Assembly: GCF_022761115.1 (NCBI RefSeq)
Contig: NZ_JAKWJS010000009.1
Coordinates: 1-64,000, forward strand
From: Dyella sp. RRB7
GTDB lineage: Bacteria > Pseudomonadota > Gammaproteobacteria > Xanthomonadales > Rhodanobacteraceae
Direction of reading: 5' to 3'
Length of the DNA: 64,000 nt
Both the position numbers and the translations under genes were made by a program. The notes under the pieces are model-generated. The model ran no database searches, had not been told where the DNA came from, and saw only the letters and a program-made list of their open reading frames with translations. Shown in pieces: positions 1 to 64,000 of the stretch (its first letter is position 1; each line of letters opens with the position of its first letter).

Positions 1-95
1 CTGTGTAGCGGCGGAGGTTGTCCCGCAGCGAAGTACCTCAAGCGCTCGGGCTTTTCCCAACGTAATGCTGCCAGCTCTTCCGGCCATTTTCTTTG

Positions 96-200
96 GGTTA
101 CTTTTCTTTGACTCCGGGCATCCTGCCCTTCGCCCTTCGGGCCGGCTTCGCCGTTCGCATGCGCTCCTGCGCATGCGTGGGCCAGCAAAAGAAAAGTGAC
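96..200. repeat. Dispersed palindromic repeat, copy 1
   Basis: Outer arms GGTTACTTTTCTTTG (96-110) and CAAAAGAAAAGTGAC (186-200) are near-perfect inverted partners. Between them lie shorter hairpins: GGGCATCCTGCCC, CGCCCTTCGGGCCG and GCATGCGCTCCTGCGCATGC. Almost the same unit recurs at 45372-45475, and a compact hairpin version lies at 45032-45067. No credible gene covers 1-352; short open frames here come from the repeat itself. Repeats with such arms are, to my knowledge, common between genes in Xanthomonad genomes. Their function is unknown. Confidence 0.8.
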
Positions 201-270
201 TCGAGCGTCGGCAGACGATCGAAACGCCCGCCGCGCAGGCGGCACCCTGGCGATCACGCCAACAAAGGCG

Positions 271-306
271 AGAGTCCCTGGGTCCCCGCTTTCGCGGGAA
301 TGACGT
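271..306. repeat. REP-like short hairpin
   Basis: Stem TCCCCGC (283-289), loop TTTC, stem GCGGGAA (294-300), followed by TGACG. This is the usual form of short REP-type elements ending in GGGAATGACG that are scattered between genes in GC-rich proteobacteria. It sits just after the larger palindromic repeat and about 50 nt from the end of the EF-hand gene. Confidence 0.5.
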
Positions 307-352
307 CAAGAGCGAAAGCGCGCTGCGCGCTTATCCAGCACCCAACCACCAC

Positions 353-685
353 TCACCCCTGCGGCGGCTGCACCAACTCCTGCGCATCCAGATACCCATC
401 ATGATTGCGGTCCAGCTTGTGGAACTGCCGCCGCAAATTATCCTGGTACTGCTGGAGCGTGATCGGCTTCCCATGCCCGCCGGGAAGCTCATCGGCTTCC
501 AGTACCCCGTCGCCATTGCGATCCAGGCGATGGAAGCCTTCGCTCATGTGCGCCACGTATTCCGCCTCGCTCACCCGGCCGTCGCCATCGGTATCGAACT
601 CCCGCAGATACTCGGCGGGCGTGCCCTGGGCGTGCGCCCACAGCGGCAACAACAACAGGGCGGCGAGGGCGGCCCTGCGTGCCAT
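353..685 (-). CDS. Small exported EF-hand protein
   Basis: 110 aa. An N-terminal signal peptide (MARR plus a Leu/Ala core, ending WAHA-QG near residue 20) predicts export to the periplasm. Three EF-hand loops with D-x-D/N-x-D-G spacing are visible: DTDGDGRVSEAE near 31-42, DRNGDGVLEADE near 55-66 and DRNHDGYLDAQE near 92-103, so Ca2+ binding is expected. The ATG lies at 683-685 and shares one base with the TGA of the upstream mksB gene (TGATG), which suggests translational coupling. An exported Ca2+ protein behind a cytoplasmic condensin operon is unexpected, and no specific role can be assigned. Confidence 0.85.
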   Translation of the reverse strand: MARRAALAALLLLPLWAHAQGTPAEYLREFDTDGDGRVSEAEYVAHMSEGFHRLDRNGDGVLEADELPGGHGKPITLQQYQDNLRRQFHKLDRNHDGYLDAQELVQPPQG

Positions 686-3477
686 CACGCCGCCTCGGTG
701 CGCCGGCGCAACACCGCCAGCGGTTGCGCCCAGGTGGCGCCGGGACGGCGTTTGCTGGTGACCAGGGTGAGGTCGCTGGGCTGGAACACGTTGATGTTGT
801 GCGTGGCCGGGGTGGTGAGAATGTACTGGGCACGGGTGGACTTGAGGAAGGCGCCCACCTTGTCGATGTTGAAGATGTCCAGGTGGGCGAACGGTTCGTC
901 GATGAACACGAAGCCGCCGGGACGGTCCTCGTCGCGCATCAGCGCCACCAGCAACAGCAGCGACTTCATCACCTGCTGGCCGCCGGAGGCTTCGCCGTCG
1001 TCCATGCCGATCCAGCCCTTCTTGTCGAACTCGAAGCGCACGTTGAGGCCGGCCTGGGCCAGCGCGAGGTCTTCGTTGGACAGCTCGGGCAGTTCCACTT
1101 CCACGCCGATGCCGGCCAGCTCGGCCAGCAGCTTGAGGTTGCGGGCGTAGCGCTTGACCGTGTTGCGCAGCACGTTGAGGTAGGCCGCGCGTGCCTCGGT
1201 GGTGATGCGGACGGCGCGTTCCAGATGCACGCGGCGGCGTTGCAGGTCGTCGCGCAGGCCTTCGTGGTCGTTGGCGAACTTGTCGCGCAGCGGCAGGCAG
1301 CCTTCGTCGGTTTCCCAGTGGCCTTCGTTGAGGCGGCGTTCGATGCGGTCGATCTCGCGGCGCACGGCGGCGGGCGATTCGTAGCGTTCGCGCAGCTCGG
1401 CCATGGCGCGACGGCTGCGATGGGCAGGCCGTACATGGCTGCGCTTGTGGCGGAAGGCCTTGAGGCGATCGATCTGTTCGTTGCGGAACTGGTTGAACTG
1501 GCGCGCGCTGTCGGCCAGCTGTTGCTGGACCAGCTTGTGCTCGCGCGCTTCGTTGTCGCGCTGGCGCGAATTCTGCTGGCGCTTCTCGCGCACGCTTTCG
1601 TAGTGCGCTTCGGCGGCGGCGTAGCTGTCGGCGCAGCGTTGCACGTCGTCCTGCAGGGACGGCTGCTGCGCGTGCGCGGCGGCGAACTCGTCGGCGCGAT
1701 CGGCCAGTTGGCCGCTGGCGTTGGCGCCGCGCAGCAGGCTCTCCGCATCGGCGGCTTGCTGCTGCCATTGCCTGCGCTGGTCGGCGAGCGTGCGCAGCTG
1801 CTGTTCGATCGACTGCAGGCGCGCTTCGCCCTCGCGCAGCTGGCGTTCGCGCGCGGCGCTGCCGAAGTAGACGTCGTCCACGCCCAGGTGGCGGCCGCCG
1901 CGACGCTCGCGGAAGTAGCCCTGCGGGGTGATCCAGTCCTGCTCCTTGCCCAGCTTGGCGCCGTCGGCCACGTCCTCGACGCGGCGAATGCGATCGAGCT
2001 GGCGCAGCAGCCACTCCGGCGCGGCGGCCTTGAAGTCGACCACTTCCAGCAGCGAACCGCGCGTGGGCGTGGTGGCCGGTGCGCGATCGGCGACGACGAA
2101 GTGCTTGTAGCGATGCTGTTCGCCGAGTCGCCACGCCGCTTCGCGGTCGCGCGGGTGATCGAGCAGCACCACGTGGCGATAACCGGCCAGTACCGCTTCC
2201 ACGGCGGCCTGCCAGCGCGGCTCGGTGATCTCCACGATCTCGCTGAGCATGCTGTGGCCGATGCCTTCCTCGTCCAGCGCGCGGCGGAACGCCTGCTCGA
2301 ACTCGGGGGTGTAGCGCTGGCCGCGGCGCCAGGCGCCCAGCTGGGCGGTGAGCGTGGTCAGTTGTCCGCGCAGGCGGTCTTCCTCGCCCTGCAGGCGCGC
2401 CAGCTGGCTGCGCGCCTCGATCAGCTGGCGGCCTTGTTGTTCGTGGTCGGCGCCATCCTGTTCGGCGACCAGCTTGCGCAGGTGTTGTTCCTGGCGCAGC
2501 AGGGTGGCGTTTTCGGTTTCCGCGCGACGGGCCTCGTCCAGCTGCTGCTTGGCCTGCTGGCGCGCGCCATCGGCGGCCTGCTGCTCGGCGCGCAGGTGTT
2601 CCTCGTTGGCGTCCAGCGATTGCAGCTGCTGCTGCAGTTCCACATCGCGCTGCGAGAGGTCGCGGCATTTGCGCTTCAGGCCCAGCAGTTGCGGGCGGGC
2701 GCCGCGAATGGCGGCGTGCAGTTCGGCCAGCTCGGTGCGCGGCAGCGTTTCGGCCACCAGGTCGGCATGTTCGCGCTTGAGCGCATCCCATTCCTGCCAG
2801 GAACGCACGCGGCCCTCGGCCTCCTGCAGGCTCACGCCGATCAGCGAAAGCTGATGCTCCAGCCCGTGCAGTTCGCGATCGGCTTCGGCCTGCTCGTTGC
2901 GCGCGCGCTGGTAATCCTCCAGCACGGTCTTGTCGCCGAACACGTCGAACACCAGGTCCAGCAGCGCCTTGGGCGGCAGCTGGCACAACTTGTCGGTGGC
3001 GCCCTGTTCCAGCGTGAGCACGCGGCGGATGGCCTGCGACAGCCCGGCGCCTTCCAGGCGCACGCGGTATTCGCGCAGGCCCAGCCAGTCGTTGCGTGCC
3101 TCGATCTCGTCCACGCTCACGTCGCCGCCCAGCACGGCGTACTGGCGCTGCCATTCGCCGCCCTTCTTCTGGATGCGCACGGCCAGCGTCACTTCGCTGT
3201 CCATGATCGGGAAGAACGGACGCTCGCCGCGCGGCCCCGGGATGTTGCCCACGCGGGCGCGCAGCCACGCGAATGGCTTGCCGTTGTGGCGCAGGTAACT
3301 CTTGTAGTCGCGGTTGCCGGCGCAGTCGATGGTGAGCAGGGTGCGCAGGGCATCGAGCAGGGTGGTCTTGCCCGAGCCGTTGGGGCCCACCACGGTGACG
3401 ATGTTGGTATCCAGCGGCAGGCTGAAGCGCTGCCAGTAGTCCCAGTGGATGACTTCGAGGCTGCGGAAATCAAACAT
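685..3477 (-). CDS. mksB: MksB-like SMC/condensin ATPase
   Basis: 930 aa SMC-like ATPase. Walker A GPNGSGKTT is at residues 31-39. Long Gln/Glu/Arg-rich coiled-coil stretches fill the middle. Near the C-terminus are the ABC signature (ASGGQQVMKSLLLL) and Walker B (GGFVFIDEPFAHLD). This is the layout of the MukB/MksB/JetC branch, and the length suits MksB rather than the larger MukB. It overlaps mksE by 8 nt, and the order F-E-B matches mks operons. Expected role: ATP-driven DNA loop extrusion in chromosome organisation, or Wadjet-type plasmid restriction if a JetD nuclease exists; none is adjacent. Family call firm; housekeeping versus defence role unresolved. Confidence 0.85.
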   Translation of the reverse strand: MFDFRSLEVIHWDYWQRFSLPLDTNIVTVVGPNGSGKTTLLDALRTLLTIDCAGNRDYKSYLRHNGKPFAWLRARVGNIPGPRGERPFFPIMDSEVTLAVRIQKKGGEWQRQYAVLGGDVSVDEIEARNDWLGLREYRVRLEGAGLSQAIRRVLTLEQGATDKLCQLPPKALLDLVFDVFGDKTVLEDYQRARNEQAEADRELHGLEHQLSLIGVSLQEAEGRVRSWQEWDALKREHADLVAETLPRTELAELHAAIRGARPQLLGLKRKCRDLSQRDVELQQQLQSLDANEEHLRAEQQAADGARQQAKQQLDEARRAETENATLLRQEQHLRKLVAEQDGADHEQQGRQLIEARSQLARLQGEEDRLRGQLTTLTAQLGAWRRGQRYTPEFEQAFRRALDEEGIGHSMLSEIVEITEPRWQAAVEAVLAGYRHVVLLDHPRDREAAWRLGEQHRYKHFVVADRAPATTPTRGSLLEVVDFKAAAPEWLLRQLDRIRRVEDVADGAKLGKEQDWITPQGYFRERRGGRHLGVDDVYFGSAARERQLREGEARLQSIEQQLRTLADQRRQWQQQAADAESLLRGANASGQLADRADEFAAAHAQQPSLQDDVQRCADSYAAAEAHYESVREKRQQNSRQRDNEAREHKLVQQQLADSARQFNQFRNEQIDRLKAFRHKRSHVRPAHRSRRAMAELRERYESPAAVRREIDRIERRLNEGHWETDEGCLPLRDKFANDHEGLRDDLQRRRVHLERAVRITTEARAAYLNVLRNTVKRYARNLKLLAELAGIGVEVELPELSNEDLALAQAGLNVRFEFDKKGWIGMDDGEASGGQQVMKSLLLLVALMRDEDRPGGFVFIDEPFAHLDIFNIDKVGAFLKSTRAQYILTTPATHNINVFQPSDLTLVTSKRRPGATWAQPLAVLRRRTEAA

Positions 3478-4186
3478 CGCTGGTCACTTCACTGTCTTGG
3501 AGATCGTCGGTTTCGTCGTAGAGCGGTTCGTCGTCATCGCCGGCGAGGTCCCGCGGGGTGAGGCCGGAGAGCAGGTCGCCCAGCGCGCCGTCGAGAATGC
3601 GCCGCGCGGTGCGCTCGTAATCGAACACCAGGTCGAGCAGCGGCCCTTCGGCCAGCTCGCCCTTGCGGCGCACGATGAAGCCATGGCGCGCGAGCAGGCC
3701 CAGGTTGAAGTTCACCCGCGTCTTGCCTCCCAGCTTGTCGCCGAAATCGGCGAGCAGGGTGCGTTCGGCCACCACCGGGGACAGCGTGGGATCGCGCGAG
3801 ATCGGCTTGGCCTCGGCGAACATCAGCGTTTGCGAAGCATCCGCTTCGGCCTGCTGGCGTTCGACCTGGCGCTGGCGCTTGGGCAGCACGATCAGTGCCC
3901 ACAGCACCACCAGCAGCGCGATCGCATCGCGGTCCAGCTGCAGGGTGTTGGAGATCCAGCTGTCGCTGCCGCCGAACACATGGCGCTCGTGGCTGCGCGC
4001 CACCGCCACGCCGATATAAGCGGAGTAGGGATGCTCGCGCAGTTCCAGGCCCACGCCGGCCAGGCGGCGGTCCAGTTCCTCGCGGAAGGCTTCGTCGAGC
4101 AGCGCCTTGCGGGCGTGCACGTCGTCGCGCGGCAGCCAGCGTTGCGACAACAGGCGCGCGACCAGCGCGGCGGTTTCGTCATGCAT
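3470..4186 (-). CDS. mksE: MksE-like condensin subunit
   Basis: 238 aa, the usual size for MksE/JetB, the winged-helix (kite) subunit that binds the kleisin in MksBEF complexes. A hydrophobic helix (AIALLVVLWALIVLP, near 88-102) precedes a basic Gln/Arg segment. The C-terminal half carries a region with winged-helix character (GGKTRVNFNLGLLARHGFIVRRKGE is the clearest part) and an acidic tail. The assignment rests mainly on size and position: it overlaps mksF by 8 nt upstream and mksB by 8 nt downstream. Sequence signatures in this family are weak, so confidence is lower than for mksB. Confidence 0.75.
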   Translation of the reverse strand: MHDETAALVARLLSQRWLPRDDVHARKALLDEAFREELDRRLAGVGLELREHPYSAYIGVAVARSHERHVFGGSDSWISNTLQLDRDAIALLVVLWALIVLPKRQRQVERQQAEADASQTLMFAEAKPISRDPTLSPVVAERTLLADFGDKLGGKTRVNFNLGLLARHGFIVRRKGELAEGPLLDLVFDYERTARRILDGALGDLLSGLTPRDLAGDDDEPLYDETDDLQDSEVTSDV

Positions 4187-5477
4187 CGGGTTGGTCCTTG
4201 GGTGGATGCAGGCGGCCCGCGCTTACCAGCGCGATCGCCGCCAGGCCTGGATCGATCAGGCGCGGTTCGATTTCCAGCTGCAGCGGCAGGCGCGCCAGGT
4301 CCGCCGTGGGGCCCTGCAGCGCCGACGATTCGGGATCGCCCAGCAGGCCGAGCAGGGACAGGCGATAGGCGCTCAACGCGTAGTTGTCGCCGCGCAGCGC
4401 ATCGCTGAGTTCCAGCGGCTGGTGCAGGGCGGCCAGTTCGCCATGCCAGTCCAGCAGGGGCGACAGGTCGTCCTCGTCCATCGGCAGGTCGGCGGTGCTC
4501 GGCGTGCTCTCCGCGCTGGGCAGTTCGGTGCTCTCGGCCGCGGCGCGCTCGCGTTCCAGCAGTTCGTATTCGGCCACGTCCAGCGCGATCTGGTCCTGCA
4601 ACAACGGCGGCTGCAACGGCAGCAGGTGGGCCTCGTCGGCATGCTGGGCCAGTGCCTCGGGCGTCAGCGAGCGCAGCCACGCCACCAGGTCGGACGAGGA
4701 CAGCCCCGTGCGGCCCAGGTGCACGCGATGCTGGTCGATCTTGTTGAGCTCGCGCTGGAAGATGCCGGCCTGCCGCAGCAGCGCGCTCTGTGCGCGGCCC
4801 ACGGCCTGGGCCAGCCGATGCGTGGCGGGGTCCAGCTCTTCGCTGTCGGCGATGCGGCTGACCACCTCGGTGCCTTTCTCCACCCAGCTCCACACCGAAT
4901 CGAGCCGCACGGCGGCGCGGCGGATGCGATGTTCGGAGCCCGAGAGCACGGCGCGGTCGAAGTCTTCCTTCAGCTCGGACAGGCGCGACAGCAGGTGCCC
5001 CAGCTCATCCGCCGATAGCCGTCCCACCGCCTGGCCGGCGGCCAGCTGGGCGGTGAGATAGCCCAGGCCATCGTCGTCGTCGTGCTCGAACTCCAGCAGC
5101 GTCGCCACGGATGCCAGCGCCTTGCGTCCGAGCGGGCTGATCCGGTAGCGCAGCGTTTCGCTGTCCCAGGTGAGCAGCTCGTGTTCCTTCAGGCGCTGCA
5201 CCACGGTTTCCAGTTTCACCGGCTCGACGAAGGCGAGCTGGTCGCGGATCTCCGACGGTGTCCACTCCGGTGCATGCGCGCGTGCGCCCAGCGTGCGCAA
5301 CACCAGCAGGCGCAGCAGTACCTGCGCCTCACCGCCATGGAACAGCGCGCTGAAGGCGCGCAGCAGCGAGCGTCCGCGCAGCAGCGGGAACACCGCCGGC
5401 AGATCCTCGGCGGTGACACCCTCGCGCAATACATCCTGCAGACGCTCGTCGGCGTCGGCGCTATCGATCGGCCCCAT
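4179..5477 (-). CDS. mksF: MksF-like kleisin subunit of condensin
   Basis: 432 aa, in the size range of MksF/JetA, the kleisin that bridges the SMC heads. It has an N-terminal winged-helix-like region (residues ~45-125), a helical middle part, and an acidic Ser/Glu/Asp-rich linker around 325-350 before a conserved-looking C-terminal block. I chose the ATG at 5475-5477, 13 nt after the folE stop; an in-frame extension to 5546 would run deep into folE. First of three overlapping mks genes and probably co-transcribed with folE. There is no strong Shine-Dalgarno sequence, so a nearby GTG start is possible. Confidence 0.75.
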   Translation of the reverse strand: MGPIDSADADERLQDVLREGVTAEDLPAVFPLLRGRSLLRAFSALFHGGEAQVLLRLLVLRTLGARAHAPEWTPSEIRDQLAFVEPVKLETVVQRLKEHELLTWDSETLRYRISPLGRKALASVATLLEFEHDDDDGLGYLTAQLAAGQAVGRLSADELGHLLSRLSELKEDFDRAVLSGSEHRIRRAAVRLDSVWSWVEKGTEVVSRIADSEELDPATHRLAQAVGRAQSALLRQAGIFQRELNKIDQHRVHLGRTGLSSSDLVAWLRSLTPEALAQHADEAHLLPLQPPLLQDQIALDVAEYELLERERAAAESTELPSAESTPSTADLPMDEDDLSPLLDWHGELAALHQPLELSDALRGDNYALSAYRLSLLGLLGDPESSALQGPTADLARLPLQLEIEPRLIDPGLAAIALVSAGRLHPPKDQPDA

Positions 5478-5490
5478 CAATTCGGCGTGC

Positions 5491-6090
5491 TCAACGTCCG
5501 CCGTGGATGCCGATGAACTGCAGGAATTCCGAGCGCGTGCGGGCATCGTCGCGGAATGCGCCCAGCATCTGGCTGGTGATCATCGACACGCCGCGCTTGT
5601 GCACGCCGCGGGTGGTCATGCACTCGTGGCTGGCATCGATCACCACCGCCACGCCGGCCGGCTGCAGGTTTTCCTGGATGCACTGGGCGATCTGCGCGGT
5701 GAGCTTTTCCTGCACCTGGAAGCGGCGCGCATAGGCGTCGACCACGCGGGCCAGCTTGCTGATGCCCACCACGCGGTTGGTCGGCAGGTAGCCCACGTGG
5801 GCGCGGCCGATGATCGGCGCCATGTGATGTTCGCAATGGCTTTCGAACTCGATGTCGCGCAACACCACCATTTCGTCGTAGCCGGCCACTTCCTCGAAGG
5901 TGCGGCGCAGGTACTCGCCCGGATCGATCTGATAACCGGAGAACCAGTCGCGATACGCCTTCACCACGCGCTTGGGAGTGTCGAGCAGGCCCTCGCGGCT
6001 GGGATCTTCGCCCGACCAGCGCAGCAGGACGCGCACGGCCTCCTCGGCCTGTTCGCGGGTGACATCGGTCGGTTCGTGGCGGTCGCTCAT
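5491..6090 (-). CDS. folE: GTP cyclohydrolase I
   Basis: 199 aa, full length. Converts GTP to 7,8-dihydroneopterin triphosphate, the first step of tetrahydrofolate (and pterin) synthesis; cytoplasmic homodecamer. The zinc and catalytic motif [10 protein letters not shown] is at 83-92 (Cys86, His89), with the second zinc cysteine at Cys157 in [10 protein letters not shown]. The start is supported by AGGAA eight bases upstream of the ATG. The mks condensin operon follows after 13 nt, so folE may lead that transcript, although I know of no functional link. Confidence 0.96.
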
Positions 6091-6137
6091 GCAGGTTCCT
6101 TCGGCTACAGCACAGACTCGCCAGTGTAACGCGCCCG

Positions 6138-7034
6138 TCAAGTCCCGCAGCCTGCCAGGCCGCCCTGCCGATCGCTGGCCTGGCGTTGGGCCGGGCGGAA
6201 CAGGGTGATCCGGTCGAGCGCTTGCGGGCCCACTGCCTCCAGCCACGGCTCCGCGGCGACCATGGGGGTGCAGGGGCCGAGCGTGGCAAGGCGGATCGGC
6301 CGGCTGGTGGCCTGCTGTTTCAGCTGGTCCAGCACGTTGCGCAGGATCGTGCCGCTGAACGGCGTGTAGAGATAGAACACCGTGCCGCGGGAGAAATCGG
6401 CTTCGCGCGCGTCCTGCGCAATGAACGTCACGCGGTCGAGCTTCAGTGCCCGCGCGCTGCGACGCGCGCCATCGACATAGACCGGCTCGCGCTCGATGCC
6501 GATGCCTTGCGCGCCGGTGCAGATGGATACCAGCAGCGGCACGTGGCCAAGTCCCGAGCCCAGGTCGACCAGCACGTCCGCGTCGGTGATGGCGGCGCGC
6601 CCGATCAGGTCGAAGATGTGGCGGGCCGGGGTGGGCTGGTAGAACACCATGTCCGCATCCAGGTCCGCGATTTCGGCGGTGGGTTCGTCGAACGACAATA
6701 CCTCGCTGACCAGGGCGTCGAGGTGGTCGTAGCCTTGCGGGTCCTGCAGTTGATGGCTGGGGTGCATCCACGCATGCAGCGCCTGCGCGCCATCGCCCCG
6801 CCTGATGGCCTCGCGGATGGCCAGGGAAAGTTCGCGCTGGGCATCGGCCAGCCGTGCATGCAGCGCTTCCATGCGAGCGCGCAGTGATGGCTCGACAGGC
6901 CGCTCGCCCGGGGCTTGGATCAGCACGTCCTCCAGGCGATCCATGGCCCGGATACGCTCGCGCAGCTTTGCAGGCTGCAGCAGCGAATCATCCTGTTCCA
7001 GCGCGAGGACCAGGGTGTGCAGGTCGTCCTTCAT
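6138..7034 (-). CDS. Class I SAM-dependent methyltransferase, substrate unknown
   Basis: 298 aa. The N-terminal ~110 residues are helical and charged. A Rossmann-type methyltransferase domain follows, with motif [14 protein letters not shown], an acidic motif II ([15 protein letters not shown]) and a [15 protein letters not shown] block. The V-F-Y-Q-P-T-P segment before motif I resembles DOT1-like and related bacterial methyltransferases. The start at M-K-D-D-L is preceded by AGAGGAAA, whereas a longer frame would add unlikely residues. It is separated from folE by 47 nt. The substrate cannot be read from sequence. Confidence 0.75.
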
Positions 7035-7096
7035 GAAGCGTGATTTCCTCTGCGCGCGCGACGTGGCAACCCATGCTGCCACGTCGCGACCCGCGT

Positions 7097-7906
7097 TTAG
7101 CGGGGATCGGGCACGAAGTGGCCCGGGAAGGCCTGCGGGCGCGACGCCAGCCCCTGGTCGGATGCGGGGATCACGCCCTGCGCGATCAAGCGTTCGCGCG
7201 TGTCGTAGTAGAGCGTAACCACTTCGTCCGGGGTGGCGGACGCGCGGGTGAAGCCGGTGTAGCTCACCTGGGAATCCTCGCGCGGGCCGTGGCCGGTGCC
7301 CAGGGGACTGCCGGCCATGGTCGATTCGGCAACCGGCGCCGCCATGATCGGCGCGGCGGGCGCGGGCGGCGGCGGTACAGGCATGGCGGGCGCTGCGCGC
7401 GTGGCTTCCATGGGGGCGCGGACAGGCGCTTGCGCCATCGGCATGATCGGGCGTGGCCGTGGGCGTTCGCGGAACACCGCGATGCCGATCACGCCCACGT
7501 TGTCCGGGCGGCCGGTACGCGAGGCATAGCTTTGCGCCGCATCGGCAAACACGAAGTCGGCCACCTGCGCGAGCGATTTGCGCCAGCCTCGGATAGCCGA
7601 CCAGGCATGCGGCCCAAGCACATAGCCGGTCTGCGACCAGTCGGCGGTGTCGCCGGAAACGGCGTTCACCCCATCCACCGACAACACGCTGAGCATGCGC
7701 TCATCGTCGCGGCTGCGCAGCTGGATCTCATAGCGATGGCCGGGTTGCCCGGCCACGTAGTAGCGGCCCTGGCAGGCATATACGGGCAACGGTTGTTCGG
7801 TGGTGCGGTCGACCACCGTCACATCGACCAGTCGCCCCACGGCCGCGGCGGGACCGCTGGCCGCCATCGCGGCCAGCACGGCAAAGCACAGGGAACGCGT
7901 TTTCAT
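7097..7906 (-). CDS. Secreted protein of unknown function with Pro/Ala-rich linker
   Basis: 269 aa. A signal peptide (MKTRSLCFAVLAAMAASGPAAA) predicts export. Residues ~24-140 form a compact domain beginning VGRLVDVTVVDRTTEQPLPVYACQGRYYV, followed by a long Pro/Ala/Met-rich linker (~155-205) and a C-terminal part with YTGFTRASATPDEVVTLYYDTRERLIAQGV. The ATG at 7906 has GGAGTGCC upstream. I do not recognise a named family. It is divergent from the FlxA-like gene, so the two share a 141-nt intergenic region. Confidence 0.7.
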   Translation of the reverse strand: MKTRSLCFAVLAAMAASGPAAAVGRLVDVTVVDRTTEQPLPVYACQGRYYVAGQPGHRYEIQLRSRDDERMLSVLSVDGVNAVSGDTADWSQTGYVLGPHAWSAIRGWRKSLAQVADFVFADAAQSYASRTGRPDNVGVIGIAVFRERPRPRPIMPMAQAPVRAPMEATRAAPAMPVPPPPAPAAPIMAAPVAESTMAGSPLGTGHGPREDSQVSYTGFTRASATPDEVVTLYYDTRERLIAQGVIPASDQGLASRPQAFPGHFVPDPR

Positions 7907-7992
7907 GCGGGCACTCCGGGCAGGCATCGACGACCGATGCATCCGATGAAACGGCGGCGCGGGCCAGCCGGGGTTAATCCCGGCAGGATCGC

Positions 7993-8019
7993 TCAAGTTC
8001 TGCGCGCGGCGGTCGATCT
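7993..8019 (+). promoter_or_regulatory. Sigma-28 (FliA)-type promoter
   Basis: TCAAGTTC (7993-8000), exactly 11 nt, then GTCGATCT (8012-8019). The flagellar sigma-28 consensus is about TAAAGTTT-N11-GCCGATAA, and TCAAG is the usual -35 form in many gammaproteobacteria. Match: 6 of 8 in the -35 box (7 of 8 against the TCAAG form) and 5 of 8 in the -10 box, with ideal spacing. It lies 28 nt before the start of a FlxA-like gene, the type of gene expected to use it. Confidence 0.55.
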
Positions 8020-8047
8020 GACGGGCGACTCTGCACAAGGAACGGTC

Positions 8048-8470
8048 ATGAGCATCGGCATCCACATGGACACCTCCACCATCCCCGTCACCATCGCGGG
8101 CGCATCCGCGTCGGGCTCCGCCGCGTCGTCGGGCAACGCGGCAACGTCATCGTCCCCGGTGGACGGGGCCGCCGGCGCAGGTAGTGGCGGCGACAGTAGC
8201 GGCAGCGGCGGCGCCAGCCCTGCCGTGCAGGCCCTGAAGCGCGAGGTCGCGCAGCTGCAAAAGATGTTGGCGCAGGAGCAGCAGCAACTGCACGCCGCCA
8301 CCTCGGGTAAGCAGGGCCGCGATCCGGCCAACCTGGCGCGCATCTCCGCGTTGCAGTCGGCGGTGGCCACCACCGTGGGTGAGCTGGAATCCGCGGTATC
8401 CGCACTGTCCACCGCGATGCTGGCCGAGAGCGGCAGCAGCAGCGGCAGCCTGGTCAGCACCTCGGCCTGA
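8048..8470 (+). CDS. FlxA-like small coiled-coil protein
   Basis: 140 aa. A Ser/Gly/Ala-rich low-complexity N-terminal half (residues ~10-55) leads into a predicted coiled coil (VQALKREVAQLQKMLAQEQ, then a second helix around 95-125) and a Ser/Gly tail. This composition resembles E. coli FlxA, a class 3 flagellar-regulon gene of unknown function. AAGGAAC precedes the ATG. A sigma-28-type promoter lies upstream, which supports the FlxA-like call independently of sequence similarity. It converges on rmuC with a single base between the stop codons and no terminator visible in that gap. Confidence 0.6.
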   Translation: MSIGIHMDTSTIPVTIAGASASGSAASSGNAATSSSPVDGAAGAGSGGDSSGSGGASPAVQALKREVAQLQKMLAQEQQQLHAATSGKQGRDPANLARISALQSAVATTVGELESAVSALSTAMLAESGSSSGSLVSTSA

Positions 8471-8471
8471 G

Positions 8472-9920
8472 TCAGGCTTCGACGTCCTCGTCGCTGCCTT
8501 CCTCCAGCGCGGTCAGGCTGTCGCCCAGCAATTGCTTGGCATCGTCCCCGGACAGCGACTCCACGCCACGCAGTCGCCGCTCGATCGTGCGCGTCTTCTT
8601 GCCCGCGTCGCCAATGCTCTTGCTCACCGTGTTGAGCTGGCGCTCGGCCTTCTCCAGGATGCTGGCGAACTTGCCGAACTCGCTCTTCACCGCGCCGAGC
8701 AACTGCCACACTTCGCTCGAACGCTGCTGGATGGCCAGCGTGCGGAAGCCCATCTGCAGGCTGTTGAGTAGCGCACTGAGCGTGGTGGGACCGGCCACCG
8801 TCACGCGGTACTCGTGCTGCAGCGCTTCGAACAGCCCCGGCCGGCGCAGCACCTCGGCATACAGGCCTTCGGTGGGCAGGAACAGGATGGCGAAGTCGGT
8901 GGTGTGCGGTGGCGCCACGTACTTGCCGCGGATGGTCTTGGCTTCCTCGCGGATACGGCGTTCGAGGGCGATCGCGGCGAGGTTGGCGGCGTCGGCGTCG
9001 GCGCGCTCCTGCGCGTCGAGCAGGCGCTCGTAGTCCTCGCGCGGGAATTTCGCGTCCACCGGCAGCCATACCGGATGGTCGCGGTCGGCGCCCGGCAGGC
9101 GGATGGCGAATTCGACGCGGTCGCCGGAGCCGGGCATGGTCGCCACGTTGGATTCGTATTGGTCGGGCGTGAGCATCTGCTCCAGCAGGGCGCCCAGTTG
9201 GACTTCGCCCAGGATGCCGCGCGTCTTCACATTGGTCAGCACGCGCTTGAGGTCGCCCACGCCGGTGGCCAGGCTCTGCATTTCGCCAAGACCGCGCTGC
9301 ACTGCTTCGAGACGTTCGGACACCAGCTTGAACGACTGGCCCAGGCGCGTTTCCAGCGTGGTCTGCAGTTTTTCCTCGACGGTGGCGCGCATCTGCTCCA
9401 GCTTGGCCGCGTTGTCCTGCTGCATCGCGCCCAGCTTGGCTTCCAGCGTGGCGCGCACTTCGCCCATGCGCTTTTCGTTGTCGGCGGTGAGCGCGGCCAG
9501 GCGCTGCTGCTGCTGTTCGCCGAAGTGGTTGAGGGCGAGGGTGAGTTCCTCGCGGCTGCGGCGCGCGTCTTCGGTGAGGCGCTGGGCCAGTGACTGCAGG
9601 CCGACATCGGTGCGCTCGGTGAGCACGTCCAGGCGCTGGCCGAACTGGCCGATGCGCTCGTGCTGCTGCGCGCTCATGCTGCCCAGCTGTTCCTGCACCA
9701 GGCTGCGGAACTGGCCCAGCGTTTGCGCCATCTCGCCACGGCCGGCGCGCTGTTCCGTCGCCAGCGCTTCGCGCAGGTGGCGGTTGTCGTCCTTGAGCGC
9801 GTCCAGCCGCGCGGTGATGCTGCCGTCGTCGCGGCCGCGCAGCAGGCTGATCGCTTGCAGCGCGATCACCACCAGCACAGCGACAACCAGCACGATCAAC
9901 AGGATTTCAGTAACGGACAT
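8472..9920 (-). CDS. rmuC: DNA recombination protein RmuC
   Basis: 482 aa. An N-terminal membrane anchor (TEILLIVLVVAVLVVIALQAI) is followed by a long coiled coil (~40-200) and then the RmuC nuclease-like domain: TRGILGEVQLGALLEQ near 230-245, WLPVDAKFPREDYERL near 285-300, and FLPTEGLYAEVLRRPGLFE. E. coli RmuC limits inversions between short inverted repeats; the biochemical activity is inferred from a PD-(D/E)XK-like fold. Length and domain order are normal. Confidence 0.93.
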   Translation of the reverse strand: MSVTEILLIVLVVAVLVVIALQAISLLRGRDDGSITARLDALKDDNRHLREALATEQRAGRGEMAQTLGQFRSLVQEQLGSMSAQQHERIGQFGQRLDVLTERTDVGLQSLAQRLTEDARRSREELTLALNHFGEQQQQRLAALTADNEKRMGEVRATLEAKLGAMQQDNAAKLEQMRATVEEKLQTTLETRLGQSFKLVSERLEAVQRGLGEMQSLATGVGDLKRVLTNVKTRGILGEVQLGALLEQMLTPDQYESNVATMPGSGDRVEFAIRLPGADRDHPVWLPVDAKFPREDYERLLDAQERADADAANLAAIALERRIREEAKTIRGKYVAPPHTTDFAILFLPTEGLYAEVLRRPGLFEALQHEYRVTVAGPTTLSALLNSLQMGFRTLAIQQRSSEVWQLLGAVKSEFGKFASILEKAERQLNTVSKSIGDAGKKTRTIERRLRGVESLSGDDAKQLLGDSLTALEEGSDEDVEA

Positions 9921-10003
9921 GGCGACTCCCGACAGCTATGGCCGGCAAGTGTACGCGCTGGCGTCGCAGGAGCCGGGATTTCCCCGCGCTCCCGCGTCGA
10001 CGG

Positions 10004-11206
10004 TCAGAGGCGGAACGCGCCCTGGTCGTAGGCCTTGCTATAGGTTTTCCAGTCGCGCCGTACCTGCTTGGCGCATTCCCGGGTCAGCCCATGCAGCTCG
10101 CCCGGCCAGCGTTGCTTCTCGCTGAACGCGATCAGCTGGTCGGTAGTGGCCGAGCCCTGGCGGCCGCCGCTGCGCAGCTGGGCCCAGGCGGTGAGCTTGC
10201 CCATGGCGTCCAGCACGCCGTCGAGCCGTTCCAGCTTGCCCTGCCAATCGGTCAGGGCCACGCGGTCTTCGGTGGGTTGCAGGCCGCGCAGCACATAGGA
10301 TTTGCGGCCCATCGTCACCGACTGCAGGAACGCAGGCGAAATGGCCTGCATGCGGCGCTGCACCGACACCACGCGCTCGGCTTCGTTGGCCCAATCGGGC
10401 TGGGCGATAGCTAGGTGGGGCACCAGCGACGAAGGCACCGCCTGCTTGAGGTCGAGCAGGTAGTTGCCGTCGGGCGAGCCCTTGCCTTCGACCAGGATGG
10501 AATAGCGATCCACCCCCAGGCTGCCGGTGCCGGCGATGCGGCGCGCCACGTCGAGCACTTTGTAGAAGTCCGGGTCGGCTTGCTTGGTCGCGATCTTGTG
10601 GATGAGCGCGGTGACTTTCTCGCGCTGCTTGTCGGTCACCGGCAAGGCACGCCTGCCATCGAGGCGGATGGTGCGGTGCTTGCCCTTGCGTTCGGTGCGG
10701 CTGTCCAGGAAGCGCGAACGCAGGCGCCCGCGCAGGTCGTTGAGCAGTTCGCCGACCATGCCGGTGGCCGTCTCGCGTTCGATCCAGCGGGCCTTGCCCT
10801 GGCGCAGCGCCGACGTATAGGACGCGATGAAACGTTTGCACAGCAGGCTGGCCTGGTCGGTGCTCAGCTGCAGGCTCCCCGCTGCGATATGCACGCTGGT
10901 CAGCAGCCGGATGAGGTCCCAGGTGCAGGGCGCAAGGGCGGCTTCATCGAAGTCGTTGAGGTCGAAATAGACCAGCCGGTTGTCGCCCTTGTAGCTGCCC
11001 ATGTTCTCCAGGTGCAGGTCGCCGCACACCCAGGTGGGCGGCGCCTTGGACAGCAGCTTGCTGGACGGCAGCTGCGCATAGAACAGATGGCAGCTGCCGC
11101 GCAGGAAGGTGAACGGGTCGTGGCGCATGGCCAGGTACTTGCGCTGCAAGCGTTCGGGATCGCGCTTGGCGTTGTAGCTGCGGATGGATTCAACCACATC
11201 GATCAT
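10004..11206 (-). CDS. DUF2252 family protein
   Basis: 400 aa, a full-length DUF2252 protein. Family landmarks: RKYLAMRHDPFTFLRGSCHLFY (near 24-45), WVCGDLHLENMGSYKG (near 80-95) and VYFDLNDFDEAALAPCTWDLIRL. The GDxHxxN and D-x-N-D-F-D patterns recall aminoglycoside-phosphotransferase/kinase-like folds, but no reaction has been established to my knowledge. GGAGG lies just before the ATG. It follows rlmI by 19 nt on the same strand, so the two are probably co-transcribed. Confidence 0.85.
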   Translation of the reverse strand: MIDVVESIRSYNAKRDPERLQRKYLAMRHDPFTFLRGSCHLFYAQLPSSKLLSKAPPTWVCGDLHLENMGSYKGDNRLVYFDLNDFDEAALAPCTWDLIRLLTSVHIAAGSLQLSTDQASLLCKRFIASYTSALRQGKARWIERETATGMVGELLNDLRGRLRSRFLDSRTERKGKHRTIRLDGRRALPVTDKQREKVTALIHKIATKQADPDFYKVLDVARRIAGTGSLGVDRYSILVEGKGSPDGNYLLDLKQAVPSSLVPHLAIAQPDWANEAERVVSVQRRMQAISPAFLQSVTMGRKSYVLRGLQPTEDRVALTDWQGKLERLDGVLDAMGKLTAWAQLRSGGRQGSATTDQLIAFSEKQRWPGELHGLTRECAKQVRRDWKTYSKAYDQGAFRL

Positions 11207-11225
11207 GACCCGCCTCCGATGGTTC

Positions 11226-12401
11226 TTACATCACGCGGCAGAACACCGCTTTCAGGTAACGCCCTTCCGGCACATCGCTGCGGAACGGATGATCGGCGCC
11301 GGCACCGGCCGTATGCAGTACCTGGATCTCGCGTCCCGCATTGAGCGCCACCCGGCGCAGCATCTCAAGGAAATCTTCTTCGCTGACCAGGCCGGTGCAC
11401 GAGCAGGTCAGCAGCAGCCCGCCCGGCGGGATCACGTCCAGCGCCAGGCGGTTCATGGCGAAGTACTTCTTCAACGCGTCCATCACCTTGCTGCGGTCGC
11501 GGGTGAGCTTGGCCGGATCGAGGATCACCGCGTCGTACTGTTCGCCACGCGCCACCGCGTTGCGCAGCCAGTCGAAGATGTCGCCCTGCTCGAACACCGC
11601 CGGCACGTCGTTGGCGGCGGCATTGGCACGGGCGATCTCCAGGATGCCCGGGTCCATGTCCACGCCGGTGGCCTCGCGCGCACCCGCGGCCAGCGCGTGC
11701 ACGGCGAAGCCGCCGGCGTTGCAGCACAGGTCGAGCACGCGGCGGCCCTTGGCCAGGCGCGCGAAATGGTGGCGGTTCTCGCGCTGGTCGGCGAAGAAAC
11801 CGGTCTTGTGGCCGTAGCCCGGCGCGGCGTGGAAACGCAGCCCGTGCTCGTGCACCTCGACCGGCGCCGGCGCCTCGGCGGCGCGGCAATCGAACGACTC
11901 CTGCTTCTGCACATGGCTTTCGGCGAACCAGTACAGGCGCGCGCCGGGGAAGTGCCGCAACAGCGCGGCATGGATCGCCTCGCGGAACCGCCACATGCCC
12001 GCCGCGAAGTATTCGATCACCAGGATATCGGCGTAGCGGTCGACCACCAGGCCAGACAGCCCGTCACCTTCGCTGTGCACCACGCGCCAGGCATCGCTCA
12101 CGCGGTCGAGCTGCAGCAGCTCCTGGCGCAGCGCCACGGCGCGATCGATGCGCGCGGCGATCCACCCGGCGTCGATGGCTTCCGTGGGGTCGGTGGTGAG
12201 CAGGCGCAGTGCGATGCGGGCGTGCCCATTCCAGAACCCACGCCCCACGAAGCGGCCCTTCGCATCCTCCACATCGACCACGCTGCCGGGCGGCAGGCGG
12301 GTTTCGGGTTTGTGGACCTGCGCCGACCATACCCAGGGGTGGCCAGGGGCGCGGTCGGACTTGAGGCGGATGACGGGGAGAAGGGATTCAGGGGCGTTCA
12401 T
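11226..12401 (-). CDS. rlmI: 23S rRNA m5C1962 methyltransferase (RlmI type)
   Basis: 391 aa. An N-terminal PUA domain (VIRLKSDRAPGHPWVWSAQV through FVGRGFWNGHARIALRLL, ~6-75) is followed by a class I methyltransferase domain with motif I VLDLCCNAGGFAVHAL, motif IV ILDPAKLTRDRS and the catalytic-type motif TCSCTG. RlmI (YccW) methylates C1962 of 23S rRNA in E. coli. The ATG at 12401 fits the usual RlmI N-terminus; the open frame continues upstream only as antisense noise. The YccW-type PUA plus motif set makes this more specific than a generic methyltransferase call. Confidence 0.88.
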   Translation of the reverse strand: MNAPESLLPVIRLKSDRAPGHPWVWSAQVHKPETRLPPGSVVDVEDAKGRFVGRGFWNGHARIALRLLTTDPTEAIDAGWIAARIDRAVALRQELLQLDRVSDAWRVVHSEGDGLSGLVVDRYADILVIEYFAAGMWRFREAIHAALLRHFPGARLYWFAESHVQKQESFDCRAAEAPAPVEVHEHGLRFHAAPGYGHKTGFFADQRENRHHFARLAKGRRVLDLCCNAGGFAVHALAAGAREATGVDMDPGILEIARANAAANDVPAVFEQGDIFDWLRNAVARGEQYDAVILDPAKLTRDRSKVMDALKKYFAMNRLALDVIPPGGLLLTCSCTGLVSEEDFLEMLRRVALNAGREIQVLHTAGAGADHPFRSDVPEGRYLKAVFCRVM

Positions 12402-12450
12402 CCGCCCATGATAGCTGGTGGGCGGCGCTCGCCGGCCTTTTGCGCGGGTA

Positions 12451-12888
12451 TCAGCGCAGCCGCAGGGCCAGCCAGGACAGCAGCGCCAGCAGATTGATGC
12501 CCAGCCGCGACACCCCGGGCCCCGCCACCGCCAGCACGAAGCCTTCGCTGCCAAAGTGCCAGTCCAGCTCAAGCCGCGGCGCCATCTGCAAGGTGGCAAA
12601 GACATTGACGAAGGCGCCGCAGTGCAGCGCATAGCTCAGTACCGGCGTGGCGACAAGCGGCAGCTGCAACAGCTGGGCCCAGCCTGACAGCGTCACGCCG
12701 CGCTCGCTGCCTTCCAGCAGCAGCACGCCGGCGACCAGGACGAACACGTACAGCACCAGCGCGATCACCGCCACGATCGAGTCATGCGTGGAGCCGAACG
12801 GAATCAGCCGGCGCAACATATTGACCATACCGAAGAAGCCACCGGCCACTTCGAGGATGCCGATCAATCGGAAAAGGAAGTTGCGCAC
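12451..12888 (-). CDS. Small integral membrane protein, function unknown
   Basis: 145 aa if translation begins at the GTG at 12888 (VRNFLFRLIGILEVAGGFF). Four hydrophobic segments are visible: near 5-25, 38-58 (IVAVIALVLYVFVLVAGVLLL), 72-95 and 120-143. No family is recognised. GGACGGGG lies ~10 nt before the GTG; an internal ATG at M-V-N-M is an alternative start. It is upstream of rlmI on the same strand, 49 nt away. Confidence 0.55.
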   Translation of the reverse strand: MRNFLFRLIGILEVAGGFFGMVNMLRRLIPFGSTHDSIVAVIALVLYVFVLVAGVLLLEGSERGVTLSGWAQLLQLPLVATPVLSYALHCGAFVNVFATLQMAPRLELDWHFGSEGFVLAVAGPGVSRLGINLLALLSWLALRLR

Positions 12889-12982
12889 GTGCCGGGCCCC
12901 GTCCAAAAGCCGGGAGCATAGCTGATAGCTGCTCAGGCAAGCGCACCGCTTTCCAGCCGGTGCGCCGCCAGTCACAAAAGAG

Positions 12983-14119
12983 TCAGGACGGGGGAAATGC
13001 GTGGCAATCGATCCATTGCACGCCAGAGCCCTGGGTCTGTCCAGTCAGCCACGGCACCGCCGTCTGCGCCTTGGCATGGATGTCGTGGAACAGGATGACG
13101 CCGTGTCGCCACAGCAGCATCAAGGTGAGTACCCGCTGCTTGACCTGATCGGCATCGACTTTGGCGTTCCAGTCTTGCGAGTCGATATTCCACAGGGCGA
13201 CACGAAGCCCTTGAGCTTCGAAGAACGCGCCGCTATCGGCCCTGCGTTGCCCATACGGTGGCCGGAACAGCGGGACAAAACTGTTCGGCAGGTTGTCATG
13301 CACGAGCGCGATGCTGCGTTCGACCGAGCCTTGCCACTCCGGCCATGCACTGTGTGACTTGTGTTCCCAGCCGTGAGCGCCGACGCACATGCCCTGGTAG
13401 TCCCGGGCCAGCTGTGCCGCGGGCATCTGCTGCAGGCGTGACTGCAGCGGCTCGCCCAGCAGGAAGAAGGTGGCGTTGAGCTGCTGTCCGCGCAGCACGG
13501 CCAGCAGTTTGTCCGTGTTGCCGCCGGCGCGGGTCGGACCATCGTCGAAGGTCAGCAGGAAATGCCGGTCGGCCAGCTCGTTGCCGCTGAGTTCGCGTGC
13601 GGAGTAGGTATCCACTTCGCTGCTGATCCTGGGGAACAGGGCAGCCAGACGCAGTAGTTCATCCAGGTACGTGTGATGGAAGGCCTGGGCGGCCTGAAAC
13701 CACGCTGCGTAGCGGTCGCCTGCGGCCACGGTGAAACTGACAGCGGCCTGCCTGAAGGCCGCTTCGCCGGTCGAGCCCTGGCAGAACGGTTCCGTTGGCG
13801 TGCAGTGGGTTGCGGCCAGCGCGTAGTTCGTCGCCAGACGGTGCCAGTAGACCGTACGCATGTGCTCAACCGCGCCGTGGTCGAGATCCTTCAGTTTCAG
13901 CTGGTCGCGCAACGCGTCGTCGCTGAGCTGTTCACTCTCGGCGAGCGCGTGGGCGAAAGCCAGCAACTCGGCGCGTGAGGCACGATCGAATGCCGGCTGC
14001 GAGTCGATGGGATCGGGCCAGAGGCTCCGGTCGATCGAGGCCACCGCACTGGGGCCGGCGGCGTGAAGCGGGCTGCTGGCGATGACCAGCAGGCCGAACA
14101 AGGCGGTGAGCTTGCGCAT
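12983..14119 (-). CDS. Exported polysaccharide deacetylase (NodB domain)
   Basis: 378 aa with a signal peptide (MRKLTALFGLLVIASSPLHA). An N-terminal helical region (~22-180) of unknown role precedes a NodB homology domain. Metal and catalytic motifs are present: LTFDDGPT (Asp192, Asp193), HGWEH (His249, His253), RPPYGQRRAD and ILFHDIH near the C-terminus. Such CE4 enzymes de-N-acetylate peptidoglycan, chitin oligomers or exopolysaccharide in the periplasm or at the cell surface; which substrate applies here is unknown. The ~160-residue N-terminal extension is larger than in simple NodB proteins. Confidence 0.85.
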   Translation of the reverse strand: MRKLTALFGLLVIASSPLHAAGPSAVASIDRSLWPDPIDSQPAFDRASRAELLAFAHALAESEQLSDDALRDQLKLKDLDHGAVEHMRTVYWHRLATNYALAATHCTPTEPFCQGSTGEAAFRQAAVSFTVAAGDRYAAWFQAAQAFHHTYLDELLRLAALFPRISSEVDTYSARELSGNELADRHFLLTFDDGPTRAGGNTDKLLAVLRGQQLNATFFLLGEPLQSRLQQMPAAQLARDYQGMCVGAHGWEHKSHSAWPEWQGSVERSIALVHDNLPNSFVPLFRPPYGQRRADSGAFFEAQGLRVALWNIDSQDWNAKVDADQVKQRVLTLMLLWRHGVILFHDIHAKAQTAVPWLTGQTQGSGVQWIDCHAFPPS

Positions 14120-14137
14120 GAGGACGTTCCGACAATG

Positions 14138-14162
14138 AAAGCCCCCGGCGAGCGGGGGCTTG
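14138..14162 (-). terminator. Intrinsic terminator after the DUF2135/TPR gene
   Basis: Perfect stem AGCCCCCG / CGGGGGCT with loop GCGA (about 14140-14159). On the minus strand it is followed by TTTC and lies directly downstream of the gene ending at 14169. It separates that gene from the NodB deacetylase gene, which starts 19 nt further on. Confidence 0.7.
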
Positions 14163-14168
14163 TTGGGC

Positions 14169-15350
14169 TTACGGGTGAGCGCTGACGCGTTCGATGGCGT
14201 TGTCGTAGACCGGATTCGCCTTCTCGCGTTTGGCCGCCCGATAGTTCTCCAGCGCGCTGGCGGACTGCCCGGCATCCTCATACATCCTGCCAATGTTGTA
14301 GTAGGAACTGGCTCTTACCGTTGCGGCGGTGGCGCCGCTGGCGAGCGCTATCGCCTTGCGGTTGGCCCAGATGGCCTCGGCCTTGCGCCCGGCCTTCTGA
14401 TAAGCGAGGCCGAGGTTGCTATAGGCCTGGCCGTAGTTCGGATCCTGCTCGATGGCCTGGCCGTAGAGGGTAATGGCGTCATCGAGCTGGCCGGCGTGGT
14501 AGGCCTTTTCACCGCTCTGGTTCAGCGTGCGTGCCCGTGCGCTATCCACCGGTGCCTGGTTCGCCGCCACTACGTGATTCTGCTCGTTGCTGACGTCGCT
14601 CAGCGTGCCAAGCACATCCTCGGCATCGACCTTTACGCCTCGCAGCGTGTTGATGTCCTGGAACTCGCCTTCGCCGGTAATGCGGAACACCGTCCACAGA
14701 TTGCCGGGCTGGTTTTGCGGCACGTAGTAAGTGCGTACAAGTGATTCACCTACGTAGACGAAGACCTTGGCCTGGCTGGCAGACAGCGCGGATGTGCTCG
14801 GGTCGTTGCGGTCCGTGTAGTCGTGCACGGCATACACATAGGTTTCGCCCTGGTGCTTGCGCTCCAGCGTCACCGTTTCCGGCCCGAAGCCATTGGTGTC
14901 GTCGACGTCCAGATTGGCGTCTGCACCGCGCCTGCTGCGCCAGTAAATGTGGCTACCCGGATAAGCAATATGCGAGTCCAGGTCCTTGGGTGTATCGCCC
15001 CAGGTCAGTACCACGCGAAGGCCATCGAGATTCTGCATGACCGGACTGAGCGCGTAGGTCAGGCCAGCGCAGGGACATTTGGCGACCAGGTTGGAATAGC
15101 CGTCTTTCTTGATGATGATCAGTGATGCGCTATCGCCCAGCAGGCCCGCATCGAAATTGGCCTGGCCTTGGGCATCGGTCACCGCGCTGACCGACTGCTC
15201 ACCATTCTTCTGCAGGATGATCGATGCGCCGCTGATCTTCTGATCCTTGATCGTGGCGCTAAGCACCTGCACCCGAGCGTCGGCGGCGTGGACACCGCCG
15301 GCGGCGATCAGTGCCAGGGCAAAAAGGGACGAGCGCATGCCAAATACCAT
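14169..15350 (-). CDS. Exported YfaP-type DUF2135 protein with C-terminal TPRs
   Basis: 393 aa. Signal peptide to about residue 23. Residues ~25-100 look like a carboxypeptidase-regulatory-like beta domain (KISGASIILQKNGEQSVSAVTDAQG). A YfaP/DUF2135-like domain follows: LRVVLTWGDTPKDLDSHI, YAVHDYTDRND, VFVYVGESLVRTYYVPQ and LWTVFRITG. The C-terminal third (~280-385) holds three TPR-like helix pairs. AGGAAGC lies 6 nt before the ATG at 15350. YfaP proteins are often tied to surface or alpha-2-macroglobulin-like systems; here no such partner is adjacent, and the fused TPRs suggest a protein-binding role. Confidence 0.75.
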   Translation of the reverse strand: MVFGMRSSLFALALIAAGGVHAADARVQVLSATIKDQKISGASIILQKNGEQSVSAVTDAQGQANFDAGLLGDSASLIIIKKDGYSNLVAKCPCAGLTYALSPVMQNLDGLRVVLTWGDTPKDLDSHIAYPGSHIYWRSRRGADANLDVDDTNGFGPETVTLERKHQGETYVYAVHDYTDRNDPSTSALSASQAKVFVYVGESLVRTYYVPQNQPGNLWTVFRITGEGEFQDINTLRGVKVDAEDVLGTLSDVSNEQNHVVAANQAPVDSARARTLNQSGEKAYHAGQLDDAITLYGQAIEQDPNYGQAYSNLGLAYQKAGRKAEAIWANRKAIALASGATAATVRASSYYNIGRMYEDAGQSASALENYRAAKREKANPVYDNAIERVSAHP

Positions 15351-15479
15351 GATGCTTCCTGCAGTAGGTGGATGGAGTGACCGAGGCGCATCTTAGAGGC
15401 GGCTGGCGCGCAAACAAGGGCCGATTGCGGCCAAATGCATGGCAGTTGGCGCAGCTTTCTACGAAGTGGAGACGTTTCC

Positions 15480-16421
15480 CTACAGATCGTCGGCCAATTC
15501 GTGTAGGTCGGCGATGTGCTGCTCCCACCAGCGCGCCTCGGCGGCGAACGGAAAGGCGGCGGGAAACGCAGGGTCGTGCCAGCGCGAAGCGATCCAGCCG
15601 GCGTAGTGCACCTGGCGCATGGCGCGCAGGGCGGGTACCAGGGCCAGTTCGCTGAAGTCGAAGTCGCGCATCTGCTGATAGCCGTCCAGCAGCGACTGCA
15701 TGGCGGCATCGTCGTTGGCGAGCATCCACAGGTCCTGCACGGCGGGTCCCATGCGCGCGTCGTCGAGGTCGACGAAATGCGGGCCGGCGTCGGTCCACAG
15801 CACGTTGCCTGGATGGCAATCGCCATGCAGGCGTAGCTGGCGCACCGGGCCCACGGCCTGCAGCCGCGCGGCGACGGCGTCGTCCACGCGCCCGGCGGCG
15901 GCGCGATAGGCAGCATGCAACGACGGCGGCAGCAGCGACGCGGCGAGCACGGCGCGCATCGGCTGTTCGATCAAGGTGGCGCGATCGATGCGGCCACGAT
16001 GCTGGAAGGCTTCCCGCGCACCCACCTGGTGGATGCGTGCGATCAACCGGCCCAGCCATTCCAGTTGCTCGACCGACTCCAGCGTGGGCGCGCGGCCGCC
16101 GCGGCGTGGCGTGAGCGCGTAGCGGAAGCCGTCGTGGTGCAGCAGGGTGCGGCCGCCGAACACCAGCGGCGCCACCACGGGTATTTCCGCGTCGGCCAGC
16201 TCTTGCGCGTAGGCATGCTCTTCGAGGATGGCCGCGTCGCTCCAGCGATGCGGCCGGTAGAACTTGGCGATCACCGGCGCGGCATCCTCGATGCCGACCT
16301 GCCATACGCGGTTTTCGTAGCTGTTGAGTGCGAGCAGCCGTCCGTCCGGCCACAGGCCGCAGGCGGTGATCGCATCGAGCACGCGATCGGGGCTGAGCGT
16401 GGCGTACGGCTCCGCGTTCAA
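15480..16421 (-). CDS. srkA: Stress-response Ser/Thr protein kinase SrkA (YihE/RdoA)
   Basis: 313 aa from a TTG start. Kinase-like (APH/choline kinase fold) motifs: LNSYENRVWQVG, PVIAKFYRPHRWSD with the ATP-binding Lys, catalytic LHGDCHPGNVLW, and metal-binding VDLDDARMGPAVQDLWML. E. coli SrkA (~328 aa) is a cytoplasmic kinase acting in Cpx/oxidative stress and opposing programmed death. No ATG fits: the frame opens at L-N-A-E-P-Y-A-T-L-S, where TTG overlaps the TGA of the upstream thioesterase gene (TTGA, 4-nt overlap), suggesting coupled translation. Family certain, start codon less so. Confidence 0.9.
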   Translation of the reverse strand: MNAEPYATLSPDRVLDAITACGLWPDGRLLALNSYENRVWQVGIEDAAPVIAKFYRPHRWSDAAILEEHAYAQELADAEIPVVAPLVFGGRTLLHHDGFRYALTPRRGGRAPTLESVEQLEWLGRLIARIHQVGAREAFQHRGRIDRATLIEQPMRAVLAASLLPPSLHAAYRAAAGRVDDAVAARLQAVGPVRQLRLHGDCHPGNVLWTDAGPHFVDLDDARMGPAVQDLWMLANDDAAMQSLLDGYQQMRDFDFSELALVPALRAMRQVHYAGWIASRWHDPAFPAAFPFAAEARWWEQHIADLHELADDL

Positions 16422-16858
16422 CGCGGCGCGACCACGCGGGCGGGAATCACCGCCATCGTGATGCGGGAAATGCACACCAGTTCGCCGGTTTCCGTCTCGA
16501 TGCGGATCTCCCATACCTGGGTGGTGCGCCCGATATGCACCACGCGCGCGGTGCCCACCACGGTACCGCTGCGCACGCCGCGGATGTGGTTGGCGTTGAT
16601 GTCCAGGCCCACGGCGACTTCCTGCGCGGGGTCCAGCGTCAACATCGCGGCGGTGCTGCCCAGCGTTTCGGCCAGCACCACCGAGGCGCCGCCGTGCAGC
16701 AGGCCATATGGCTGGTGCGTGCGGTGATCCACCGGCATGGTGCCGCGCAGCCAGTCGTCACCGATCTCGGTGATGCGGATGCCGAGTGTCTCCATCATGG
16801 TGTTGGCGCTCCAGCCGTTGATGCGCTCGAGCGAGGGATCCTGTTTCCAGATGGCCAT
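16418..16858 (-). CDS. Hotdog-fold thioesterase (PaaI/YdiI type)
   Basis: 146 aa. Hotdog motifs: MPVDHRTHQPYGLLHGGASVVLAETLGS (catalytic acid region with HGG), GLDINANHIRGVRSG and VWEIRIETETGELVCISRIT. It is closest in layout to E. coli YdiI (MenI), an acyl-CoA thioesterase acting on 1,4-dihydroxy-2-naphthoyl-CoA and related substrates. The physiological substrate is not inferable, since Xanthomonads use ubiquinone. The ATG at 16858 suits the family; the longer frame would extend into the divergent reductase gene. Translationally coupled to srkA downstream. Confidence 0.85.
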   Translation of the reverse strand: MAIWKQDPSLERINGWSANTMMETLGIRITEIGDDWLRGTMPVDHRTHQPYGLLHGGASVVLAETLGSTAAMLTLDPAQEVAVGLDINANHIRGVRSGTVVGTARVVHIGRTTQVWEIRIETETGELVCISRITMAVIPARVVAPR

Positions 16859-16916
16859 GGCGGTTGATTCTCCAGCGGGGGGCCCGCATTGTCCTTCGAC
16901 TGCCGTCGCCGCGACA

Positions 16917-17984
16917 ATGCGCCCCGTGTTTACCGTCACCATTCAATCTTCCGGCCGCCGTTTCCCGGTCGCGCCCGGCGAAACCGTGCTGGAAGCCGCG
17001 CAGCGCGCCGGCATCGCGTTGCCGTACTCGTGCCGGGCAGGCGTGTGCGGCAGCTGCAAGGCCACCCTGCTGGGCGGCCACTGCGCGTATCCGCGCAACC
17101 CGCCGGTCGCCTTGAGCGGCACTTCGCCCGCGCAGCATGCGATCCTGTTGTGCCAGGCCGTGCCCACCGGGGACCTGCTGATCGAGGCGCGCGAGGTCAC
17201 CTCGGTGGAGGACATCGCACGCCGCCAGCTCGACGTGGTGGTGGCCCGCAAATGGATGCTGGCGCCGGACGTGATCGGGCTGCACCTTCGGCCCGCCGCC
17301 GGCCAGCCACGCCTGCAATGGCTGCCGGGCCAATACCTGGACGTGCTGCTGGACGAAGGACGCCGCCGTCCGTTCTCCATCGCCAATCATCCGCAGGCGG
17401 ATGGCAGCATCGAGTTGCATGTGCGGCATGTGGCCGGTGGCGGCTTCACCTCGTGGGTCCACGACACGCTCAAGGAGGGCGATGCACTGCGCATCGAGGG
17501 CCCGCTGGGCACGTTTGTGCCACGCGAGGATTCGGAGCGGCCGATGATCTTCATGGCCGGTGGCACCGGCTTCGCGCCGGTGAAGGCCATCGTGGAGCAC
17601 TTCCTGGCGCTGGGCACGCGCCGGCCGATGCGCGTGTACTGGGGGGCTCGCAGCGCGGCGGATCTGTACCTGCGCGAGCTGGCCGCCGGCTGGGCCAGGA
17701 CGGCGCACGACCTGGTGTTCCACGCGGTGATTTCCGACCCCGAGGAAGCGGCGGCCAGCGGCCTGCGCATGGGGCTGGTGCACGAGGCGGTGCTGGAGGA
17801 CCAGCCGGATCTTTCCGGCTACGACGTCTATATGAGCGGGCCGCCGGCAATGATCGATGCCGGTCGCAAGCTGTTCACCGATGCCGGACTGCCGGAAGGG
17901 CGGCTTTACTACGACTCGTTCGACTATGCGCCGGACGTGCTGGCGCAGATTCTGGCCGGCCGCGCGGGCATCGTCGGCTTGTAG
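16917..17984 (+). CDS. Ferredoxin-type 2Fe-2S/FAD reductase (CDP-6-deoxy-glucoseen reductase-like)
   Basis: 355 aa. An N-terminal plant-type 2Fe-2S ferredoxin domain has the C-x4-C-x2-C pattern (CRAGVCGSC, near 37-45) and a fourth Cys in ILLCQ. An FNR-type module follows: FAD site RRPFSIAN and NAD(P)H-binding FMAGGTGFAPVKAI, ending in the C-terminal SGPPAMID motif. The arrangement is that of AscD/E3-like CDP-6-deoxy-delta-3,4-glucoseen reductases and related electron donors for oxygenases. No partner gene is nearby, so its electron acceptor is open. A GTG 9 nt downstream is an alternative start. Confidence 0.85.
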   Translation: MRPVFTVTIQSSGRRFPVAPGETVLEAAQRAGIALPYSCRAGVCGSCKATLLGGHCAYPRNPPVALSGTSPAQHAILLCQAVPTGDLLIEAREVTSVEDIARRQLDVVVARKWMLAPDVIGLHLRPAAGQPRLQWLPGQYLDVLLDEGRRRPFSIANHPQADGSIELHVRHVAGGGFTSWVHDTLKEGDALRIEGPLGTFVPREDSERPMIFMAGGTGFAPVKAIVEHFLALGTRRPMRVYWGARSAADLYLRELAAGWARTAHDLVFHAVISDPEEAAASGLRMGLVHEAVLEDQPDLSGYDVYMSGPPAMIDAGRKLFTDAGLPEGRLYYDSFDYAPDVLAQILAGRAGIVGL

Positions 17985-18059
17985 GCCGCGTCGGCGTGCC
18001 GGGTCCTGGAAAGGCTCCGCGCCGGAGCATCGCCATGGGCCGTCACCATCGTTACCGCA

Positions 18060-18992
18060 TCATCGTCGAACACCTTGCGGCGGGGGCACGGGGATGGCGA
18101 AGCCGCGCAGCCGCTCGATCAGTGCCTCGTATTCCGCCAGCGGCAGCAGAAAGTTCTGCACGACGAGAGCCCGGTTCTTTTTGCGCTTGCCCTTGGCATC
18201 CCAGCGGTTGGTGATCAGTTCCACGTTGATGGCACGCAAGGCCATGTCGCCGGGCTCGGCGATCAGTTCCAGCTCCACGCTGTGCCAGCTCGGCTGCGCG
18301 CGGCAAGCCTCGTAATCGAGGCGCTCAAGCTGCTGGAACGCGGAAAAGTCCCCGCGCTCGAACGCCGAGCGCAGCGCATCGGGCGTGGTATCGATGCCCA
18401 CGGCCTCGATCTTGAGCGCGGTGCTGGCCCACTTGCCGGTGCGCTCGGAATAGAGACGTATGCGGGTGGCGCCGGTGGCGGTCAGCAGCGCCAATGCGAT
18501 GACGATGGCGGCCTCGCCGCCCCAGATCCACAACATGTCATGGGTGGAGGCTGCCGCCCCCTGGCTGCCCACGTAGCGGCTCACGCTGAGGTGATAGTTC
18601 TGCGCCAGCCAGGTGAAGAAATCCTTCCAGCCGGCAGGACCGCTCAGCGCCAGTTGTTCGGCCACGGCGGCGCCATGGTCCAGCTGCAGTGCGATCCATA
18701 GTAGCCAGTGCAACCACAGGCCGAATACCGCGAGCAGCAGTGCCGCCAGCAGATTGAACGGCAACGAGCGCGATCTGCCGGCCTGGGCCGCGGCGGCGGC
18801 GGCAAACCCGACCAGCGCGCCGAACAGCACGGTCGCGATAAAGGAAAAGTAGATGAATGGGTTGTAGCGGACCACCAGCGCGTAAAGCGCCGCCAGCACC
18901 GCCACGTGCGCGCCGCCGTTGAACAGCACATGGAGCGGCGCCAGCGCGCCGATGCGGCCCGAGCGCACGTAGTACTTGTGGATGTGACTCAT
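18060..18992 (-). CDS. Multi-pass membrane protein of unknown function
   Basis: 310 aa. Four or five hydrophobic segments occupy the first two thirds: VLFNGGAHVAVLAALYALVV, FIYFSFIATVLFGALVGF, LLAALLLAVFGLWLHWLLWIAL and AAIVIALALLTATGA. A soluble C-terminal domain (~185-310) ends in a basic Lys/Arg stretch (DAKGKRKKNRALVV) and a Pro-rich tail. I do not recognise a family. The ATG at 18992 gives M-S-H-I-H-K-Y-Y. It is convergent with the reductase gene; 75 nt separate the stops. Confidence 0.65.
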   Translation of the reverse strand: MSHIHKYYVRSGRIGALAPLHVLFNGGAHVAVLAALYALVVRYNPFIYFSFIATVLFGALVGFAAAAAAQAGRSRSLPFNLLAALLLAVFGLWLHWLLWIALQLDHGAAVAEQLALSGPAGWKDFFTWLAQNYHLSVSRYVGSQGAAASTHDMLWIWGGEAAIVIALALLTATGATRIRLYSERTGKWASTALKIEAVGIDTTPDALRSAFERGDFSAFQQLERLDYEACRAQPSWHSVELELIAEPGDMALRAINVELITNRWDAKGKRKKNRALVVQNFLLPLAEYEALIERLRGFAIPVPPPQGVRR

Positions 18993-19263
18993 GATTTCGG
19001 CATTCGATGACTGGGGGACCCCGGTCATCCGGCAACGCGTACCGCGCATGGCGGGACGCGTTCGCATCGAGGCGATGCTTGCGGATGGGCTGGGGGTGGC
19101 GGGTGCGGCGATCTATCCGCGCCCACTCTAGCCAGCCGGTTGTGCCGAAAAAATCGGATGCATCTGAAACACGGGCATGCCCGGTTATCCAGGCAGGCTC
19201 TCAGCGGCGGCGCTGTTTGCGCCTCGTTGGGACAGCACGGCGGCCGCCCGCGGCAGAAGCCGC

Positions 19264-19710
19264 CTAGTTCTTGCCCTTGGCCACCGGCAACTGCGCCTGC
19301 TGCCAGGCCTGCACGCCGCCGCCCAGGGTGTAGACCTTGCTGAAGCCGGCCTTGACCAGGCGCTGCGCCGCCTTGGCGCTGGCGCCGCGGCCATCCTTGT
19401 CGATCAGCACCACCGGCACGTCCTTGGCCTTGATCAGGTCCTTGTGCTCGGGGTCGAACTGGCTCATCGCCACATGCCGGGAGCCGGGCACGTGCGCCTT
19501 CTCGAATTCCGCATAGGCGGACAGGTCCACCAGCAGCGGGCCTTCGCGGTTGATCAGCAGGGTCAGGCCGGCCGGGGTCAGCTCCTTGTACTTGCGGAAC
19601 AGCGTGAGGATTTCCATCACGATGATCGCCAGCAGCAGGATCAGGAACAGCGCGACCAGCGCCAGATGGTTGCCGACGAATTCGGGCAGCTTGTGCAGGA
19701 CATCGTTCAT
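19264..19710 (-). CDS. Membrane-anchored rhodanese-fold protein, YibN-like, lacking the catalytic Cys
   Basis: 148 aa. One N-terminal membrane helix (HLALVALFLILLLAIIVMEIL, ~15-36) is followed by a rhodanese domain (LLVDLSAYAEFEKAHVPGSRHV, then YTLGGGVQAWQQAQLPV). The active-site loop reads VVLIDKDGRGASAKAA: Asp stands where rhodaneses carry the sulfur-accepting Cys, so sulfurtransferase activity is unlikely. E. coli YibN has the same anchor and a similarly degenerate loop. The start is supported by GGAAA 7 nt upstream. Confidence 0.8.
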   Translation of the reverse strand: MNDVLHKLPEFVGNHLALVALFLILLLAIIVMEILTLFRKYKELTPAGLTLLINREGPLLVDLSAYAEFEKAHVPGSRHVAMSQFDPEHKDLIKAKDVPVVLIDKDGRGASAKAAQRLVKAGFSKVYTLGGGVQAWQQAQLPVAKGKN

Positions 19711-19793
19711 TGGAAAGTTTCCGCAGGCGCGGGTGGACCGCGCGGAGTGAACAGAGCCGGCGATTATACGGCCTGCGTGTCCCGAACAGGTTC

Positions 19794-20207
19794 TTACTGG
19801 CGGCTGATATCGGGCAGGCCGGTGAGCAGCCACCAGTGCTTGCTCTGGGCGTCGTAGCGCCAGGTCTGGTGGTCGGTCACGGTGCGTTCGGACTGCGTGT
19901 TCACGTTCACCAGGTTGATCTGCACCACCTGGGTCACTTCGTCCTTGCCGTTGGGGATCGGGCCGTTGCCCTCGTCGTAGCCGCTCACCTTGTATTGCTG
20001 GTAGCGCGCCAGTTCCAGCGTGGACAACGGATGCGCATCGCGCACCTTGGGGTCGACGAACTGCAGTGCACCCTGGAAATCGCCCCAGCGCACGGTGCTG
20101 GCATAGGCGTTGAGCGTGTTGGTGAGCGAGTCGCTGCGCTGGTCGGTGGCGCAACCGCCGAGCAGCAGCATGGAAAGCACGACGAGCAAGGTCAGGATGC
20201 GGCGCAT
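19794..20207 (-). CDS. Small lipoprotein, function unknown
   Basis: 137 aa. A lipoprotein signal (MRRILTLLVVLSMLLLGGC, lipobox LLGGC with the lipidated Cys at residue 19) predicts anchoring in the outer or inner membrane. The mature part is an alpha/beta domain ending YDAQSKHWWLLTGLPDIS. An NTF2-like fold is possible, but this is a guess from the Y-A-S-T-V-R-W-G-D-F pattern. It lies between the rhodanese-like gene and the YiiD-like gene, all on the minus strand. Confidence 0.75.
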   Translation of the reverse strand: MRRILTLLVVLSMLLLGGCATDQRSDSLTNTLNAYASTVRWGDFQGALQFVDPKVRDAHPLSTLELARYQQYKVSGYDEGNGPIPNGKDEVTQVVQINLVNVNTQSERTVTDHQTWRYDAQSKHWWLLTGLPDISRQ

Positions 20208-20259
20208 GGACGGTTCCCCCGGGTAAGGCCGCCATTCTGCCGCAACCGCGCCCGCGTTT

Positions 20260-20742
20260 TCATACGGCGTCGGGCGAGCGGCGCTTGGCCACGAAACGCG
20301 CCGCCAGCGTGGCCGCCGGCTTCTCGCCGGTGCCGGGCACCTGGCAGCTCACCTCGATGCGGGCGCGGCCGCGGGCGGCCAGGGTGTCGAAGAAGGTGGC
20401 CCAGTCCGCGCCTTCGCCCAGGCGGGCTTCGCTGCGGAAGTCGTTCCATACCGGTTCGAGGTAGCGCACGGTCGATTCGCCCACGAACACGTCGCAGTCC
20501 AGCCCGCGCAGGCGCAGCTCCAGTTCGACCAGGCCCCAGCCGGTCAGCGTCATCGCGCTCACCAGGCTGCCGCCGAAGGCGCAGCCCTTGTCGTTGATGT
20601 TGGGGGCCAGCGGCGCCGCGATCGACAGGTGATGCTCGTCGCAGTCGTGCAACTGGAGATCCATGCTGTGCGCCAAGGGGATTTCATCGCGCATGAAGGT
20701 GACCAGCTTGCGCGCGAGGGTCTGTCGTTCAGTCGAGCTCAT
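20260..20742 (-). CDS. YiiD C-terminal-type thioesterase
   Basis: 160 aa. Matches the hotdog domain found at the C-terminus of E. coli YiiD: PLAPNINDKGCAFGGSLVSAMTLTGWGLVEL (near 45-75), VGESTVRYLEPV and ARIEVSCQVPGTGE. Here it stands alone, without the GNAT acetyltransferase half. A thioesterase activity is predicted from the fold; the substrate is unknown. It is divergent from hemD. Confidence 0.8.
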   Translation of the reverse strand: MSSTERQTLARKLVTFMRDEIPLAHSMDLQLHDCDEHHLSIAAPLAPNINDKGCAFGGSLVSAMTLTGWGLVELELRLRGLDCDVFVGESTVRYLEPVWNDFRSEARLGEGADWATFFDTLAARGRARIEVSCQVPGTGEKPAATLAARFVAKRRSPDAV

Positions 20743-20853
20743 CGGAATCGGGGGCGATCAGGAGAGCGCGTAGTGTACGCACCCTTGCCGCATGCGACTG
20801 CCTGGCCCATGGCCGTTACACTGCCGGCGTCTTTCATGTAGGGCGACAACGGC

Positions 20854-21621
20854 GTGCGACAGGCCACGACACCGGCGGAACCGCCACTGCACGGGCGCAC
20901 CGTGGTCATCACGCGTCCGGCGGGTACCGGTTCGCGCCTGGCCGGCCAGGTCCGCCGGCATGGTGGCGTGCCGCTGCTGCTGCCGGGGTTGTCGTTGCGC
21001 GGCATGGACCCTGCGGCGCCCGTCGCCGCCGCCTTGGGCGCCGCCCTCGACGATGAGCTGCTGATATTCACCAGCCCGGCCGCCGTGCGTTTTGCCGTCC
21101 GCCTGCTGCCGCTGCGCACGCGGGCGACGGTGCTGGCGGTAGGGCAGGGCACGGCGCGCGCGTTGCGCCGCCATGGCGTGGACGCGCCGCTGGCGCCGAC
21201 GGGGCGACAGGACAGCGAGGGCTTGCTCGACCATCCCGTGCTGGCCGACGTGCAGGACCGGCGCGTGGCGCTGGTTGGCGCGCCCGGCGGCCGGGGCGTG
21301 TTGCGGGCCGAACTGGTGACGCGCGGCGCGCAGCTGCGCGAAGTGCATGTGTACCAGCGCGTCGCGCCGCGTTGGCAGCGGCGGCAACTCGACGCGGTGG
21401 CGCACCTGCCGGCGGACGCGTGCGTGCTGCTGTCCAGCGCCGAGGCACTGGAGCGTCTTCGTGATGGCTTGCCCGCGGCGGTCTACGCCCGGCTGAGTGG
21501 GGCCGTGGCCGTGGTGAGCAGCGAGCGGCTTGCCGAGGCGGCGCGCGCGGCGGGGTTCCAGCGCATCGTGCTGGCCGCGTCGGCGCTGTCGGCCGATCTG
21601 TTGGCAGCGGCAGCGCGCTGA
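20854..21621 (+). CDS. hemD: Uroporphyrinogen-III synthase
   Basis: 255 aa, starting at a GTG. Two similar alpha/beta lobes: GRTVVITRPAGTGSRLAG with LIFTSPAAVRF in the first, then VALVGAPGGRGVLRAEL with VLLSSAEALERL in the second. The enzyme closes hydroxymethylbilane to uroporphyrinogen III in tetrapyrrole synthesis. HemD sequences diverge strongly; the call rests on these landmarks plus position directly before hemX and hemY. hemC, often the upstream neighbour, is absent here: the upstream gene is a divergent thioesterase. Confidence 0.85.
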   Translation: MRQATTPAEPPLHGRTVVITRPAGTGSRLAGQVRRHGGVPLLLPGLSLRGMDPAAPVAAALGAALDDELLIFTSPAAVRFAVRLLPLRTRATVLAVGQGTARALRRHGVDAPLAPTGRQDSEGLLDHPVLADVQDRRVALVGAPGGRGVLRAELVTRGAQLREVHVYQRVAPRWQRRQLDAVAHLPADACVLLSSAEALERLRDGLPAAVYARLSGAVAVVSSERLAEAARAAGFQRIVLAASALSADLLAAAAR

Positions 21622-21680
21622 CGGCAAAAGGTCGCCTTTCACGCCCACTTCATGCGAGCTCCCCGTCACGGGCTGTTAGC

Positions 21681-22790
21681 ATGTCGCGCATGAGCCAAGA
21701 CGACTCCTCACCCCAAACGGGCGCGTCCGCGGGCGCGCGATCTGATGCTTCCCGCCGTACGGCGGCCACACCGCCGCGTCGCGGTGGCGGCACGCTGGCT
21801 GTCGCCTTGCTGCTTTCGCTGGTGGCGGTCGGCGGCGCCGGCTACGTCGGCTGGCGCCAATGGCAGCAGGAACAGGGCAATGCCGCGGGCAGCGCGGCGC
21901 TCACCGGCCTGCAGCAGCGCGTGAATCAGTTGGAAAGCGCCTTCACTGCCAGCGACAGCGAGCGCAACCTGCTGCGCCAGCGGCTGGGCGATGCCGATCA
22001 GGTCAACCGCTCGCTGCGCGAGGAATTGCTGAGCCAGGCCGAGCGTACGCGCAACCTCGAAGATGCGGTGGCCAAGCTGTCGGAGAAGACGCTGTCCGGC
22101 CACGACGCCATGTTGCTGGACGAAACCGAATCGCTGCTGCGCATGGCCAAGGAACGCTACGAGCTGTTCCACGATGCGCAAGGCGCCGCCGCAGCCTATG
22201 CACTGGCCGACCAGGCGCTCGCCGCGGTGGATGACGGCGCGTTCTCCGGCCTGCGCCAGAGCATTGGCGCGGAGCGCGAGGCATTGGCCAAGAGCCAGCC
22301 GGCGGGCTTGGACGCGTCGCTGTCGACCCTCACTGCGCTGCGCGCCGCCACGCTGGCGTTGCCGCTCAAGCCGCTCGACGCGCCCGCTTCGGGCAGCACG
22401 GCCGGCGGCTGGTCACGCATCGTCGCGACGCTCAACGAGGTGGTGAAGGTGCAACGCGCCAACGGCGCGCCGCTGTCGGTGGCCGATGCCCGCTTTGCAC
22501 GCGAGCTGGCGGCGATCGATCTGGCACAGGCGCAGGCCGCGCTGCTGGCCTCCGATCATGAAGCCTATGTAGCCGCGCTCAAGCGCGCCGATGCCGGCAT
22601 CGCCGCGCAGTTCGACGCGAATGCGCCGGCGGTGCAACAGGCCCGTGCCCAATTGGCCACGCTGATCGCGCAACAGTCGGTCACCCCAGTGCAGCTGGGG
22701 GCTGCCTTGAACGAACTGCGCAACCTGCGCGCGGTGCATGCGCTCAAGCCCGCCTCCAGCAGCAGCGCAGCGGCCGGGGCCAAGCCATGA
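21681..22790 (+). CDS. hemX: HemX family membrane protein
   Basis: 369 aa. A cytoplasmic Ser/Ala/Arg-rich N-terminus (~1-35), one membrane helix (GTLAVALLLSLVAVGGAGYVGW, ~37-58), then a long periplasmic coiled coil and helical domain (LLRMAKERYELFHDAQGAAAAYALADQAL and similar). HemX proteins of proteobacteria are found with hemD but lack a proven catalytic role; older annotations as uroporphyrinogen methyltransferase come from fused versions. A second ATG nine bases downstream is an equally good start. Overlaps hemY by 4 nt. Confidence 0.88.
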   Translation: MSRMSQDDSSPQTGASAGARSDASRRTAATPPRRGGGTLAVALLLSLVAVGGAGYVGWRQWQQEQGNAAGSAALTGLQQRVNQLESAFTASDSERNLLRQRLGDADQVNRSLREELLSQAERTRNLEDAVAKLSEKTLSGHDAMLLDETESLLRMAKERYELFHDAQGAAAAYALADQALAAVDDGAFSGLRQSIGAEREALAKSQPAGLDASLSTLTALRAATLALPLKPLDAPASGSTAGGWSRIVATLNEVVKVQRANGAPLSVADARFARELAAIDLAQAQAALLASDHEAYVAALKRADAGIAAQFDANAPAVQQARAQLATLIAQQSVTPVQLGAALNELRNLRAVHALKPASSSSAAAGAKP

Positions 22791-24043
22791 AGCTGTGGCG
22801 CTGGATCCTGCTGCTGGTGATCCTGGCAGCGCTGGCCGCGTTCGGCTGGCATTGGGTAGCGGAAGACCCGGGCTACGTGCTGGTGCAGTTGCGTGGCTGG
22901 CAGGCGGAAACCACCGTGCTCGCCGCAGTGGTCATCCTGCTGCTGGCATGGGCGCTGCTTGGCGCCGTGTGGTTTCTGGTGCGCTGGCCGTTCGGTGCGT
23001 TCTCGCGCCGTCATCGCCGGCTCAGCCGGCAGAAGATGGGCGAAGGGCTGATCGCCTTGATGGAAGGCCGTCACGGCGATGCCGAGCGCGACCTGCATCG
23101 CGCCTCGCGGCTGGATGTGCTGCGCGGTCCCGCGCTGCTGGCAGCGGCCGAGGCCGCCTCACGCCGTGGCGAGAACAGCCGAGCGCTGACCACGCTGGAC
23201 GAAGCCGGCCAGGTGGCGCCGCGCGCGGCCCGCGTGCTGCGCGCCCGCGTATTGCGCCGCGAAGGCCGGCCCGCCGAGGCGGTGAACCTGCTGGCGACGG
23301 AGGCGGACAGCGGCAACCTCACGCCCGGTGGCTGGCGCGAACTCGCGCTGGCCGCCATGGCCAGTGGCGACATGCGTCGTGCCCGACAGGCGCTGGAGCC
23401 GTTGCAGAAAAGCGGCGCCCTGGGCACGCGTGGCTATGCCGCACTGGAAGCCCGGGTGCTGGCCGCTTCGCTGCGTGCCGCGCCGGATGCGGCAGCGCTC
23501 AACGCGATGTGGTCGCAGCTGCCCAAGGCGCAGCGACGCGTGCCTGCGGCGATCGATGCCTATGCACGCCGCGCCGCGTCGTTCGGCATGGTGCTGCCGG
23601 CCATGGACGAGGTGGAATCGGCGTTGCGGCGCGAATGGTCGCCGCTGCTGATCGAAACCTACGGCGCGCTGGGTGCCGAGGATATCGAAGCGCGCCTGCG
23701 TCGCGCCGAATCCTGGCTGGATGCACACCCCAACGACGCGGCCCTGCTGCTGACGCTGGGGCGCATGTGCGCGCGCCTGCAGCTGTGGGGCAAGGCTTCG
23801 CAGTACCTGGAGCGCTCGCTGGCGCTCTCGCCCACCAGCGCGGCCTGGGAAGCCCTTGGCGACGTGCATGCCGGCCAGGACGATGCGGCGATGGCGCAGC
23901 GCTGCTATCGCAACGCGCTGGCGCTCGCCCGTGGCGAACCGACCGAACCCTTGCCGCAGGGCGCACGCGCCACGCGCCTGGATACGCGTCCCATCGCGAT
24001 GGAAGAGCGCAGCGAGCACGGCGTGCCGCGCCTGCCGGAGTAG
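22787..24043 (+). CDS. hemY: HemY (porphyrin-associated TPR membrane protein)
   Basis: 418 aa. Two N-terminal membrane helices (~4-22 and ~43-65) and the HemY_N pattern DPGYVLVQLRGWQAETT with FSRRHRRLSRQKMGEGLIALMEGRHGDAERDL, followed by TPR-like repeats to the C-terminus. It is the proteobacterial HemY of the hemCDXY cluster, not protoporphyrinogen oxidase. Its ATG overlaps the hemX stop (ATGA), indicating coupled translation. Confidence 0.9.
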   Translation: MKLWRWILLLVILAALAAFGWHWVAEDPGYVLVQLRGWQAETTVLAAVVILLLAWALLGAVWFLVRWPFGAFSRRHRRLSRQKMGEGLIALMEGRHGDAERDLHRASRLDVLRGPALLAAAEAASRRGENSRALTTLDEAGQVAPRAARVLRARVLRREGRPAEAVNLLATEADSGNLTPGGWRELALAAMASGDMRRARQALEPLQKSGALGTRGYAALEARVLAASLRAAPDAAALNAMWSQLPKAQRRVPAAIDAYARRAASFGMVLPAMDEVESALRREWSPLLIETYGALGAEDIEARLRRAESWLDAHPNDAALLLTLGRMCARLQLWGKASQYLERSLALSPTSAAWEALGDVHAGQDDAAMAQRCYRNALALARGEPTEPLPQGARATRLDTRPIAMEERSEHGVPRLPE

Positions 24044-24060
24044 CTGGTTGCGCTGACTTC

Positions 24061-24079
24061 TCCCCTGCTTGCAGGGGGA
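24061..24079. terminator. Candidate hairpin between convergent hemY and FUSC genes
   Basis: TCCCCTGC, loop TT, GCAGGGGGA. It lies in the 99-nt gap between two converging genes, where a bidirectional terminator is expected, but there is no clear T tract on either side. It could also be one of the short C/G-rich dispersed repeats of these genomes. Confidence 0.35.
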
Positions 24080-24142
24080 GGGGGCGGCCAGGCATAGCCT
24101 CGCCGGGGCGGCGATGAACCCGAGGTCGGAAGAAGCGCCAGC

Positions 24143-24721
24143 TCAGGCATCGCGCTGCCCGCCGCCCACCCAGCGCAGCTTTATGCGCTCGGCGACCCCG
24201 ACCACCACCAGGGCGCAGGCAATGCCCACCGCCACTTCGCCCATGCGGGTCAGCGCGATGACCCAGAACGAGCCGAAATGCGGAACCAGCATCACGATGG
24301 TGGTGGTGCTGGCGCTGAGTCGCGCGGCGCTGCCCAGGCCGGATATCCAGCAGGCGGTAATGGCCACCACGATGGCGATGGCATAGGCGATGTAGTGATC
24401 GCCACCGAGCAGGGCCGCACCGAGGCCCACCACGCCGCCAACGCACGCGCCGATGATCTGGTCGCGTGCCGAGGCGCGGGTGTCGAGATAGGTCTGCTGG
24501 GTCACCGCGATCGAGGTCAGGGCGGCCCAGAACGCCTGCTGGGCATGCAGCAGCAAGCCCAGGCCATAGGCGGCGCTTGCCGCGACCAACGCCAGCAGGG
24601 CCATCCACAAGCCTTGCAGTATGCGATGAGTCCATGGCTGGTCGCGGTAGATCTGCTCGATGTCCAGCTGGAAATCGAGCAGGCGGCGCAGGTTGTCGCG
24701 CAGGGGCGGTTTGTCGCTCAT
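24143..24721 (-). CDS. FUSC family membrane protein
   Basis: 192 aa. Membrane helices: LQGLWMALLALVAASAAYGLGLLL, IIGACVGGVVGLGAALL, YIAYAIAIVVAITACWISGL and VAVGIACALVVVGVAERI. The QQAFWAALTSIAVTQQTYLDTRASARDQIIGACVGG block is typical of the FUSC/aromatic acid exporter family (AaeB-like, short form). Transport substrate unknown. GAGGGATC precedes the ATG; it starts 20 nt after the uvrD stop, so it is probably co-transcribed with uvrD. Confidence 0.8.
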   Translation of the reverse strand: MSDKPPLRDNLRRLLDFQLDIEQIYRDQPWTHRILQGLWMALLALVAASAAYGLGLLLHAQQAFWAALTSIAVTQQTYLDTRASARDQIIGACVGGVVGLGAALLGGDHYIAYAIAIVVAITACWISGLGSAARLSASTTTIVMLVPHFGSFWVIALTRMGEVAVGIACALVVVGVAERIKLRWVGGGQRDA

Positions 24722-24741
24722 GATCCCTCGGAGCCGCGGTC

Positions 24742-26940
24742 TCACACCGGCGTCAGGTTGGCATAGGCATAGACCAGCCACTTGCTGCCGCTGTCGGCGA
24801 AATTCACCTGGATGCGCGTGTGCGCGCCGCTGCCTTCCGCGCTCACGACCACGCCTTCGCCGAAGCTGGGGTGGCTCACGCGCTGGCCCAGTTTCAGCGG
24901 CATGGCCTCTTCCAGCGAATGGGACGTGGCGCCGCTGGAACGCGCGCTATAGAGCGGACGGCTCACCTGCACGCGCGGGCGCACTTCGTCGATCAACTCC
25001 GGCGGAATCTCCGACAGGAAGCGCGAGGGGCGCGCCAGCATCTCCACGCCGTGCATGCGGCGCGATTCGGCGTAGCTGATAAACAGGCGCTCGCGGGCGC
25101 GGGTGATGCCCACGTAGGCCAGGCGGCGTTCCTCTTCCAGCCGGCCCTCGTCCTCGACCGAGCGCTGGCTGGGGAACAGGCCTTCCTCCATGCCGACCAG
25201 GAACACCACCGGAAACTCCAGGCCCTTGGCCGAGTGCAGCGTCATCAGCTGCACGCAGTCGTCCCACGCCTCGCCCTGGCCTTCGCCGGCTTCCAGTGCC
25301 GCATGCGAGAGAAACGCGGAAAGCTCGCTCAGGCCGGCGTCGATATCGTCCTGGGTCAGCTCGAAGCGACTGGCCACGTTGACCAGTTCGTCCAGGTTCT
25401 CCACCCGCGATTCGGCGTTGCCGCGGCTGTCCTTCTCGTAGAAGTCGCGCAGGCCGGTGTGGGTGATGGCGTGGTCGATCTGTTCGGCCAGCGCCAGTGC
25501 ATCGCCCTGGCCGGCGCCGGCAAAGGCGCGTGCCATGTCGTCGATCAGCATCAGGAATGCCTTCACGGCATTTTTCGCGCGACCGGCCAGTTCCTTGCCG
25601 CCGCCCAGTTCGTTGAGCGTGGCCTCCCACATCGAGCTGTTCTCGGCACGCGCGCGCCGCCGCAGCACGTCCAGCGTGCGGTCGCCGATGCCGCGCGGCG
25701 GCGTGTTCACCGCGCGCTCGAAGGCGGCATCGTCGTGGCGGTTGGAGGACAGCCGCAGATAAGCCAGCGCGTCCTTGATTTCCGCGCGGTCGAAGAAGCG
25801 CTGGCCGCCATACACGCGGAAGCGGATGTCGCGCTGCATCAGCTGTTCTTCGAAGTTGCGCGACTGCGCGTTGGAGCGATAAAGGATGGCGCAATCGCGC
25901 GCATCACCGTGCTCGGTGATGTACTCGCGGATGCGCTCGACCACGAAGCGCGCCTCGTCCTGCTCGTTGTAGGCGGCATACAGCGCAATGCGCTCGCCTT
26001 CGCCGCCGTCGGTCCACAGCTGCTTGCCCAGGCGGCCGCCGTTGCGTGCGATGACGCTGTTGGCCGCCTTGAGGATGGTGCTGGTGGAACGGTAGTTCTG
26101 CTCCAGCTTGATGGTCTTGGCGCCGGGGAAATCGCGCAGGAACTGCTGCACGTTCTCCACCTTGGCGCCGCGCCAGCCATAGATGGCCTGGTCGTCGTCG
26201 CCCACCACGAACACCTGGCCCGTGGTGCCCGCCAGCACGCGAATCCACGCGTACTGCAGCGTGTTGGTGTCCTGGAATTCGTCGATCAGCAGGTAGCGCC
26301 AGCGTTCGCGGTAATGCTCCAGCACCTGCGGGTGGTTGAGCCACAGCTCGTGCGCGCGCAGCAGCAGTTCGGCGAAGTCGACCAGGCCGGCGCGGCGGCA
26401 GGCCTCTTCGTAGGCCTGGTAGATCTGCACGAAGGTGCGCGTGACCGGATGATCGCGGTGCTCGATGCTGTCGGGGCGCTTGCCCTCGTCCTTCCAGTTG
26501 TTGATCTGCCAGGTGGCCTGGCGCGGCGGGAAGCGCGCTTCGTCCAGTCCCAGCCCGGTGATCACGCGCTTGATGATGCGTTGCTGGTCGTCGGCGTCGA
26601 GAATCTGGAAACCTTCCGGCAAGCCGGCTTCACGCCAGTGTCGGCGCAGCAGGCGATGGGCGATGCCGTGGAAGGTGCCGACGGTGAGCCCCTGGGTGCC
26701 ACCGGGAATCAACTGGTCCAGGCGCGCGCGCATTTCGCCGGCGGCCTTGTTGGTGAAGGTCACCGCCAGGATCGCCCACGGCGGCACCCGTTCCACCTGG
26801 GTCAACCAGCCGATGCGGTGCGTGAGCACGCGGGTCTTGCCGGAGCCGGCGCCCGCGAGCACCAGGTAGTGGCCGGGCGGGGCGCACACGGCTTCGCGCT
26901 GCGCGTCGTTGAGCTTGTCGATCAGGTGCGAGACATCCAT
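24742..26940 (-). CDS. uvrD: DNA helicase II
   Basis: 732 aa, normal for UvrD. 3'-5' SF1A helicase of nucleotide-excision and mismatch repair. Motif I LAGAGSGKTRVLTHRI (near 27-42), motif Ia AVTFTNKAAGEMR, motif II LLIDEFQDTN, motif III VVGDDDQAIYGWRGA, motif IV LEQNYRST, motif VI VGITRARERLFISYA. A C-terminal Tudor-like domain follows (LGQRVSHPSFGEGVVV), which binds RNA polymerase in E. coli. I use the ATG giving M-D-V-S-H-L-I-D-K-L-N-D, which aligns with E. coli UvrD, rather than the one 9 nt upstream. Confidence 0.97.
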   Translation of the reverse strand: MDVSHLIDKLNDAQREAVCAPPGHYLVLAGAGSGKTRVLTHRIGWLTQVERVPPWAILAVTFTNKAAGEMRARLDQLIPGGTQGLTVGTFHGIAHRLLRRHWREAGLPEGFQILDADDQQRIIKRVITGLGLDEARFPPRQATWQINNWKDEGKRPDSIEHRDHPVTRTFVQIYQAYEEACRRAGLVDFAELLLRAHELWLNHPQVLEHYRERWRYLLIDEFQDTNTLQYAWIRVLAGTTGQVFVVGDDDQAIYGWRGAKVENVQQFLRDFPGAKTIKLEQNYRSTSTILKAANSVIARNGGRLGKQLWTDGGEGERIALYAAYNEQDEARFVVERIREYITEHGDARDCAILYRSNAQSRNFEEQLMQRDIRFRVYGGQRFFDRAEIKDALAYLRLSSNRHDDAAFERAVNTPPRGIGDRTLDVLRRRARAENSSMWEATLNELGGGKELAGRAKNAVKAFLMLIDDMARAFAGAGQGDALALAEQIDHAITHTGLRDFYEKDSRGNAESRVENLDELVNVASRFELTQDDIDAGLSELSAFLSHAALEAGEGQGEAWDDCVQLMTLHSAKGLEFPVVFLVGMEEGLFPSQRSVEDEGRLEEERRLAYVGITRARERLFISYAESRRMHGVEMLARPSRFLSEIPPELIDEVRPRVQVSRPLYSARSSGATSHSLEEAMPLKLGQRVSHPSFGEGVVVSAEGSGAHTRIQVNFADSGSKWLVYAYANLTPV

Positions 26941-26977
26941 CCGCCGCATTGTAGCGGGCCGGAAGCCGTCAGGCCGC

Positions 26978-28957
26978 TCAGTAGTCCAGGTGCAGGCTCA
27001 ACAGATGCTGCGAGCCCACGAACCAGATCGTGACGAAACAGGCCAGCAGCAGGATCACGCTGTCGAGCTTGCGCCACCAGCCGCCGGGTGCGCGCCATGC
27101 ATGCCACGCGTTGATCGCGACCGCCACGGTGCCGAGCACGGCAAGCCAGCCCACCAGTTGCAGCAATCGCAGGCGCAGATCCAGCTGCGCGGTGCCGCTA
27201 TCCAGCCGGGGCAGCATCAGCCACCAGCCGGCGGCAAACAGCAGCTGCAGGATCGCGGTGACGCGGCTGAGGCGATACCAGCGGGCGCTGCCGTCTTCCA
27301 GCGTCCATGGCTTGCCGCGCAGGCGACGCAGCAGCGCGGCCAGTGGCCACGACAGCGCGACCAGCAGGAACACCGTGAGCGTGACGGCCAGCAACGGCAT
27401 GTTCCAGCGAGCCAATAGCCAGTCCGGCACCGGCAGGAACACCAGGGTGGGGGCCGTGTCGTCGATGGCGAGCATGCGCACCTTGCCATCCTGCATCACC
27501 GCGCCCAGGTGGCTGCCGCTGGCATCGTCCAGCCACAGGAAGGGCTTGATCTCGCGCCAGTGCACCGGTCCCACCACGTTGTCGAACATCGGCGTGCGCA
27601 GGGTGCCGTCGGGTGCCATCGTCACCTGCGTCTGTTCGAACAGGTTGCGCAAGGCGCGCAGGTTGCTCCGCGAGATGCGGCTGGGAAGATAGCTGCCGAC
27701 CAGTTGCGCGCCGTGAGCCTGCGCCGTGGCCAGCGTGGGCTGCCGGATCTGCGGCAGCGCGGGGAAATAGCGGTCAGCAAAGTCGTTGCGCAGTTGGCGC
27801 AGCCATGTCCGGTCGGCGTCGCCGTCGATGGCGACGAACACGCCCACGTGCTGCGCGGTGAACAGTGCCAGCTCACTGTGAAAGTAACGGGTGGCGCCAC
27901 TGTGACCGAGGATTTCCTGCTCGTTGCGGTCCATCCGTACGAAGCCCAGGCTCATCCCATGCAGTCCCGGCACGCTGGTGCGCGTGTAGCCGTGCATGGC
28001 CTGCACGGTGGGCTGCGCCAGCAACTGGGCTTCGCCGGCGCGGCCAAACTGCAGGTGGGCGATCATGAAGCGCGCCATGTCATCGCCGCTGATGGACAGC
28101 GCGCCGGCCGGGGCCGCGGGAATCAGCTCGAACGCGTGCGGCGGTTCGGTGGGCGAGCTGTAGCTCAGCGCCATGTCGGGCTGCAGGGCCGGCGGCAGCG
28201 GCTGGCGGAAACTGGCGTGCTGCATGTCCAGCGGCTGGAAGATGTGCTGCTCGACATACGCCTCGAACGGCTGCTTCGAAACGCGCTGCACGATATACCC
28301 GGCCAGCGCGGCGCCATAGTTGGAATATGCGGGCACGTCGCCCGCCGGATAGATGCGCGCCGGCACCCAGCGCTTCACCCAGGCCTCGTTGCTGATCAGC
28401 GCAGCGGCATCGGGCACGAACAGATCCTTGCTGGCCTCTTCGAAACCCGCCGTGTGGGTCATCAGGTCGCGCAGGGTAATCGGCTTGCCGTCGCGCGGCG
28501 GCATGCTGAAGTCGAGGTAGCGGTTGATGTCCGCATCCAGATCGAGCTGGTGCTGCTCGACCAGCTGCATCACCGCCGTCCAGGTAAACAGGTTGGACAG
28601 CGAGCCGACGCGGAACAGCGTGCTCGCCGGGTCCACCGGTTTCTTCGCCGCCACGTCGGCGTAGCCGTAACCCTTGGCCAGCAGGAGGTTGCCGTCCTTC
28701 ACCACGACCACCACGGCGCCGGCGATCGGCTGCTGCTGCATGGCCTTGGCCATGCGCTCGTCGAGCCAGGGCTGGGCGTCGCTGGCGGTGAGTTCGTGGG
28801 CGCCCAGTTGCACTACCGCGGCGGGCTTCTGCTCGGGCAGCGGGGTGATCTGGATCTGCGCCTGCGCGAACGCAGCGGTACTGCTCGCAGCCAGCGATGC
28901 CAGCAGGCAGCAGCGCACGAAAGCCCAGGATCGGACGGTGCGAGCAAAGGTTTTCAT
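26978..28957 (-). CDS. Exported beta-lactamase-fold serine hydrolase with C-terminal membrane domain
   Basis: 659 aa. Signal peptide (to ~AAFA, residue 31). The serine beta-lactamase/D-aminopeptidase-like (S12) domain spans ~60-420: RVGSLSNLFTW with the nucleophile-position Ser119, the Y-x-N box AYSNYG (211-213) and HSGATRYF in place of KTG. The SxxK lysine is replaced by Asn122, so the catalytic base is missing or supplied differently. The last ~150 residues contain four membrane helices. Expected site: periplasm, membrane-tethered. It lies 112 nt downstream of the permuted oxidase gene on the same strand. Substrate unknown. Confidence 0.82.
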   Translation of the reverse strand: MKTFARTVRSWAFVRCCLLASLAASSTAAFAQAQIQITPLPEQKPAAVVQLGAHELTASDAQPWLDERMAKAMQQQPIAGAVVVVVKDGNLLLAKGYGYADVAAKKPVDPASTLFRVGSLSNLFTWTAVMQLVEQHQLDLDADINRYLDFSMPPRDGKPITLRDLMTHTAGFEEASKDLFVPDAAALISNEAWVKRWVPARIYPAGDVPAYSNYGAALAGYIVQRVSKQPFEAYVEQHIFQPLDMQHASFRQPLPPALQPDMALSYSSPTEPPHAFELIPAAPAGALSISGDDMARFMIAHLQFGRAGEAQLLAQPTVQAMHGYTRTSVPGLHGMSLGFVRMDRNEQEILGHSGATRYFHSELALFTAQHVGVFVAIDGDADRTWLRQLRNDFADRYFPALPQIRQPTLATAQAHGAQLVGSYLPSRISRSNLRALRNLFEQTQVTMAPDGTLRTPMFDNVVGPVHWREIKPFLWLDDASGSHLGAVMQDGKVRMLAIDDTAPTLVFLPVPDWLLARWNMPLLAVTLTVFLLVALSWPLAALLRRLRGKPWTLEDGSARWYRLSRVTAILQLLFAAGWWLMLPRLDSGTAQLDLRLRLLQLVGWLAVLGTVAVAINAWHAWRAPGGWWRKLDSVILLLACFVTIWFVGSQHLLSLHLDY

Positions 28958-29069
28958 CGACCGGCTCCGATGGCAGCCCGTTCCGCGGGACAGGCCGGCA
29001 AGTATGCCGCGAACCCCATGCGGTCGCGTCTGCATGGCGTCAACGCCGTCAGCGCCGTTTCAGCTGGTG

Positions 29070-30263
29070 TCAGCTGTGACGCATCTGGGCCACCAGGTCG
29101 GCCAGTTGCTGCACGGCGGCTTCCGAAACCTCGCGATGGGGCGTGATATCGCTGTTGTTGAAGTTGCCGCTATCGCCGATCACCTGCACCATGATGCCGT
29201 CGCTGCGCGGCACCACGCTGAGGTTGTGCGTGCGCAGGCCATAGCGGACCTCCGGCTGCGGAATCAGTCGCGCGGTCTGGCCGCGCACGGGAATCACCGA
29301 CTCGTCGCCGAACAAGGCGCGCGCGCCATAGCCGGTGGCGTTCACCAGGGTCGGCTCGGGCAGCTGGAGCAGTTCCCCTGGGTGGTTGAACTCGCGTAGC
29401 TCGATCTTGCCGCCTGCCGCGAGGAACTCGGTCATCAGATAGTTGGCGTAGCTGCTGATGTTGAACATCAGCGTGGTGTACCGGCGCACATGGGGCTCCG
29501 GAAACGGGTGGCTGCCGGGCGCCAGCTCCACCGGGCGCGGCGTGAGGTCGCGCACGCGGTCGCTGAAGTCGCCGTACTCGGGCTCGTCGGGCACGTCGCC
29601 ATGGAACTTGCCGAACGGCGCATCGGACAGCGAATAGCCGTCGATCCACTCGATCGGCTTGCCCGGCAGTCCAAGCAGGCTTTGGTAGCGCGCATGGGAG
29701 ATGCGCGTCATCGTCTCCCATTGATCGCCGAGCGCGTCGGCATGTTGCGCATCGCAGATACGCGAGTCGGGCGTCCACAGGCCGGACGCGCGCATCGAGA
29801 ACACATCAGGCGGCAACGCCTTGGCGTAGATGCGCACGGCGAAACCGGCCCGCTGCGCCAGCAGCGCCGTGGTGAGGCCGATGGCGCCGCAGCCGATCAC
29901 GCCCAGCTGGCGCACGCCGGTGTCCTGCACCAGGCGCAGCGCCAGCGTGCCCGAGCCCCACGACAGCGACCAGCCGCTGCCGCCGTGGCCGTAGTTGTGC
30001 ACGATGGTCTTGTGGCCGAGCCGCTGCGCCTCGATGCGCGGGCCCGCCGCGCGGAACGGGCGGGTGCACACATACACGCCGGTGATGCGGTCGGTGCTGG
30101 CGCGGATCGGCGCCAGCGTCACGCCATCGGCCAGCATGGGCGATACGACGGCACCCGCGGTGGCGGATGTCGCCGCCGGCTGTCGCGCACAGGCCGCGAG
30201 TCCCGCGGTCGACGCCACGGCCAGCGTCGCGCTGGCCTGGCGGAGGAATTGGCGTCGCTGCAT
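29070..30263 (-). CDS. FAD-dependent D-amino-acid-oxidase-like protein with permuted motif order
   Basis: 397 aa. The N-terminus reads MQRRQFLRQ then a hydrophobic core ending GLAAC, i.e. a twin-arginine signal with a lipobox-like Cys. Residues 62-95 (VYVCTRPFRAAGPRIEAQ then HNYGHGG) look like the segment that ends ordinary D-amino-acid oxidases, yet here it precedes the FAD Rossmann motif LGVIGCGAIGLTTALL (GxGxxG, 124-129). The protein ends after VPRSDGIMVQVIGDSGN, the part that normally comes just before that segment. Likely a periplasmic or lipid-anchored flavoprotein oxidase; substrate unknown. Starts 38 nt after the stop of the 72-aa membrane protein gene. Confidence 0.8.
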   Translation of the reverse strand: MQRRQFLRQASATLAVASTAGLAACARQPAATSATAGAVVSPMLADGVTLAPIRASTDRITGVYVCTRPFRAAGPRIEAQRLGHKTIVHNYGHGGSGWSLSWGSGTLALRLVQDTGVRQLGVIGCGAIGLTTALLAQRAGFAVRIYAKALPPDVFSMRASGLWTPDSRICDAQHADALGDQWETMTRISHARYQSLLGLPGKPIEWIDGYSLSDAPFGKFHGDVPDEPEYGDFSDRVRDLTPRPVELAPGSHPFPEPHVRRYTTLMFNISSYANYLMTEFLAAGGKIELREFNHPGELLQLPEPTLVNATGYGARALFGDESVIPVRGQTARLIPQPEVRYGLRTHNLSVVPRSDGIMVQVIGDSGNFNNSDITPHREVSEAAVQQLADLVAQMRHS

Positions 30264-30301
30264 GGTTCTGCTTCCCTGTCGGAATGACGGGCGATGGGGC
30301 G

Positions 30302-30520
30302 TCAGCCCTTCTTGAGAAACCCGCCCAGCGCCAGCACCGCGCCCACCACGATGCCGGCGATGCCCGCCCATTGCGGAATCGCCTTGTCGTGCGTGGCGGT
30401 AACCTTGGCCGAGCCGATCTGCACCAGCGTGTCGGTGGTCTGGTAGCTGCCGTGGCCCAGCGTGGCCCAGATGCCGCCGGCCAGCAGGATGATGCCGAGG
30501 ATGATCAACACAGCACGCAT
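30302..30520 (-). CDS. Small two-helix membrane protein
   Basis: 72 aa. Two hydrophobic segments (AVLIILGIILLAGGIWATLG and WAGIAGIVVGAVLALGGFL) flank a polar middle (YQTTDTLVQIGSAKVTATHDKAIPQ). It resembles short DUF3185-like proteins in size and layout but I do not claim membership. The start at M-R-A-V-L was chosen over a longer frame because the hydrophobic core then begins at residue 3. It lies directly upstream of the oxidase gene on the same strand. Confidence 0.6.
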   Translation of the reverse strand: MRAVLIILGIILLAGGIWATLGHGSYQTTDTLVQIGSAKVTATHDKAIPQWAGIAGIVVGAVLALGGFLKKG

Positions 30521-30628
30521 GGACGGCTCCCGAGGAATGATCGTCCGATCATAGGGGGCCATGGTGCGGGAGAAAAGTCGACGGCGGCACGATGACAGGC
30601 CGCCGTCGATGGGGGAAAACGTCCGGGC

Positions 30629-32245
30629 TCAGCCCACGCGGGCGAACAGCACGCCGTGCGCAGGCAACGCGAGCTGGTCGTTCGCCAGCGTGCCCTGTAC
30701 CAAGCCGTGGCCGTTGACAGGCGTTGCCGTGCCCAGGGGCGGCAGCGGCAGCGTCACCGGCGCGTTGGAAAGATTGAACGCGGCCAGCACCGTTTCATCG
30801 CCATGCTGGCGGGTGAAGGCGAGCACCGGCTCGGGCGTATCCAGGAAACGGATGCTGCCCCAGCGCAGCGCCGGCTGCGATTTGCGCCACGCCATGAAGG
30901 CGCGGAAGCCCTGCAGGGCGGACGCGGGCTCGGCTTCCTGCAGGCTGACCGCGAGGGCGCGGTGCTCGGCAGGCACCGGCAGCCATGGATCGCCCACGCT
31001 GAAGCCGGCGTTGATGCCGCCATTCCACGGCATCGGCGTGCGGCAACCGTCGCGCCCCTTGAAGGTGGGCCAGAAGGTGATGCCGTAAGGGTCCTGCAAT
31101 GCCTCGAACGGCACTTCGGCCTCGGTGAGGCCCAGTTCCTCGCCCTGGTACACGCAGACCGAACCGCGCAGCGAGCACACCATCGCGGTAAGCAGGTTGG
31201 CCAGCCGCACCGACGCCTCGCCATTGCCCCAGCGGCTGACCACCCGGGCCACGTCGTGGTTGGAAATGGCCCAGCACGGCCAGCCTTCGAGCATCTGTGC
31301 TTCGAGGTTCTGCACCGTGCCGCGGATGTACGCCGCGCTGAAGTCGTCGGTGAGCAGCTCGAAGCTGTAGCCCATGTGCAGGCGGCCGTTGCGGGTGTAC
31401 TCGGCGGTGGTGGCCAGCGAATCCTCCGAGGAGATCTCGCCCAGCGCGGCCACGTCCTGGTACTGGTCCATCAACGCGCGCAACTGCTCGAGGAACGCGA
31501 TGTTCTCCGGGCGCGTGTTGTTGTAGTAGTGGTACTGGAAGGCGTACGGGTTGTCCGGGCTGAAGCCGCGGCCCACGCGTTTTTCCACCGGCTTGGGCGG
31601 GTTGTCGCGCAGCTCGCGGTCGTGGAAGCAGAAGTTGATGGCATCCAGGCGCAGGCCGTCCACGCCCTTGTCCAGCCAGAACTTCACTTCGTCCAGCACC
31701 GCGCGCTGCACGTCGGGGTTATGGAAGTTCAGGTCCGGCTGCGAGGTCAGGAAGTTGTGCAGGTAGTACTGGCCGCGGCGCGGCTCCCACTGCCAGGCGC
31801 AGCCGCCGAATAGCGACAGCCAGTTGTTGGGCGGGGTGCCGTCGTCCTTCGCGTCGGCCCACACGTACCAGTCGGCCTTGGGGTTGTCGCGGCTTTCGCG
31901 GCTTTGCTTGAACCAGGCGTGCTCCACCGAGGTGTGGCTGAGCACCTGGTCGATCATCACCTTCAGGCCCAGGCCGTGCGCCTTGGCCAGCAGGCGATCG
32001 AAGTCGTCGATGGTGCCGAACAGCGGGTCGACGTCGCGGTAGTCGGCGATGTCGTAGCCGAAGTCGGCCATCGGCGAGCGGAAGAACGGGGCGATCCAGA
32101 TCGCGTCCACCCCCAGGCTGGCCACGTAGTCGAGCTTGTCGACGATGCCCGGCAGGTCACCCACGCCATCGCCGTTGGTGTCCATGAAGCTGCGTGGATA
32201 GATCTGGTAGGTGACTGCTCCGCGCCACCAGGGTGCATCAATCAT
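30629..32245 (-). CDS. Cytoplasmic GH13 subfamily 23-type alpha-glucosidase
   Basis: 538 aa, no signal peptide, so cytoplasmic. Region I DQVLSHTS (His104), region II GLRLDAIN with nucleophile Asp201, region III GEISSE with acid/base Glu270, region IV ISNHD with Asp331. Length and residue numbers fit the Xanthomonas campestris XgtA/Halomonas HaG group (GH13_23), which hydrolyse or transfer glucose from maltose and other small alpha-glucosides. It diverges from the TonB-dependent receptor; a LacI-type palindrome lies 110 nt before its ATG. In the locus it would finish the sugars imported by the MFS permease. Confidence 0.92.
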   Translation of the reverse strand: MIDAPWWRGAVTYQIYPRSFMDTNGDGVGDLPGIVDKLDYVASLGVDAIWIAPFFRSPMADFGYDIADYRDVDPLFGTIDDFDRLLAKAHGLGLKVMIDQVLSHTSVEHAWFKQSRESRDNPKADWYVWADAKDDGTPPNNWLSLFGGCAWQWEPRRGQYYLHNFLTSQPDLNFHNPDVQRAVLDEVKFWLDKGVDGLRLDAINFCFHDRELRDNPPKPVEKRVGRGFSPDNPYAFQYHYYNNTRPENIAFLEQLRALMDQYQDVAALGEISSEDSLATTAEYTRNGRLHMGYSFELLTDDFSAAYIRGTVQNLEAQMLEGWPCWAISNHDVARVVSRWGNGEASVRLANLLTAMVCSLRGSVCVYQGEELGLTEAEVPFEALQDPYGITFWPTFKGRDGCRTPMPWNGGINAGFSVGDPWLPVPAEHRALAVSLQEAEPASALQGFRAFMAWRKSQPALRWGSIRFLDTPEPVLAFTRQHGDETVLAAFNLSNAPVTLPLPPLGTATPVNGHGLVQGTLANDQLALPAHGVLFARVG

Positions 32246-32354
32246 GTCGCATGTCCCGAGGTTCCCGCCCAATGCGCGTGATCACTTGTAGGGGTTCGCT
32301 CAAGCGAAGCGCGGGGGGCAGCTTAAAGGCAGAGTGCAAATGCAACGCCTGCAC

Positions 32355-32368
32355 TGCATACGTATTCA
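32355..32368. promoter_or_regulatory. LacI-family operator, site 1
   Basis: TGCATACGTATTCA, an imperfect palindrome centred on CG, the hallmark of LacI-family operators. It is the exact reverse complement of site 2, 226 bp away, and lies 110 nt upstream of the GH13_23 start. The likely regulator is the LacI protein encoded at 43540-44574. Confidence 0.65.
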
Positions 32369-32580
32369 AAAAAGGCCGATATTGCGCCGCAGCAGAGCGC
32401 AATCGCGTTCGTTGGCGGCGAAAAAAACTGCGTCGCGCGATGTGTCGTGGCGCACGAAAAACCGCATGGCTGTGGCATGTCGCACGTGCCGCCGGTGCGT
32501 GGCAACAGCTTGTGTCGCGACCGGCGCGGAGACGCAGCCCCATTAGAATTTTGTCAAAGGTGCACAAAAAAACGCGGTCA

Positions 32581-32594
32581 TGAATACGTATGCA
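32581..32594. promoter_or_regulatory. LacI-family operator, site 2
   Basis: TGAATACGTATGCA, exact reverse complement of site 1. It lies 165 nt upstream of the receptor ATG and overlaps a weak candidate -10 region, consistent with repression. Repetition of a 14-bp palindrome twice in one intergenic region is unlikely by chance. Confidence 0.65.
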
Positions 32595-32758
32595 TAGACC
32601 TGTTCGCCTTTTGGCGCAGCCCTACCATGGCCGCCACGCGACGGGGCCCTTCCGAGCATCGGCAAGCACTGGCGCGTAGCCCGCAGCAGTCTGTGGGGAC
32701 TGTTGCGGCAACTACAAAACCAACGAGATGTGCATACCCGTGGGAGGGGAAGACGGTG

Positions 32759-35716
32759 ATGATGAAACGTAATGTGCTGGCCTTGGCGCTGGCGTCCGGC
32801 CTGTGTTTTACCGCCGGCATTCAAGCGACGCCGGTTGATGCGGGTGCCCCGGCCGGTGGCCCCGCTGCCGCTCCTGGCACGTCCAATGATCAAGCGACGC
32901 CTGCGCCCGCGCAGTCGACGTCGACGGATCAGAGCGCCAACAAGGACGACAAGTCCAAGCAGACGCAGGATCAGCAGCTGGCCAAGAGCCTGGCCACCAT
33001 CACGGTGAGCGGCTACAACCAGAGCATGGAAAAGTCGATCGACTACCAGCGCTATGCCGACACCATCCAGAACGTCATCACCTCCGCCGATATTGGCGGC
33101 CTGCCGGACCAGTCGATCGCCGACGCCCTGACCCGCCTGCCGGGCGTGTCCGCCGAGCGCATCGCGGGCCAGGCCTCGCAGATCAATATCCGCGGCCTCT
33201 CGGGCAACTTCATCCAGACCACCCTCGATGGTCGTGAGCAGCCCTCCACCAGCGGCAGCAACTACATCCAGTTCGACCAGTACCCGTCCGAGCTGATCAA
33301 CATGGCCACGGTGTACAAGTCCTCGCAGGCGTCGCTGATCACCGGCGGCGTGGGCGGCACCATCGCCCTGGAGACGGCCGATCCGCTGCAGGCGCCGAAG
33401 GAGCAGAACCTCAACGTCGACGCGCGCGGCAGTTACGACGGCACCGCGCACGACGTGCCCGGCGCCAATGCGCTTGGCTACCGCCTGAGCGCGGCCTATC
33501 AGGGCAAGTTCCTCGACAATACGCTGGGTATCGGCCTGGGCGTGGCGCAGATGTACCAGCCGCACGTGGCCGAGCAGTTCGTGGGCGAGGCTTCCGATGG
33601 CTCGAGCTACAAGATCAACTCCAGCCCCAACTCGCCCTCGGCCTATCTGCCGGAAGGCATCCAGCTGCAGCAGAACGGCGGCGAAGAGCGCCGTACCGGC
33701 GAAATCGCCACCATCGTGTGGAAGCCCACCAATGAGCTGAAGATCACCGGCGACGGCTTCTACTCCAAGTTCACCAACGATTCGTTCGGCTACGGCCTGC
33801 GCTCGCAGAATTTCTACGGCAACAACACGCAGATCACCAACCCGGTGTACAGCTCGCTGGGTACGCTGATCGGCGGCACGGTGGCCAGCAATCCAGCCAC
33901 CGGCATCGATCCGCGCACCGGCAGTGCATACAGCAACCAGTTCTCCAACGAGACCACCGCCGACAACTACTCCACGAACACCAGCGTGTTCTCCGGTGGC
34001 CTGAACCTGAAGTGGGACCACGACCGTTGGCACATCGATGCCGACCTGTCGCTGTCGCGCGCGTCCAGCAACGAGATCAACGTGGACACCACGGCCGATC
34101 CGTACAGCGGCCTGGGCACGGCCAATCCGCAGCTGATGCCGCAGTCGGTGACCTATCAGTTGCGTGGCAGCAATATCGGCACGGCGCAATTCGGCAACCC
34201 GGGGCTGTATACCAACCTCAACGACATGGCGCTGTCGCGTTACGGCGTGTACCCGTACATCTATCACGACAAGATGAAGGCTTTCCGCACCAGCGTGAAG
34301 TACGACATGCTCAACAGTTCGTGGCTGTCGGCGCTGGAAGCCGGCATCTACATGAACAACCACAACTACGCGGCCGATCGCGAGGCGTACGTCTACGGCT
34401 CGGAATGGAACACCTCGCCAGTGGCCGGCGAGCCGCCGCTGACCATTCCCGCCTCTGACGCCTCGGTCACCTGCTGGAAGGGCAAGTTCTCCGGCTTCCC
34501 GTGCTTCCTCACGCTCAATGGCCCGGGCATCCTGGCGGCACATGGCATCACCGCCAACCCGGTGAAGGACATCAACGCCAACAGCTGGACGTACATCCAG
34601 AGCGGCACGGTCGACGAAAAGACCCGCGACCTGTTCTTCATGGCCGATCTCGACGCGCAGGTGTTCGGCCACGAGCTGACCGGCAATGCCGGCATCCGTG
34701 TCTCGCACCAGTCGCAGTACAGCAGCGGCCTGCAGCAGGTAGGCAATGGCGCCGGCATTCCGATCACCGACGGCAATGGCTACACCAGCTATGACTATGC
34801 GCCGCTCACCGTCGGCAAGACCTATACCGACTACCTGCCGTCGCTCAACCTGATCTATCACCTCACCGACGACGACCAGGTGCGCTTCTCGGCCGCCCGC
34901 GTGCTGTCGCGTCCGCCGATCGACAAGATGCTGGCCGGCGCGGGTTCGTGGGTGTCCAATCCGGGCGTCGGCGCACAGTACAACGTCTGGGGCGGCACCA
35001 GCCCGCTGCTCGATCCGCTGCGTGCCTCGCAGTATGACCTCGACTACGAGCACTACTTCGAAGATTCGTCGGGCGCGGTCACCGCGGGTGTGTTCTTCAA
35101 GGACGTGAAGTCGTTCGTCCAGGACGTCACCTACAACAACTACGACTTCGCCGCGGCCGGCATCACCGTGCCGATCAACCCGGCCACCGGCCAGCCCTAC
35201 ATCAATGGCGAGTACCAGACCGCGTACAACGCCCAGGGTGGCTTGGTGAAGGGCCTGGAGCTGTCCGGTTCGAAGACGCATTTCCTGCCGGGCATCTGGA
35301 GCGGACTGGGCGTGGACGCCAACTTCGCGCTGACCGACAGCACCGTGCGCAACCCGACCAACCTCGGTGGCCCGACCACCTATGTCGGCCTGCCGGGCCT
35401 GTCCAAGCGCGTGGCCAGCGCGGCGGTGTTCTACGACTACGGTCCGTTCTCGGCGCGTCTGTCGGGCAACTACCGTTCGTCGTTCCTCTCCGACACGCAG
35501 ATCGCCGTGACCAACCAGCTGGTGACCTTTGCGGCGGAGACGGTGTACGACTTCCAGGCGTCGTATGACATCACCAAGCAGTTGAGCGTGGTCTACCAGA
35601 TGCTCAACCTGAGCAACCAGCCGACGCGTACCTACTTCGGCGGCAACCCCCAGCAGACCGGCACGATCCAGTACTTCGGTCGTACCAACTACCTGGGTAT
35701 CAACCTGAAGCTGTAA
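32759..35716 (+). CDS. TonB-dependent outer-membrane receptor, probably for maltodextrins
   Basis: 985 aa. A signal peptide (MMKRNVLALALASGLCFTAGIQA) precedes a Pro/Ala/Ser/Thr linker and a charged Lys/Asp/Gln stretch (to ~75). A TonB-box-like LATITVSGY follows, then the plug: DALTRLPGVSAERIAGQASQINIRGLSGN and INMATVYKSSQASLITGGVGGTI. The rest is a 22-strand-type barrel ending FGRTNYLGINLKL. Start at 32759, ~8 nt after GGGAGGGGAAG; an ATG at 32762 and a GTG at 32756 are alternatives. Substrate is inferred from neighbours (amylase, alpha-glucosidases, sugar permease, LacI), as in the Caulobacter mal system. A hairpin terminator follows the gene. Confidence 0.93.
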   Translation: MMKRNVLALALASGLCFTAGIQATPVDAGAPAGGPAAAPGTSNDQATPAPAQSTSTDQSANKDDKSKQTQDQQLAKSLATITVSGYNQSMEKSIDYQRYADTIQNVITSADIGGLPDQSIADALTRLPGVSAERIAGQASQINIRGLSGNFIQTTLDGREQPSTSGSNYIQFDQYPSELINMATVYKSSQASLITGGVGGTIALETADPLQAPKEQNLNVDARGSYDGTAHDVPGANALGYRLSAAYQGKFLDNTLGIGLGVAQMYQPHVAEQFVGEASDGSSYKINSSPNSPSAYLPEGIQLQQNGGEERRTGEIATIVWKPTNELKITGDGFYSKFTNDSFGYGLRSQNFYGNNTQITNPVYSSLGTLIGGTVASNPATGIDPRTGSAYSNQFSNETTADNYSTNTSVFSGGLNLKWDHDRWHIDADLSLSRASSNEINVDTTADPYSGLGTANPQLMPQSVTYQLRGSNIGTAQFGNPGLYTNLNDMALSRYGVYPYIYHDKMKAFRTSVKYDMLNSSWLSALEAGIYMNNHNYAADREAYVYGSEWNTSPVAGEPPLTIPASDASVTCWKGKFSGFPCFLTLNGPGILAAHGITANPVKDINANSWTYIQSGTVDEKTRDLFFMADLDAQVFGHELTGNAGIRVSHQSQYSSGLQQVGNGAGIPITDGNGYTSYDYAPLTVGKTYTDYLPSLNLIYHLTDDDQVRFSAARVLSRPPIDKMLAGAGSWVSNPGVGAQYNVWGGTSPLLDPLRASQYDLDYEHYFEDSSGAVTAGVFFKDVKSFVQDVTYNNYDFAAAGITVPINPATGQPYINGEYQTAYNAQGGLVKGLELSGSKTHFLPGIWSGLGVDANFALTDSTVRNPTNLGGPTTYVGLPGLSKRVASAAVFYDYGPFSARLSGNYRSSFLSDTQIAVTNQLVTFAAETVYDFQASYDITKQLSVVYQMLNLSNQPTRTYFGGNPQQTGTIQYFGRTNYLGINLKL

Positions 35717-35722
35717 GCCACG

Positions 35723-35764
35723 ATCGCGCCGGCCCGCCGCAAGGAAGGCCGGCGCGATGCTTTT
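35723..35764 (+). terminator. Intrinsic terminator or attenuator after the receptor gene
   Basis: Perfect 12-bp stem ATCGCGCCGGCC (35723-35734) / GGCCGGCGCGAT (35747-35758) with a 12-nt loop, followed by GCTTTT. It would reduce read-through from the receptor gene into the downstream hydrolase operon, giving more receptor than enzyme message. Confidence 0.7.
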
Positions 35765-35895
35765 GGGGCTGCGCTAGCATGTGCTGCGCAGCACCGGCAC
35801 ACCGCGGGCCCGGCGTGGTGGTCACCGGCCCCGGCTCGTCCGCGTCCGGCGTTACCGTTCCGTCGAAGGCCTGCGGCCATCGAATGGAGCAAGCC

Positions 35896-37497
35896 ATGTC
35901 GCGGAATCGGTCGTTCAAACCCCTCGCATTTCTGCTTTCCCTGGCGCTTGGCTCAAGCGCAGGCCTGCCCGGCAACGCTCATGCGGCCGAGGCACCCGCG
36001 CCGCCCGCGACAACCTCGGCAGCTTCCGGCGTCTACTACGAGATCTTTGTCCGCGCCTGGTACGACACCAACGGCGACGGCATCGGCGACCTCAACGGCG
36101 TCACCGCCAAGCTCGATTACCTCAAGTCGTTGGGCATCAGCGGCATCTGGCTGATGCCGATCAACACCTCGCCGAGCTACCACGGCTACGACATCACCGA
36201 TTACTACGGCATCAATGCGCAGTACGGCAACGAGGCGGATCTGCAGCACCTGCTCGAGGAAGCGCACAAGCGCGGCATCGCCGTGACCATGGACATGGTG
36301 ATCAACCACACCAGCGAGAAGCATCCCTGGTTCATCGCCGCGCGCAACCCGGCCGATCCGCACCACGACTGGTACACCTGGGCCGACGCCCATGCCGATC
36401 TCAATGCCTTGAGCACGGCGTCGGACGAAAAGATCTGGCACCCGCTGGGCGATGCGCATGGAGCGGCCGCCGCGTACTACCTGGGCGACTTCGGCGGTGG
36501 CATGCCGGATCTCAACTACGACAATCCGGCGGTGCGCGCCGAAATGATCAAGGTGGGGCAGTACTGGATCGCCAAGGGCGTCGACGGCTTCCGCCTGGAT
36601 GCTGCCAAGCACATCTACGACGACTTCAAGGCGCGCCAGCATGACCCGGACGTCATCGCCAAGAACGTGGCGTGGTGGACCCAATTCCATGAGGCGCTGG
36701 CCACGATCAATCCGCAGGTGACCCTGGTCGGCGAAGTGAGCGCCAAGTCACCCACGCAGCTGGCGCCGTACCTCAAGCCGCTGGGTTCGATCTTCGACTT
36801 CCCGCTGGCCGAGCAGTTGATCGTCAGCGCCAAGGGCGAGCGCGTGGGCAAGCTCGACAGCCTGCTCAAGGACACCTACGCCGCTTATCGCAGCGCCGGC
36901 GACGTGCCGTTCATCGATTCCACCTTCCTGTCCAATCACGACCAGGAGCGCGTGATGAGCCGCCTTGGCGGCCATGCCGAGCATATGCGCATGGCCGCAG
37001 CCATGCTGCTGACCCTGCCGGGCCGGCCGTACCTCTACTACGGCGAGGAGCTGGGCATGGAGGGCCGCAAGCCCGACCCGAACCTGCGCGAGCCGATGCG
37101 CTGGCAGCGCCAGCCCGGCCCCGGCGAATCGCGCTGGAAACCTTCCAGCGTGAACCAGGGCGAGGCGGTATCGGTGCAGGCCGAGCAGGACGATCCCCAT
37201 TCGCTGCTCAACTACTACCGCATGCTGATCAGCTGGCGTGCCCAGGTGCCGGCGTTGCGCGATGGCGACCTACAGCTGCAGGCCACCGGCCATCCCCGCC
37301 TGCTGGCGTACTGGCGCAACGATGGCTCGCAGCATGTGCTGGTCGTGCATAACCTGGGCGGCAAGGACACCTTGTGGAAGCCGGCAGGGACTACCCTGCC
37401 CAAGAACGCCGCCGTGCTGTTGAGCAGCACGCCGGACGCCAAGCTGGAGAATGGTCGCGTGAAACTGCCCGCCTATAGCACCGTGGTACTGCAATGA
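35896..37497 (+). CDS. Exported GH13 alpha-amylase
   Basis: 533 aa. Signal peptide ending NAHA-AE (~residue 30), so periplasmic or secreted. GH13 regions: MDMVINHTS (region I), GFRLDAAKH with nucleophile Asp235, LVGEVSAK with acid/base Glu280, and FLSNHDQERV with Asp349. YYEIFVRAWYDTNGDGIGDLNGV marks the start of the barrel. Predicted to cut alpha-1,4-glucans or maltodextrins after entry through the receptor. Start at 35896 with GGAG at 35886-35889; an ATG at 35884 is the alternative. Overlaps the GH31 gene by 4 nt. Confidence 0.92.
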   Translation: MSRNRSFKPLAFLLSLALGSSAGLPGNAHAAEAPAPPATTSAASGVYYEIFVRAWYDTNGDGIGDLNGVTAKLDYLKSLGISGIWLMPINTSPSYHGYDITDYYGINAQYGNEADLQHLLEEAHKRGIAVTMDMVINHTSEKHPWFIAARNPADPHHDWYTWADAHADLNALSTASDEKIWHPLGDAHGAAAAYYLGDFGGGMPDLNYDNPAVRAEMIKVGQYWIAKGVDGFRLDAAKHIYDDFKARQHDPDVIAKNVAWWTQFHEALATINPQVTLVGEVSAKSPTQLAPYLKPLGSIFDFPLAEQLIVSAKGERVGKLDSLLKDTYAAYRSAGDVPFIDSTFLSNHDQERVMSRLGGHAEHMRMAAAMLLTLPGRPYLYYGEELGMEGRKPDPNLREPMRWQRQPGPGESRWKPSSVNQGEAVSVQAEQDDPHSLLNYYRMLISWRAQVPALRDGDLQLQATGHPRLLAYWRNDGSQHVLVVHNLGGKDTLWKPAGTTLPKNAAVLLSSTPDAKLENGRVKLPAYSTVVLQ

Positions 37498-39830
37498 TGC
37501 GCATGCGTCTTCTCGCGCTGGCCCTGCTTGGTGTGCTGGCCGGTGGACCGGCTGCCGCCGCGGTGCATCCGGATGCGCAAGCCGATCGCATGGAACTGGT
37601 GCTGCCCAAGGGCAAGCTGGAGCTGCGCCTGCTTGCGCCGGGCATCGTGCAATTGCGCGTGGATGGCACGCACGAACCGGCGACGCCGGTCATCGATGCG
37701 CAGGCGAATTTCGACGCGGTGGCCGTGCAGCGCGAGCAGCAGGGCGACGACCAGGTGATGCGTTCCGACCAGCTCACCCTGCGCTGGAACCCGGGGCGTG
37801 CCGAGTTGCGCATGGAGGACCACGACGGCCATCTGCTGCTCGATGCCGATCTGTCCCATGCACTGGACGGCCGCTGGTCGCTGCGCCATGCCAAGGGCGA
37901 TCCACAGTACGGCATCGGCGGCCTCAATGCCTTCGACGCGGATACCGGCAACCTGCTGCGCCAGGGCAAGCAGATCGCCACGGCAGGCAAGCAGGGCCAT
38001 ACCGGCGCGCCGTTCGTGTGGAGCAGCGCCGGCTACGGCGTGCTGGCCGACGCCGAACCGGCCCGCTTCGAGCTGACGGACACCAGCATCGCCGTTCGCG
38101 CCGACCAGCAATCCGTGCGCACGCTGTATCTGCTTGCCGGACGTCCCGCCGACCTGTTCGCGCAGGTGCGCGAGCTCAGCGGCGCCGCGCCGATGTTCCC
38201 CAAGTGGGCCATGGGCTTCACCAACAGCCAGTGGGGCATCGACGAGCAGGAGGCGCTCTCGCTGGTCGACACTTATCGCGCCAAGCACATCCCCATCGAC
38301 AACTTCACCTTCGACTTCGACTGGAAGGCCTGGGGCGAGGACATGGGCGAGTTCCGCTGGAACACCGACAAGTTTCCCGACGGCCCCAGCGGCAAGCTGA
38401 AGCAGGCCATGGATAGCCGCGGTATGCACATGACCGGCATCATGAAGCCGCGCGTGCACGTGGACACCGTCGAAGGCCGCGAGGCGACCGCGCATGGCTA
38501 CTGGCTGGCGCAATCCCAGCCCGCGCCCGACTACTTCTCGCACAAGACGGTGCGCGATATCGATTTCGACAACGCCGCCGCGCGCCAGTGGTTCTTCGAC
38601 GATGCGCTGAAGCACTCGTTCGATACCGGCATCGTGGGCTGGTGGAACGACGAAGCGGACGACAGCGGCGTCGACACCCAGTTCCTCAACATGCAGCGGG
38701 CGTTGTACGACGGCCAGCGCGCCTATAGCGACCAGCGCGTGTGGTCGGTCAACCGCAATTTCTACCTCGGGTCGCAGCGCTACGCTTATGGCGTCTGGTC
38801 CGGCGACATCCAGAGCGGCTTCGCCAGCATGGCGGCGCAGCGCCAGCGCATGCTGGCCGCGTTCGACGTGGGCGCCATGCACTGGGGCATGGACGGCGGC
38901 GGTTTCAAGGCGCCGCGCCCCAGCGACGAGAACTACGCGCGCTGGATCGAATTCGGCGCGTTCACGCCGGTGTTCCGCGTGCATGGCGATTTCGGCCAGA
39001 AGCGCCAGCCGTGGACCTATGGCCCGGTGGCGGAGAAGGCCGCCACCGATGCGATACGGCTGCGTTACTCGCTGATTCCCTACATCTACGCCTACGAATA
39101 CCAGAACCACGCCACCGGCGTGGGCCTGGTGCGACCGTTGCAGTTTGCCTATCCGGACGACCCGCGGCAGCGCGACCGCATCGACGCCTGGATGTTCGGC
39201 GAGTACCTGCTGGTCTCGCCAGTGGTGGAACAGGGGCAGACCATCAAGCACCTCAGCCTGCCGCCGGGGCAATGGATCGGCTACTTCGACGGCAAGCGCT
39301 ACGAGGGCGGCCACGATATCGCGTTGCCGGTCGATGCCAATGGCTGGGGTGACATCCCGCTGTTCATCCGCGAGGGCGCCATCATCCCGCAGCAGGCGGC
39401 GATGGATTATGTCGGCGAGCAGGCCGTGACATCGCTGGACGTGCTGGTGTTTCCGGCCGATCGCGAAACCCGTTTCGATGTCTACGACGATGACGGCGAA
39501 ACCTATGGCTACGAGAAGGGCGACTACTTCCTGCAACCGCTGACCGTGCAGCGCGCGAATGGCGTGGTGAACTTCCATGCGGCGGCGGCTTCCGGTCGCT
39601 ACCGGCCCGCGCTGAAGGACTACGTACTCGCCATCCATGGCAGCGCGGCGGCAGCCGTCAGCAGCAACGGACAGGCGCTGGCCATGCGTGACAGCGTGCA
39701 AGCGCTGCGTGCCGCCGACGGCGAAGGCTGGGCGCGCGGCAAGGACCGCTACGGCGACGTCACCTACGTGAAGATCGCGGCGGGCGGCGCCCGTGACGTG
39801 CAGCTGACGGTCGCGGCGGGTTCGCCGTGA
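37494..39830 (+). CDS. Exported GH31 alpha-glucosidase
   Basis: 778 aa. Signal peptide (LLALALLGVLAGGPAAAA). GH31 layout: N-terminal beta domain with PQYGIGGLNAF, then barrel motifs FPKWAMGFTNSQWG, NFTFDFDWKAWGEDMGEF and the nucleophile motif GWWNDEADD (Asp386), followed by GVWSGDI (Asp438, acid/base). C-terminal beta domains follow, with PLFIREGAIIP and FDVYDDDGETYGYEKGDY. Releases glucose from non-reducing ends of alpha-glucans. Its ATG overlaps the amylase stop, and its own stop overlaps the next gene (GTGA). Confidence 0.93.
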   Translation: MMRMRLLALALLGVLAGGPAAAAVHPDAQADRMELVLPKGKLELRLLAPGIVQLRVDGTHEPATPVIDAQANFDAVAVQREQQGDDQVMRSDQLTLRWNPGRAELRMEDHDGHLLLDADLSHALDGRWSLRHAKGDPQYGIGGLNAFDADTGNLLRQGKQIATAGKQGHTGAPFVWSSAGYGVLADAEPARFELTDTSIAVRADQQSVRTLYLLAGRPADLFAQVRELSGAAPMFPKWAMGFTNSQWGIDEQEALSLVDTYRAKHIPIDNFTFDFDWKAWGEDMGEFRWNTDKFPDGPSGKLKQAMDSRGMHMTGIMKPRVHVDTVEGREATAHGYWLAQSQPAPDYFSHKTVRDIDFDNAAARQWFFDDALKHSFDTGIVGWWNDEADDSGVDTQFLNMQRALYDGQRAYSDQRVWSVNRNFYLGSQRYAYGVWSGDIQSGFASMAAQRQRMLAAFDVGAMHWGMDGGGFKAPRPSDENYARWIEFGAFTPVFRVHGDFGQKRQPWTYGPVAEKAATDAIRLRYSLIPYIYAYEYQNHATGVGLVRPLQFAYPDDPRQRDRIDAWMFGEYLLVSPVVEQGQTIKHLSLPPGQWIGYFDGKRYEGGHDIALPVDANGWGDIPLFIREGAIIPQQAAMDYVGEQAVTSLDVLVFPADRETRFDVYDDDGETYGYEKGDYFLQPLTVQRANGVVNFHAAAASGRYRPALKDYVLAIHGSAAAAVSSNGQALAMRDSVQALRAADGEGWARGKDRYGDVTYVKIAAGGARDVQLTVAAGSP

Positions 39831-42046
39831 GGGTGGGCAAGCGTCCCGTGCAGTGGGGGCTCGCTGGCATGGCGTTGCTGCTTGTCGCCATCGCCCAGGC
39901 GATGCCGGCGCAGGCAAACGATCCGGTGAACTGGCAGGGCAGGACCGCCCGCATGAGCGCGTCCGCCGATGGCAGCTATGTGTTGCACTCGCCCCAGGGC
40001 GAGCGCCAGATCGCGGCGCAGGCGCTGGTGGTGCACACCGCCAGTCCCTTGTTCGACGGTTTGTTCGCGATGGCGCAGGACGACTTGCGCAAGGATTCGG
40101 TGGCCGCGATACGCGACGACGCCTTCGACCGCGGGCAATCCATTCCCTGCGCCTGTTTCGAAACCGGCGAGAAGTGGCACTACGTATGGACGCGCGATCT
40201 GTCCTACGCCGTGGACCTGGCCTTGTGGCGGCTGGACCCCGAGCGCGCGCGCCAGTCGCTGCGCTTCAAGTTGTCCGATGTGCGCGAGTCATCGGCGACG
40301 CAGGGCCTCTACGTGATGCAGGACACCGGCTCCGGCGGCAGCTGGCCGATCAGCACCGACCGCATCGTGTGGTTCCTCGGCGCGCGCCATCTGCTGGATG
40401 ACCCCGCGTTCGCCGACGAGAACTGGCGCGCCCTCACCGACACGCTGGCGCAGGACCGGCGCTACACCTTCGATGCGGCCATCGGGCTGTATCGGGGCGA
40501 AACCTCGTTCCTCGACTGGCGCGAGCAGAGTTACCCCGGCTGGACGGCGAAGGACGTGCGCTTCATCGCCGAGTCGTATGCGCTTTCCACCAATGTGCTG
40601 CACTACCAGGCCTTGGGCATGGCCGCCGCATTGGCCTCGCAGCGGCATGACGCGCGAGCGGCGGATTACCGCGCGCAGGCCGAGGCGCTCAAGCGCGCCA
40701 TCAACGCGCGTTTCTGGCGCGACGATCGCGGCATGTACATGAGCTACATCGGCGCCGATGGGATGCCGATGGAAGCGTATGACCTGCTGGGTCTGTCACT
40801 GGCCATCACCAGCGGCGTGGCCGATCCGGCGCGGGCGAAACAGGCGTTGGCGAACTACCCCGCATGGCCGGCGGGCAGCCCGGTGATCTGGCCCGAACGC
40901 GCCGACCAGCCGATCTATCACAATCGCGCCATCTGGCCGTTCGTGAGCGCCTACGCCTTGCGCGCCGCGCGCACGGTAGACGATGCGCCGCGCATCGCGC
41001 ACGAGATGGATTCGCTGCTGCGCGGCGCGGCCCTGGCTGGCTCCAACATGGAGAATTTCGAGCTTGCCTCGCAGGCCGTGCACGTCGACGAAGGCGCACT
41101 CAGCGGACCGGTGGTCGATTCGCCGCGCCAGCTGTGGTCGGTGGCCGGCTACCTGGACATGGTGATCGGCGGCGTCTTCGGCCTGGGCGACGACGGCCGC
41201 ATCGAACCGAAACTGCCGGCATCGTGGGTGTCGTCGCTGTTTGGCGATCGTCCGCGCATCAGCCTCGACCTGCCGGGCCAGCGCATCACCCTGGTGCGCC
41301 CCGACAAGCTGGACGGCGACCTGCTGGTGACCAAGGCGCAGCACCGCGACGGCAACGAGACGGTGGTGGAGCTCAAGGCCGTGGCCTCCCACGCCGCGCC
41401 ATTGCGTACCGATGCGCCGCTCTACGCGCCGGCCACGCCGGAGGCACCGGTGGTGACGCCGCTCGCCAAGGGCTGGCAGGTGAGTTTTGCCGGCAAGGGC
41501 GTGCTGTATGTCGATGGCCGCCGGATGGGCAGCATCGATGGCAGCCTCAGCGTGCCGCGGCACGCCGGCGTGATGTGCTTCCAGTTGACGCGGCTGGGCG
41601 AGGGCGGGCTGGAGTCCTTGCCCAGTGCGGCGACCTGCAAGGGCGATGAGATCACCCTCGACGGTGCCTCCGGCTGGCAGTGGCGTGTGCCCGCCGCAGG
41701 CAGCTTCCGCGTGTCGCTGGCCTATGCGAATGACCATGGCCCGATCAACACCGGTATTACCGCGGCGGTGAAGCTGCTCGATATCCGTTGCGATGCTGCG
41801 GCGCCGCAGCAGTTCCCGATCGTCATGCCACACAGCGATGGCGTACAGCGGTCCACTTCGGCTACGTTCACGGCACCCGCCGGGGCGCTGTGCCGCTTTG
41901 GCCTGCAGCAGGGATTCAACATGAGCTTTCTGCGCCACAACGCGCATTACACCGGCGGCCAGGGCGGAGCCACCGGCCCCTTGAACGACGCCCGCATCGA
42001 TGCCTTGATGATCGCGCCGCTGTCGCGCGGAAACCGCACGCCATGA
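39827..42046 (+). CDS. Exported six-hairpin (alpha/alpha-barrel) glycosidase, GH63/amylo-glucosidase-like
   Basis: 739 aa from a GTG start overlapping the GH31 stop. N-terminal signal (to ~AQA-ND, residue 31). The barrel region contains KWHYVWTRDLSYAVDLALWRL, GSWPISTDRIVWFLGARHLL, TSFLDWREQSYPGW and YHNRAIWPFVSAYALRAA, typical of six-hairpin glycosidases such as GH63/GH37/GH15-like enzymes; catalytic acids cannot be assigned by eye. The C-terminal ~230 residues form an all-beta module of unknown role. Context suggests action on alpha-glucan branch points or oligosaccharides in the periplasm. Overlaps the MFS gene by 4 nt. Confidence 0.8.
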   Translation: MRVGKRPVQWGLAGMALLLVAIAQAMPAQANDPVNWQGRTARMSASADGSYVLHSPQGERQIAAQALVVHTASPLFDGLFAMAQDDLRKDSVAAIRDDAFDRGQSIPCACFETGEKWHYVWTRDLSYAVDLALWRLDPERARQSLRFKLSDVRESSATQGLYVMQDTGSGGSWPISTDRIVWFLGARHLLDDPAFADENWRALTDTLAQDRRYTFDAAIGLYRGETSFLDWREQSYPGWTAKDVRFIAESYALSTNVLHYQALGMAAALASQRHDARAADYRAQAEALKRAINARFWRDDRGMYMSYIGADGMPMEAYDLLGLSLAITSGVADPARAKQALANYPAWPAGSPVIWPERADQPIYHNRAIWPFVSAYALRAARTVDDAPRIAHEMDSLLRGAALAGSNMENFELASQAVHVDEGALSGPVVDSPRQLWSVAGYLDMVIGGVFGLGDDGRIEPKLPASWVSSLFGDRPRISLDLPGQRITLVRPDKLDGDLLVTKAQHRDGNETVVELKAVASHAAPLRTDAPLYAPATPEAPVVTPLAKGWQVSFAGKGVLYVDGRRMGSIDGSLSVPRHAGVMCFQLTRLGEGGLESLPSAATCKGDEITLDGASGWQWRVPAAGSFRVSLAYANDHGPINTGITAAVKLLDIRCDAAAPQQFPIVMPHSDGVQRSTSATFTAPAGALCRFGLQQGFNMSFLRHNAHYTGGQGGATGPLNDARIDALMIAPLSRGNRTP

Positions 42047-43530
42047 GTCGCAAGCCCGAACTGTCGTTCTGGCAGATCTGGAACATGTGCTTCGGTTTCC
42101 TGGGCATCCAGTTCGGCTTTGCGCTGCAGAACGCCAATGTCAGCCGCATCTTCCAGACGCTGGGTGCGCACGTGGGGGACATCTCGGCGTTGTGGATCGC
42201 GGCCCCGTTCACCGGCCTGGTCGTGCAGCCGATCATCGGTTACCTGTCCGACCGTACCTGGACGCGGCTGGGCCGCCGCCGTCCCTACTTCCTGGTGGGC
42301 GCAGTGCTCGCCACGCTGGCGCTGCTGTGCATGCCCAATTCGCCGGTGCTGTGGGTGGCGGCGGGACTGCTGTGGGTGCTGGATGCGTCCATCAATATTT
42401 CGATGGAGCCGTTCCGCGCCTTCGTCGGCGATCAGTTGACGCCACGGCAGCGGCCGCTGGGCTATGCCATGCAGAGCTTCTTCATCGGCGTCGGCTCGGT
42501 GGTCGCGTCCTTGCTGCCCTGGCTGCTGGCGAAGCTGGGCGTCAGCAATGTCGCCGGCGCGGGGCATATCCCGGATACGGTGAAGTATGCGTTCTACCTG
42601 GGCGGCGGGGTGCTGCTGGTATCCGTGCTGTGGACGGTGCTGTCCTCGCGCGAGTATCCACCGGAGCAGCTGGAATCGTTTGACGACAACTCCTCGCCAT
42701 TGCAGGCCATCGATGCCGCGGGCGCGTGGCGCGTCGGCGTGCCGCTGCTGATCGCAGGTGCTCTCCTCGTGCCCGCGATCTATCACTATGCGCTGGAAAA
42801 AGAGCTGTATCTGCTCGCTGGCGGCCTGATGCTGTTCGGCGCCCTGTTCGCGTGGCTGTCGTCCACGCGCAGCCATGGCATGTTGCGGCAGATGATGGGC
42901 GACCTGTACGGCATGCCCTTGCCGATGCGCCGCCTGGCGCTGGTGCAGTTCTTCTCGTGGTTCGCGCTGTTTGCACTGTGGATCTATACGACGCCCGCCG
43001 TCGCCGCGGTGCACTACGGCAGCACCGACCCCAGTGCCGCTGCCTACAACGAAGGCGCCAACTGGGTGGGCGTGTTGTTTGCCGCCTATAACGGCTTCGC
43101 CGCCGTGGCTGCCGTGGCCATTCCCCTGATGGTGCGTCGCTGGGGGTTGCGCGCGAGCCATCTGGCGAACCTATGCCTGGGTGGCGCGGGACTGCTTTCG
43201 TTCCTGCTGATTCGCGACCCGCAGTGGTTGTTGTTGTCGATGGTGGGCGTGGGTTTTGCGTGGGCGTCCATTCTCTCGCTGCCCTATGCGCTGCTGTCGG
43301 ACAGCCTGCCGGCGGCGAAGATGGGCGTGTACATGGGCATCTTCAACTTCTTCATCGTGATACCGCAGCTGCTGGCGGCCAGTGTGCTCGGCTTGCTGCT
43401 GCGCCTGTTCTTCCACGGGCAGCCCATCTGGGCGCTGGCCATGGGCGGCGTCAGCCTGGTGGTCGCGGGCTTGTGCACGCTGCGGGTGGCCGAACCCAGC
43501 CTGCAGCTCGCACCCGCTTCGGCGAGGTGA
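42043..43530 (+). CDS. MFS sugar permease (GPH/SLC45-like, probable maltose/maltodextrin importer)
   Basis: 495 aa with about 12 membrane helices. Begins ELSFWQIWNMCFGFLGIQFGFALQNANVSRIFQ and has the cytoplasmic-loop motif GYLSDRTWTRLGRRRPYFLVGAV, as in the Caulobacter MalY and plant sucrose/SLC45 group of proton-coupled disaccharide carriers. A long internal loop (~EYPPEQLESFDDNSSPLQAI) separates the halves. Last of four genes joined by 4-nt overlaps; it would bring trimmed oligosaccharides to the cytoplasmic GH13_23 enzyme. Converges on lacI with 9 nt between stops. Confidence 0.9.
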   Translation: MSRKPELSFWQIWNMCFGFLGIQFGFALQNANVSRIFQTLGAHVGDISALWIAAPFTGLVVQPIIGYLSDRTWTRLGRRRPYFLVGAVLATLALLCMPNSPVLWVAAGLLWVLDASINISMEPFRAFVGDQLTPRQRPLGYAMQSFFIGVGSVVASLLPWLLAKLGVSNVAGAGHIPDTVKYAFYLGGGVLLVSVLWTVLSSREYPPEQLESFDDNSSPLQAIDAAGAWRVGVPLLIAGALLVPAIYHYALEKELYLLAGGLMLFGALFAWLSSTRSHGMLRQMMGDLYGMPLPMRRLALVQFFSWFALFALWIYTTPAVAAVHYGSTDPSAAAYNEGANWVGVLFAAYNGFAAVAAVAIPLMVRRWGLRASHLANLCLGGAGLLSFLLIRDPQWLLLSMVGVGFAWASILSLPYALLSDSLPAAKMGVYMGIFNFFIVIPQLLAASVLGLLLRLFFHGQPIWALAMGGVSLVVAGLCTLRVAEPSLQLAPASAR

Positions 43531-43539
43531 CCGCAGCGC

Positions 43540-44574
43540 TCAGCGTGAGCGCAGGCTCGACTTGCGCACCACCAGCCGGGCCGGAAGCATCGCGCTCTCC
43601 GCCGGCTCGCCGCGGATCAGCTGCAGCAGGTTGTCCACCAGGATCTCGCCCGCCAGCTTGGTGTCCTGCAATACCGTGGTCAGCGGTGGATTGACGAAGC
43701 TGGCCACCGGGATATCGTCGAAACCGGCCAGGGCCACATCGTCGGGCACTTTCAGTCCATGGTCGGCCAGCGCGCGCATGGCGCCGATGGCGATCAGGTC
43801 GCTGGCGGCGAACACCGCATCGAAACTCACGCCGCGTTGGAGCAAGGTTTCCAGTGCCTCATAGCCCGAGCTTTCGGTGCTTTCGGCGTTCACCTGCAAC
43901 AACGCCTCGGCTTCGAGGCCACTTTCGGCGAGCGCCTGCACATGACCGCGATAGCGGTCGAAGAACTCGGGATAGTGGCTGGAGGCATCGCCGAGGAAGG
44001 CGATGCGCTGGCAGCCCTGTTCGATCAGGTGCGCGGTGACCGCATGGCCGCCACTGACATTGTCGCAACCCACCGACACGTCCGGCTGATCCGGCAGCAC
44101 GGCGCCCCAGCGCACGCAGCGGGTGCCCTGGTCCACCAGCTTCTGCAGCTTGTCGCGGGTGGCGAGGTAATCGCCGTAGCCGAGCAGGATGATGCCGTCG
44201 GCCTTCTTGCTGTCGGCATAGTCGGCGTGCCAGTCGCGCGAGAACTGCTGGAACGAGATCAGCAGGTCATAGCCACGCTGCGCACTGGCGCGCGTGATGG
44301 AGCCCAGCATGGACAGGAAGAACGGGTTGATGTGCGACTCGTCCGCGGTGGGGTCCTCGAACAGCAGCAACGCCAGCGTGCCGGTATGCCGGGCGCGCAG
44401 GCCCGAGGCGTTCTTGTCGACCTTGTAGTTCAGTTCCTCCACCGCCGCCTGGATGCGCCGGCGCGTCTCCTCGTTCACCAGCGGGCTGCCACGCAGCGCG
44501 CGCGACACCGTCGACTGGGAAACCCCGGCCAGGTGGGCGATATCGAACGAGGTGACTTTTCCCTTGATCTGCAC
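43540..44574 (-). CDS. LacI-family transcriptional regulator of the alpha-glucan locus
   Basis: 344 aa from a GTG start (V-Q-I-K-G-K). The N-terminal HTH is SFDIAHLAGVSQSTVSRALRG (residues ~9-29), followed by the hinge helix YKVDKNASGLRARHTGTLAL and a periplasmic-binding-protein-like effector domain: PFFLSMLGSITRASAQRGYDLL, DGIILLGYGDYLAT, GCDNVSGGHAVTAHLIEQGCQRIAFLG and GFDDIPVASFVNPPLTTV. Location and operator type make it the likely repressor acting at the two ATACGTAT palindromes, with a maltose-type sugar as inducer (inference). No further copy of the palindrome is seen upstream of lacI itself. Confidence 0.9.
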   Translation of the reverse strand: MQIKGKVTSFDIAHLAGVSQSTVSRALRGSPLVNEETRRRIQAAVEELNYKVDKNASGLRARHTGTLALLLFEDPTADESHINPFFLSMLGSITRASAQRGYDLLISFQQFSRDWHADYADSKKADGIILLGYGDYLATRDKLQKLVDQGTRCVRWGAVLPDQPDVSVGCDNVSGGHAVTAHLIEQGCQRIAFLGDASSHYPEFFDRYRGHVQALAESGLEAEALLQVNAESTESSGYEALETLLQRGVSFDAVFAASDLIAIGAMRALADHGLKVPDDVALAGFDDIPVASFVNPPLTTVLQDTKLAGEILVDNLLQLIRGEPAESAMLPARLVVRKSSLRSR

Positions 44575-44680
44575 GTGGCCGCTCTCAGGTGATGCCGGCC
44601 GCGTTCCATGTGGCCAGAAGGATGGGTGGCGGCATCCTAGCTGCTTTATGCGCGGGCGTCCCCACGCCGGGGCGCGGGAC

Positions 44681-44809
44681 AAAAAAAGCCCCGAGGATTA
44701 GGGGGGAATCCTCGGGGCCGGGGTGGAAGCGAAACCCAGGGGAGAGGTTCGCTTACCGGTTGGCTCATCCAGGGAGGTGGTGAGCCGATGGATGCCGTTG
44801 CGTGCATCC
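44681..44809 (-). ncRNA. sX13: sX13-like small RNA
   Basis: Read on the minus strand: hairpin GGATGC/GCATCC (44790-44809); hairpin GGCTCA/TGAGCC (44761-44785) with loop CCACCTCCCTGGA; hairpin AAGCGAA/TTCGCTT (about 44728-44755) with C-rich loop CCTCTCCCC; and a 12-bp terminator stem GCCCCGAGGATT/AATCCTCGGGGC (44688-44718) with loop CCCCCC, followed by seven T. No reading frame of note. C-rich loops match Shine-Dalgarno sequences. The arrangement and the position downstream of polA on the polA strand match what I recall for Xanthomonas sX13, a ~115-nt virulence-related sRNA. The 5' end is estimated; no promoter is clear. Confidence 0.72.
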
Positions 44810-45031
44810 GATGATTGAGAACGCGCGGCGGGGCAAAAGTTGCACTCGGCAGGGCAGTTTTAGTTAGGGACGATTCATTTGACGAAATTCCAACATTTGG
44901 ATCGAGGATAAGTGGGGAGAGGGCGCATGTTGCTTGCTTGTCGTCCCTGCGGAAGCTGGGACCCAGTGACTGTTGGCGTGGTGGCGACAGGGCTCGCCTG
45001 CGGTGGGCTTCCGAGCCGCTGCCGCGGCCCG

Positions 45032-45067
45032 GGTCACTTCTCTTTGCGTGGCCAAAGAGAAGTGACC
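45032..45067. repeat. Perfect 15-bp hairpin repeat
   Basis: GGTCACTTCTCTTTG (45032-45046), loop CGTGGC, CAAAGAGAAGTGACC (45053-45067). The arms are those of the larger palindromic repeats at 96-200 and 45372-45475, but brought together. It is followed by an AAGAGAAAGGCCACCCCG-type extension that I associate with the same Xanthomonad repeat family. Confidence 0.8.
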
Positions 45068-45371
45068 AAGAGAAAGGCCACCCCGATGGCGCGCCCTTCG
45101 GGTGCGCGGGCGGATTTCGGAGGTTTGGCGACAGGGCCTCCTGCCCTGACGCCAAACTGGCCGGCATCCCTGCCGGCCACCCTGCGGGCTTTTCCTCCAC
45201 CCGCCCGCCGCGCCATAGGGGACCGGAAGATCAACAGCCAAGAGCTAAAAGCGAACAGCAACAGCCAACAGCGATGAGCAGCGCTTTGCGCTGCCCGAGC
45301 CGTATGCTCTTGATTCATGGACTTGCCGGGCGAGCCGCCCGGCAAGCGCCAAGCGGGGTACCTTTTCTCTT

Positions 45372-45475
45372 GGTTACTTCTCTTGACTCCGGGCATCCTG
45401 CCCTTCGCCCTTCGGGGCGGCTTCGCCGTTCGCATGCGCTCCTGCGCATGCGTGGGCAAGCAAAGAGAAGTAACC
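45372..45475. repeat. Dispersed palindromic repeat, copy 2
   Basis: Outer arms GGTTACTTCTCTTG (45372-45385) and CAAAGAGAAGTAACC (45461-45475). The interior is nearly identical to copy 1 at 96-200, including GGGCATCCTGCCC, CGCCCTTCGGGGCG and GCATGCGCTCCTGCGCATGC. Arm changes between copies are paired (TTTTC/GAAAA versus TTCTC/GAGAA), so pairing is conserved. Confidence 0.85.
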
Positions 45476-45628
45476 CGGCCTCCGGCAGGAGGACGGAAGC
45501 CCGCCGCAGGCGAGCCCAGTCGCGGAAACGACAAGCCAGAGTACAGTCACTGGCAGGGATGACGAGCTAACAGCGAGCGCGCCTCGCGCTTGCCCCGCCC
45601 CGCCAGAAGGGAAGAAACAGGAGGGCGC

Positions 45629-48382
45629 TCAATGCGCTTCGTCCCAGTTCTTCCCCACCCCCGCCTCCACCAGCAACGGCACCGCCAGGGTCGCCGCCCC
45701 CGACATCCGCTCGATCACGCCCGCGCGCACCGCTTCCACGGCATCCTCGCGCACCTCGAGCACCAGTTCGTCGTGCACCTGCATCAGCAGGTGCGCGTCG
45801 TCGCGGGGGTGTAGCCAGGCGTGCACGGCGATCATGGCGCGCTTGATGATGTCCGCGGCGGTGCCCTGCATCGGGGCGTTCACCGCGGCGCGCTCGGCGC
45901 CCGCGCGCAGGGCCTGGTTACGGGCGGTGAGGTTTTCCAGGTAGAGGCGGCGCCCGAACAGGGTTTCCACGTAGCCGTCGCGGTGGGCCTGTTCGCGGGT
46001 GGCGTCCATGAACGCGCGTACGCCGGGATAGCGCGCGAAGTAGCGCGCCATGTAGTCGCTGGCTTCGCCGCGATCGACGCCCAGCTGACGGGCCAGCCCG
46101 AACGCGCTCATGCCGTACATCAGGCCGAAGTTGATCGCCTTGGCGGCGCGACGCTGGTTGGCGCTGACTTCCTCGGGCTTGAGGCCAAATACCTCGGCGG
46201 CGGTGGCACGATGCACGTCGCCGCCTTCGTGGAAGGCCTTGAGCAGGCCCTCATCGCCGGAGAGGTGGGCCATGATGCGCAGTTCGATCTGCGAGTAGTC
46301 GGCCGCCAGCACCACCCAGCCCGCCGGGGCGACGAAGGCCTGGCGGATGCGCCGGCCTTCCTCGGTGCGCACCGGGATGTTCTGCAGGTTGGGATCGGAC
46401 GAGGAAATGCGCCCGGTGGCCACCGCGCCCTGGTGGTAGCTGGTGTGCACGCGGCCGGTGCGCGGGTTGACCATGTCGGCCAGCTTGTCGGTGTAAGTGG
46501 AGCGCAGCTTGGCCAAGCCACGATAGTCGAGGATCAGGCGCGGCAGCGGATGATCGTCGGCGATGGCGTCCAGCGCTTCTTCATTGGTGGAAGGCTGGCC
46601 GGTGGGCGTCTTCAGCTTGGCCGGCAGGCCCAGTTCGTCGAACAGGATGGCCTGCAACTGCTTGGGCGAATCGAGGTTGAACTCGCGCCCGGCGACCTTC
46701 CACGATTCCCGCTGCAGTTCGAGCATGCGCTTGCCCAGCTGCTGGCTCTGCTTGCGCAATTCGTTCACGTCGATCAGCACGCCGCGCTGTTCCATCGCGG
46801 CCAGCACCGGCACCAGCGGTATCTCGATGTGCTCGTACACCGAACGCAGTGCCGGAATGCTTTCCAGCTTTGGCCATAGCGCGTGATGCAGGCGCAGCGT
46901 GATGTCGGCGTCCTCGGCGGCGTAGCGGCAGGCGGTGTCCAGGTCCACCTGCGAGAAGGAGATCTGCTTGGCGCCCTTGCCGGCGACCTGCTCGTACTTG
47001 ATGGTCTCGTAGTCCAGGTATTTCCTGGCCAGCGAATCCATGTCGTGACGCGTGGCGGTGGCGTTCCACACGTAGGATTCGAGCATGGAGTCGTGCTGCA
47101 GGCCCTGCACGGCGATGCCGTAGTGCGACAGGATGTTCATGTCGTACTTGGCGTGCTGGCCCAGCTTGGGTCGGCGGACATCCTCGAAGAACGGCTTGAG
47201 CGCGGCCAGCACCTGGTCCCGCGGCAGCTGCGCGGGTGCGCCGGGGTAATCGTGACCCAGCGGCACGTAACAGGCCTTGCCGACCTCCACCGACAGGCTG
47301 AGACCGACGATATCGGCCTGCATGGCGTCGATCGAGGTGGTTTCCGTATCGAACGCGACCAGCGGCGCGGTGGCGATCTGGTCGAGCCATGCGTCGAACT
47401 GCGCCTGGGTAGTGACCAGTTCGTAATGGCCTTGCATATCCAGGGCAGGATGCGGGAGCGCATCCGGTGCGCGACCGGTGGTGGCGGAATCATGGCTGGC
47501 CTGCGCATCGCCCGGGTCGCGCGCGGGGGCGGTGCCGGTTTCGTTGTCGAGTTCCTTGAGGGCGGCCTTGAACTCGTAGCGCGTGAACAGTTCGCGCAAC
47601 TGCTCCACATGGCGCTCTTGCAGGGTGAGCGCGGTCAGCGGTTGATCGAGCGGCACATCGGTCTTGATCGTGACCAGTTCGCGCGACAACGGCAGTCGCG
47701 GCAATGCCTCGCGCAGGTACTCGCCGATCTTGCCGCCGATCTTGTCGGCGTTGGCCATCACGTTGTCGAGCGTGCCGTATTCGGCCAGCCACTTGGCGGC
47801 GGTTTTCGGGCCGCACTTGGTCACGCCGGGCACGTTGTCGATGCTGTCGCCGGTGAGCGCGAGGAAGTCGACGATCTGCTCCGGCTTCACCCCGAACTTG
47901 TCCACCACGCCTGCCGTGTCGGTGGTGGTGTTGGTCATGGTGTTGACCAGGGTGATGCCGGGGCGCACCAGCTGGGCCAGATCCTTGTCGCCGGTGGAAA
48001 TCTCCACCTCGATGCCCTGCGCATGCGCCTGTTCGGCCAGCGTGCCGATCACGTCATCCGCTTCCACGCCACTGATGCGCAAGATCGGAAAACCCAGTGC
48101 GCCGACGATGGCGAGCATCGGGTCCACCTGCGCGCGCAGGTCATCCGGCATCGGTGGGCGGTTCGCCTTGTACTGGTCGTACAGCTCGTTGCGGAAGGTG
48201 GGGCCAGGCGCGTCGCTGACGAAGGCGACGTAGTCGGGCTTGGCCTTCAGCGTGGCGCGCAGCATGTTGACGATGCCGAACAGCGCACCGGTGGGTTCGC
48301 CCTGCGAATTGCTGAGCGGCGGCAGGGCGTGGAAGGCGCGGTAGAGGTACGACGAACCGTCGATAAGGATGAGCTTGGCCAT
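45629..48382 (-). CDS. polA: DNA polymerase I
   Basis: 917 aa, three-domain form. 5' nuclease (LILIDGSSYLYRAFHALPP, GVEADDVIGTLA, STGDKDLAQLV, TGDSIDNVPGV, ~1-290). A 3'-5' exonuclease domain with intact acidic motifs (VAFDTETTSIDAMQADIVGLSLS, KYDMNILSHYGI, YAAEDADITLRL). Polymerase domain (SSDPNLQNIPVRTEEGRRIRQAF, AADYSQIELRIMAHLSGD, RRAAKAINFGLMYGMSAFGLA, LLMQVHDELVLEV). Roles in repair and Okazaki-fragment maturation. The ATG at 48382 matches the family N-terminus MAKLILIDGSSYLYRAFHA. Divergent from the DUF2782 gene. Confidence 0.98.
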   Translation of the reverse strand: MAKLILIDGSSYLYRAFHALPPLSNSQGEPTGALFGIVNMLRATLKAKPDYVAFVSDAPGPTFRNELYDQYKANRPPMPDDLRAQVDPMLAIVGALGFPILRISGVEADDVIGTLAEQAHAQGIEVEISTGDKDLAQLVRPGITLVNTMTNTTTDTAGVVDKFGVKPEQIVDFLALTGDSIDNVPGVTKCGPKTAAKWLAEYGTLDNVMANADKIGGKIGEYLREALPRLPLSRELVTIKTDVPLDQPLTALTLQERHVEQLRELFTRYEFKAALKELDNETGTAPARDPGDAQASHDSATTGRAPDALPHPALDMQGHYELVTTQAQFDAWLDQIATAPLVAFDTETTSIDAMQADIVGLSLSVEVGKACYVPLGHDYPGAPAQLPRDQVLAALKPFFEDVRRPKLGQHAKYDMNILSHYGIAVQGLQHDSMLESYVWNATATRHDMDSLARKYLDYETIKYEQVAGKGAKQISFSQVDLDTACRYAAEDADITLRLHHALWPKLESIPALRSVYEHIEIPLVPVLAAMEQRGVLIDVNELRKQSQQLGKRMLELQRESWKVAGREFNLDSPKQLQAILFDELGLPAKLKTPTGQPSTNEEALDAIADDHPLPRLILDYRGLAKLRSTYTDKLADMVNPRTGRVHTSYHQGAVATGRISSSDPNLQNIPVRTEEGRRIRQAFVAPAGWVVLAADYSQIELRIMAHLSGDEGLLKAFHEGGDVHRATAAEVFGLKPEEVSANQRRAAKAINFGLMYGMSAFGLARQLGVDRGEASDYMARYFARYPGVRAFMDATREQAHRDGYVETLFGRRLYLENLTARNQALRAGAERAAVNAPMQGTAADIIKRAMIAVHAWLHPRDDAHLLMQVHDELVLEVREDAVEAVRAGVIERMSGAATLAVPLLVEAGVGKNWDEAH

Positions 48383-48535
48383 ACGGCATTCTCGCATGCG
48401 TGCGCCGGGGCGGCATTCGGGGCGTGCACGGGGGTCCAGCCCTGTGCGTTGTCGCTTACGACAGGGCATACGGTCGCTTCACAAGCAGTGCGGTTTCGCG
48501 CTGCTATGCTTTGCATTCTTCAGGAGGCCGTCATC

Positions 48536-49063
48536 ATGAAACCCGTCGCGTTGCTTGTTGTTCTTGGTGTTGCGGTCGCATCGAATGCGCTGGCCCAGTC
48601 GGCCAGCCAGTTTCCGCCGGCCCCGCCGCCGCCGGGCATGAACGATCCGGGCGTGAAGGCCGTGGCGCCGCCGCCCGCGACTCCGGCGCCAGCCCCGGCC
48701 CCGGCCCCGGCTTCGGGCGCATCGTCGAAGTCTGCCCAGCCCAAGCTTTCCGCGGATACCGCCGCGCCGCTCAGCCAGTCCGGCTCGTCGTCCTCGCAGG
48801 AGCCGCGCGACGCCAACGGCCAGACGCCGCCGCAGGTCAGCGTGCGCACGGAAGGCGACCAGACCATCCAGGAATACAGCCGCAGCGGCCAGGTCTACAT
48901 GGTGGTGGTCACGCCCAAGGGCGGCATCCCGCAGACCTACATGATCGACCAGAAGGGCGCCTGGACCAACCAGATGGGCGAGCCGGTGAAGCCGGTGATG
49001 TACAAGGTCATGGAATGGGGCAACCGCAAGTCCGCCGAGGACCAGGACAACGGCGGCAAGTGA
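48536..49063 (+). CDS. Exported DUF2782 family protein
   Basis: 175 aa with a signal peptide (MKPVALLVVLGVAVASNALA). A Pro/Ala-rich low-complexity part (~25-100) is followed by the conserved DUF2782 domain: VSVRTEGDQTIQEYSRSGQVYMVVVTPKGGIPQTYMIDQKGAW. Genes of this family commonly sit beside polA in gammaproteobacteria, as here (divergent). AGGAGG lies 9 nt before the ATG. Function unknown. Confidence 0.85.
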   Translation: MKPVALLVVLGVAVASNALAQSASQFPPAPPPPGMNDPGVKAVAPPPATPAPAPAPAPASGASSKSAQPKLSADTAAPLSQSGSSSSQEPRDANGQTPPQVSVRTEGDQTIQEYSRSGQVYMVVVTPKGGIPQTYMIDQKGAWTNQMGEPVKPVMYKVMEWGNRKSAEDQDNGGK

Positions 49064-49117
49064 TCCTTCCGTCCGCCTGCCCCCCGTGAACGCCTTGCGG
49101 CACAGGACGCATCGTCC

Positions 49118-49549
49118 GTGAACCCGCGCGAGAGCTGGTTGCTGTTCGCGCTGGGTTCGGCGTTCTTTGCGGCGCTCACCGCCCTGTTCGGCAAGCTGGG
49201 CGTGGCGGGCATCAATTCCAATCTCGCCACATTCATCCGCACCATCGTGATCCTGCTGGTCACCGCCGGCATCCTCAGCCTGCGCCACGAGTGGGCGCGG
49301 CCTGCGGGGCTGCCCACCAGCAGCTGGGTGTTCCTGGTGCTTTCGGGCATCGCGACCGGCCTGTCGTGGCTGTGTTACTACCGCGCGCTGCAACTGGGCC
49401 CGGTCAGCAAGGTGGCTCCCATCGACAAGCTCAGCGTGGCCATCGCCATCGTGCTGGGCGTGTTGTTGCTGGGTGAGCAGGTCAGCTGGCCGTTGGCGAT
49501 CGGCGGTGGACTGATCGTGGCCGGCGCCATCGTGATCGCGGTGTTCTGA
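49118..49549 (+). CDS. Single-domain EamA (DMT) membrane protein
   Basis: 143 aa from a GTG start with AGGA upstream. Five membrane helices make one EamA half: ALGSAFFAALTALFGKLGV, LATFIRTIVILLVTAGIL, WVFLVLSGIATGLSWLCYYRAL, VAPIDKLSVAIAIVLGVLLLGE and ALAIGGGLIVAGAIVIAVF-like. Such four- to five-helix proteins probably act as dimers, unlike the ten-helix DMT carrier encoded at 62256-63185. Transport substrate unknown. Confidence 0.8.
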   Translation: MNPRESWLLFALGSAFFAALTALFGKLGVAGINSNLATFIRTIVILLVTAGILSLRHEWARPAGLPTSSWVFLVLSGIATGLSWLCYYRALQLGPVSKVAPIDKLSVAIAIVLGVLLLGEQVSWPLAIGGGLIVAGAIVIAVF

Positions 49550-49555
49550 GCGGCA

Positions 49556-50269
49556 TCACCCGGCATCGTCCAGCGCCGGGTAGTGGCGGAAGATGCCGTC
49601 CTCGTTGAAGGCGAGGCGACGCGGCGAGTCGAGATAGGCGGCGATACGTGGCCGCGCGGCCACCCGCTCGCTGAGCGCGCGCAGGCGCCTGGTCTGGCGC
49701 TGCAGGCGGCGCATGGCGTATGGAAACGCGTAGTCCAGTCCGGCCATCAGCTGGAACAGCGACAAGTCCACGTACGAATGGCGGCGGCCGATGGCATGAC
49801 GCCCGTCGTTGCGCTCCAGCGCCTGTTCGAAATAGCCGAGGAACTTGGGCAGTCGCGACGTGCGAAACGCTTGGGCACGTTTGCGCGCCGCGGCGCGCTG
49901 ATCCTCGTAGTACAGCTCCACCGAGAGCGGGTGATGGGTGTCGTGTGCTTCGGCGACGATGTCGGTGATGGTCAGTTGCAACTGCAGTGCCTGGCATTGG
50001 CTGGCCGCACTGGTCGGCACCAGGCCGTGGCGCGGCGCCAGGAAGGCCAGGATATTGGCCGTCTGCGCGATGACCTGGCGTCCGGCGCACAGGAACGGTG
50101 GTGCAAACGGCTGCACCCCTGGCCGCTCGCCGCGCAGGAAGGGCAGGATGACGCCGTCCCCCTGCTCGCGGGCCACGTCGGCATAGTCGGCGCCGACGTC
50201 TTCCAGCGCCAGGCGCACGAATTCGCCGCGGCCCTGGATGCCGGTCCAGTAATAGAGTTCGTAGCGCAT
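49556..50269 (-). CDS. Glutathione S-transferase family protein
   Basis: 237 aa. N-terminal thioredoxin-fold domain YELYYWTGIQGRGEFVRLALEDVGADY (Tyr in the catalytic position, as in alpha/mu/pi/sigma-like GSTs), VIAQTANILAFLAPRHGL, then an all-helical C-terminal domain with SYVDLSLFQLMAGLDYAFP. Cytoplasmic; substrate unknown. Convergent with the EamA gene with six bases between stops, and 60 nt downstream of the LysR gene. Confidence 0.8.
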   Translation of the reverse strand: MRYELYYWTGIQGRGEFVRLALEDVGADYADVAREQGDGVILPFLRGERPGVQPFAPPFLCAGRQVIAQTANILAFLAPRHGLVPTSAASQCQALQLQLTITDIVAEAHDTHHPLSVELYYEDQRAAARKRAQAFRTSRLPKFLGYFEQALERNDGRHAIGRRHSYVDLSLFQLMAGLDYAFPYAMRRLQRQTRRLRALSERVAARPRIAAYLDSPRRLAFNEDGIFRHYPALDDAG

Positions 50270-50329
50270 GTCCGCAGTCCTCGGCCGTGGACCGGCGAGG
50301 TTAGGCAGCACGCGCTCAAGGCGACGTGA

Positions 50330-51208
50330 TCAACCCGCCGCCAACGCGCGCAGGCGTTCCCACACCAGCGTGGCCAGCGGCGACAGCGAACGCTGGCGGC
50401 GCTTGAGCAACACCACGTCGCGGTGTTCCAGCGGCGTCAGCGGACGCGTCACCAGGGTGGGCGGCGGGGGCGACAAGGCCGGGCTGACGCTGATGCCCAG
50501 GCCCGCTTCGACCATGCGGAAGGCGGTGAGGGTGTGTCCGGTCTGCTGCACGATGTCGGCCTGGACGCCGCGACTGGCCAGCGCGTGGTCGATCAGTCGC
50601 CGGCTGCCGGAGGAGTAATCCAGCAGCACCAGCGCCTGCCCCTGCAGCCTGCGCCACGGCACGCGATCGAGCCGGGCCAGCGGATGATCGGGGCGGCACA
50701 CCAGCACGAACGGATCGCGCAGGATCAGTTCGCGGTCGAACTCGCCGCCGGCGGGTGGATCGATGGCCACGCCGAAATCCACCTCGCCACCGAGCACGCT
50801 GTCGAGCACCAGGGTCTGTGCCTGATCGTGCAACTGGATGGTGAGTTCCGGGTAGCGCTGGGCACAGTCGGCGATGCATGGCGGCATCAGGCTGGCCGAC
50901 AGGGTGGGCACCGAGGCCACGTGCACCTTGCCGCGCCGCCGCTCGCCTTCGGAGTGGATGTGGGCCAGCACGCCTTCGAGTTCGTCGAGCACGCGACCGA
51001 TGGCGCTCTCCAGGTAGCGGCCCGCCTCGGTCGGCACCACCTCGCGCGTATTGCGGTCGAACAGGCGCAGGCCCAGCTCGCCTTCCAGGTCGGCAATGTG
51101 CCGGCTCACCGCCGGCTGGCTCAGGTGCAGACTCTCGGAGGCGCGGCGAAAGTGCTGCTGCCGTGCCACGGCAAGAAAGGCGCGAAGCTGGCGCAGCGTG
51201 ATATTCAT
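50330..51208 (-). CDS. LysR-family transcriptional regulator
   Basis: 292 aa. N-terminal winged HTH: LRQLRAFLAVARQQHFRRASESLHLSQPAVSRHIADLEGELGLRLFDRNTREVVPTEAG (residues ~5-64, full family signature). The C-terminal effector domain has VHVASVPTLSASLMPPCI and LVLLDYSSGSRRLIDHAL. It is divergent from the BASS transporter gene; a palindromic site lies between them, so it most likely controls that gene and its own. Confidence 0.92.
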   Translation of the reverse strand: MNITLRQLRAFLAVARQQHFRRASESLHLSQPAVSRHIADLEGELGLRLFDRNTREVVPTEAGRYLESAIGRVLDELEGVLAHIHSEGERRRGKVHVASVPTLSASLMPPCIADCAQRYPELTIQLHDQAQTLVLDSVLGGEVDFGVAIDPPAGGEFDRELILRDPFVLVCRPDHPLARLDRVPWRRLQGQALVLLDYSSGSRRLIDHALASRGVQADIVQQTGHTLTAFRMVEAGLGISVSPALSPPPPTLVTRPLTPLEHRDVVLLKRRQRSLSPLATLVWERLRALAAG

Positions 51209-51224
51209 AACCAGATCATATCAA

Positions 51225-51250
51225 TGAATCAGATAAAACGATTTGATTCA
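51225..51250. promoter_or_regulatory. Palindromic LysR-type binding site
   Basis: TGAATCA (51225-51231), 12 nt of A/T-rich sequence, TGATTCA (51244-51250); the arms extend imperfectly outward (ATCAA before, TCAAT after). It lies in the 97-nt gap between the LysR gene and the divergent BASS transporter, the classical location for a LysR-type operator. Confidence 0.6.
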
Positions 51251-51305
51251 TCAATGCAACAGGGGTCCAATAGCGCCCTCGTTCCGACCAACGCTGTCCC
51301 TGGCC

Positions 51306-52313
51306 ATGTCCCTGAGCCGCTTCCTACCCGATCGCTTCACCTGTGCCCTGGTGATCACCGTGGCCCTGGCCAGCGTGCTGCCGTGCCGTGGGGTCACCGC
51401 GCACGTCTTCGACCTGCTCACCGATGCGGCGATTGCGCTGCTGTTCTTCCTGCACGGTGCCAAGCTGTCGCGCGAGGCGGCCATTGCCGGCCTGGTCCAT
51501 TGGCGCCTGCACCTGACCGTGCTGGCCAGCACCTTCGTGCTGTTCCCGCTCCTCGGCGTGCTGCTGCGCCCGCTGCTGTCGCCGCTGGTGACGCCGGCGC
51601 TCTACATCGGCGTGTTGTTCCTGTGCACGCTGCCATCGACGGTGCAGTCGTCGATCGCCTTCACTTCGATGGCTCGCGGCAACATTCCCGCCGCCATCTG
51701 CGCCGCTTCGGCCTCCAGCCTGCTCGGCATCTTCATCACGCCGCTGCTGGTGGGGGTGATCCTGCAATCGCACGGGCAGGGCGGCATGTCCTGGGACGCG
51801 GTGGGTTCGATCGTGCTGCAACTGCTGGTGCCCTTCGTGGCCGGCCAAGTGGCGCAGCGCTGGATCGGCACGTGGGTAAGCCGCCATCGCGGGCTGCTGG
51901 CGTACGTGGACCAGGGCTCGATCCTGCTGGTGGTCTACACCGCCTTCAGCGCGGCGGTGTTGCAGGGCCTGTGGAGGCAGATGCCGCTGCCGGTGCTGGG
52001 TGGCCTGCTGGTGGTCAATGCCGTGCTGCTGGCGGCGGCCTTGCTGATCACGCGCTATGGCTCGCGGGCGCTGGGTTTTGGGCGCGAGGACGAGATCACC
52101 ATCGTGTTCTGCGGCTCCAAGAAGAGCCTGGCCAGCGGCGTGCCGATGGCGAAGGTGTTGTTTGCCGGTCACCCGTTGGGCGCGATCGTGTTGCCGATCA
52201 TGCTGTTCCACCAGATGCAGCTGATGACTTGCGCGGTATTGGCGCGCAAGTATGCGCAGCGCGCGGCGAAGGTCAGGCCCAAGCTGGAGCCGCAGCCGGA
52301 GCAGCTGGCCTGA
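51306..52313 (+). CDS. Bile acid:sodium symporter family (SLC10A7-like) transporter
   Basis: 335 aa, about ten membrane helices. Family landmarks: DAAIALLFFLHGAKLSREAAIAGLVHWRLHL, GVLFLCTLPSTVQSSIAFTSMARGNIPAAICAASASSLLGIF and EITIVFCGSKKSLASGVPMAKVLF, all typical of the BASS/SLC10A7-like bacterial group (DUF4137-type). Substrate unknown. The ATG at 51306 starts M-S-L-S-R-F-L-P-D-R-F; a longer in-frame start at 51243 would overlap the LysR-type palindrome. Followed by a bidirectional terminator. Confidence 0.88.
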   Translation: MSLSRFLPDRFTCALVITVALASVLPCRGVTAHVFDLLTDAAIALLFFLHGAKLSREAAIAGLVHWRLHLTVLASTFVLFPLLGVLLRPLLSPLVTPALYIGVLFLCTLPSTVQSSIAFTSMARGNIPAAICAASASSLLGIFITPLLVGVILQSHGQGGMSWDAVGSIVLQLLVPFVAGQVAQRWIGTWVSRHRGLLAYVDQGSILLVVYTAFSAAVLQGLWRQMPLPVLGGLLVVNAVLLAAALLITRYGSRALGFGREDEITIVFCGSKKSLASGVPMAKVLFAGHPLGAIVLPIMLFHQMQLMTCAVLARKYAQRAAKVRPKLEPQPEQLA

Positions 52314-52324
52314 CAGGGGAGTGC

Positions 52325-52350
52325 AAAAAAGGGGCCGTGAGGCCCCTTTC
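52325..52350. terminator. Bidirectional intrinsic terminator
   Basis: AAAAAAGGGGCC, loop GTGA, GGCCCCTTTCT. An A tract on one side and a T-rich run on the other make it usable from both directions, between the convergent BASS transporter and purH genes. Confidence 0.85.
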
Positions 52351-52362
52351 TCGCTGACTGCA

Positions 52363-53973
52363 TCAGTGGCGGAAGTGGCGGATGCCGGTGAATACCATCG
52401 CCATGTCGTGCTCATCGGCGGCAGCGATCACCTCGGCATCGCGCATCGAGCCGCCCGGCTGGATCACCGCGCGAATGCCTGCCGCGGCGGCGGCGTCGAT
52501 GCCATCGCGGAACGGGAAGAACGCGTCGGAAGCCATCACCGAGCCGCGCACTTCCAGCTTCTCGTCGGCGGCCTTGATGCCGGCGATCCTGGCGCTGTAC
52601 ACGCGGCTCATCTGGCCGGCGCCGATGCCGATGGTCTGGCGGTCGCGGGCGTAGACGATGGCGTTGCTCTTGACGTACTTGGCTACCTTCCAGGCAAAGA
52701 TCAGGTCGTCGATCTCGCCGGGCGTGGGGGTGCGCTTGGTGACGATCTTGAGGTCTTCAGCCTTGACCATCGCGCGGTCGGCGGTCTGGATCAGCAGGCC
52801 CGAACCCACGCGGCGCACATCGTTGCCCGGATGCGGCTTGGTCAGGTCGCCATCGGCCGGCGGCGGAATCTCCAGCACGCGCACGTTGGCCTTCTTGGCG
52901 AACGCCTTCAGCGCGTCGTCTTCATAGCCGGGGGCCAGCACCACTTCCACGAACTGGCGGTCGACGATGGCGCGCGCCGTGGCGGCGTCCACCACGCGGT
53001 TGAACGCGATGATGCCGCCGAAAGCGGAGGTGGGATCGGTCTGGTAGGCCAGGTCGTAGGCGCGGCCGATGCCGTCCAGGCTCACCGCCACGCCGCACGG
53101 GTTGGCGTGCTTGACGATCACGCAGGCGGGCTTGGTGAAGCTGCGCACGCATTCCCACGCGGCATCGGAGTCGGCGATGTTGTTGAACGACAGTTCCTTG
53201 CCCTGCAACTGGCGGAAGGTCGCGAGCGTGCCGGGGTGCGGATACAGGTCGCGATAGAACGCCGCCTGCTGGTGCGGGTTTTCGCCGTAGCGCAGGTCCA
53301 TCAGCTTCACGAAGCGGCCGTTGGCCTGCGCGGGGAAAGCGTCGTGGCCGGCGATGGCGTCCTGCTGGTCGTTCAGCTGCAGGGCCGACAGGTAGTCGCT
53401 GATGGCGCCGTCGTAGTTCGACACGCGATTGAACGCCGCCACCGCCAGCTTGAAGCGCGTGGCGCGGGTGAGGCCGCCCTGCGTTTCGATTTCGGCGAGG
53501 GCCTCGTCGTACTGGTCCGGCGAGGTGAGCACGCCGACATCGTTCCAGTTCTTGGCGGCGGAACGCAGCATCGCCGGGCCGCCGATATCGATGTTCTCGA
53601 TGGCGTCCTCGAGTGTGCAGTCCGGCTTGGCCACGGTCTGTTCGAACGGGTACAGGTTGAGCACCAGCAGGTCGATCGGGGCGATGCCCAGGTCGGCCAT
53701 CACCGCATCATCGGTGCCGCGGCGGCCGAGCAGGCCGCCATGGACTTTCGGATGCAGCGTCTTCACGCGGCCATCCATGATTTCGGGGAAGCCGGTCAGT
53801 TCGCTGACGTCCTTGACCGCGATGCCCGCTTCGCGCAAAGCCTTGGCGCTGCCGCCGGTGGAGAGCAGTTCCACGCCGGCCTTGCTCAGCCGCTGGCCGA
53901 GCGCGATCAGTCCGGTCTTGTCCGACACACTGAGCAGCGCACGGCGAATGGGGGTAACGGCGGGGGCGGACAT
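52363..53973 (-). CDS. purH: Bifunctional AICAR formyltransferase/IMP cyclohydrolase
   Basis: 536 aa, usual length. N-terminal IMP cyclohydrolase ([52 protein letters not shown]). The C-terminal AICAR transformylase carries [33 protein letters not shown] with the catalytic Lys-His, [21 protein letters not shown], and ends [18 protein letters not shown]. Last two steps of IMP synthesis. The ATG at 53973 aligns with the family; fis lies 116 nt upstream on the same strand. Confidence 0.98.
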
Positions 53974-54089
53974 GGCGGTTTCCAGAGCGGGAAAGCCGCA
54001 CATTATAGCCGCGCTGGGCCAGGCCTATCGAATGGGCCGTCCTGGGCGGGAAATGGACGGCCAGACATCCCCCTGATGGGGACGTGGGG

Positions 54090-54377
54090 TTACAGCAGGC
54101 CGTGTGCGGCCAGTTTCTTGCGCAGGGTGGCGCGGTTGATGCCAAGCACGGCGGCGGCGCGGCTCTGGTTGCCATCGTGCCATGCCAGCACTTCGCGCAG
54201 GAGGGGGCCTTCGACTTCGCGGATCACGAGCGCGTGCAGGCCTTCGTCACACTCGGTATCGCCGATGTCGGCGAGATAACGACGGACGGTGCGACTGACG
54301 CATTCGCTCAATGCGCTCTGCGACGATGTCTCCTTGGGAGACTCGCTGGCAGGCAGTCTGACGGCGTTCACGGGCAT
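54090..54377 (-). CDS. fis: Fis family DNA-binding protein
   Basis: 95 aa. The C-terminal Fis HTH is clear: LLREVLAWHDGNQSRAAAVLGINRATLRKKLAAHGL (residues ~59-94). The N-terminal part (SQSALSECVSRTVRRYLADIG) matches Fis rather than an NtrC-type regulator, as does the length. Nucleoid-associated protein affecting rRNA, recombination and topology. The fis-purH pairing is a common arrangement in this order. Confidence 0.93.
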   Translation of the reverse strand: MPVNAVRLPASESPKETSSQSALSECVSRTVRRYLADIGDTECDEGLHALVIREVEGPLLREVLAWHDGNQSRAAAVLGINRATLRKKLAAHGLL

Positions 54378-54678
54378 TTCCCCTCACGTTCTAACGCAAC
54401 GACTACGTAGGCCGTTGCCATGTTTATGGCAAATACCGCGGGCGGCGGCTCGCATGGAACGCCGGGTGCAGCACAAGACGAAGGGGCGAGTGTACCCTCG
54501 CGGGCCGATAATTTTAAGTCCCTATGAGCAGTCAGTTAGCCGCTGATACCCCGGCGGGGAATTGTCCTATGGACAAAAAGCTGGCGAGATGGCACGCGGT
54601 ATGCGTGATTCCATGACGCCACTTGACTGGTCCCTGGCCACCGCCTTTTTCACTGCGCCTGGTCAATGAAATAGACGG
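54378..54678. other. Intergenic region upstream of fis
   Basis: About 300 nt with no gene. A/T-rich islands (GCAAATACCG, GATAATTTTAAGTCC, GGACAAAAAGCTGG) stand out. It contains a candidate fis promoter at 54489-54517 and a short inverted repeat TTGTCC-TA-TGGACAA (about 54563-54577). Long leaders and complex promoters are usual for fis. Confidence 0.5.
54489..54517 (-). promoter_or_regulatory. Candidate sigma-70 promoter for fis
   Basis: On the minus strand: TTAAAA (54512-54517), 17 nt, TACACT (54489-54494). The -10 is good, the -35 poor, spacing optimal. It would give a leader of roughly 100 nt before the fis ATG. Confidence 0.4.
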
Positions 54679-55458
54679 CTATTCGAAACCGAACTCGAAC
54701 GCCACCGCCTTGCCATCGGGATCTTCCACTTCAAGCATCAGTGCAGCCGTGGCGCCGGGGGCCAGGCCTTGTTGCAAGGCGCCGGCGTCATTGAGGTACT
54801 CGCCTGGCCGCAGCCGACGCATCGCCAGCCGCTTGCCGTTGGCATCCGACAAGGTGATCGACACGACCGGATAAGGCTGCGCGAAGGTGGCATCGTTGCG
54901 CAGGCTCGCCGTGATCAACAATGCACCCGGCACGGAAGGATGCGCCTGCACGTCGCGCGCCAGCAGGCTCAGTTGCCTGGTGTCCTGCACCAGCGGCAGC
55001 GTGCAGCCGAGGCTGGCGCAACCCTGGCGCAGCATGGGGCCGACCGTACCGTCGCTGATCAACACATCGCGTTCGGCCCACGCCAGCTGCGCGCCCAGCG
55101 CGAGCAACAGGAGCAAGCATGCGCTGATCCACGGCCAGCGGCGCCCCTCGCGCTCCCTGGGGCGGGCGAAGCGTGGCGCGACGACCAGTTCGCTGAAATC
55201 CCGGGCGTCAACGGGCTGCTCGACGGCAGGCTCGGCGATGGCGGGCGGGCGATAGACCGCAAGATCCAGCCGTGGCGGCTCGCTGGGCAGGCGTAGCGCG
55301 AGCTGGTAGAAGGGCTCGGGCGGCAGCTGGTCGCTAAGGCTGGCCAGCGCGTCGAACTCGATGTGGCAATGCCTGCACACGACCTGGCCTCGCGCCTGCG
55401 CAAGCGTTTCCGTATTCAGCGAGAACACGGTCAGGCAGTCGGGACATTGGGTGTACAT
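54679..55458 (-). CDS. Zinc-ribbon and DUF3426 membrane protein
   Basis: 259 aa. An N-terminal zinc ribbon of the MJ0042 type (MYTQCPDCLTVFSLN and VVCRHCHIEF, four Cys) is followed by a linker, one membrane helix (WPWISACLLLLLALGAQLAWA, ~108-128) and a C-terminal beta domain of DUF3426 (VPGALLITASLRNDATFAQPYPVVSITLSDANGKRLAMRRLRPGEYL). Function unknown; in this order such genes usually sit between prmA and fis, as here. Confidence 0.88.
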   Translation of the reverse strand: MYTQCPDCLTVFSLNTETLAQARGQVVCRHCHIEFDALASLSDQLPPEPFYQLALRLPSEPPRLDLAVYRPPAIAEPAVEQPVDARDFSELVVAPRFARPREREGRRWPWISACLLLLLALGAQLAWAERDVLISDGTVGPMLRQGCASLGCTLPLVQDTRQLSLLARDVQAHPSVPGALLITASLRNDATFAQPYPVVSITLSDANGKRLAMRRLRPGEYLNDAGALQQGLAPGATAALMLEVEDPDGKAVAFEFGFE

Positions 55459-55544
55459 GCGGGCCGCTGGTATCGAGCTGTGGCAAGCCTAGTGCAGTGG
55501 CGACTACAAATCATCCGCGCCGCATGGAGATCGCCAACGGGCTC

Positions 55545-56444
55545 TCACGCGCGGCGTCGGCCGCTGATGCGCACCCAGTCTTCGCGCGTATCCACGCGCA
55601 ACTCGTCGAACCACTCGGCGTAGCGCGCCAGCAATTCGCCTTCCTGGCCTTGCAGGATGCCGGAGATCGCAAACGGCGCGCCGGCCTGGGTGGCGGCGGC
55701 AAAGGTGGGTGCCAGTTCGCCCAGCGGGCCGGCCAGGATGTTGGCGATGAACACCTCGGCGGGCTCGGCTTCCAGGTCTTCCGGCAGGAATAGCGCGAGC
55801 CGTTCGGCCACGTCATTGCGTTCGGCATTATCGGCCGAGGCGGTGAGCGCTTGCGGATCGTTGTCCACGCCGATGGCGCTGGCGGCGCCGAGCTTGAGCG
55901 CGGCAATGGCGAGGATGCCCGAGCCGCAGCCGAAGTCGATCACGCGCTTGCCGCGAAGATCCTGCCCGTCCAGCCACTCCAGGCACAGCGCCGTGGTGGG
56001 GTGGGTGCCGCTGCCGAAAGCCAGGCCCGGGTCCAGTCGCACCACCACGCTGTCATCGTCGGCGGGCGGCTCGATGTTCCATGGGTAGATCCACAACCGG
56101 CGGCCGAAGGCCATCGGCTTGAACTGGTCCATCCAGGCGCGTTCCCAGTCTTCGTCGGCCACGTCGCGGAACTGCATGTGGTCCGGTTCCAGCCACGGCA
56201 GCAGGTCGCCAAGCGCCTCGCTCAGGCCGCGCCGGTCGGTGTCGGCCTCGAACAGCGCATTGAGCGTGATGGTGGGCCACAGCGGCAGTTCGCCCACGCC
56301 GGGTTCGAAGATGGCCTGCTCGTCGGGCGTCTCGGCATCGGCGTCCTGCAGGGTAATCGACAGCGCGCCGAGATCGTCGAGCGCTTCCTCCACGCGAGGC
56401 TGTTGTTCGGCACGGACGGTGAGCGAGAGTTCAAGCCAGGGCAT
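55545..56444 (-). CDS. prmA: Ribosomal protein L11 methyltransferase
   Basis: 299 aa, normal length. An N-terminal substrate-recruiting domain (MPWLELSLTVRAEQQPRVEEALDDLGALSITL) precedes the methyltransferase core: LDPGLAFGSGTHPTTALCLEWL, motif I VIDFGCGSGILAIAALKLGA, VDNDPQAL and VFIANILAGPL. Trimethylates L11 at several positions; not essential in E. coli. Confidence 0.96.
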   Translation of the reverse strand: MPWLELSLTVRAEQQPRVEEALDDLGALSITLQDADAETPDEQAIFEPGVGELPLWPTITLNALFEADTDRRGLSEALGDLLPWLEPDHMQFRDVADEDWERAWMDQFKPMAFGRRLWIYPWNIEPPADDDSVVVRLDPGLAFGSGTHPTTALCLEWLDGQDLRGKRVIDFGCGSGILAIAALKLGAASAIGVDNDPQALTASADNAERNDVAERLALFLPEDLEAEPAEVFIANILAGPLGELAPTFAAATQAGAPFAISGILQGQEGELLARYAEWFDELRVDTREDWVRISGRRRA

Positions 56445-56492
56445 GGGTGGGAGTCCAGCGGAAAGTACGCATTGTCGCCGAATCGGGCGTGC

Positions 56493-56855
56493 TCAGTCTG
56501 CCGCGGGCAGGCCGAGGAAAGCGTCGTGGCGGCGATAGTGGTCGAGCGCCTCGATGAAATCGGCCACGCCGGAATCGGGCTTGCGGCGCCGCTGCACGAA
56601 CAGCACTTCGGCGAAATCCGCCGCCTCCATGAAGTGGCGCAGATGATGGCGGGCCGCCAGCGGCGGCAGCGCTTCGCCGTGGTCGTCGATCAGCGCATCG
56701 TCCTCGTCCGACACATGCGACAAATAAAGTCGGCACGCGGGGTCGCTGATGTCGCCACGGATATACACCCACGCATAACGATCCCAGCCATCACCTTCGT
56801 CGAAGGCGTCGGTGATGGCCTCGATGGCCTGCGGCAGGGTCAGCAGTTCGGACAT
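56493..56855 (-). CDS. Small acidic protein of unknown function
   Basis: 120 aa from M-S-E-L-L-T-L-P-Q. Soluble and acidic, no signal peptide or membrane helix. Features: LPQAIEAITDAFDEGDGWDRYAWVYIRGD near the start and LYLSHVSDEDDALIDDHGEALPPL in the middle. I do not recognise a family. An ATG 12 nt upstream (56867) overlaps a perfect 12-bp hairpin, so I prefer the downstream start, though neither has a Shine-Dalgarno sequence. It follows accC on the same strand. Confidence 0.6.
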   Translation of the reverse strand: MSELLTLPQAIEAITDAFDEGDGWDRYAWVYIRGDISDPACRLYLSHVSDEDDALIDDHGEALPPLAARHHLRHFMEAADFAEVLFVQRRRKPDSGVADFIEALDHYRRHDAFLGLPAAD

Positions 56856-56865
56856 GTCGGTATGC

Positions 56866-56895
56866 ATCGGCGAGCCGTGGCAGCGGCTCGCCGAT
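56866..56895. other. Perfect 12-bp hairpin after accC
   Basis: ATCGGCGAGCCG (56866-56877), loop TGGCAG, CGGCTCGCCGAT (56884-56895). It lies between the accC stop and the small downstream gene. There is no T tract, so an mRNA-stability or partial-termination role is more likely than a full terminator. Confidence 0.55.
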
Positions 56896-56900
56896 CGAAC

Positions 56901-58274
56901 TCAGCCGCCGGTGGCGGCCTTTTCCTTCTGCTCGGCCATGCGCTTTTCCAGATAGTGGATGTTCTGTCCACCCTGCTGGAACCCGGCGTCGGCCATGATG
57001 CGCTGCTGCAACGGGATATTGCACTTCACGCCTTCGATCACCGTCTCGGCCAGCGCCAGGCGCATGCGCGCAATCGCGGTTTCGCGATCGGGGCCGTGCA
57101 CGATCAGCTTGCCGATCATCGAGTCGTAGTTCGGCGGAATGCGATAGCCGTCGTACAGGTGCGTGTCCACGCGCACGCCCGGGCCACCCGGCGCCTCGAA
57201 GCGCTTTACCGTGCCCGGCGAGGGCAGGAAGGAGTCGGGATCTTCCGCGTTGATGCGGCACTCGATGGCGTGGCCGTGGATCTGGATGTCTTCCTGGCGG
57301 ATCGTGAGCTTCTCGCCGCCGGCGATCAGCAGCTGCTCGCGCACCAGGTCGATGCCGGTGATCAGTTCGGTCACCGGATGCTCCACCTGGATGCGGGTGT
57401 TCATCTCGATGAAGTAGAAGCGGCCGTCCTCGAACAGGAACTCGAAAGTGCCGGCGCCGCGATAGCCGATGCGCAGGCATGCATCCACGCACACCTTGCC
57501 GATCTGCTCGCGCTGCTCCGGCGTGATGCCCGGCGCGGGCGCTTCTTCCACCACCTTCTGGTGGCGGCGCTGCATGGAGCAGTCGCGCTCGCCCAGGTGG
57601 ATGGCGTTGCCCTGGCCGTCGGCCAGCACCTGGATTTCCACGTGGCGCGGATTCTCCAGGAACTTCTCCATGTACACCTGATCGTTGCCGAAGGCCGCCT
57701 TGGCCTCCTGCTTGGTCATGGTGATGGCGTTGCCCAGATGCGCCTCGGTGCGCACCACGCGCATGCCGCGACCGCCGCCGCCACCGGCGGCCTTGATGAT
57801 CACCGGGTAGCCGATGTCGCGGGCGATGCGGATGTTCTCATCCACGTTGTCGCCCAGCGGGCCGCCCGAGCCGGGCACGCACGGCACGCCGGCGGCCTTC
57901 ATGGCGCGGATCGCCTCGACCTTGTCGCCCATCAGGCGAATCACCTCGGCGGTCGGGCCGATGAAGATGAAGCCGCTCTGCTCCACCTGTTCGGCGAAGT
58001 CGGCGCGTTCGGACAGAAAGCCGTAGCCAGGATGGATGGCCTGGGCGTCGGTGATCTCCGCCGCCGCGATGATGCGCGGGATGTTGAGGTAGCTGTCGAC
58101 CGAGGGGCCGGGGCCGATGCAGACCGATTCGTCGGCCAGGCCCACGTGCTTGAGGTTGCGATCCACGGTGGAGTGCACCGCCACGGTCTTGATGCCAAGA
58201 CTGTTGCAGGCGCGCAGCACGCGCAGGGCGATTTCGCCGCGATTGGCGATGACGACTTTTTCGAGCTTGGGCAT
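56901..58274 (-). CDS. accC: Biotin carboxylase subunit of acetyl-CoA carboxylase
   Basis: 457 aa. ATP-grasp enzyme that carboxylates the biotin on AccB, first step of fatty-acid synthesis. Landmarks: [68 protein letters not shown] (ATP-binding Gly loop), [39 protein letters not shown] and [10 protein letters not shown]. Starts 13 nt after accB; together they form the usual accBC operon. Confidence 0.98.
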
Positions 58275-58287
58275 CGTCGCGGGCCGC

Positions 58288-58743
58288 TTAGGCGATCACG
58301 AACATGGGTTCGTCGAATTCCACCGGCTGGCCGTTATCGACCAGGATGGCCTGCACGGTGCCGGAGACTTCGGCTTCGATCTGGTTGAACATCTTCATCG
58401 CTTCGATGATGCCCAGCGTTTCGCCAGCCTTGACCTGCTGGCCGACCTTCACGAACGCCGGGGCGCCCGGGCTGGCCGAGGCATAGAAGGTGCCGACCAT
58501 CGGCGCCTTGATCACGTGGCCGGCCGGCAGCGCCGGGACCGCGGGGGCCGCTTCGACGGCCGCTGCGGCGGCCACGGGCGCGGCCACCGGGGCGGGTGCG
58601 GCGACCGGAGCGGCGGCCACGGTGACGGTGCCCTTGGGCACGCGCGACAGGCGGACGACTTCCTCGCCCTCCTTGATCTCCAGTTCCGCGAGGTTGGATT
58701 CCTCGAGCAGGTCAATAAGCTTCTTGATCTTGCGCAGGTCCAT
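58288..58743 (-). CDS. accB: Biotin carboxyl carrier protein
   Basis: 151 aa. An N-terminal domain ([23 protein letters not shown]) is followed by an Ala/Pro-rich hinge (~42-74) and the biotinyl domain with [25 protein letters not shown] and biotin-attachment motif EAMKMFN (Lys117). The residue after the second Met is Phe, where many AccB have Met or Leu; this should not matter. Between aroQ and accC on the same strand. Confidence 0.97.
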
Positions 58744-58811
58744 GGTTCAAACCTTTTCGTTGGTGCCGCCGCAGCGGCCTGAAGTGGAATGGGGTGGCCG
58801 GTGGCCGTGAA

Positions 58812-59273
58812 TCAGGAGGCGGCGGGCGCCGCGGCCCGGTCGAGCCGGTGCAGGGCGGCGTCCAGCGCCAGCCGGTAGCTGTCTGCGCCAAAGCCGCAGA
58901 TCACGCCCACGGCGATGTCCGAGAGATAGGAATGACGGCGGAACGCTTCGCGTGCATGCACGTTGGACAGGTGCAGCTCAATGAACGGAATCGCCACCCC
59001 GGCCAGCGCGTCGCGCAAGGCGATGCTGGTATGGGTGAAGGCGCCCGGGTTGATCAGGATGATCGTGGTGCCGTCCAGGCGGGCCTGGTGGATGCGTTCG
59101 ATCAGGCCATGCTCGGCGTTGGACTGCAGCGATTCCAGCGTGTGGCCAGCGGCCTGGGCACGCGCAGCGAGCAGGGCATCGATATCGGCCAGCGTGTCGC
59201 GGCCATAGACCTCTGGCTCGCGCACGCCCAACAGATTGAGATTGGGCCCGTGCAGGACCAGGATCTTCGCCAC
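58812..59273 (-). CDS. aroQ: Type II 3-dehydroquinate dehydratase
   Basis: 153 aa. Shikimate pathway step 3. Type II signature [22 protein letters not shown] with the catalytic Tyr region, then [21 protein letters not shown] and [33 protein letters not shown]. Dodecameric cytoplasmic enzyme. aroQ-accB-accC is a widespread gammaproteobacterial order; a promoter candidate lies upstream at 59318-59346. Confidence 0.97.
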
Positions 59274-59317
59274 GCCGTTACCTTCGGTTGAGCCGGCAGG
59301 GCCGGCTTCCGGCGCGG

Positions 59318-59346
59318 AGTGTGCGCGTACTCGCCAATGTTGTCCA
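59318..59346 (-). promoter_or_regulatory. Candidate sigma-70 promoter for aroQ-accBC
   Basis: On the minus strand: TGGACA (59341-59346), 17 nt, CACACT (59318-59323), 45 nt before the aroQ ATG. Four to five of six bases match in each box and the spacing is optimal. Confidence 0.45.
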
Positions 59347-59423
59347 GTTCGGCGCAGTTCGGCGATGTTTGAAGGAGAAGTTATCGTTAAACCGTGCGCT
59401 GACGTATGGCGACCGAAACCCTG

Positions 59424-59966
59424 TCAGGGCGCGCCCGGGGCCAGCCACTGCTGCAGGGTGTTGGCATCCAGGGCGCCCCGCCGGCTGGCCAGCACTCGCC
59501 CGCTTTCATCCAGAAGCACGCTGTAAGGCAGCAGTTCGCCGACGTTACCCAGTCGCAGCGAAGTGCTTGGACTGTCCAGGCTGCCCAGCAGCACCGGGTA
59601 GTTGAGCGGGTGGCTGGCCAGGAAGCTACGCACGTGTGGCGGATCGTCCATGGCGATGCCGACGATGATCGGCCCTTTTTCGCCGACGTTGGCCTGCGCC
59701 TTCACCAGTGCCGGCATTTCCTGCAGGCAGGGCCCGCACCAGGTCGCCCAGAAGTTGAGCAGTACCCGGCGGCCACGGTAGTCGGACAGGTGATGTTCCT
59801 TGCCATCCAGTCCGGCCAGGGCCAGGTCCGGCACGATCTCGCCCGTTTCGACTACATGCACCCCTGCCGGCACCTTCGCGCGCTGGCTCGCATGCTGCAT
59901 CCAGCCGCCAGCGGCGGCGACCAGCACGGCCAGCGCCAGGATGATCCCGTTGCTGCGGCTCAACAT
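59424..59966 (-). CDS. TlpA-type membrane-anchored thioredoxin
   Basis: 180 aa. One N-terminal anchor (GIILALAVLVAAAGGW), then a periplasmic thioredoxin fold with LLNFWATWCGPCLQEMPALV (Cys77-Gly-Pro-Cys80), IVGIAMDDPPHVRSFL and the cis-Pro region LLPYSVLLDESGRVL. A periplasmic thiol reductant (TlpA/ResA/DsbE-like). The ATG shares one base with the dsbD stop (TGATG), so it is coupled to DsbD, its probable electron donor. Confidence 0.9.
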   Translation of the reverse strand: MLSRSNGIILALAVLVAAAGGWMQHASQRAKVPAGVHVVETGEIVPDLALAGLDGKEHHLSDYRGRRVLLNFWATWCGPCLQEMPALVKAQANVGEKGPIIVGIAMDDPPHVRSFLASHPLNYPVLLGSLDSPSTSLRLGNVGELLPYSVLLDESGRVLASRRGALDANTLQQWLAPGAP

Positions 59967-62155
59967 CACGGGGTGCTGGCCACGGGCGTCCCGGCAGCCT
60001 TGGTCAGGGCCTCCTCGACCAGCGAGGGGGTGAGCACGGTGGGCAGCTTGCGACCTTCGCCGCCATCCTTGGGGAACACCACGTAGAGCGGCACGCCGGG
60101 CGAGTGGTACTGCTGCAGGAACGCGGCGATGGTGTCGTTCACGTCGGTCCAGTCGCCCTTCATGTAGACCGCGCCGGTGCGCTTGAGCAGGTCGCGGAAC
60201 GCGTCGGTGTCGAGCACGGCGTGTTCGTTGGCCTTGCAGGTGATACACCAGTCGGCGGTCATGTCCACGAATACCGGCGTGCCGGTCTTGCGCAGCTCAG
60301 CCAGTTTCTCCGGGGAGTAGGCGACCATCTGCGTCGGGGTTGATACGTGGGCGAGGCAGTACAGCGGCACCAGCGTAAGCAGCGCCAGCACCACCACCAA
60401 GGCGCGGCTCGGCGCACCGCGCGAGCGGCTGCGTTCGAACCACCACAACGTCATCGCCAGCAACACCGCCGCCACCAGCACCAGGCCCACGGCGTCGGCG
60501 CCGCGCTGGTGTGCCAGCACCCACACCAGCCACACGGCGGTCAGGTACATCGGGAACGCCAGCGCCTGCTTGAGCGTTTCCATCCACGCGCCCGGGCGCG
60601 GCAGCAGGCGCGCCAGCGCGGGCACGAAGCCGATCAGCAGGAACGGCAGCGCCAGGCCCACGCCCAGCATCAGGAACACCAGCAGGGCGTTGAGCATCGG
60701 CGCGGCGAACGCATAGGTCAGCGCGCTGCCCATGAACGGTGCCGTGCATGGGCTGGCGACGGCGACGGCGAGCACGCCGGTAAAGAAATCGCCCGCATGG
60801 CCCGAGCGCGAGGCCAGCGACTGGCCCACATTGCCCAGCGAGGTGCCGAACTGCACCACGCCCGACATCGACAGGCCCACCGCCAGCATCACGCAGGCCA
60901 GCACGCCCACCACCAGCGGCTGCTGCAGCTGGGCGCCCCAGCCCAGCGCATGGCCGGCTGAACGCAATGAGGCGATGACGATGCCGATCAAGGCGAAGCT
61001 GCACAGCACGCCAGCGGTATAGAAGAGCGCATGCGAGCGTGCCTTGGCGTGGCTTTCGCCGCTTTCCAGCAGGCCGACCACCTTGATCGACAGCACGGGC
61101 AGCACGCACGGCATCAGGTTCAGCACCAGGCCGCCGCCGAGCGCGAACAGCAGGGCGACAAGCAGGCTTACTTCAAGCGCGGGCGTGGCATTCGCCGGGG
61201 GCATTTCGGGGGCGGGTTCCGTTGCACTGCCTGCCGTCGGCGTGGCGCCACCCAAATCGATGCTCAGCGCCCGCGTCATCAGCGGATAGCACAGGCCGCC
61301 GTCCTGGCAGCCCTGGAAGCTGGCTTCGACCTCCAGTGTCTTGCGGCCGGCGGTATCGCCCTCGATGGCCACGGGCAGTTCGAGCTGGTCGAAGTACACC
61401 GTGGTCTGCCCGAAATGGGCGTCCTGATGCGACACGCCGGCGGGCCACGCGGGCGAGCCCAGGCGCAGGCCATCGGCGTTCTTCAGCCGCAGCGTGGTCT
61501 GGTCGCGGTAGAGGTAGTAGCCCTTGGGCAGGGTCCAGCGCAGCAGCAGGTGCTGGCGGTCGGTGGCCACGGCCTCGAAGCGGAAGGCCTGTTCGGCCGG
61601 CAGCGGTGCGTTGTCCAGCCCGCCCTTGTTGCCTGCGCCCAGCTTGCCCAGCGCGGCACCCAGCGAGTTGGCCGGGTCGGGCGCGCTGGCGTCGGCGGGC
61701 AGTTCGAGATCCAGTTGTTCGGTATGGGGGGGATAGCAGATCTTGGGGTCGACCTCGTGGCAGCCCTGGTACTGCACGCTCAGCTTGAGCCGGCGGGCGC
61801 CGGTTGCCAGTGTGTAGGGCAAGCTGACGTCGATGCTGTGGTGATATGTCTCGACGTCGCCGAGGTATTCGTCGTGATGTTTCTCGCCATCCGGCAGCTG
61901 GGCATCGCCCAGCGTCACGCCGTCGCCCGGCTTGAACTTCATGCGGCCGCGATAGAGGTAATAGTCCGGCGCAATGGTCCAGTGCAGCTTGAGCACGCCC
62001 GGGGTGGAGGCGTCGGCGCTGAGCTTGTAGGCCTCGGTCACCGGCAGCAGGCCGTCGGTGTCATCCTGCGCGAAGGCGGGAAGACACAGCGTCAGCCACA
62101 GGCAGAGCAGGACAGTGAAACGGGCGGCCAGGCGGCCGGGATGGATCAGACGCAT
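59966..62155 (-). CDS. dsbD: Thiol:disulfide interchange protein DsbD with duplicated N-terminal domain
   Basis: 729 aa, longer than E. coli DsbD (~565). Signal peptide to ~AFA (29). Two tandem nDsbD-type domains, each with a Cys pair: YQGCHEVDPKICYPP (Cys132, Cys140) and FQGCQDGGLCYPL (Cys283, Cys289). Then eight or so membrane helices with the redox-active LNLMPCVLPVLSIKVVG and VASPCTAPFMGSAL cysteines, and a C-terminal thioredoxin domain with DMTADWCITCKANE. It carries electrons from cytoplasmic thioredoxin to periplasmic partners; TlpA is encoded next. Confidence 0.95.
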   Translation of the reverse strand: MRLIHPGRLAARFTVLLCLWLTLCLPAFAQDDTDGLLPVTEAYKLSADASTPGVLKLHWTIAPDYYLYRGRMKFKPGDGVTLGDAQLPDGEKHHDEYLGDVETYHHSIDVSLPYTLATGARRLKLSVQYQGCHEVDPKICYPPHTEQLDLELPADASAPDPANSLGAALGKLGAGNKGGLDNAPLPAEQAFRFEAVATDRQHLLLRWTLPKGYYLYRDQTTLRLKNADGLRLGSPAWPAGVSHQDAHFGQTTVYFDQLELPVAIEGDTAGRKTLEVEASFQGCQDGGLCYPLMTRALSIDLGGATPTAGSATEPAPEMPPANATPALEVSLLVALLFALGGGLVLNLMPCVLPVLSIKVVGLLESGESHAKARSHALFYTAGVLCSFALIGIVIASLRSAGHALGWGAQLQQPLVVGVLACVMLAVGLSMSGVVQFGTSLGNVGQSLASRSGHAGDFFTGVLAVAVASPCTAPFMGSALTYAFAAPMLNALLVFLMLGVGLALPFLLIGFVPALARLLPRPGAWMETLKQALAFPMYLTAVWLVWVLAHQRGADAVGLVLVAAVLLAMTLWWFERSRSRGAPSRALVVVLALLTLVPLYCLAHVSTPTQMVAYSPEKLAELRKTGTPVFVDMTADWCITCKANEHAVLDTDAFRDLLKRTGAVYMKGDWTDVNDTIAAFLQQYHSPGVPLYVVFPKDGGEGRKLPTVLTPSLVEEALTKAAGTPVASTP

Positions 62156-62255
62156 TGCGGCTCCAGCGTGGAGAGACCTGCGCCGGGGCGCGGGAGAGCT
62201 GAGGATTATGGCTCAGCTGGCGCCGCCGGGCCGATGTCTTCTGGACAACGCGCGC

Positions 62256-63185
62256 TCAGCCCTGTTCCATGCCCGCGTTTTCAGGCAGCGGCGGCCGCGG
62301 GGCGCGCAGGTGCAGGAACCCGGTGGTCAACGCCACCCCGAGCAGGATCACGGTGCAACCGCCGGCCATGGCCAGGGTGACCGGCTCGTGCAGAAACAGC
62401 AGCCCCCACAGCACGCCAAACACCGGGATCAGGTACAGCACCGCCATGCTCCGCGTGGCGCCGATGCGGGCCATCAGCCGGTAGAACAGCACATAGGCCA
62501 GCGACGTACAGGCCGCGGCCAGGCCAAACATCGCCAGCCATGCCTGGACGCCCGGGGTCCGGGCTGGCCACATCCATAGCGTGAAGGGCAGCAACAACGC
62601 GGCGGCGGCAAGCTGGCTACCGGTGGCCACGCTCAACGGCGCCACGCCGCGCAGGCGTCGCTGGCTGTAGTGGGCGCCGAAGGCGTAGCAGACATTGGCG
62701 CCCACACAGGCGGCCATGGCCCAGCCGGTCGGGGCGTGGCTGTGGCCGAACCCCACCGTACCGGCCACCAGCCATACCACGCCAGTCAGGCCGATCACCA
62801 GGCCGCTGGCGCGAATCGCATCCAGCCGTTCGCCGAACCACAGCCAGCCGGAAAGCGCCACCAGCAGCGGCGCGATGGCATCGGAAATGGCCGATACGCC
62901 GGCCGGCAGGCTTTGCGCCGCATACGAAAACAGCACGAACGGCAACGCCGAATTGGCGATGCCCACCACCGCGATGGGGCGCCAGTGCGCCCGCATCTCC
63001 GCCATGCGCGGGCGCGAGGCCAGCAGCGGCAGCGAACACAGCGCCGCGCCGATGGCGCGCATGCCGGCCAGCGCCATGCTGCCGAACTGGTCCGCGCCCA
63101 TGCGCATGAACAGGAACGATGCGCCCCACAAGGCGCCCAGCAACAGCAGTGCGGCAAGGTCGGACTTCTTCATGTGCGTGTGCAT
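62256..63185 (-). CDS. EamA-family DMT transporter
   Basis: 309 aa, ten membrane helices in two EamA repeats: ALLLLGALWGASFLFMRMGADQFGSMALAGMR opens the first, ATGWAMAACVGANVCYAFGAHY-like sequence the second, and VLYLIPVFGVLWGLLFLHEPVTLAMAGGCTVILLGVAL closes it. Inner-membrane metabolite exporter of the RhaT/YdcZ superfamily, substrate unknown. An ATG 12 nt downstream (M-K-K-S-D-L) is an alternative start. A REP-like element follows its 5' end side at 63209-63286. Confidence 0.88.
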   Translation of the reverse strand: MHTHMKKSDLAALLLLGALWGASFLFMRMGADQFGSMALAGMRAIGAALCSLPLLASRPRMAEMRAHWRPIAVVGIANSALPFVLFSYAAQSLPAGVSAISDAIAPLLVALSGWLWFGERLDAIRASGLVIGLTGVVWLVAGTVGFGHSHAPTGWAMAACVGANVCYAFGAHYSQRRLRGVAPLSVATGSQLAAAALLLPFTLWMWPARTPGVQAWLAMFGLAAACTSLAYVLFYRLMARIGATRSMAVLYLIPVFGVLWGLLFLHEPVTLAMAGGCTVILLGVALTTGFLHLRAPRPPLPENAGMEQG

Positions 63186-63208
63186 GGCGAGGCTCGATGC
63201 TTTGGCTC

Positions 63209-63286
63209 GTCATGCCTGCGAGGGCAGGCATCCGGTGCCTTTCCGGCACGGCGAAAGGCGCTGGATGCCGCGCCCGCTGGCATGAC
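63209..63286. repeat. REP-like composite hairpin
   Basis: Outer arms GTCATGCC (63209-63216) and GGCATGAC (63279-63286). Inside are ATGCCTGC-GAG-GGCAGGCAT (63212-63231) and a C/G-rich second hairpin around CCGGTGCCTTTCCGGCACGG. Typical intergenic REP form (GTCATGCCTGCGAGGGCAGGCATCC-like), between the DMT and GST genes. Confidence 0.65.
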
Positions 63287-63355
63287 TGATGAGGAGATGC
63301 AGGGCTTGCACGGCACAGGCTACGGCAGGGCGCTGCCAGAACCTGTCAGCAGCCT

Positions 63356-64000
63356 TCAGCGCGGCGCGCCCTGGCCGAACAGCACGCGCCGTTCCTCCTC
63401 GGACAGCGCCTGCTTCGGCGTATAGGCGTTCTCGACGCCGGCATAAGTGCGCAGCGTCGCCGGCCGCGCCGAGATGGTTTCGAACCAGCGCGCCACGTGC
63501 GGGAAATCCGCCAGATCCTGGCCATGCGCCTGGTGCGGCACGATCCACGGATAGCAGGCGATATCGGCGATGGAGAAGGCGCCGGCGATGAACTCCCGGT
63601 CGGCCAGCCGCCGGTTCAGCACGCCATACAGTCGTGCCGTTTCGCGGGTGTAGCGATCGATCGCATAAGGCACCTTCTCGGGAGCGTAGACGTTGAAGTG
63701 GCCGATCTGGCCGGCCATCGGCCCCAGCCCGGCCACCTGCCAGAACAGCCATTGCAGCACTTCGGCCCGGCCATGGGTGTCGGTGGGGACGAAGCGGCCG
63801 ATCTTGTCCGCGAGATACAGCAGGATCGCGCCCGATTCGAACATGCTCAGCGGTGCGCCACCGCCTGCCGGCTCGTTGTCGACGATGGCCGGGATCTTGT
63901 TGTTGGGCGAAATGGCCAGGAAGGCCGGCTCGAACTGCTCGCCCTGGCTCAGGCTTACCGGGTGCACCACATAGGGCAGGCCCGCTTCCTCCAGGAACAG
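63356..64000 (-). CDS. Glutathione S-transferase, YfcG/Ure2p-like (partial, 5' end beyond window)
   Basis: 214 aa present; the frame is still open at the window edge, where it reads LFLEEAGLPYVVHPVSLS. Features: FEPAFLAISPNNKIPAIVDNE (glutathione-binding N-terminal domain), MFESGAILLYLADKIGRF (ES motif for gamma-Glu binding), then the helical domain with EFIAGAFSIADIACYPWI. The S-P-N-N-K-I-P-A-I-V segment is characteristic of YfcG/Ure2p-type GSTs, which act as glutathione-dependent disulfide reductases or peroxidases. About 10-20 N-terminal residues are missing. Confidence 0.88.
   Translation of the reverse strand: MFLEEAGLPYVVHPVSLSQGEQFEPAFLAISPNNKIPAIVDNEPAGGGAPLSMFESGAILLYLADKIGRFVPTDTHGRAEVLQWLFWQVAGLGPMAGQIGHFNVYAPEKVPYAIDRYTRETARLYGVLNRRLADREFIAGAFSIADIACYPWIVPHQAHGQDLADFPHVARWFETISARPATLRTYAGVENAYTPKQALSEEERRVLFGQGAPR

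Follow-up and report, generated by a model that had tools for sequence, protein, structure and literature searches.

We conclude that the minus-strand element at positions 44681..44809 of the window (the whole stretch of 64,000 nucleotides of Dyella sp. RRB7 DNA that was analysed) is a genuine sX13-family small RNA (sRNA), in a variant form and in a bacterial family outside the published one. With considerable confidence we read it as the Rhodanobacteraceae form of sX13, which would be transcribed by an ECF sigma factor of the RpoE type and whose C-rich loops would block the translation of many mRNAs, including that of hfq, under envelope stress. The observations behind this reading are the predicted fold, its covariation and conservation, the linkage to polA, an aligned promoter motif and complementarity to hfq. 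An earlier note, made from the sequence alone, had already proposed sX13; that identity has stood, as have the place beside polA and the C-rich loops, while the proposal was too narrow regarding the 5' end, the promoter type and the range of the RNA.

Fold, identity and covariation of the element

The four consecutive minus-strand hairpins of the earlier note, the last a terminator with seven T, were recovered by folding. The MFE of the minus strand of 44681-44809 was -62.6 kcal/mol, against a mean of -37.5 (sd 3.3) for shuffled sequences (z -7.6), and 0 of 200 shuffles were equally good. The predicted RNA of about 128 nt, with a start at about 44809, comprises a 5' hairpin (GGATGCACGCAACGGCATCC, 44790..44809), hairpin 1 (44762..44786; anti-Shine-Dalgarno-like loop CCUCCC at 44777-44772), hairpin 2 (44725..44757; loop UCCCCU at 44743-44738) and hairpin 3 (44687..44719; loop CCCCCCU), which forms the stem of a strong terminator and leads into the seven-T tail (44681..44687, read from the sequence). 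The C-rich loops proposed earlier are thus present (as CCUCCC, UCCCCU and CCCCCC), although they had been drawn slightly too wide, part of CCACCTCCC being paired in the MFE structure.

The sX13 identity was confirmed by a covariance-model search, in which Rfam RF02232 matched the window at 44682-44799(-) over the full model (1-115) with 50.5 bits (E 6.5e-8), a score that only just clears the gathering cut-off of 50 bits. Across the genome this model gave five matches at E <= 10, the element being the sole one over the cut-off. A second model, R1, built solely from the Rhodanobacteraceae-side set, scored 118.4 bits at 44681-44810, the window sequence itself belonging to its training set. As in Xanthomonas sX13, the RNA lies downstream of polA, ends in a terminator and, judged from the predicted fold and covariation, appears to carry three stable stems with C-rich apical loops. 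The trait of the Xcv RNA, 4C in loops 1 and 2 and 5C in loop 3, was not found in full: loop 1 (CCUCCC) lacks 4C, which is present in loops 2 and 3. Membership was retained because this trait describes the RNA of one species and is not a criterion of the Rfam family; PMC3771888 reports that a loop-1 mutant of Xcv sX13 still complemented in planta.

Two other Rfam families scored far below their cut-offs on the window, namely ErsA (RF01719; 20.8 against 50) and anti-hemB (RF02837; 23.7 against 49.5), and alpha-r14, alpha-r7, CcsR1 and Spot 42 gave no Rfam match to it at E <= 1. Anti-hemB, alpha-r14, alpha-r7 and CcsR1 share with the element C-rich, CCUCCC-type loops on stable stems. Spot 42 of E. 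coli is likewise a polA-adjacent sRNA, which unlike sX13 is Hfq-dependent and has other targets (PMC3771888). A protein-coding reading was rejected: although both strands carry short ORFs that overlap the element, what is conserved is its helices and loops.

The alignment of polA-downstream regions that had been suggested as a check showed that relatives keep the stems. In the alignment of the window with 43 Rhodanobacteraceae-side relatives (44 sequences; L039, L051 and L079 of the 46 loci were left out because their RNA has an extra stretch), compensatory, both-sided changes occur in 18 of the 28 consensus pairs. Five of the eight pairs of the 5' hairpin (GGATGC-ACGCAACG-GCATCC) are among those with such changes, as are all eight in the model-fitted class alignment described below; on this comparative evidence the 5' hairpin, which the 115-position Rfam model cuts, is a covarying helix. 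At 30 sX13 loci the first base of the Rfam model falls at or beside the apex of this hairpin, so that the 115-nt form appears to be without its 5' arm. The RNA is predicted to begin one hairpin upstream of the model's start, where the earlier reading was too narrow, and with its 5' hairpin whole it exceeds the published 115-nt form in length. Extended versions of it were seen at L304, L051, L079 and L039, that of L304 having an additional C-loop hairpin.

Loop sequences are conserved as well: ACCTCC was found in 40, CTCCCC in 43, TCCCC in all and CACCTCC in 37 of the 44 aligned sequences. CACCTCC had been equated with the 16S anti-Shine-Dalgarno core, and rightly so, since it matches part of the 16S 3' tail of the same genome (GGCTGGATCACCTCCTT; 3' end GATCACCTCCTT). 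On the Xanthomonadaceae side, counted anywhere in the RNA, CATCCCC occurs at 17 and ACCTCC at 11 of 28 loci. By its sequence, loop 1 of the window is an anti-Shine-Dalgarno loop and not the 4C loop of Xanthomonas.

polA-linked RNAs within and beyond the Lysobacterales

As had been claimed, the sRNA lies downstream of polA (45629..48391, minus), its same-strand upstream neighbour, and starts about 820 nt past it; on its other side lies a gene at 43540 to ~44573, whose product, by eye, resembles a LacI-type regulator. The PolA of this genome is closest to that of Dyella sp. C9 (87% identity), followed mostly by Dyella and Rhodanobacter records, which places the host on the Rhodanobacteraceae side of the Lysobacterales. 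In relatives the distance from polA to the terminator is about 180-640 nt. The extra distance in the window is filled by a repeat-rich stretch (44933-45594), where inverted arms measure 82 nt (79%) and 31 nt (87%) and GGTCACTTCTCTTTG occurs three times with at most one mismatch.

A C-loop terminator was found on the polA strand within 1500 nt downstream of polA at 74 of the best 80 PolA loci among 581 confirmed relatives, many of them metagenome-assembled genomes. Within this distance it was not found at L038, L054, L101 and L113, and at L088 the contig ends within the RNA. In Dokdonella fugitiva A3 (L071) the sRNA lies about 150-290 nt after polA on the opposite strand, as also at L186; the sRNA gene seems able to invert in place.

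The sX13 model matched 154 of 299 sampled genomes of the order at E <= 0.1, with 84 over the cut-off, and 68 of the 76 genomes listed for the host's own family. The eight listed genomes without such a match all match R1 at 2e-18 or better, which is a result on sensitivity and not an independent proof, because R1 was built from the same family. The 2013 sX13 paper (PMC3771888) describes the gene as exclusive to the Xanthomonadaceae, and among the papers listed by our non-exhaustive search of the open-licence literature none mentions sX13 together with the Rhodanobacteraceae.

A second, different C-loop RNA was observed in genus g8 (L305; G140:C1:898083-898190), near ORFs that by eye resemble a phenylalanine hydroxylase and an SGNH esterase; no ECF motif was seen at this RNA. 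Weaker second matches were also noted in G095, G194, G224, G287 and G289.

The arrangement at polA, ErsA included, is also found outside the Lysobacterales, and here too the earlier reading was too narrow. We examined about 1 kb downstream of polA in the 80 non-Lysobacterales genomes with the best-scoring PolA among 185 sampled genomes of the class. A scan for an ECF-type promoter (GAAC(T/C)-N16-18-TC..(A/T)) with a C-loop terminator 105-200 nt further downstream, called with an energy-based finder, picked out 28 of the 80 regions, against 1 of 80 on the reverse strand and two matches altogether in 20 shuffled sets of 80. (A first terminator finder, replaced as too strict, had given 19 of 80, with 1 of 80 on the reverse strand and none in 20 shuffled sets.) Folding gave four hairpins for 25 of these 28 loci, and at least three CCC loops for 24. 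R1 gave 41 matches in the 80 regions at E <= 0.1, of which 37 lie on the polA strand (36 loci) and four on the opposite strand. The class alignment fitted to R1 had 93.4% paired cells, with double changes in 27 of 28 pairs; such an alignment leans towards the structure of its model, and slid controls reached at most 49.9%.

ErsA (Pseudomon-1) of Pseudomonas resembles the element in its place directly downstream of polA, its ECF-type motif, its C-rich loops and its length; the low score of the window with the ErsA model, given above, sets the two apart. In G459 the ErsA model has a match of 121 bits that lies some 100 nt past polA, in a region (L234) that the promoter scan had picked without Rfam. 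ErsA-model matches at E <= 0.01 occur in 15 genomes of the class; in nine of these, checked by hand, the match is on the polA strand and no more than about 420 nt downstream of the gene. ErsA is strictly sigma-22-dependent according to PMC7565897, and Hfq-independent for amrZ according to PMC5819304.

Taken over the regions sampled, the evidence says that polA-linked C-loop sRNAs recur in many gammaproteobacterial families. We lean, with moderate confidence, towards the view that sX13 and ErsA are branches of one Gammaproteobacteria-wide polA-linked lineage with an RpoE-type promoter, a 5' hairpin plus three C-loop stems, an ancestral CCUCCC loop 1 and hfq among its standing targets. Alternatively, the likeness might have arisen by convergence, unrelated C-rich sRNAs having emerged time and again in a hot spot downstream of polA. 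Alphaproteobacteria do possess C-loop sRNAs that carry anti-Shine-Dalgarno motifs (alpha-r14, PMC10746234). Among the first 40 class regions searched against Rfam at E <= 0.1, 25 matched anti-hemB, the commonest cross-match, three sX13 and two ErsA; over the cut-off were two anti-hemB matches (L170, L193) and none for sX13 or ErsA. The more frequent fit of anti-hemB, a short and simple C-loop model, may reflect shared design rather than descent. R1 also matches C-loop RNAs away from polA: at E <= 0.01 it matched 35 of the 185 genomes, three of them Lysobacterales, and of the other 32, sorted by hand, 15 have a same-strand match no further than about 1 kb downstream of polA and at least 15 have matches elsewhere or on the other strand only (for G330 and G420 the place of polA is not listed). 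This indicates that R1 picks up other C-loop RNAs too. Against convergence stand the shared order of the parts, from the ECF-type promoter through the 5' hairpin, the CUCCC loop and the CCCC loop to the C-loop terminator, at a similar length, and the agreement of R1 with the promoter scan on 26 of the 28 scan loci, the starts at L227 differing by 18 nt. We regard convergence as an unlikely alternative to the single lineage. CCTCCC occurs at 21 of the 28 scan loci, and of the two forms of loop 1 the Xanthomonas one may hence be younger than the anti-Shine-Dalgarno one.

Two further arrangements near polA were observed in the class. L193 (G428) holds a c-di-GMP-I riboswitch and an over-cut-off anti-hemB-type C-loop RNA (762-846(-) and 226-313(-)), and G467 has four tandem copies of a C-loop RNA directly downstream of polA (C33:13149-13901(-)).

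The upstream motif and the candidate sigma factor

In the window a -35 element CAACTT (44837..44842, minus) is followed after 16 nt by a -10 element TCTCAA (44815..44820, minus), a combination that we take to be an ECF/sigma-E pattern. Aligned upstream regions share AAC(C/T), a spacing of 16-17 nt, TC and a further 7-9 nt before the hairpin. The motif stands at this fixed place at 43 of the 46 loci on the Rhodanobacteraceae side and at 23 of the 28 on the Xanthomonadaceae side, as compared with means of 0.36 (largest 4) and 0.23 (largest 2) in 200 letter shuffles; the loci are related, so these counts are not independent events. It is absent from five of the 28 Xanthomonadaceae-side and from two or three of the 46 Rhodanobacteraceae-side loci.

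The textbook sigma-E -35 element is GAACTT, from which CAACTT of the window departs, and this counts against a sigma-E reading. The strict pattern GAACTTN15-17TCTRA, with four sites in the genome against two for a reversed-pattern control and none at the sRNA, was dropped as too strict in favour of the aligned upstream regions. The rpoE gene of the same genome is preceded, 98 nt upstream, by GAACTA-N16-TCTGA, and all six Xanthomonadaceae-side rpoE upstream regions fetched have GAACTT-N16-TCTCA or TCACA at positions -82 to -92. Among the three Rhodanobacteraceae rpoE regions examined, the host genome alone has the motif (no match in L142 and L153). Across the order a strict match within 350 nt upstream of rpoE was found in 18 of 30 regions, at scattered positions and with no shuffled control, and only the six Xanthomonadaceae-side regions share one form and almost one position.

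From the motif we infer that transcription of the sRNA most probably depends on an ECF sigma factor of the RpoE (sigma-E) type. The motif of the window is clearer than that of the genus Xanthomonas, where it has decayed (GATCCA..TTATAT), which suggests that sigma-E control may have been lost in that genus. The same decayed sequence, with a -10 region like TTATAT and a -35 region like GATCC, could also be taken to mean that the RNA is an sX13 homologue whose transcription relies on the housekeeping sigma factor, in which case the blocks conserved upstream would be an activator site rather than an ECF promoter, and the conservation of an extended TTCACGAAC block on the Xanthomonadaceae side would agree with this. 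This reading appears improbable to us: a search for a sigma-70 promoter in 44600-45000 gave no candidate, the two blocks keep a spacing of 16-17 nt and a fixed distance from the hairpin, and a like pattern precedes rpoE (in the host and six Xanthomonadaceae-side genomes) as well as ErsA. Transcription from an RpoE-type promoter remains our preferred reading, and the larger amounts of sX13 that PMC3771888 reports under high salt, in minimal medium and at 37 C would fit an envelope-stress input.

hfq and the proposed mode of action

The hfq leader of the host genome is GAGGGGAGAACAACAAATG, in which AGGGGAGA is perfectly complementary, over 8 nt, to UCUCCCCU of hairpin 2 (44745-44738, minus), so that the RNA could pair with the hfq ribosome-binding site. 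A run of at least four G within 25 nt of the start was found in 29 of 30 Rhodanobacteraceae hfq leaders (30 fetched out of 41 genomes searched), 20 of them with GGGGAG. In polA leaders, used as a control, such a run occurs in 6 of 68 (12 of the 80 loci were skipped) and on the Rhodanobacteraceae side in 2 of 40. The one hfq leader without the run belongs to G484, a genome that has the sRNA, which shows that the coupling is not absolute. Judging by this complementarity, hfq is a likely target, although its G-run may simply be a strong ribosome-binding site. PMC3771888 reports for Xcv that sX13 affects hfq mRNA chiefly by way of loop 2, that the hfq fusion tested there has its G motif within the coding region, and that sX13 acts independently of Hfq.

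The proposed course of events would begin with envelope stress and the release of an RpoE-type sigma factor, which would drive synthesis of the sRNA from CAACTT-N16-TCTCAA. The transcript would fold into the 5' hairpin and three stem-loops, the last being the terminator, and its C-rich loops would pair with G-rich ribosome-binding sites, loop 1 mimicking the anti-Shine-Dalgarno tail of 16S rRNA and loop 2 matching GGGGAG sites. Such pairing would block the translation of many mRNAs, hfq among them.

The CACCTCC that loop 1 has in common with the 16S tail, conserved as counted above, might also point to a sponge or general decoy, with anti-Shine-Dalgarno loops directed at the ribosome or at RNA-binding proteins and not at chosen mRNAs; given the loop-specific target effects of Xcv sX13 (PMC3771888) and the retention of loop-2-type sites by hfq leaders, we consider this very improbable. 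That the structure is a plain terminator or spacer with no regulatory role can virtually be dismissed, since the final hairpin is a strong terminator but the promoter motif is conserved, the further hairpins covary, the unpaired C loops are conserved and Rfam matches.

PMC3771888 closes by asking whether polA loci of other bacteria encode such sRNAs and whether these act alike. The present analysis offers a candidate promoter class, a predicted start site, a 5' hairpin missing from the Rfam model and a candidate target (hfq). It would link sX13 with ErsA, two regulators studied apart, and propose a sigma factor for the former. In the open-licence literature searched (subscription papers lie outside it) we found neither this connection nor an sX13 sigma factor: no paper names both ErsA and sX13, PMC10306973 names ErsA, Spot 42 and polA, and a paper naming sX13 and RpoE draws no link between them in the text available. 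If common descent holds, the separate Rfam models would need a common parent and a 5' extension. Should the single lineage prove true, Xanthomonas would be the derived case, its loop 1 altered and its sigma-E promoter decayed, and throughout the class envelope stress would be coupled to a broad repression of translation.
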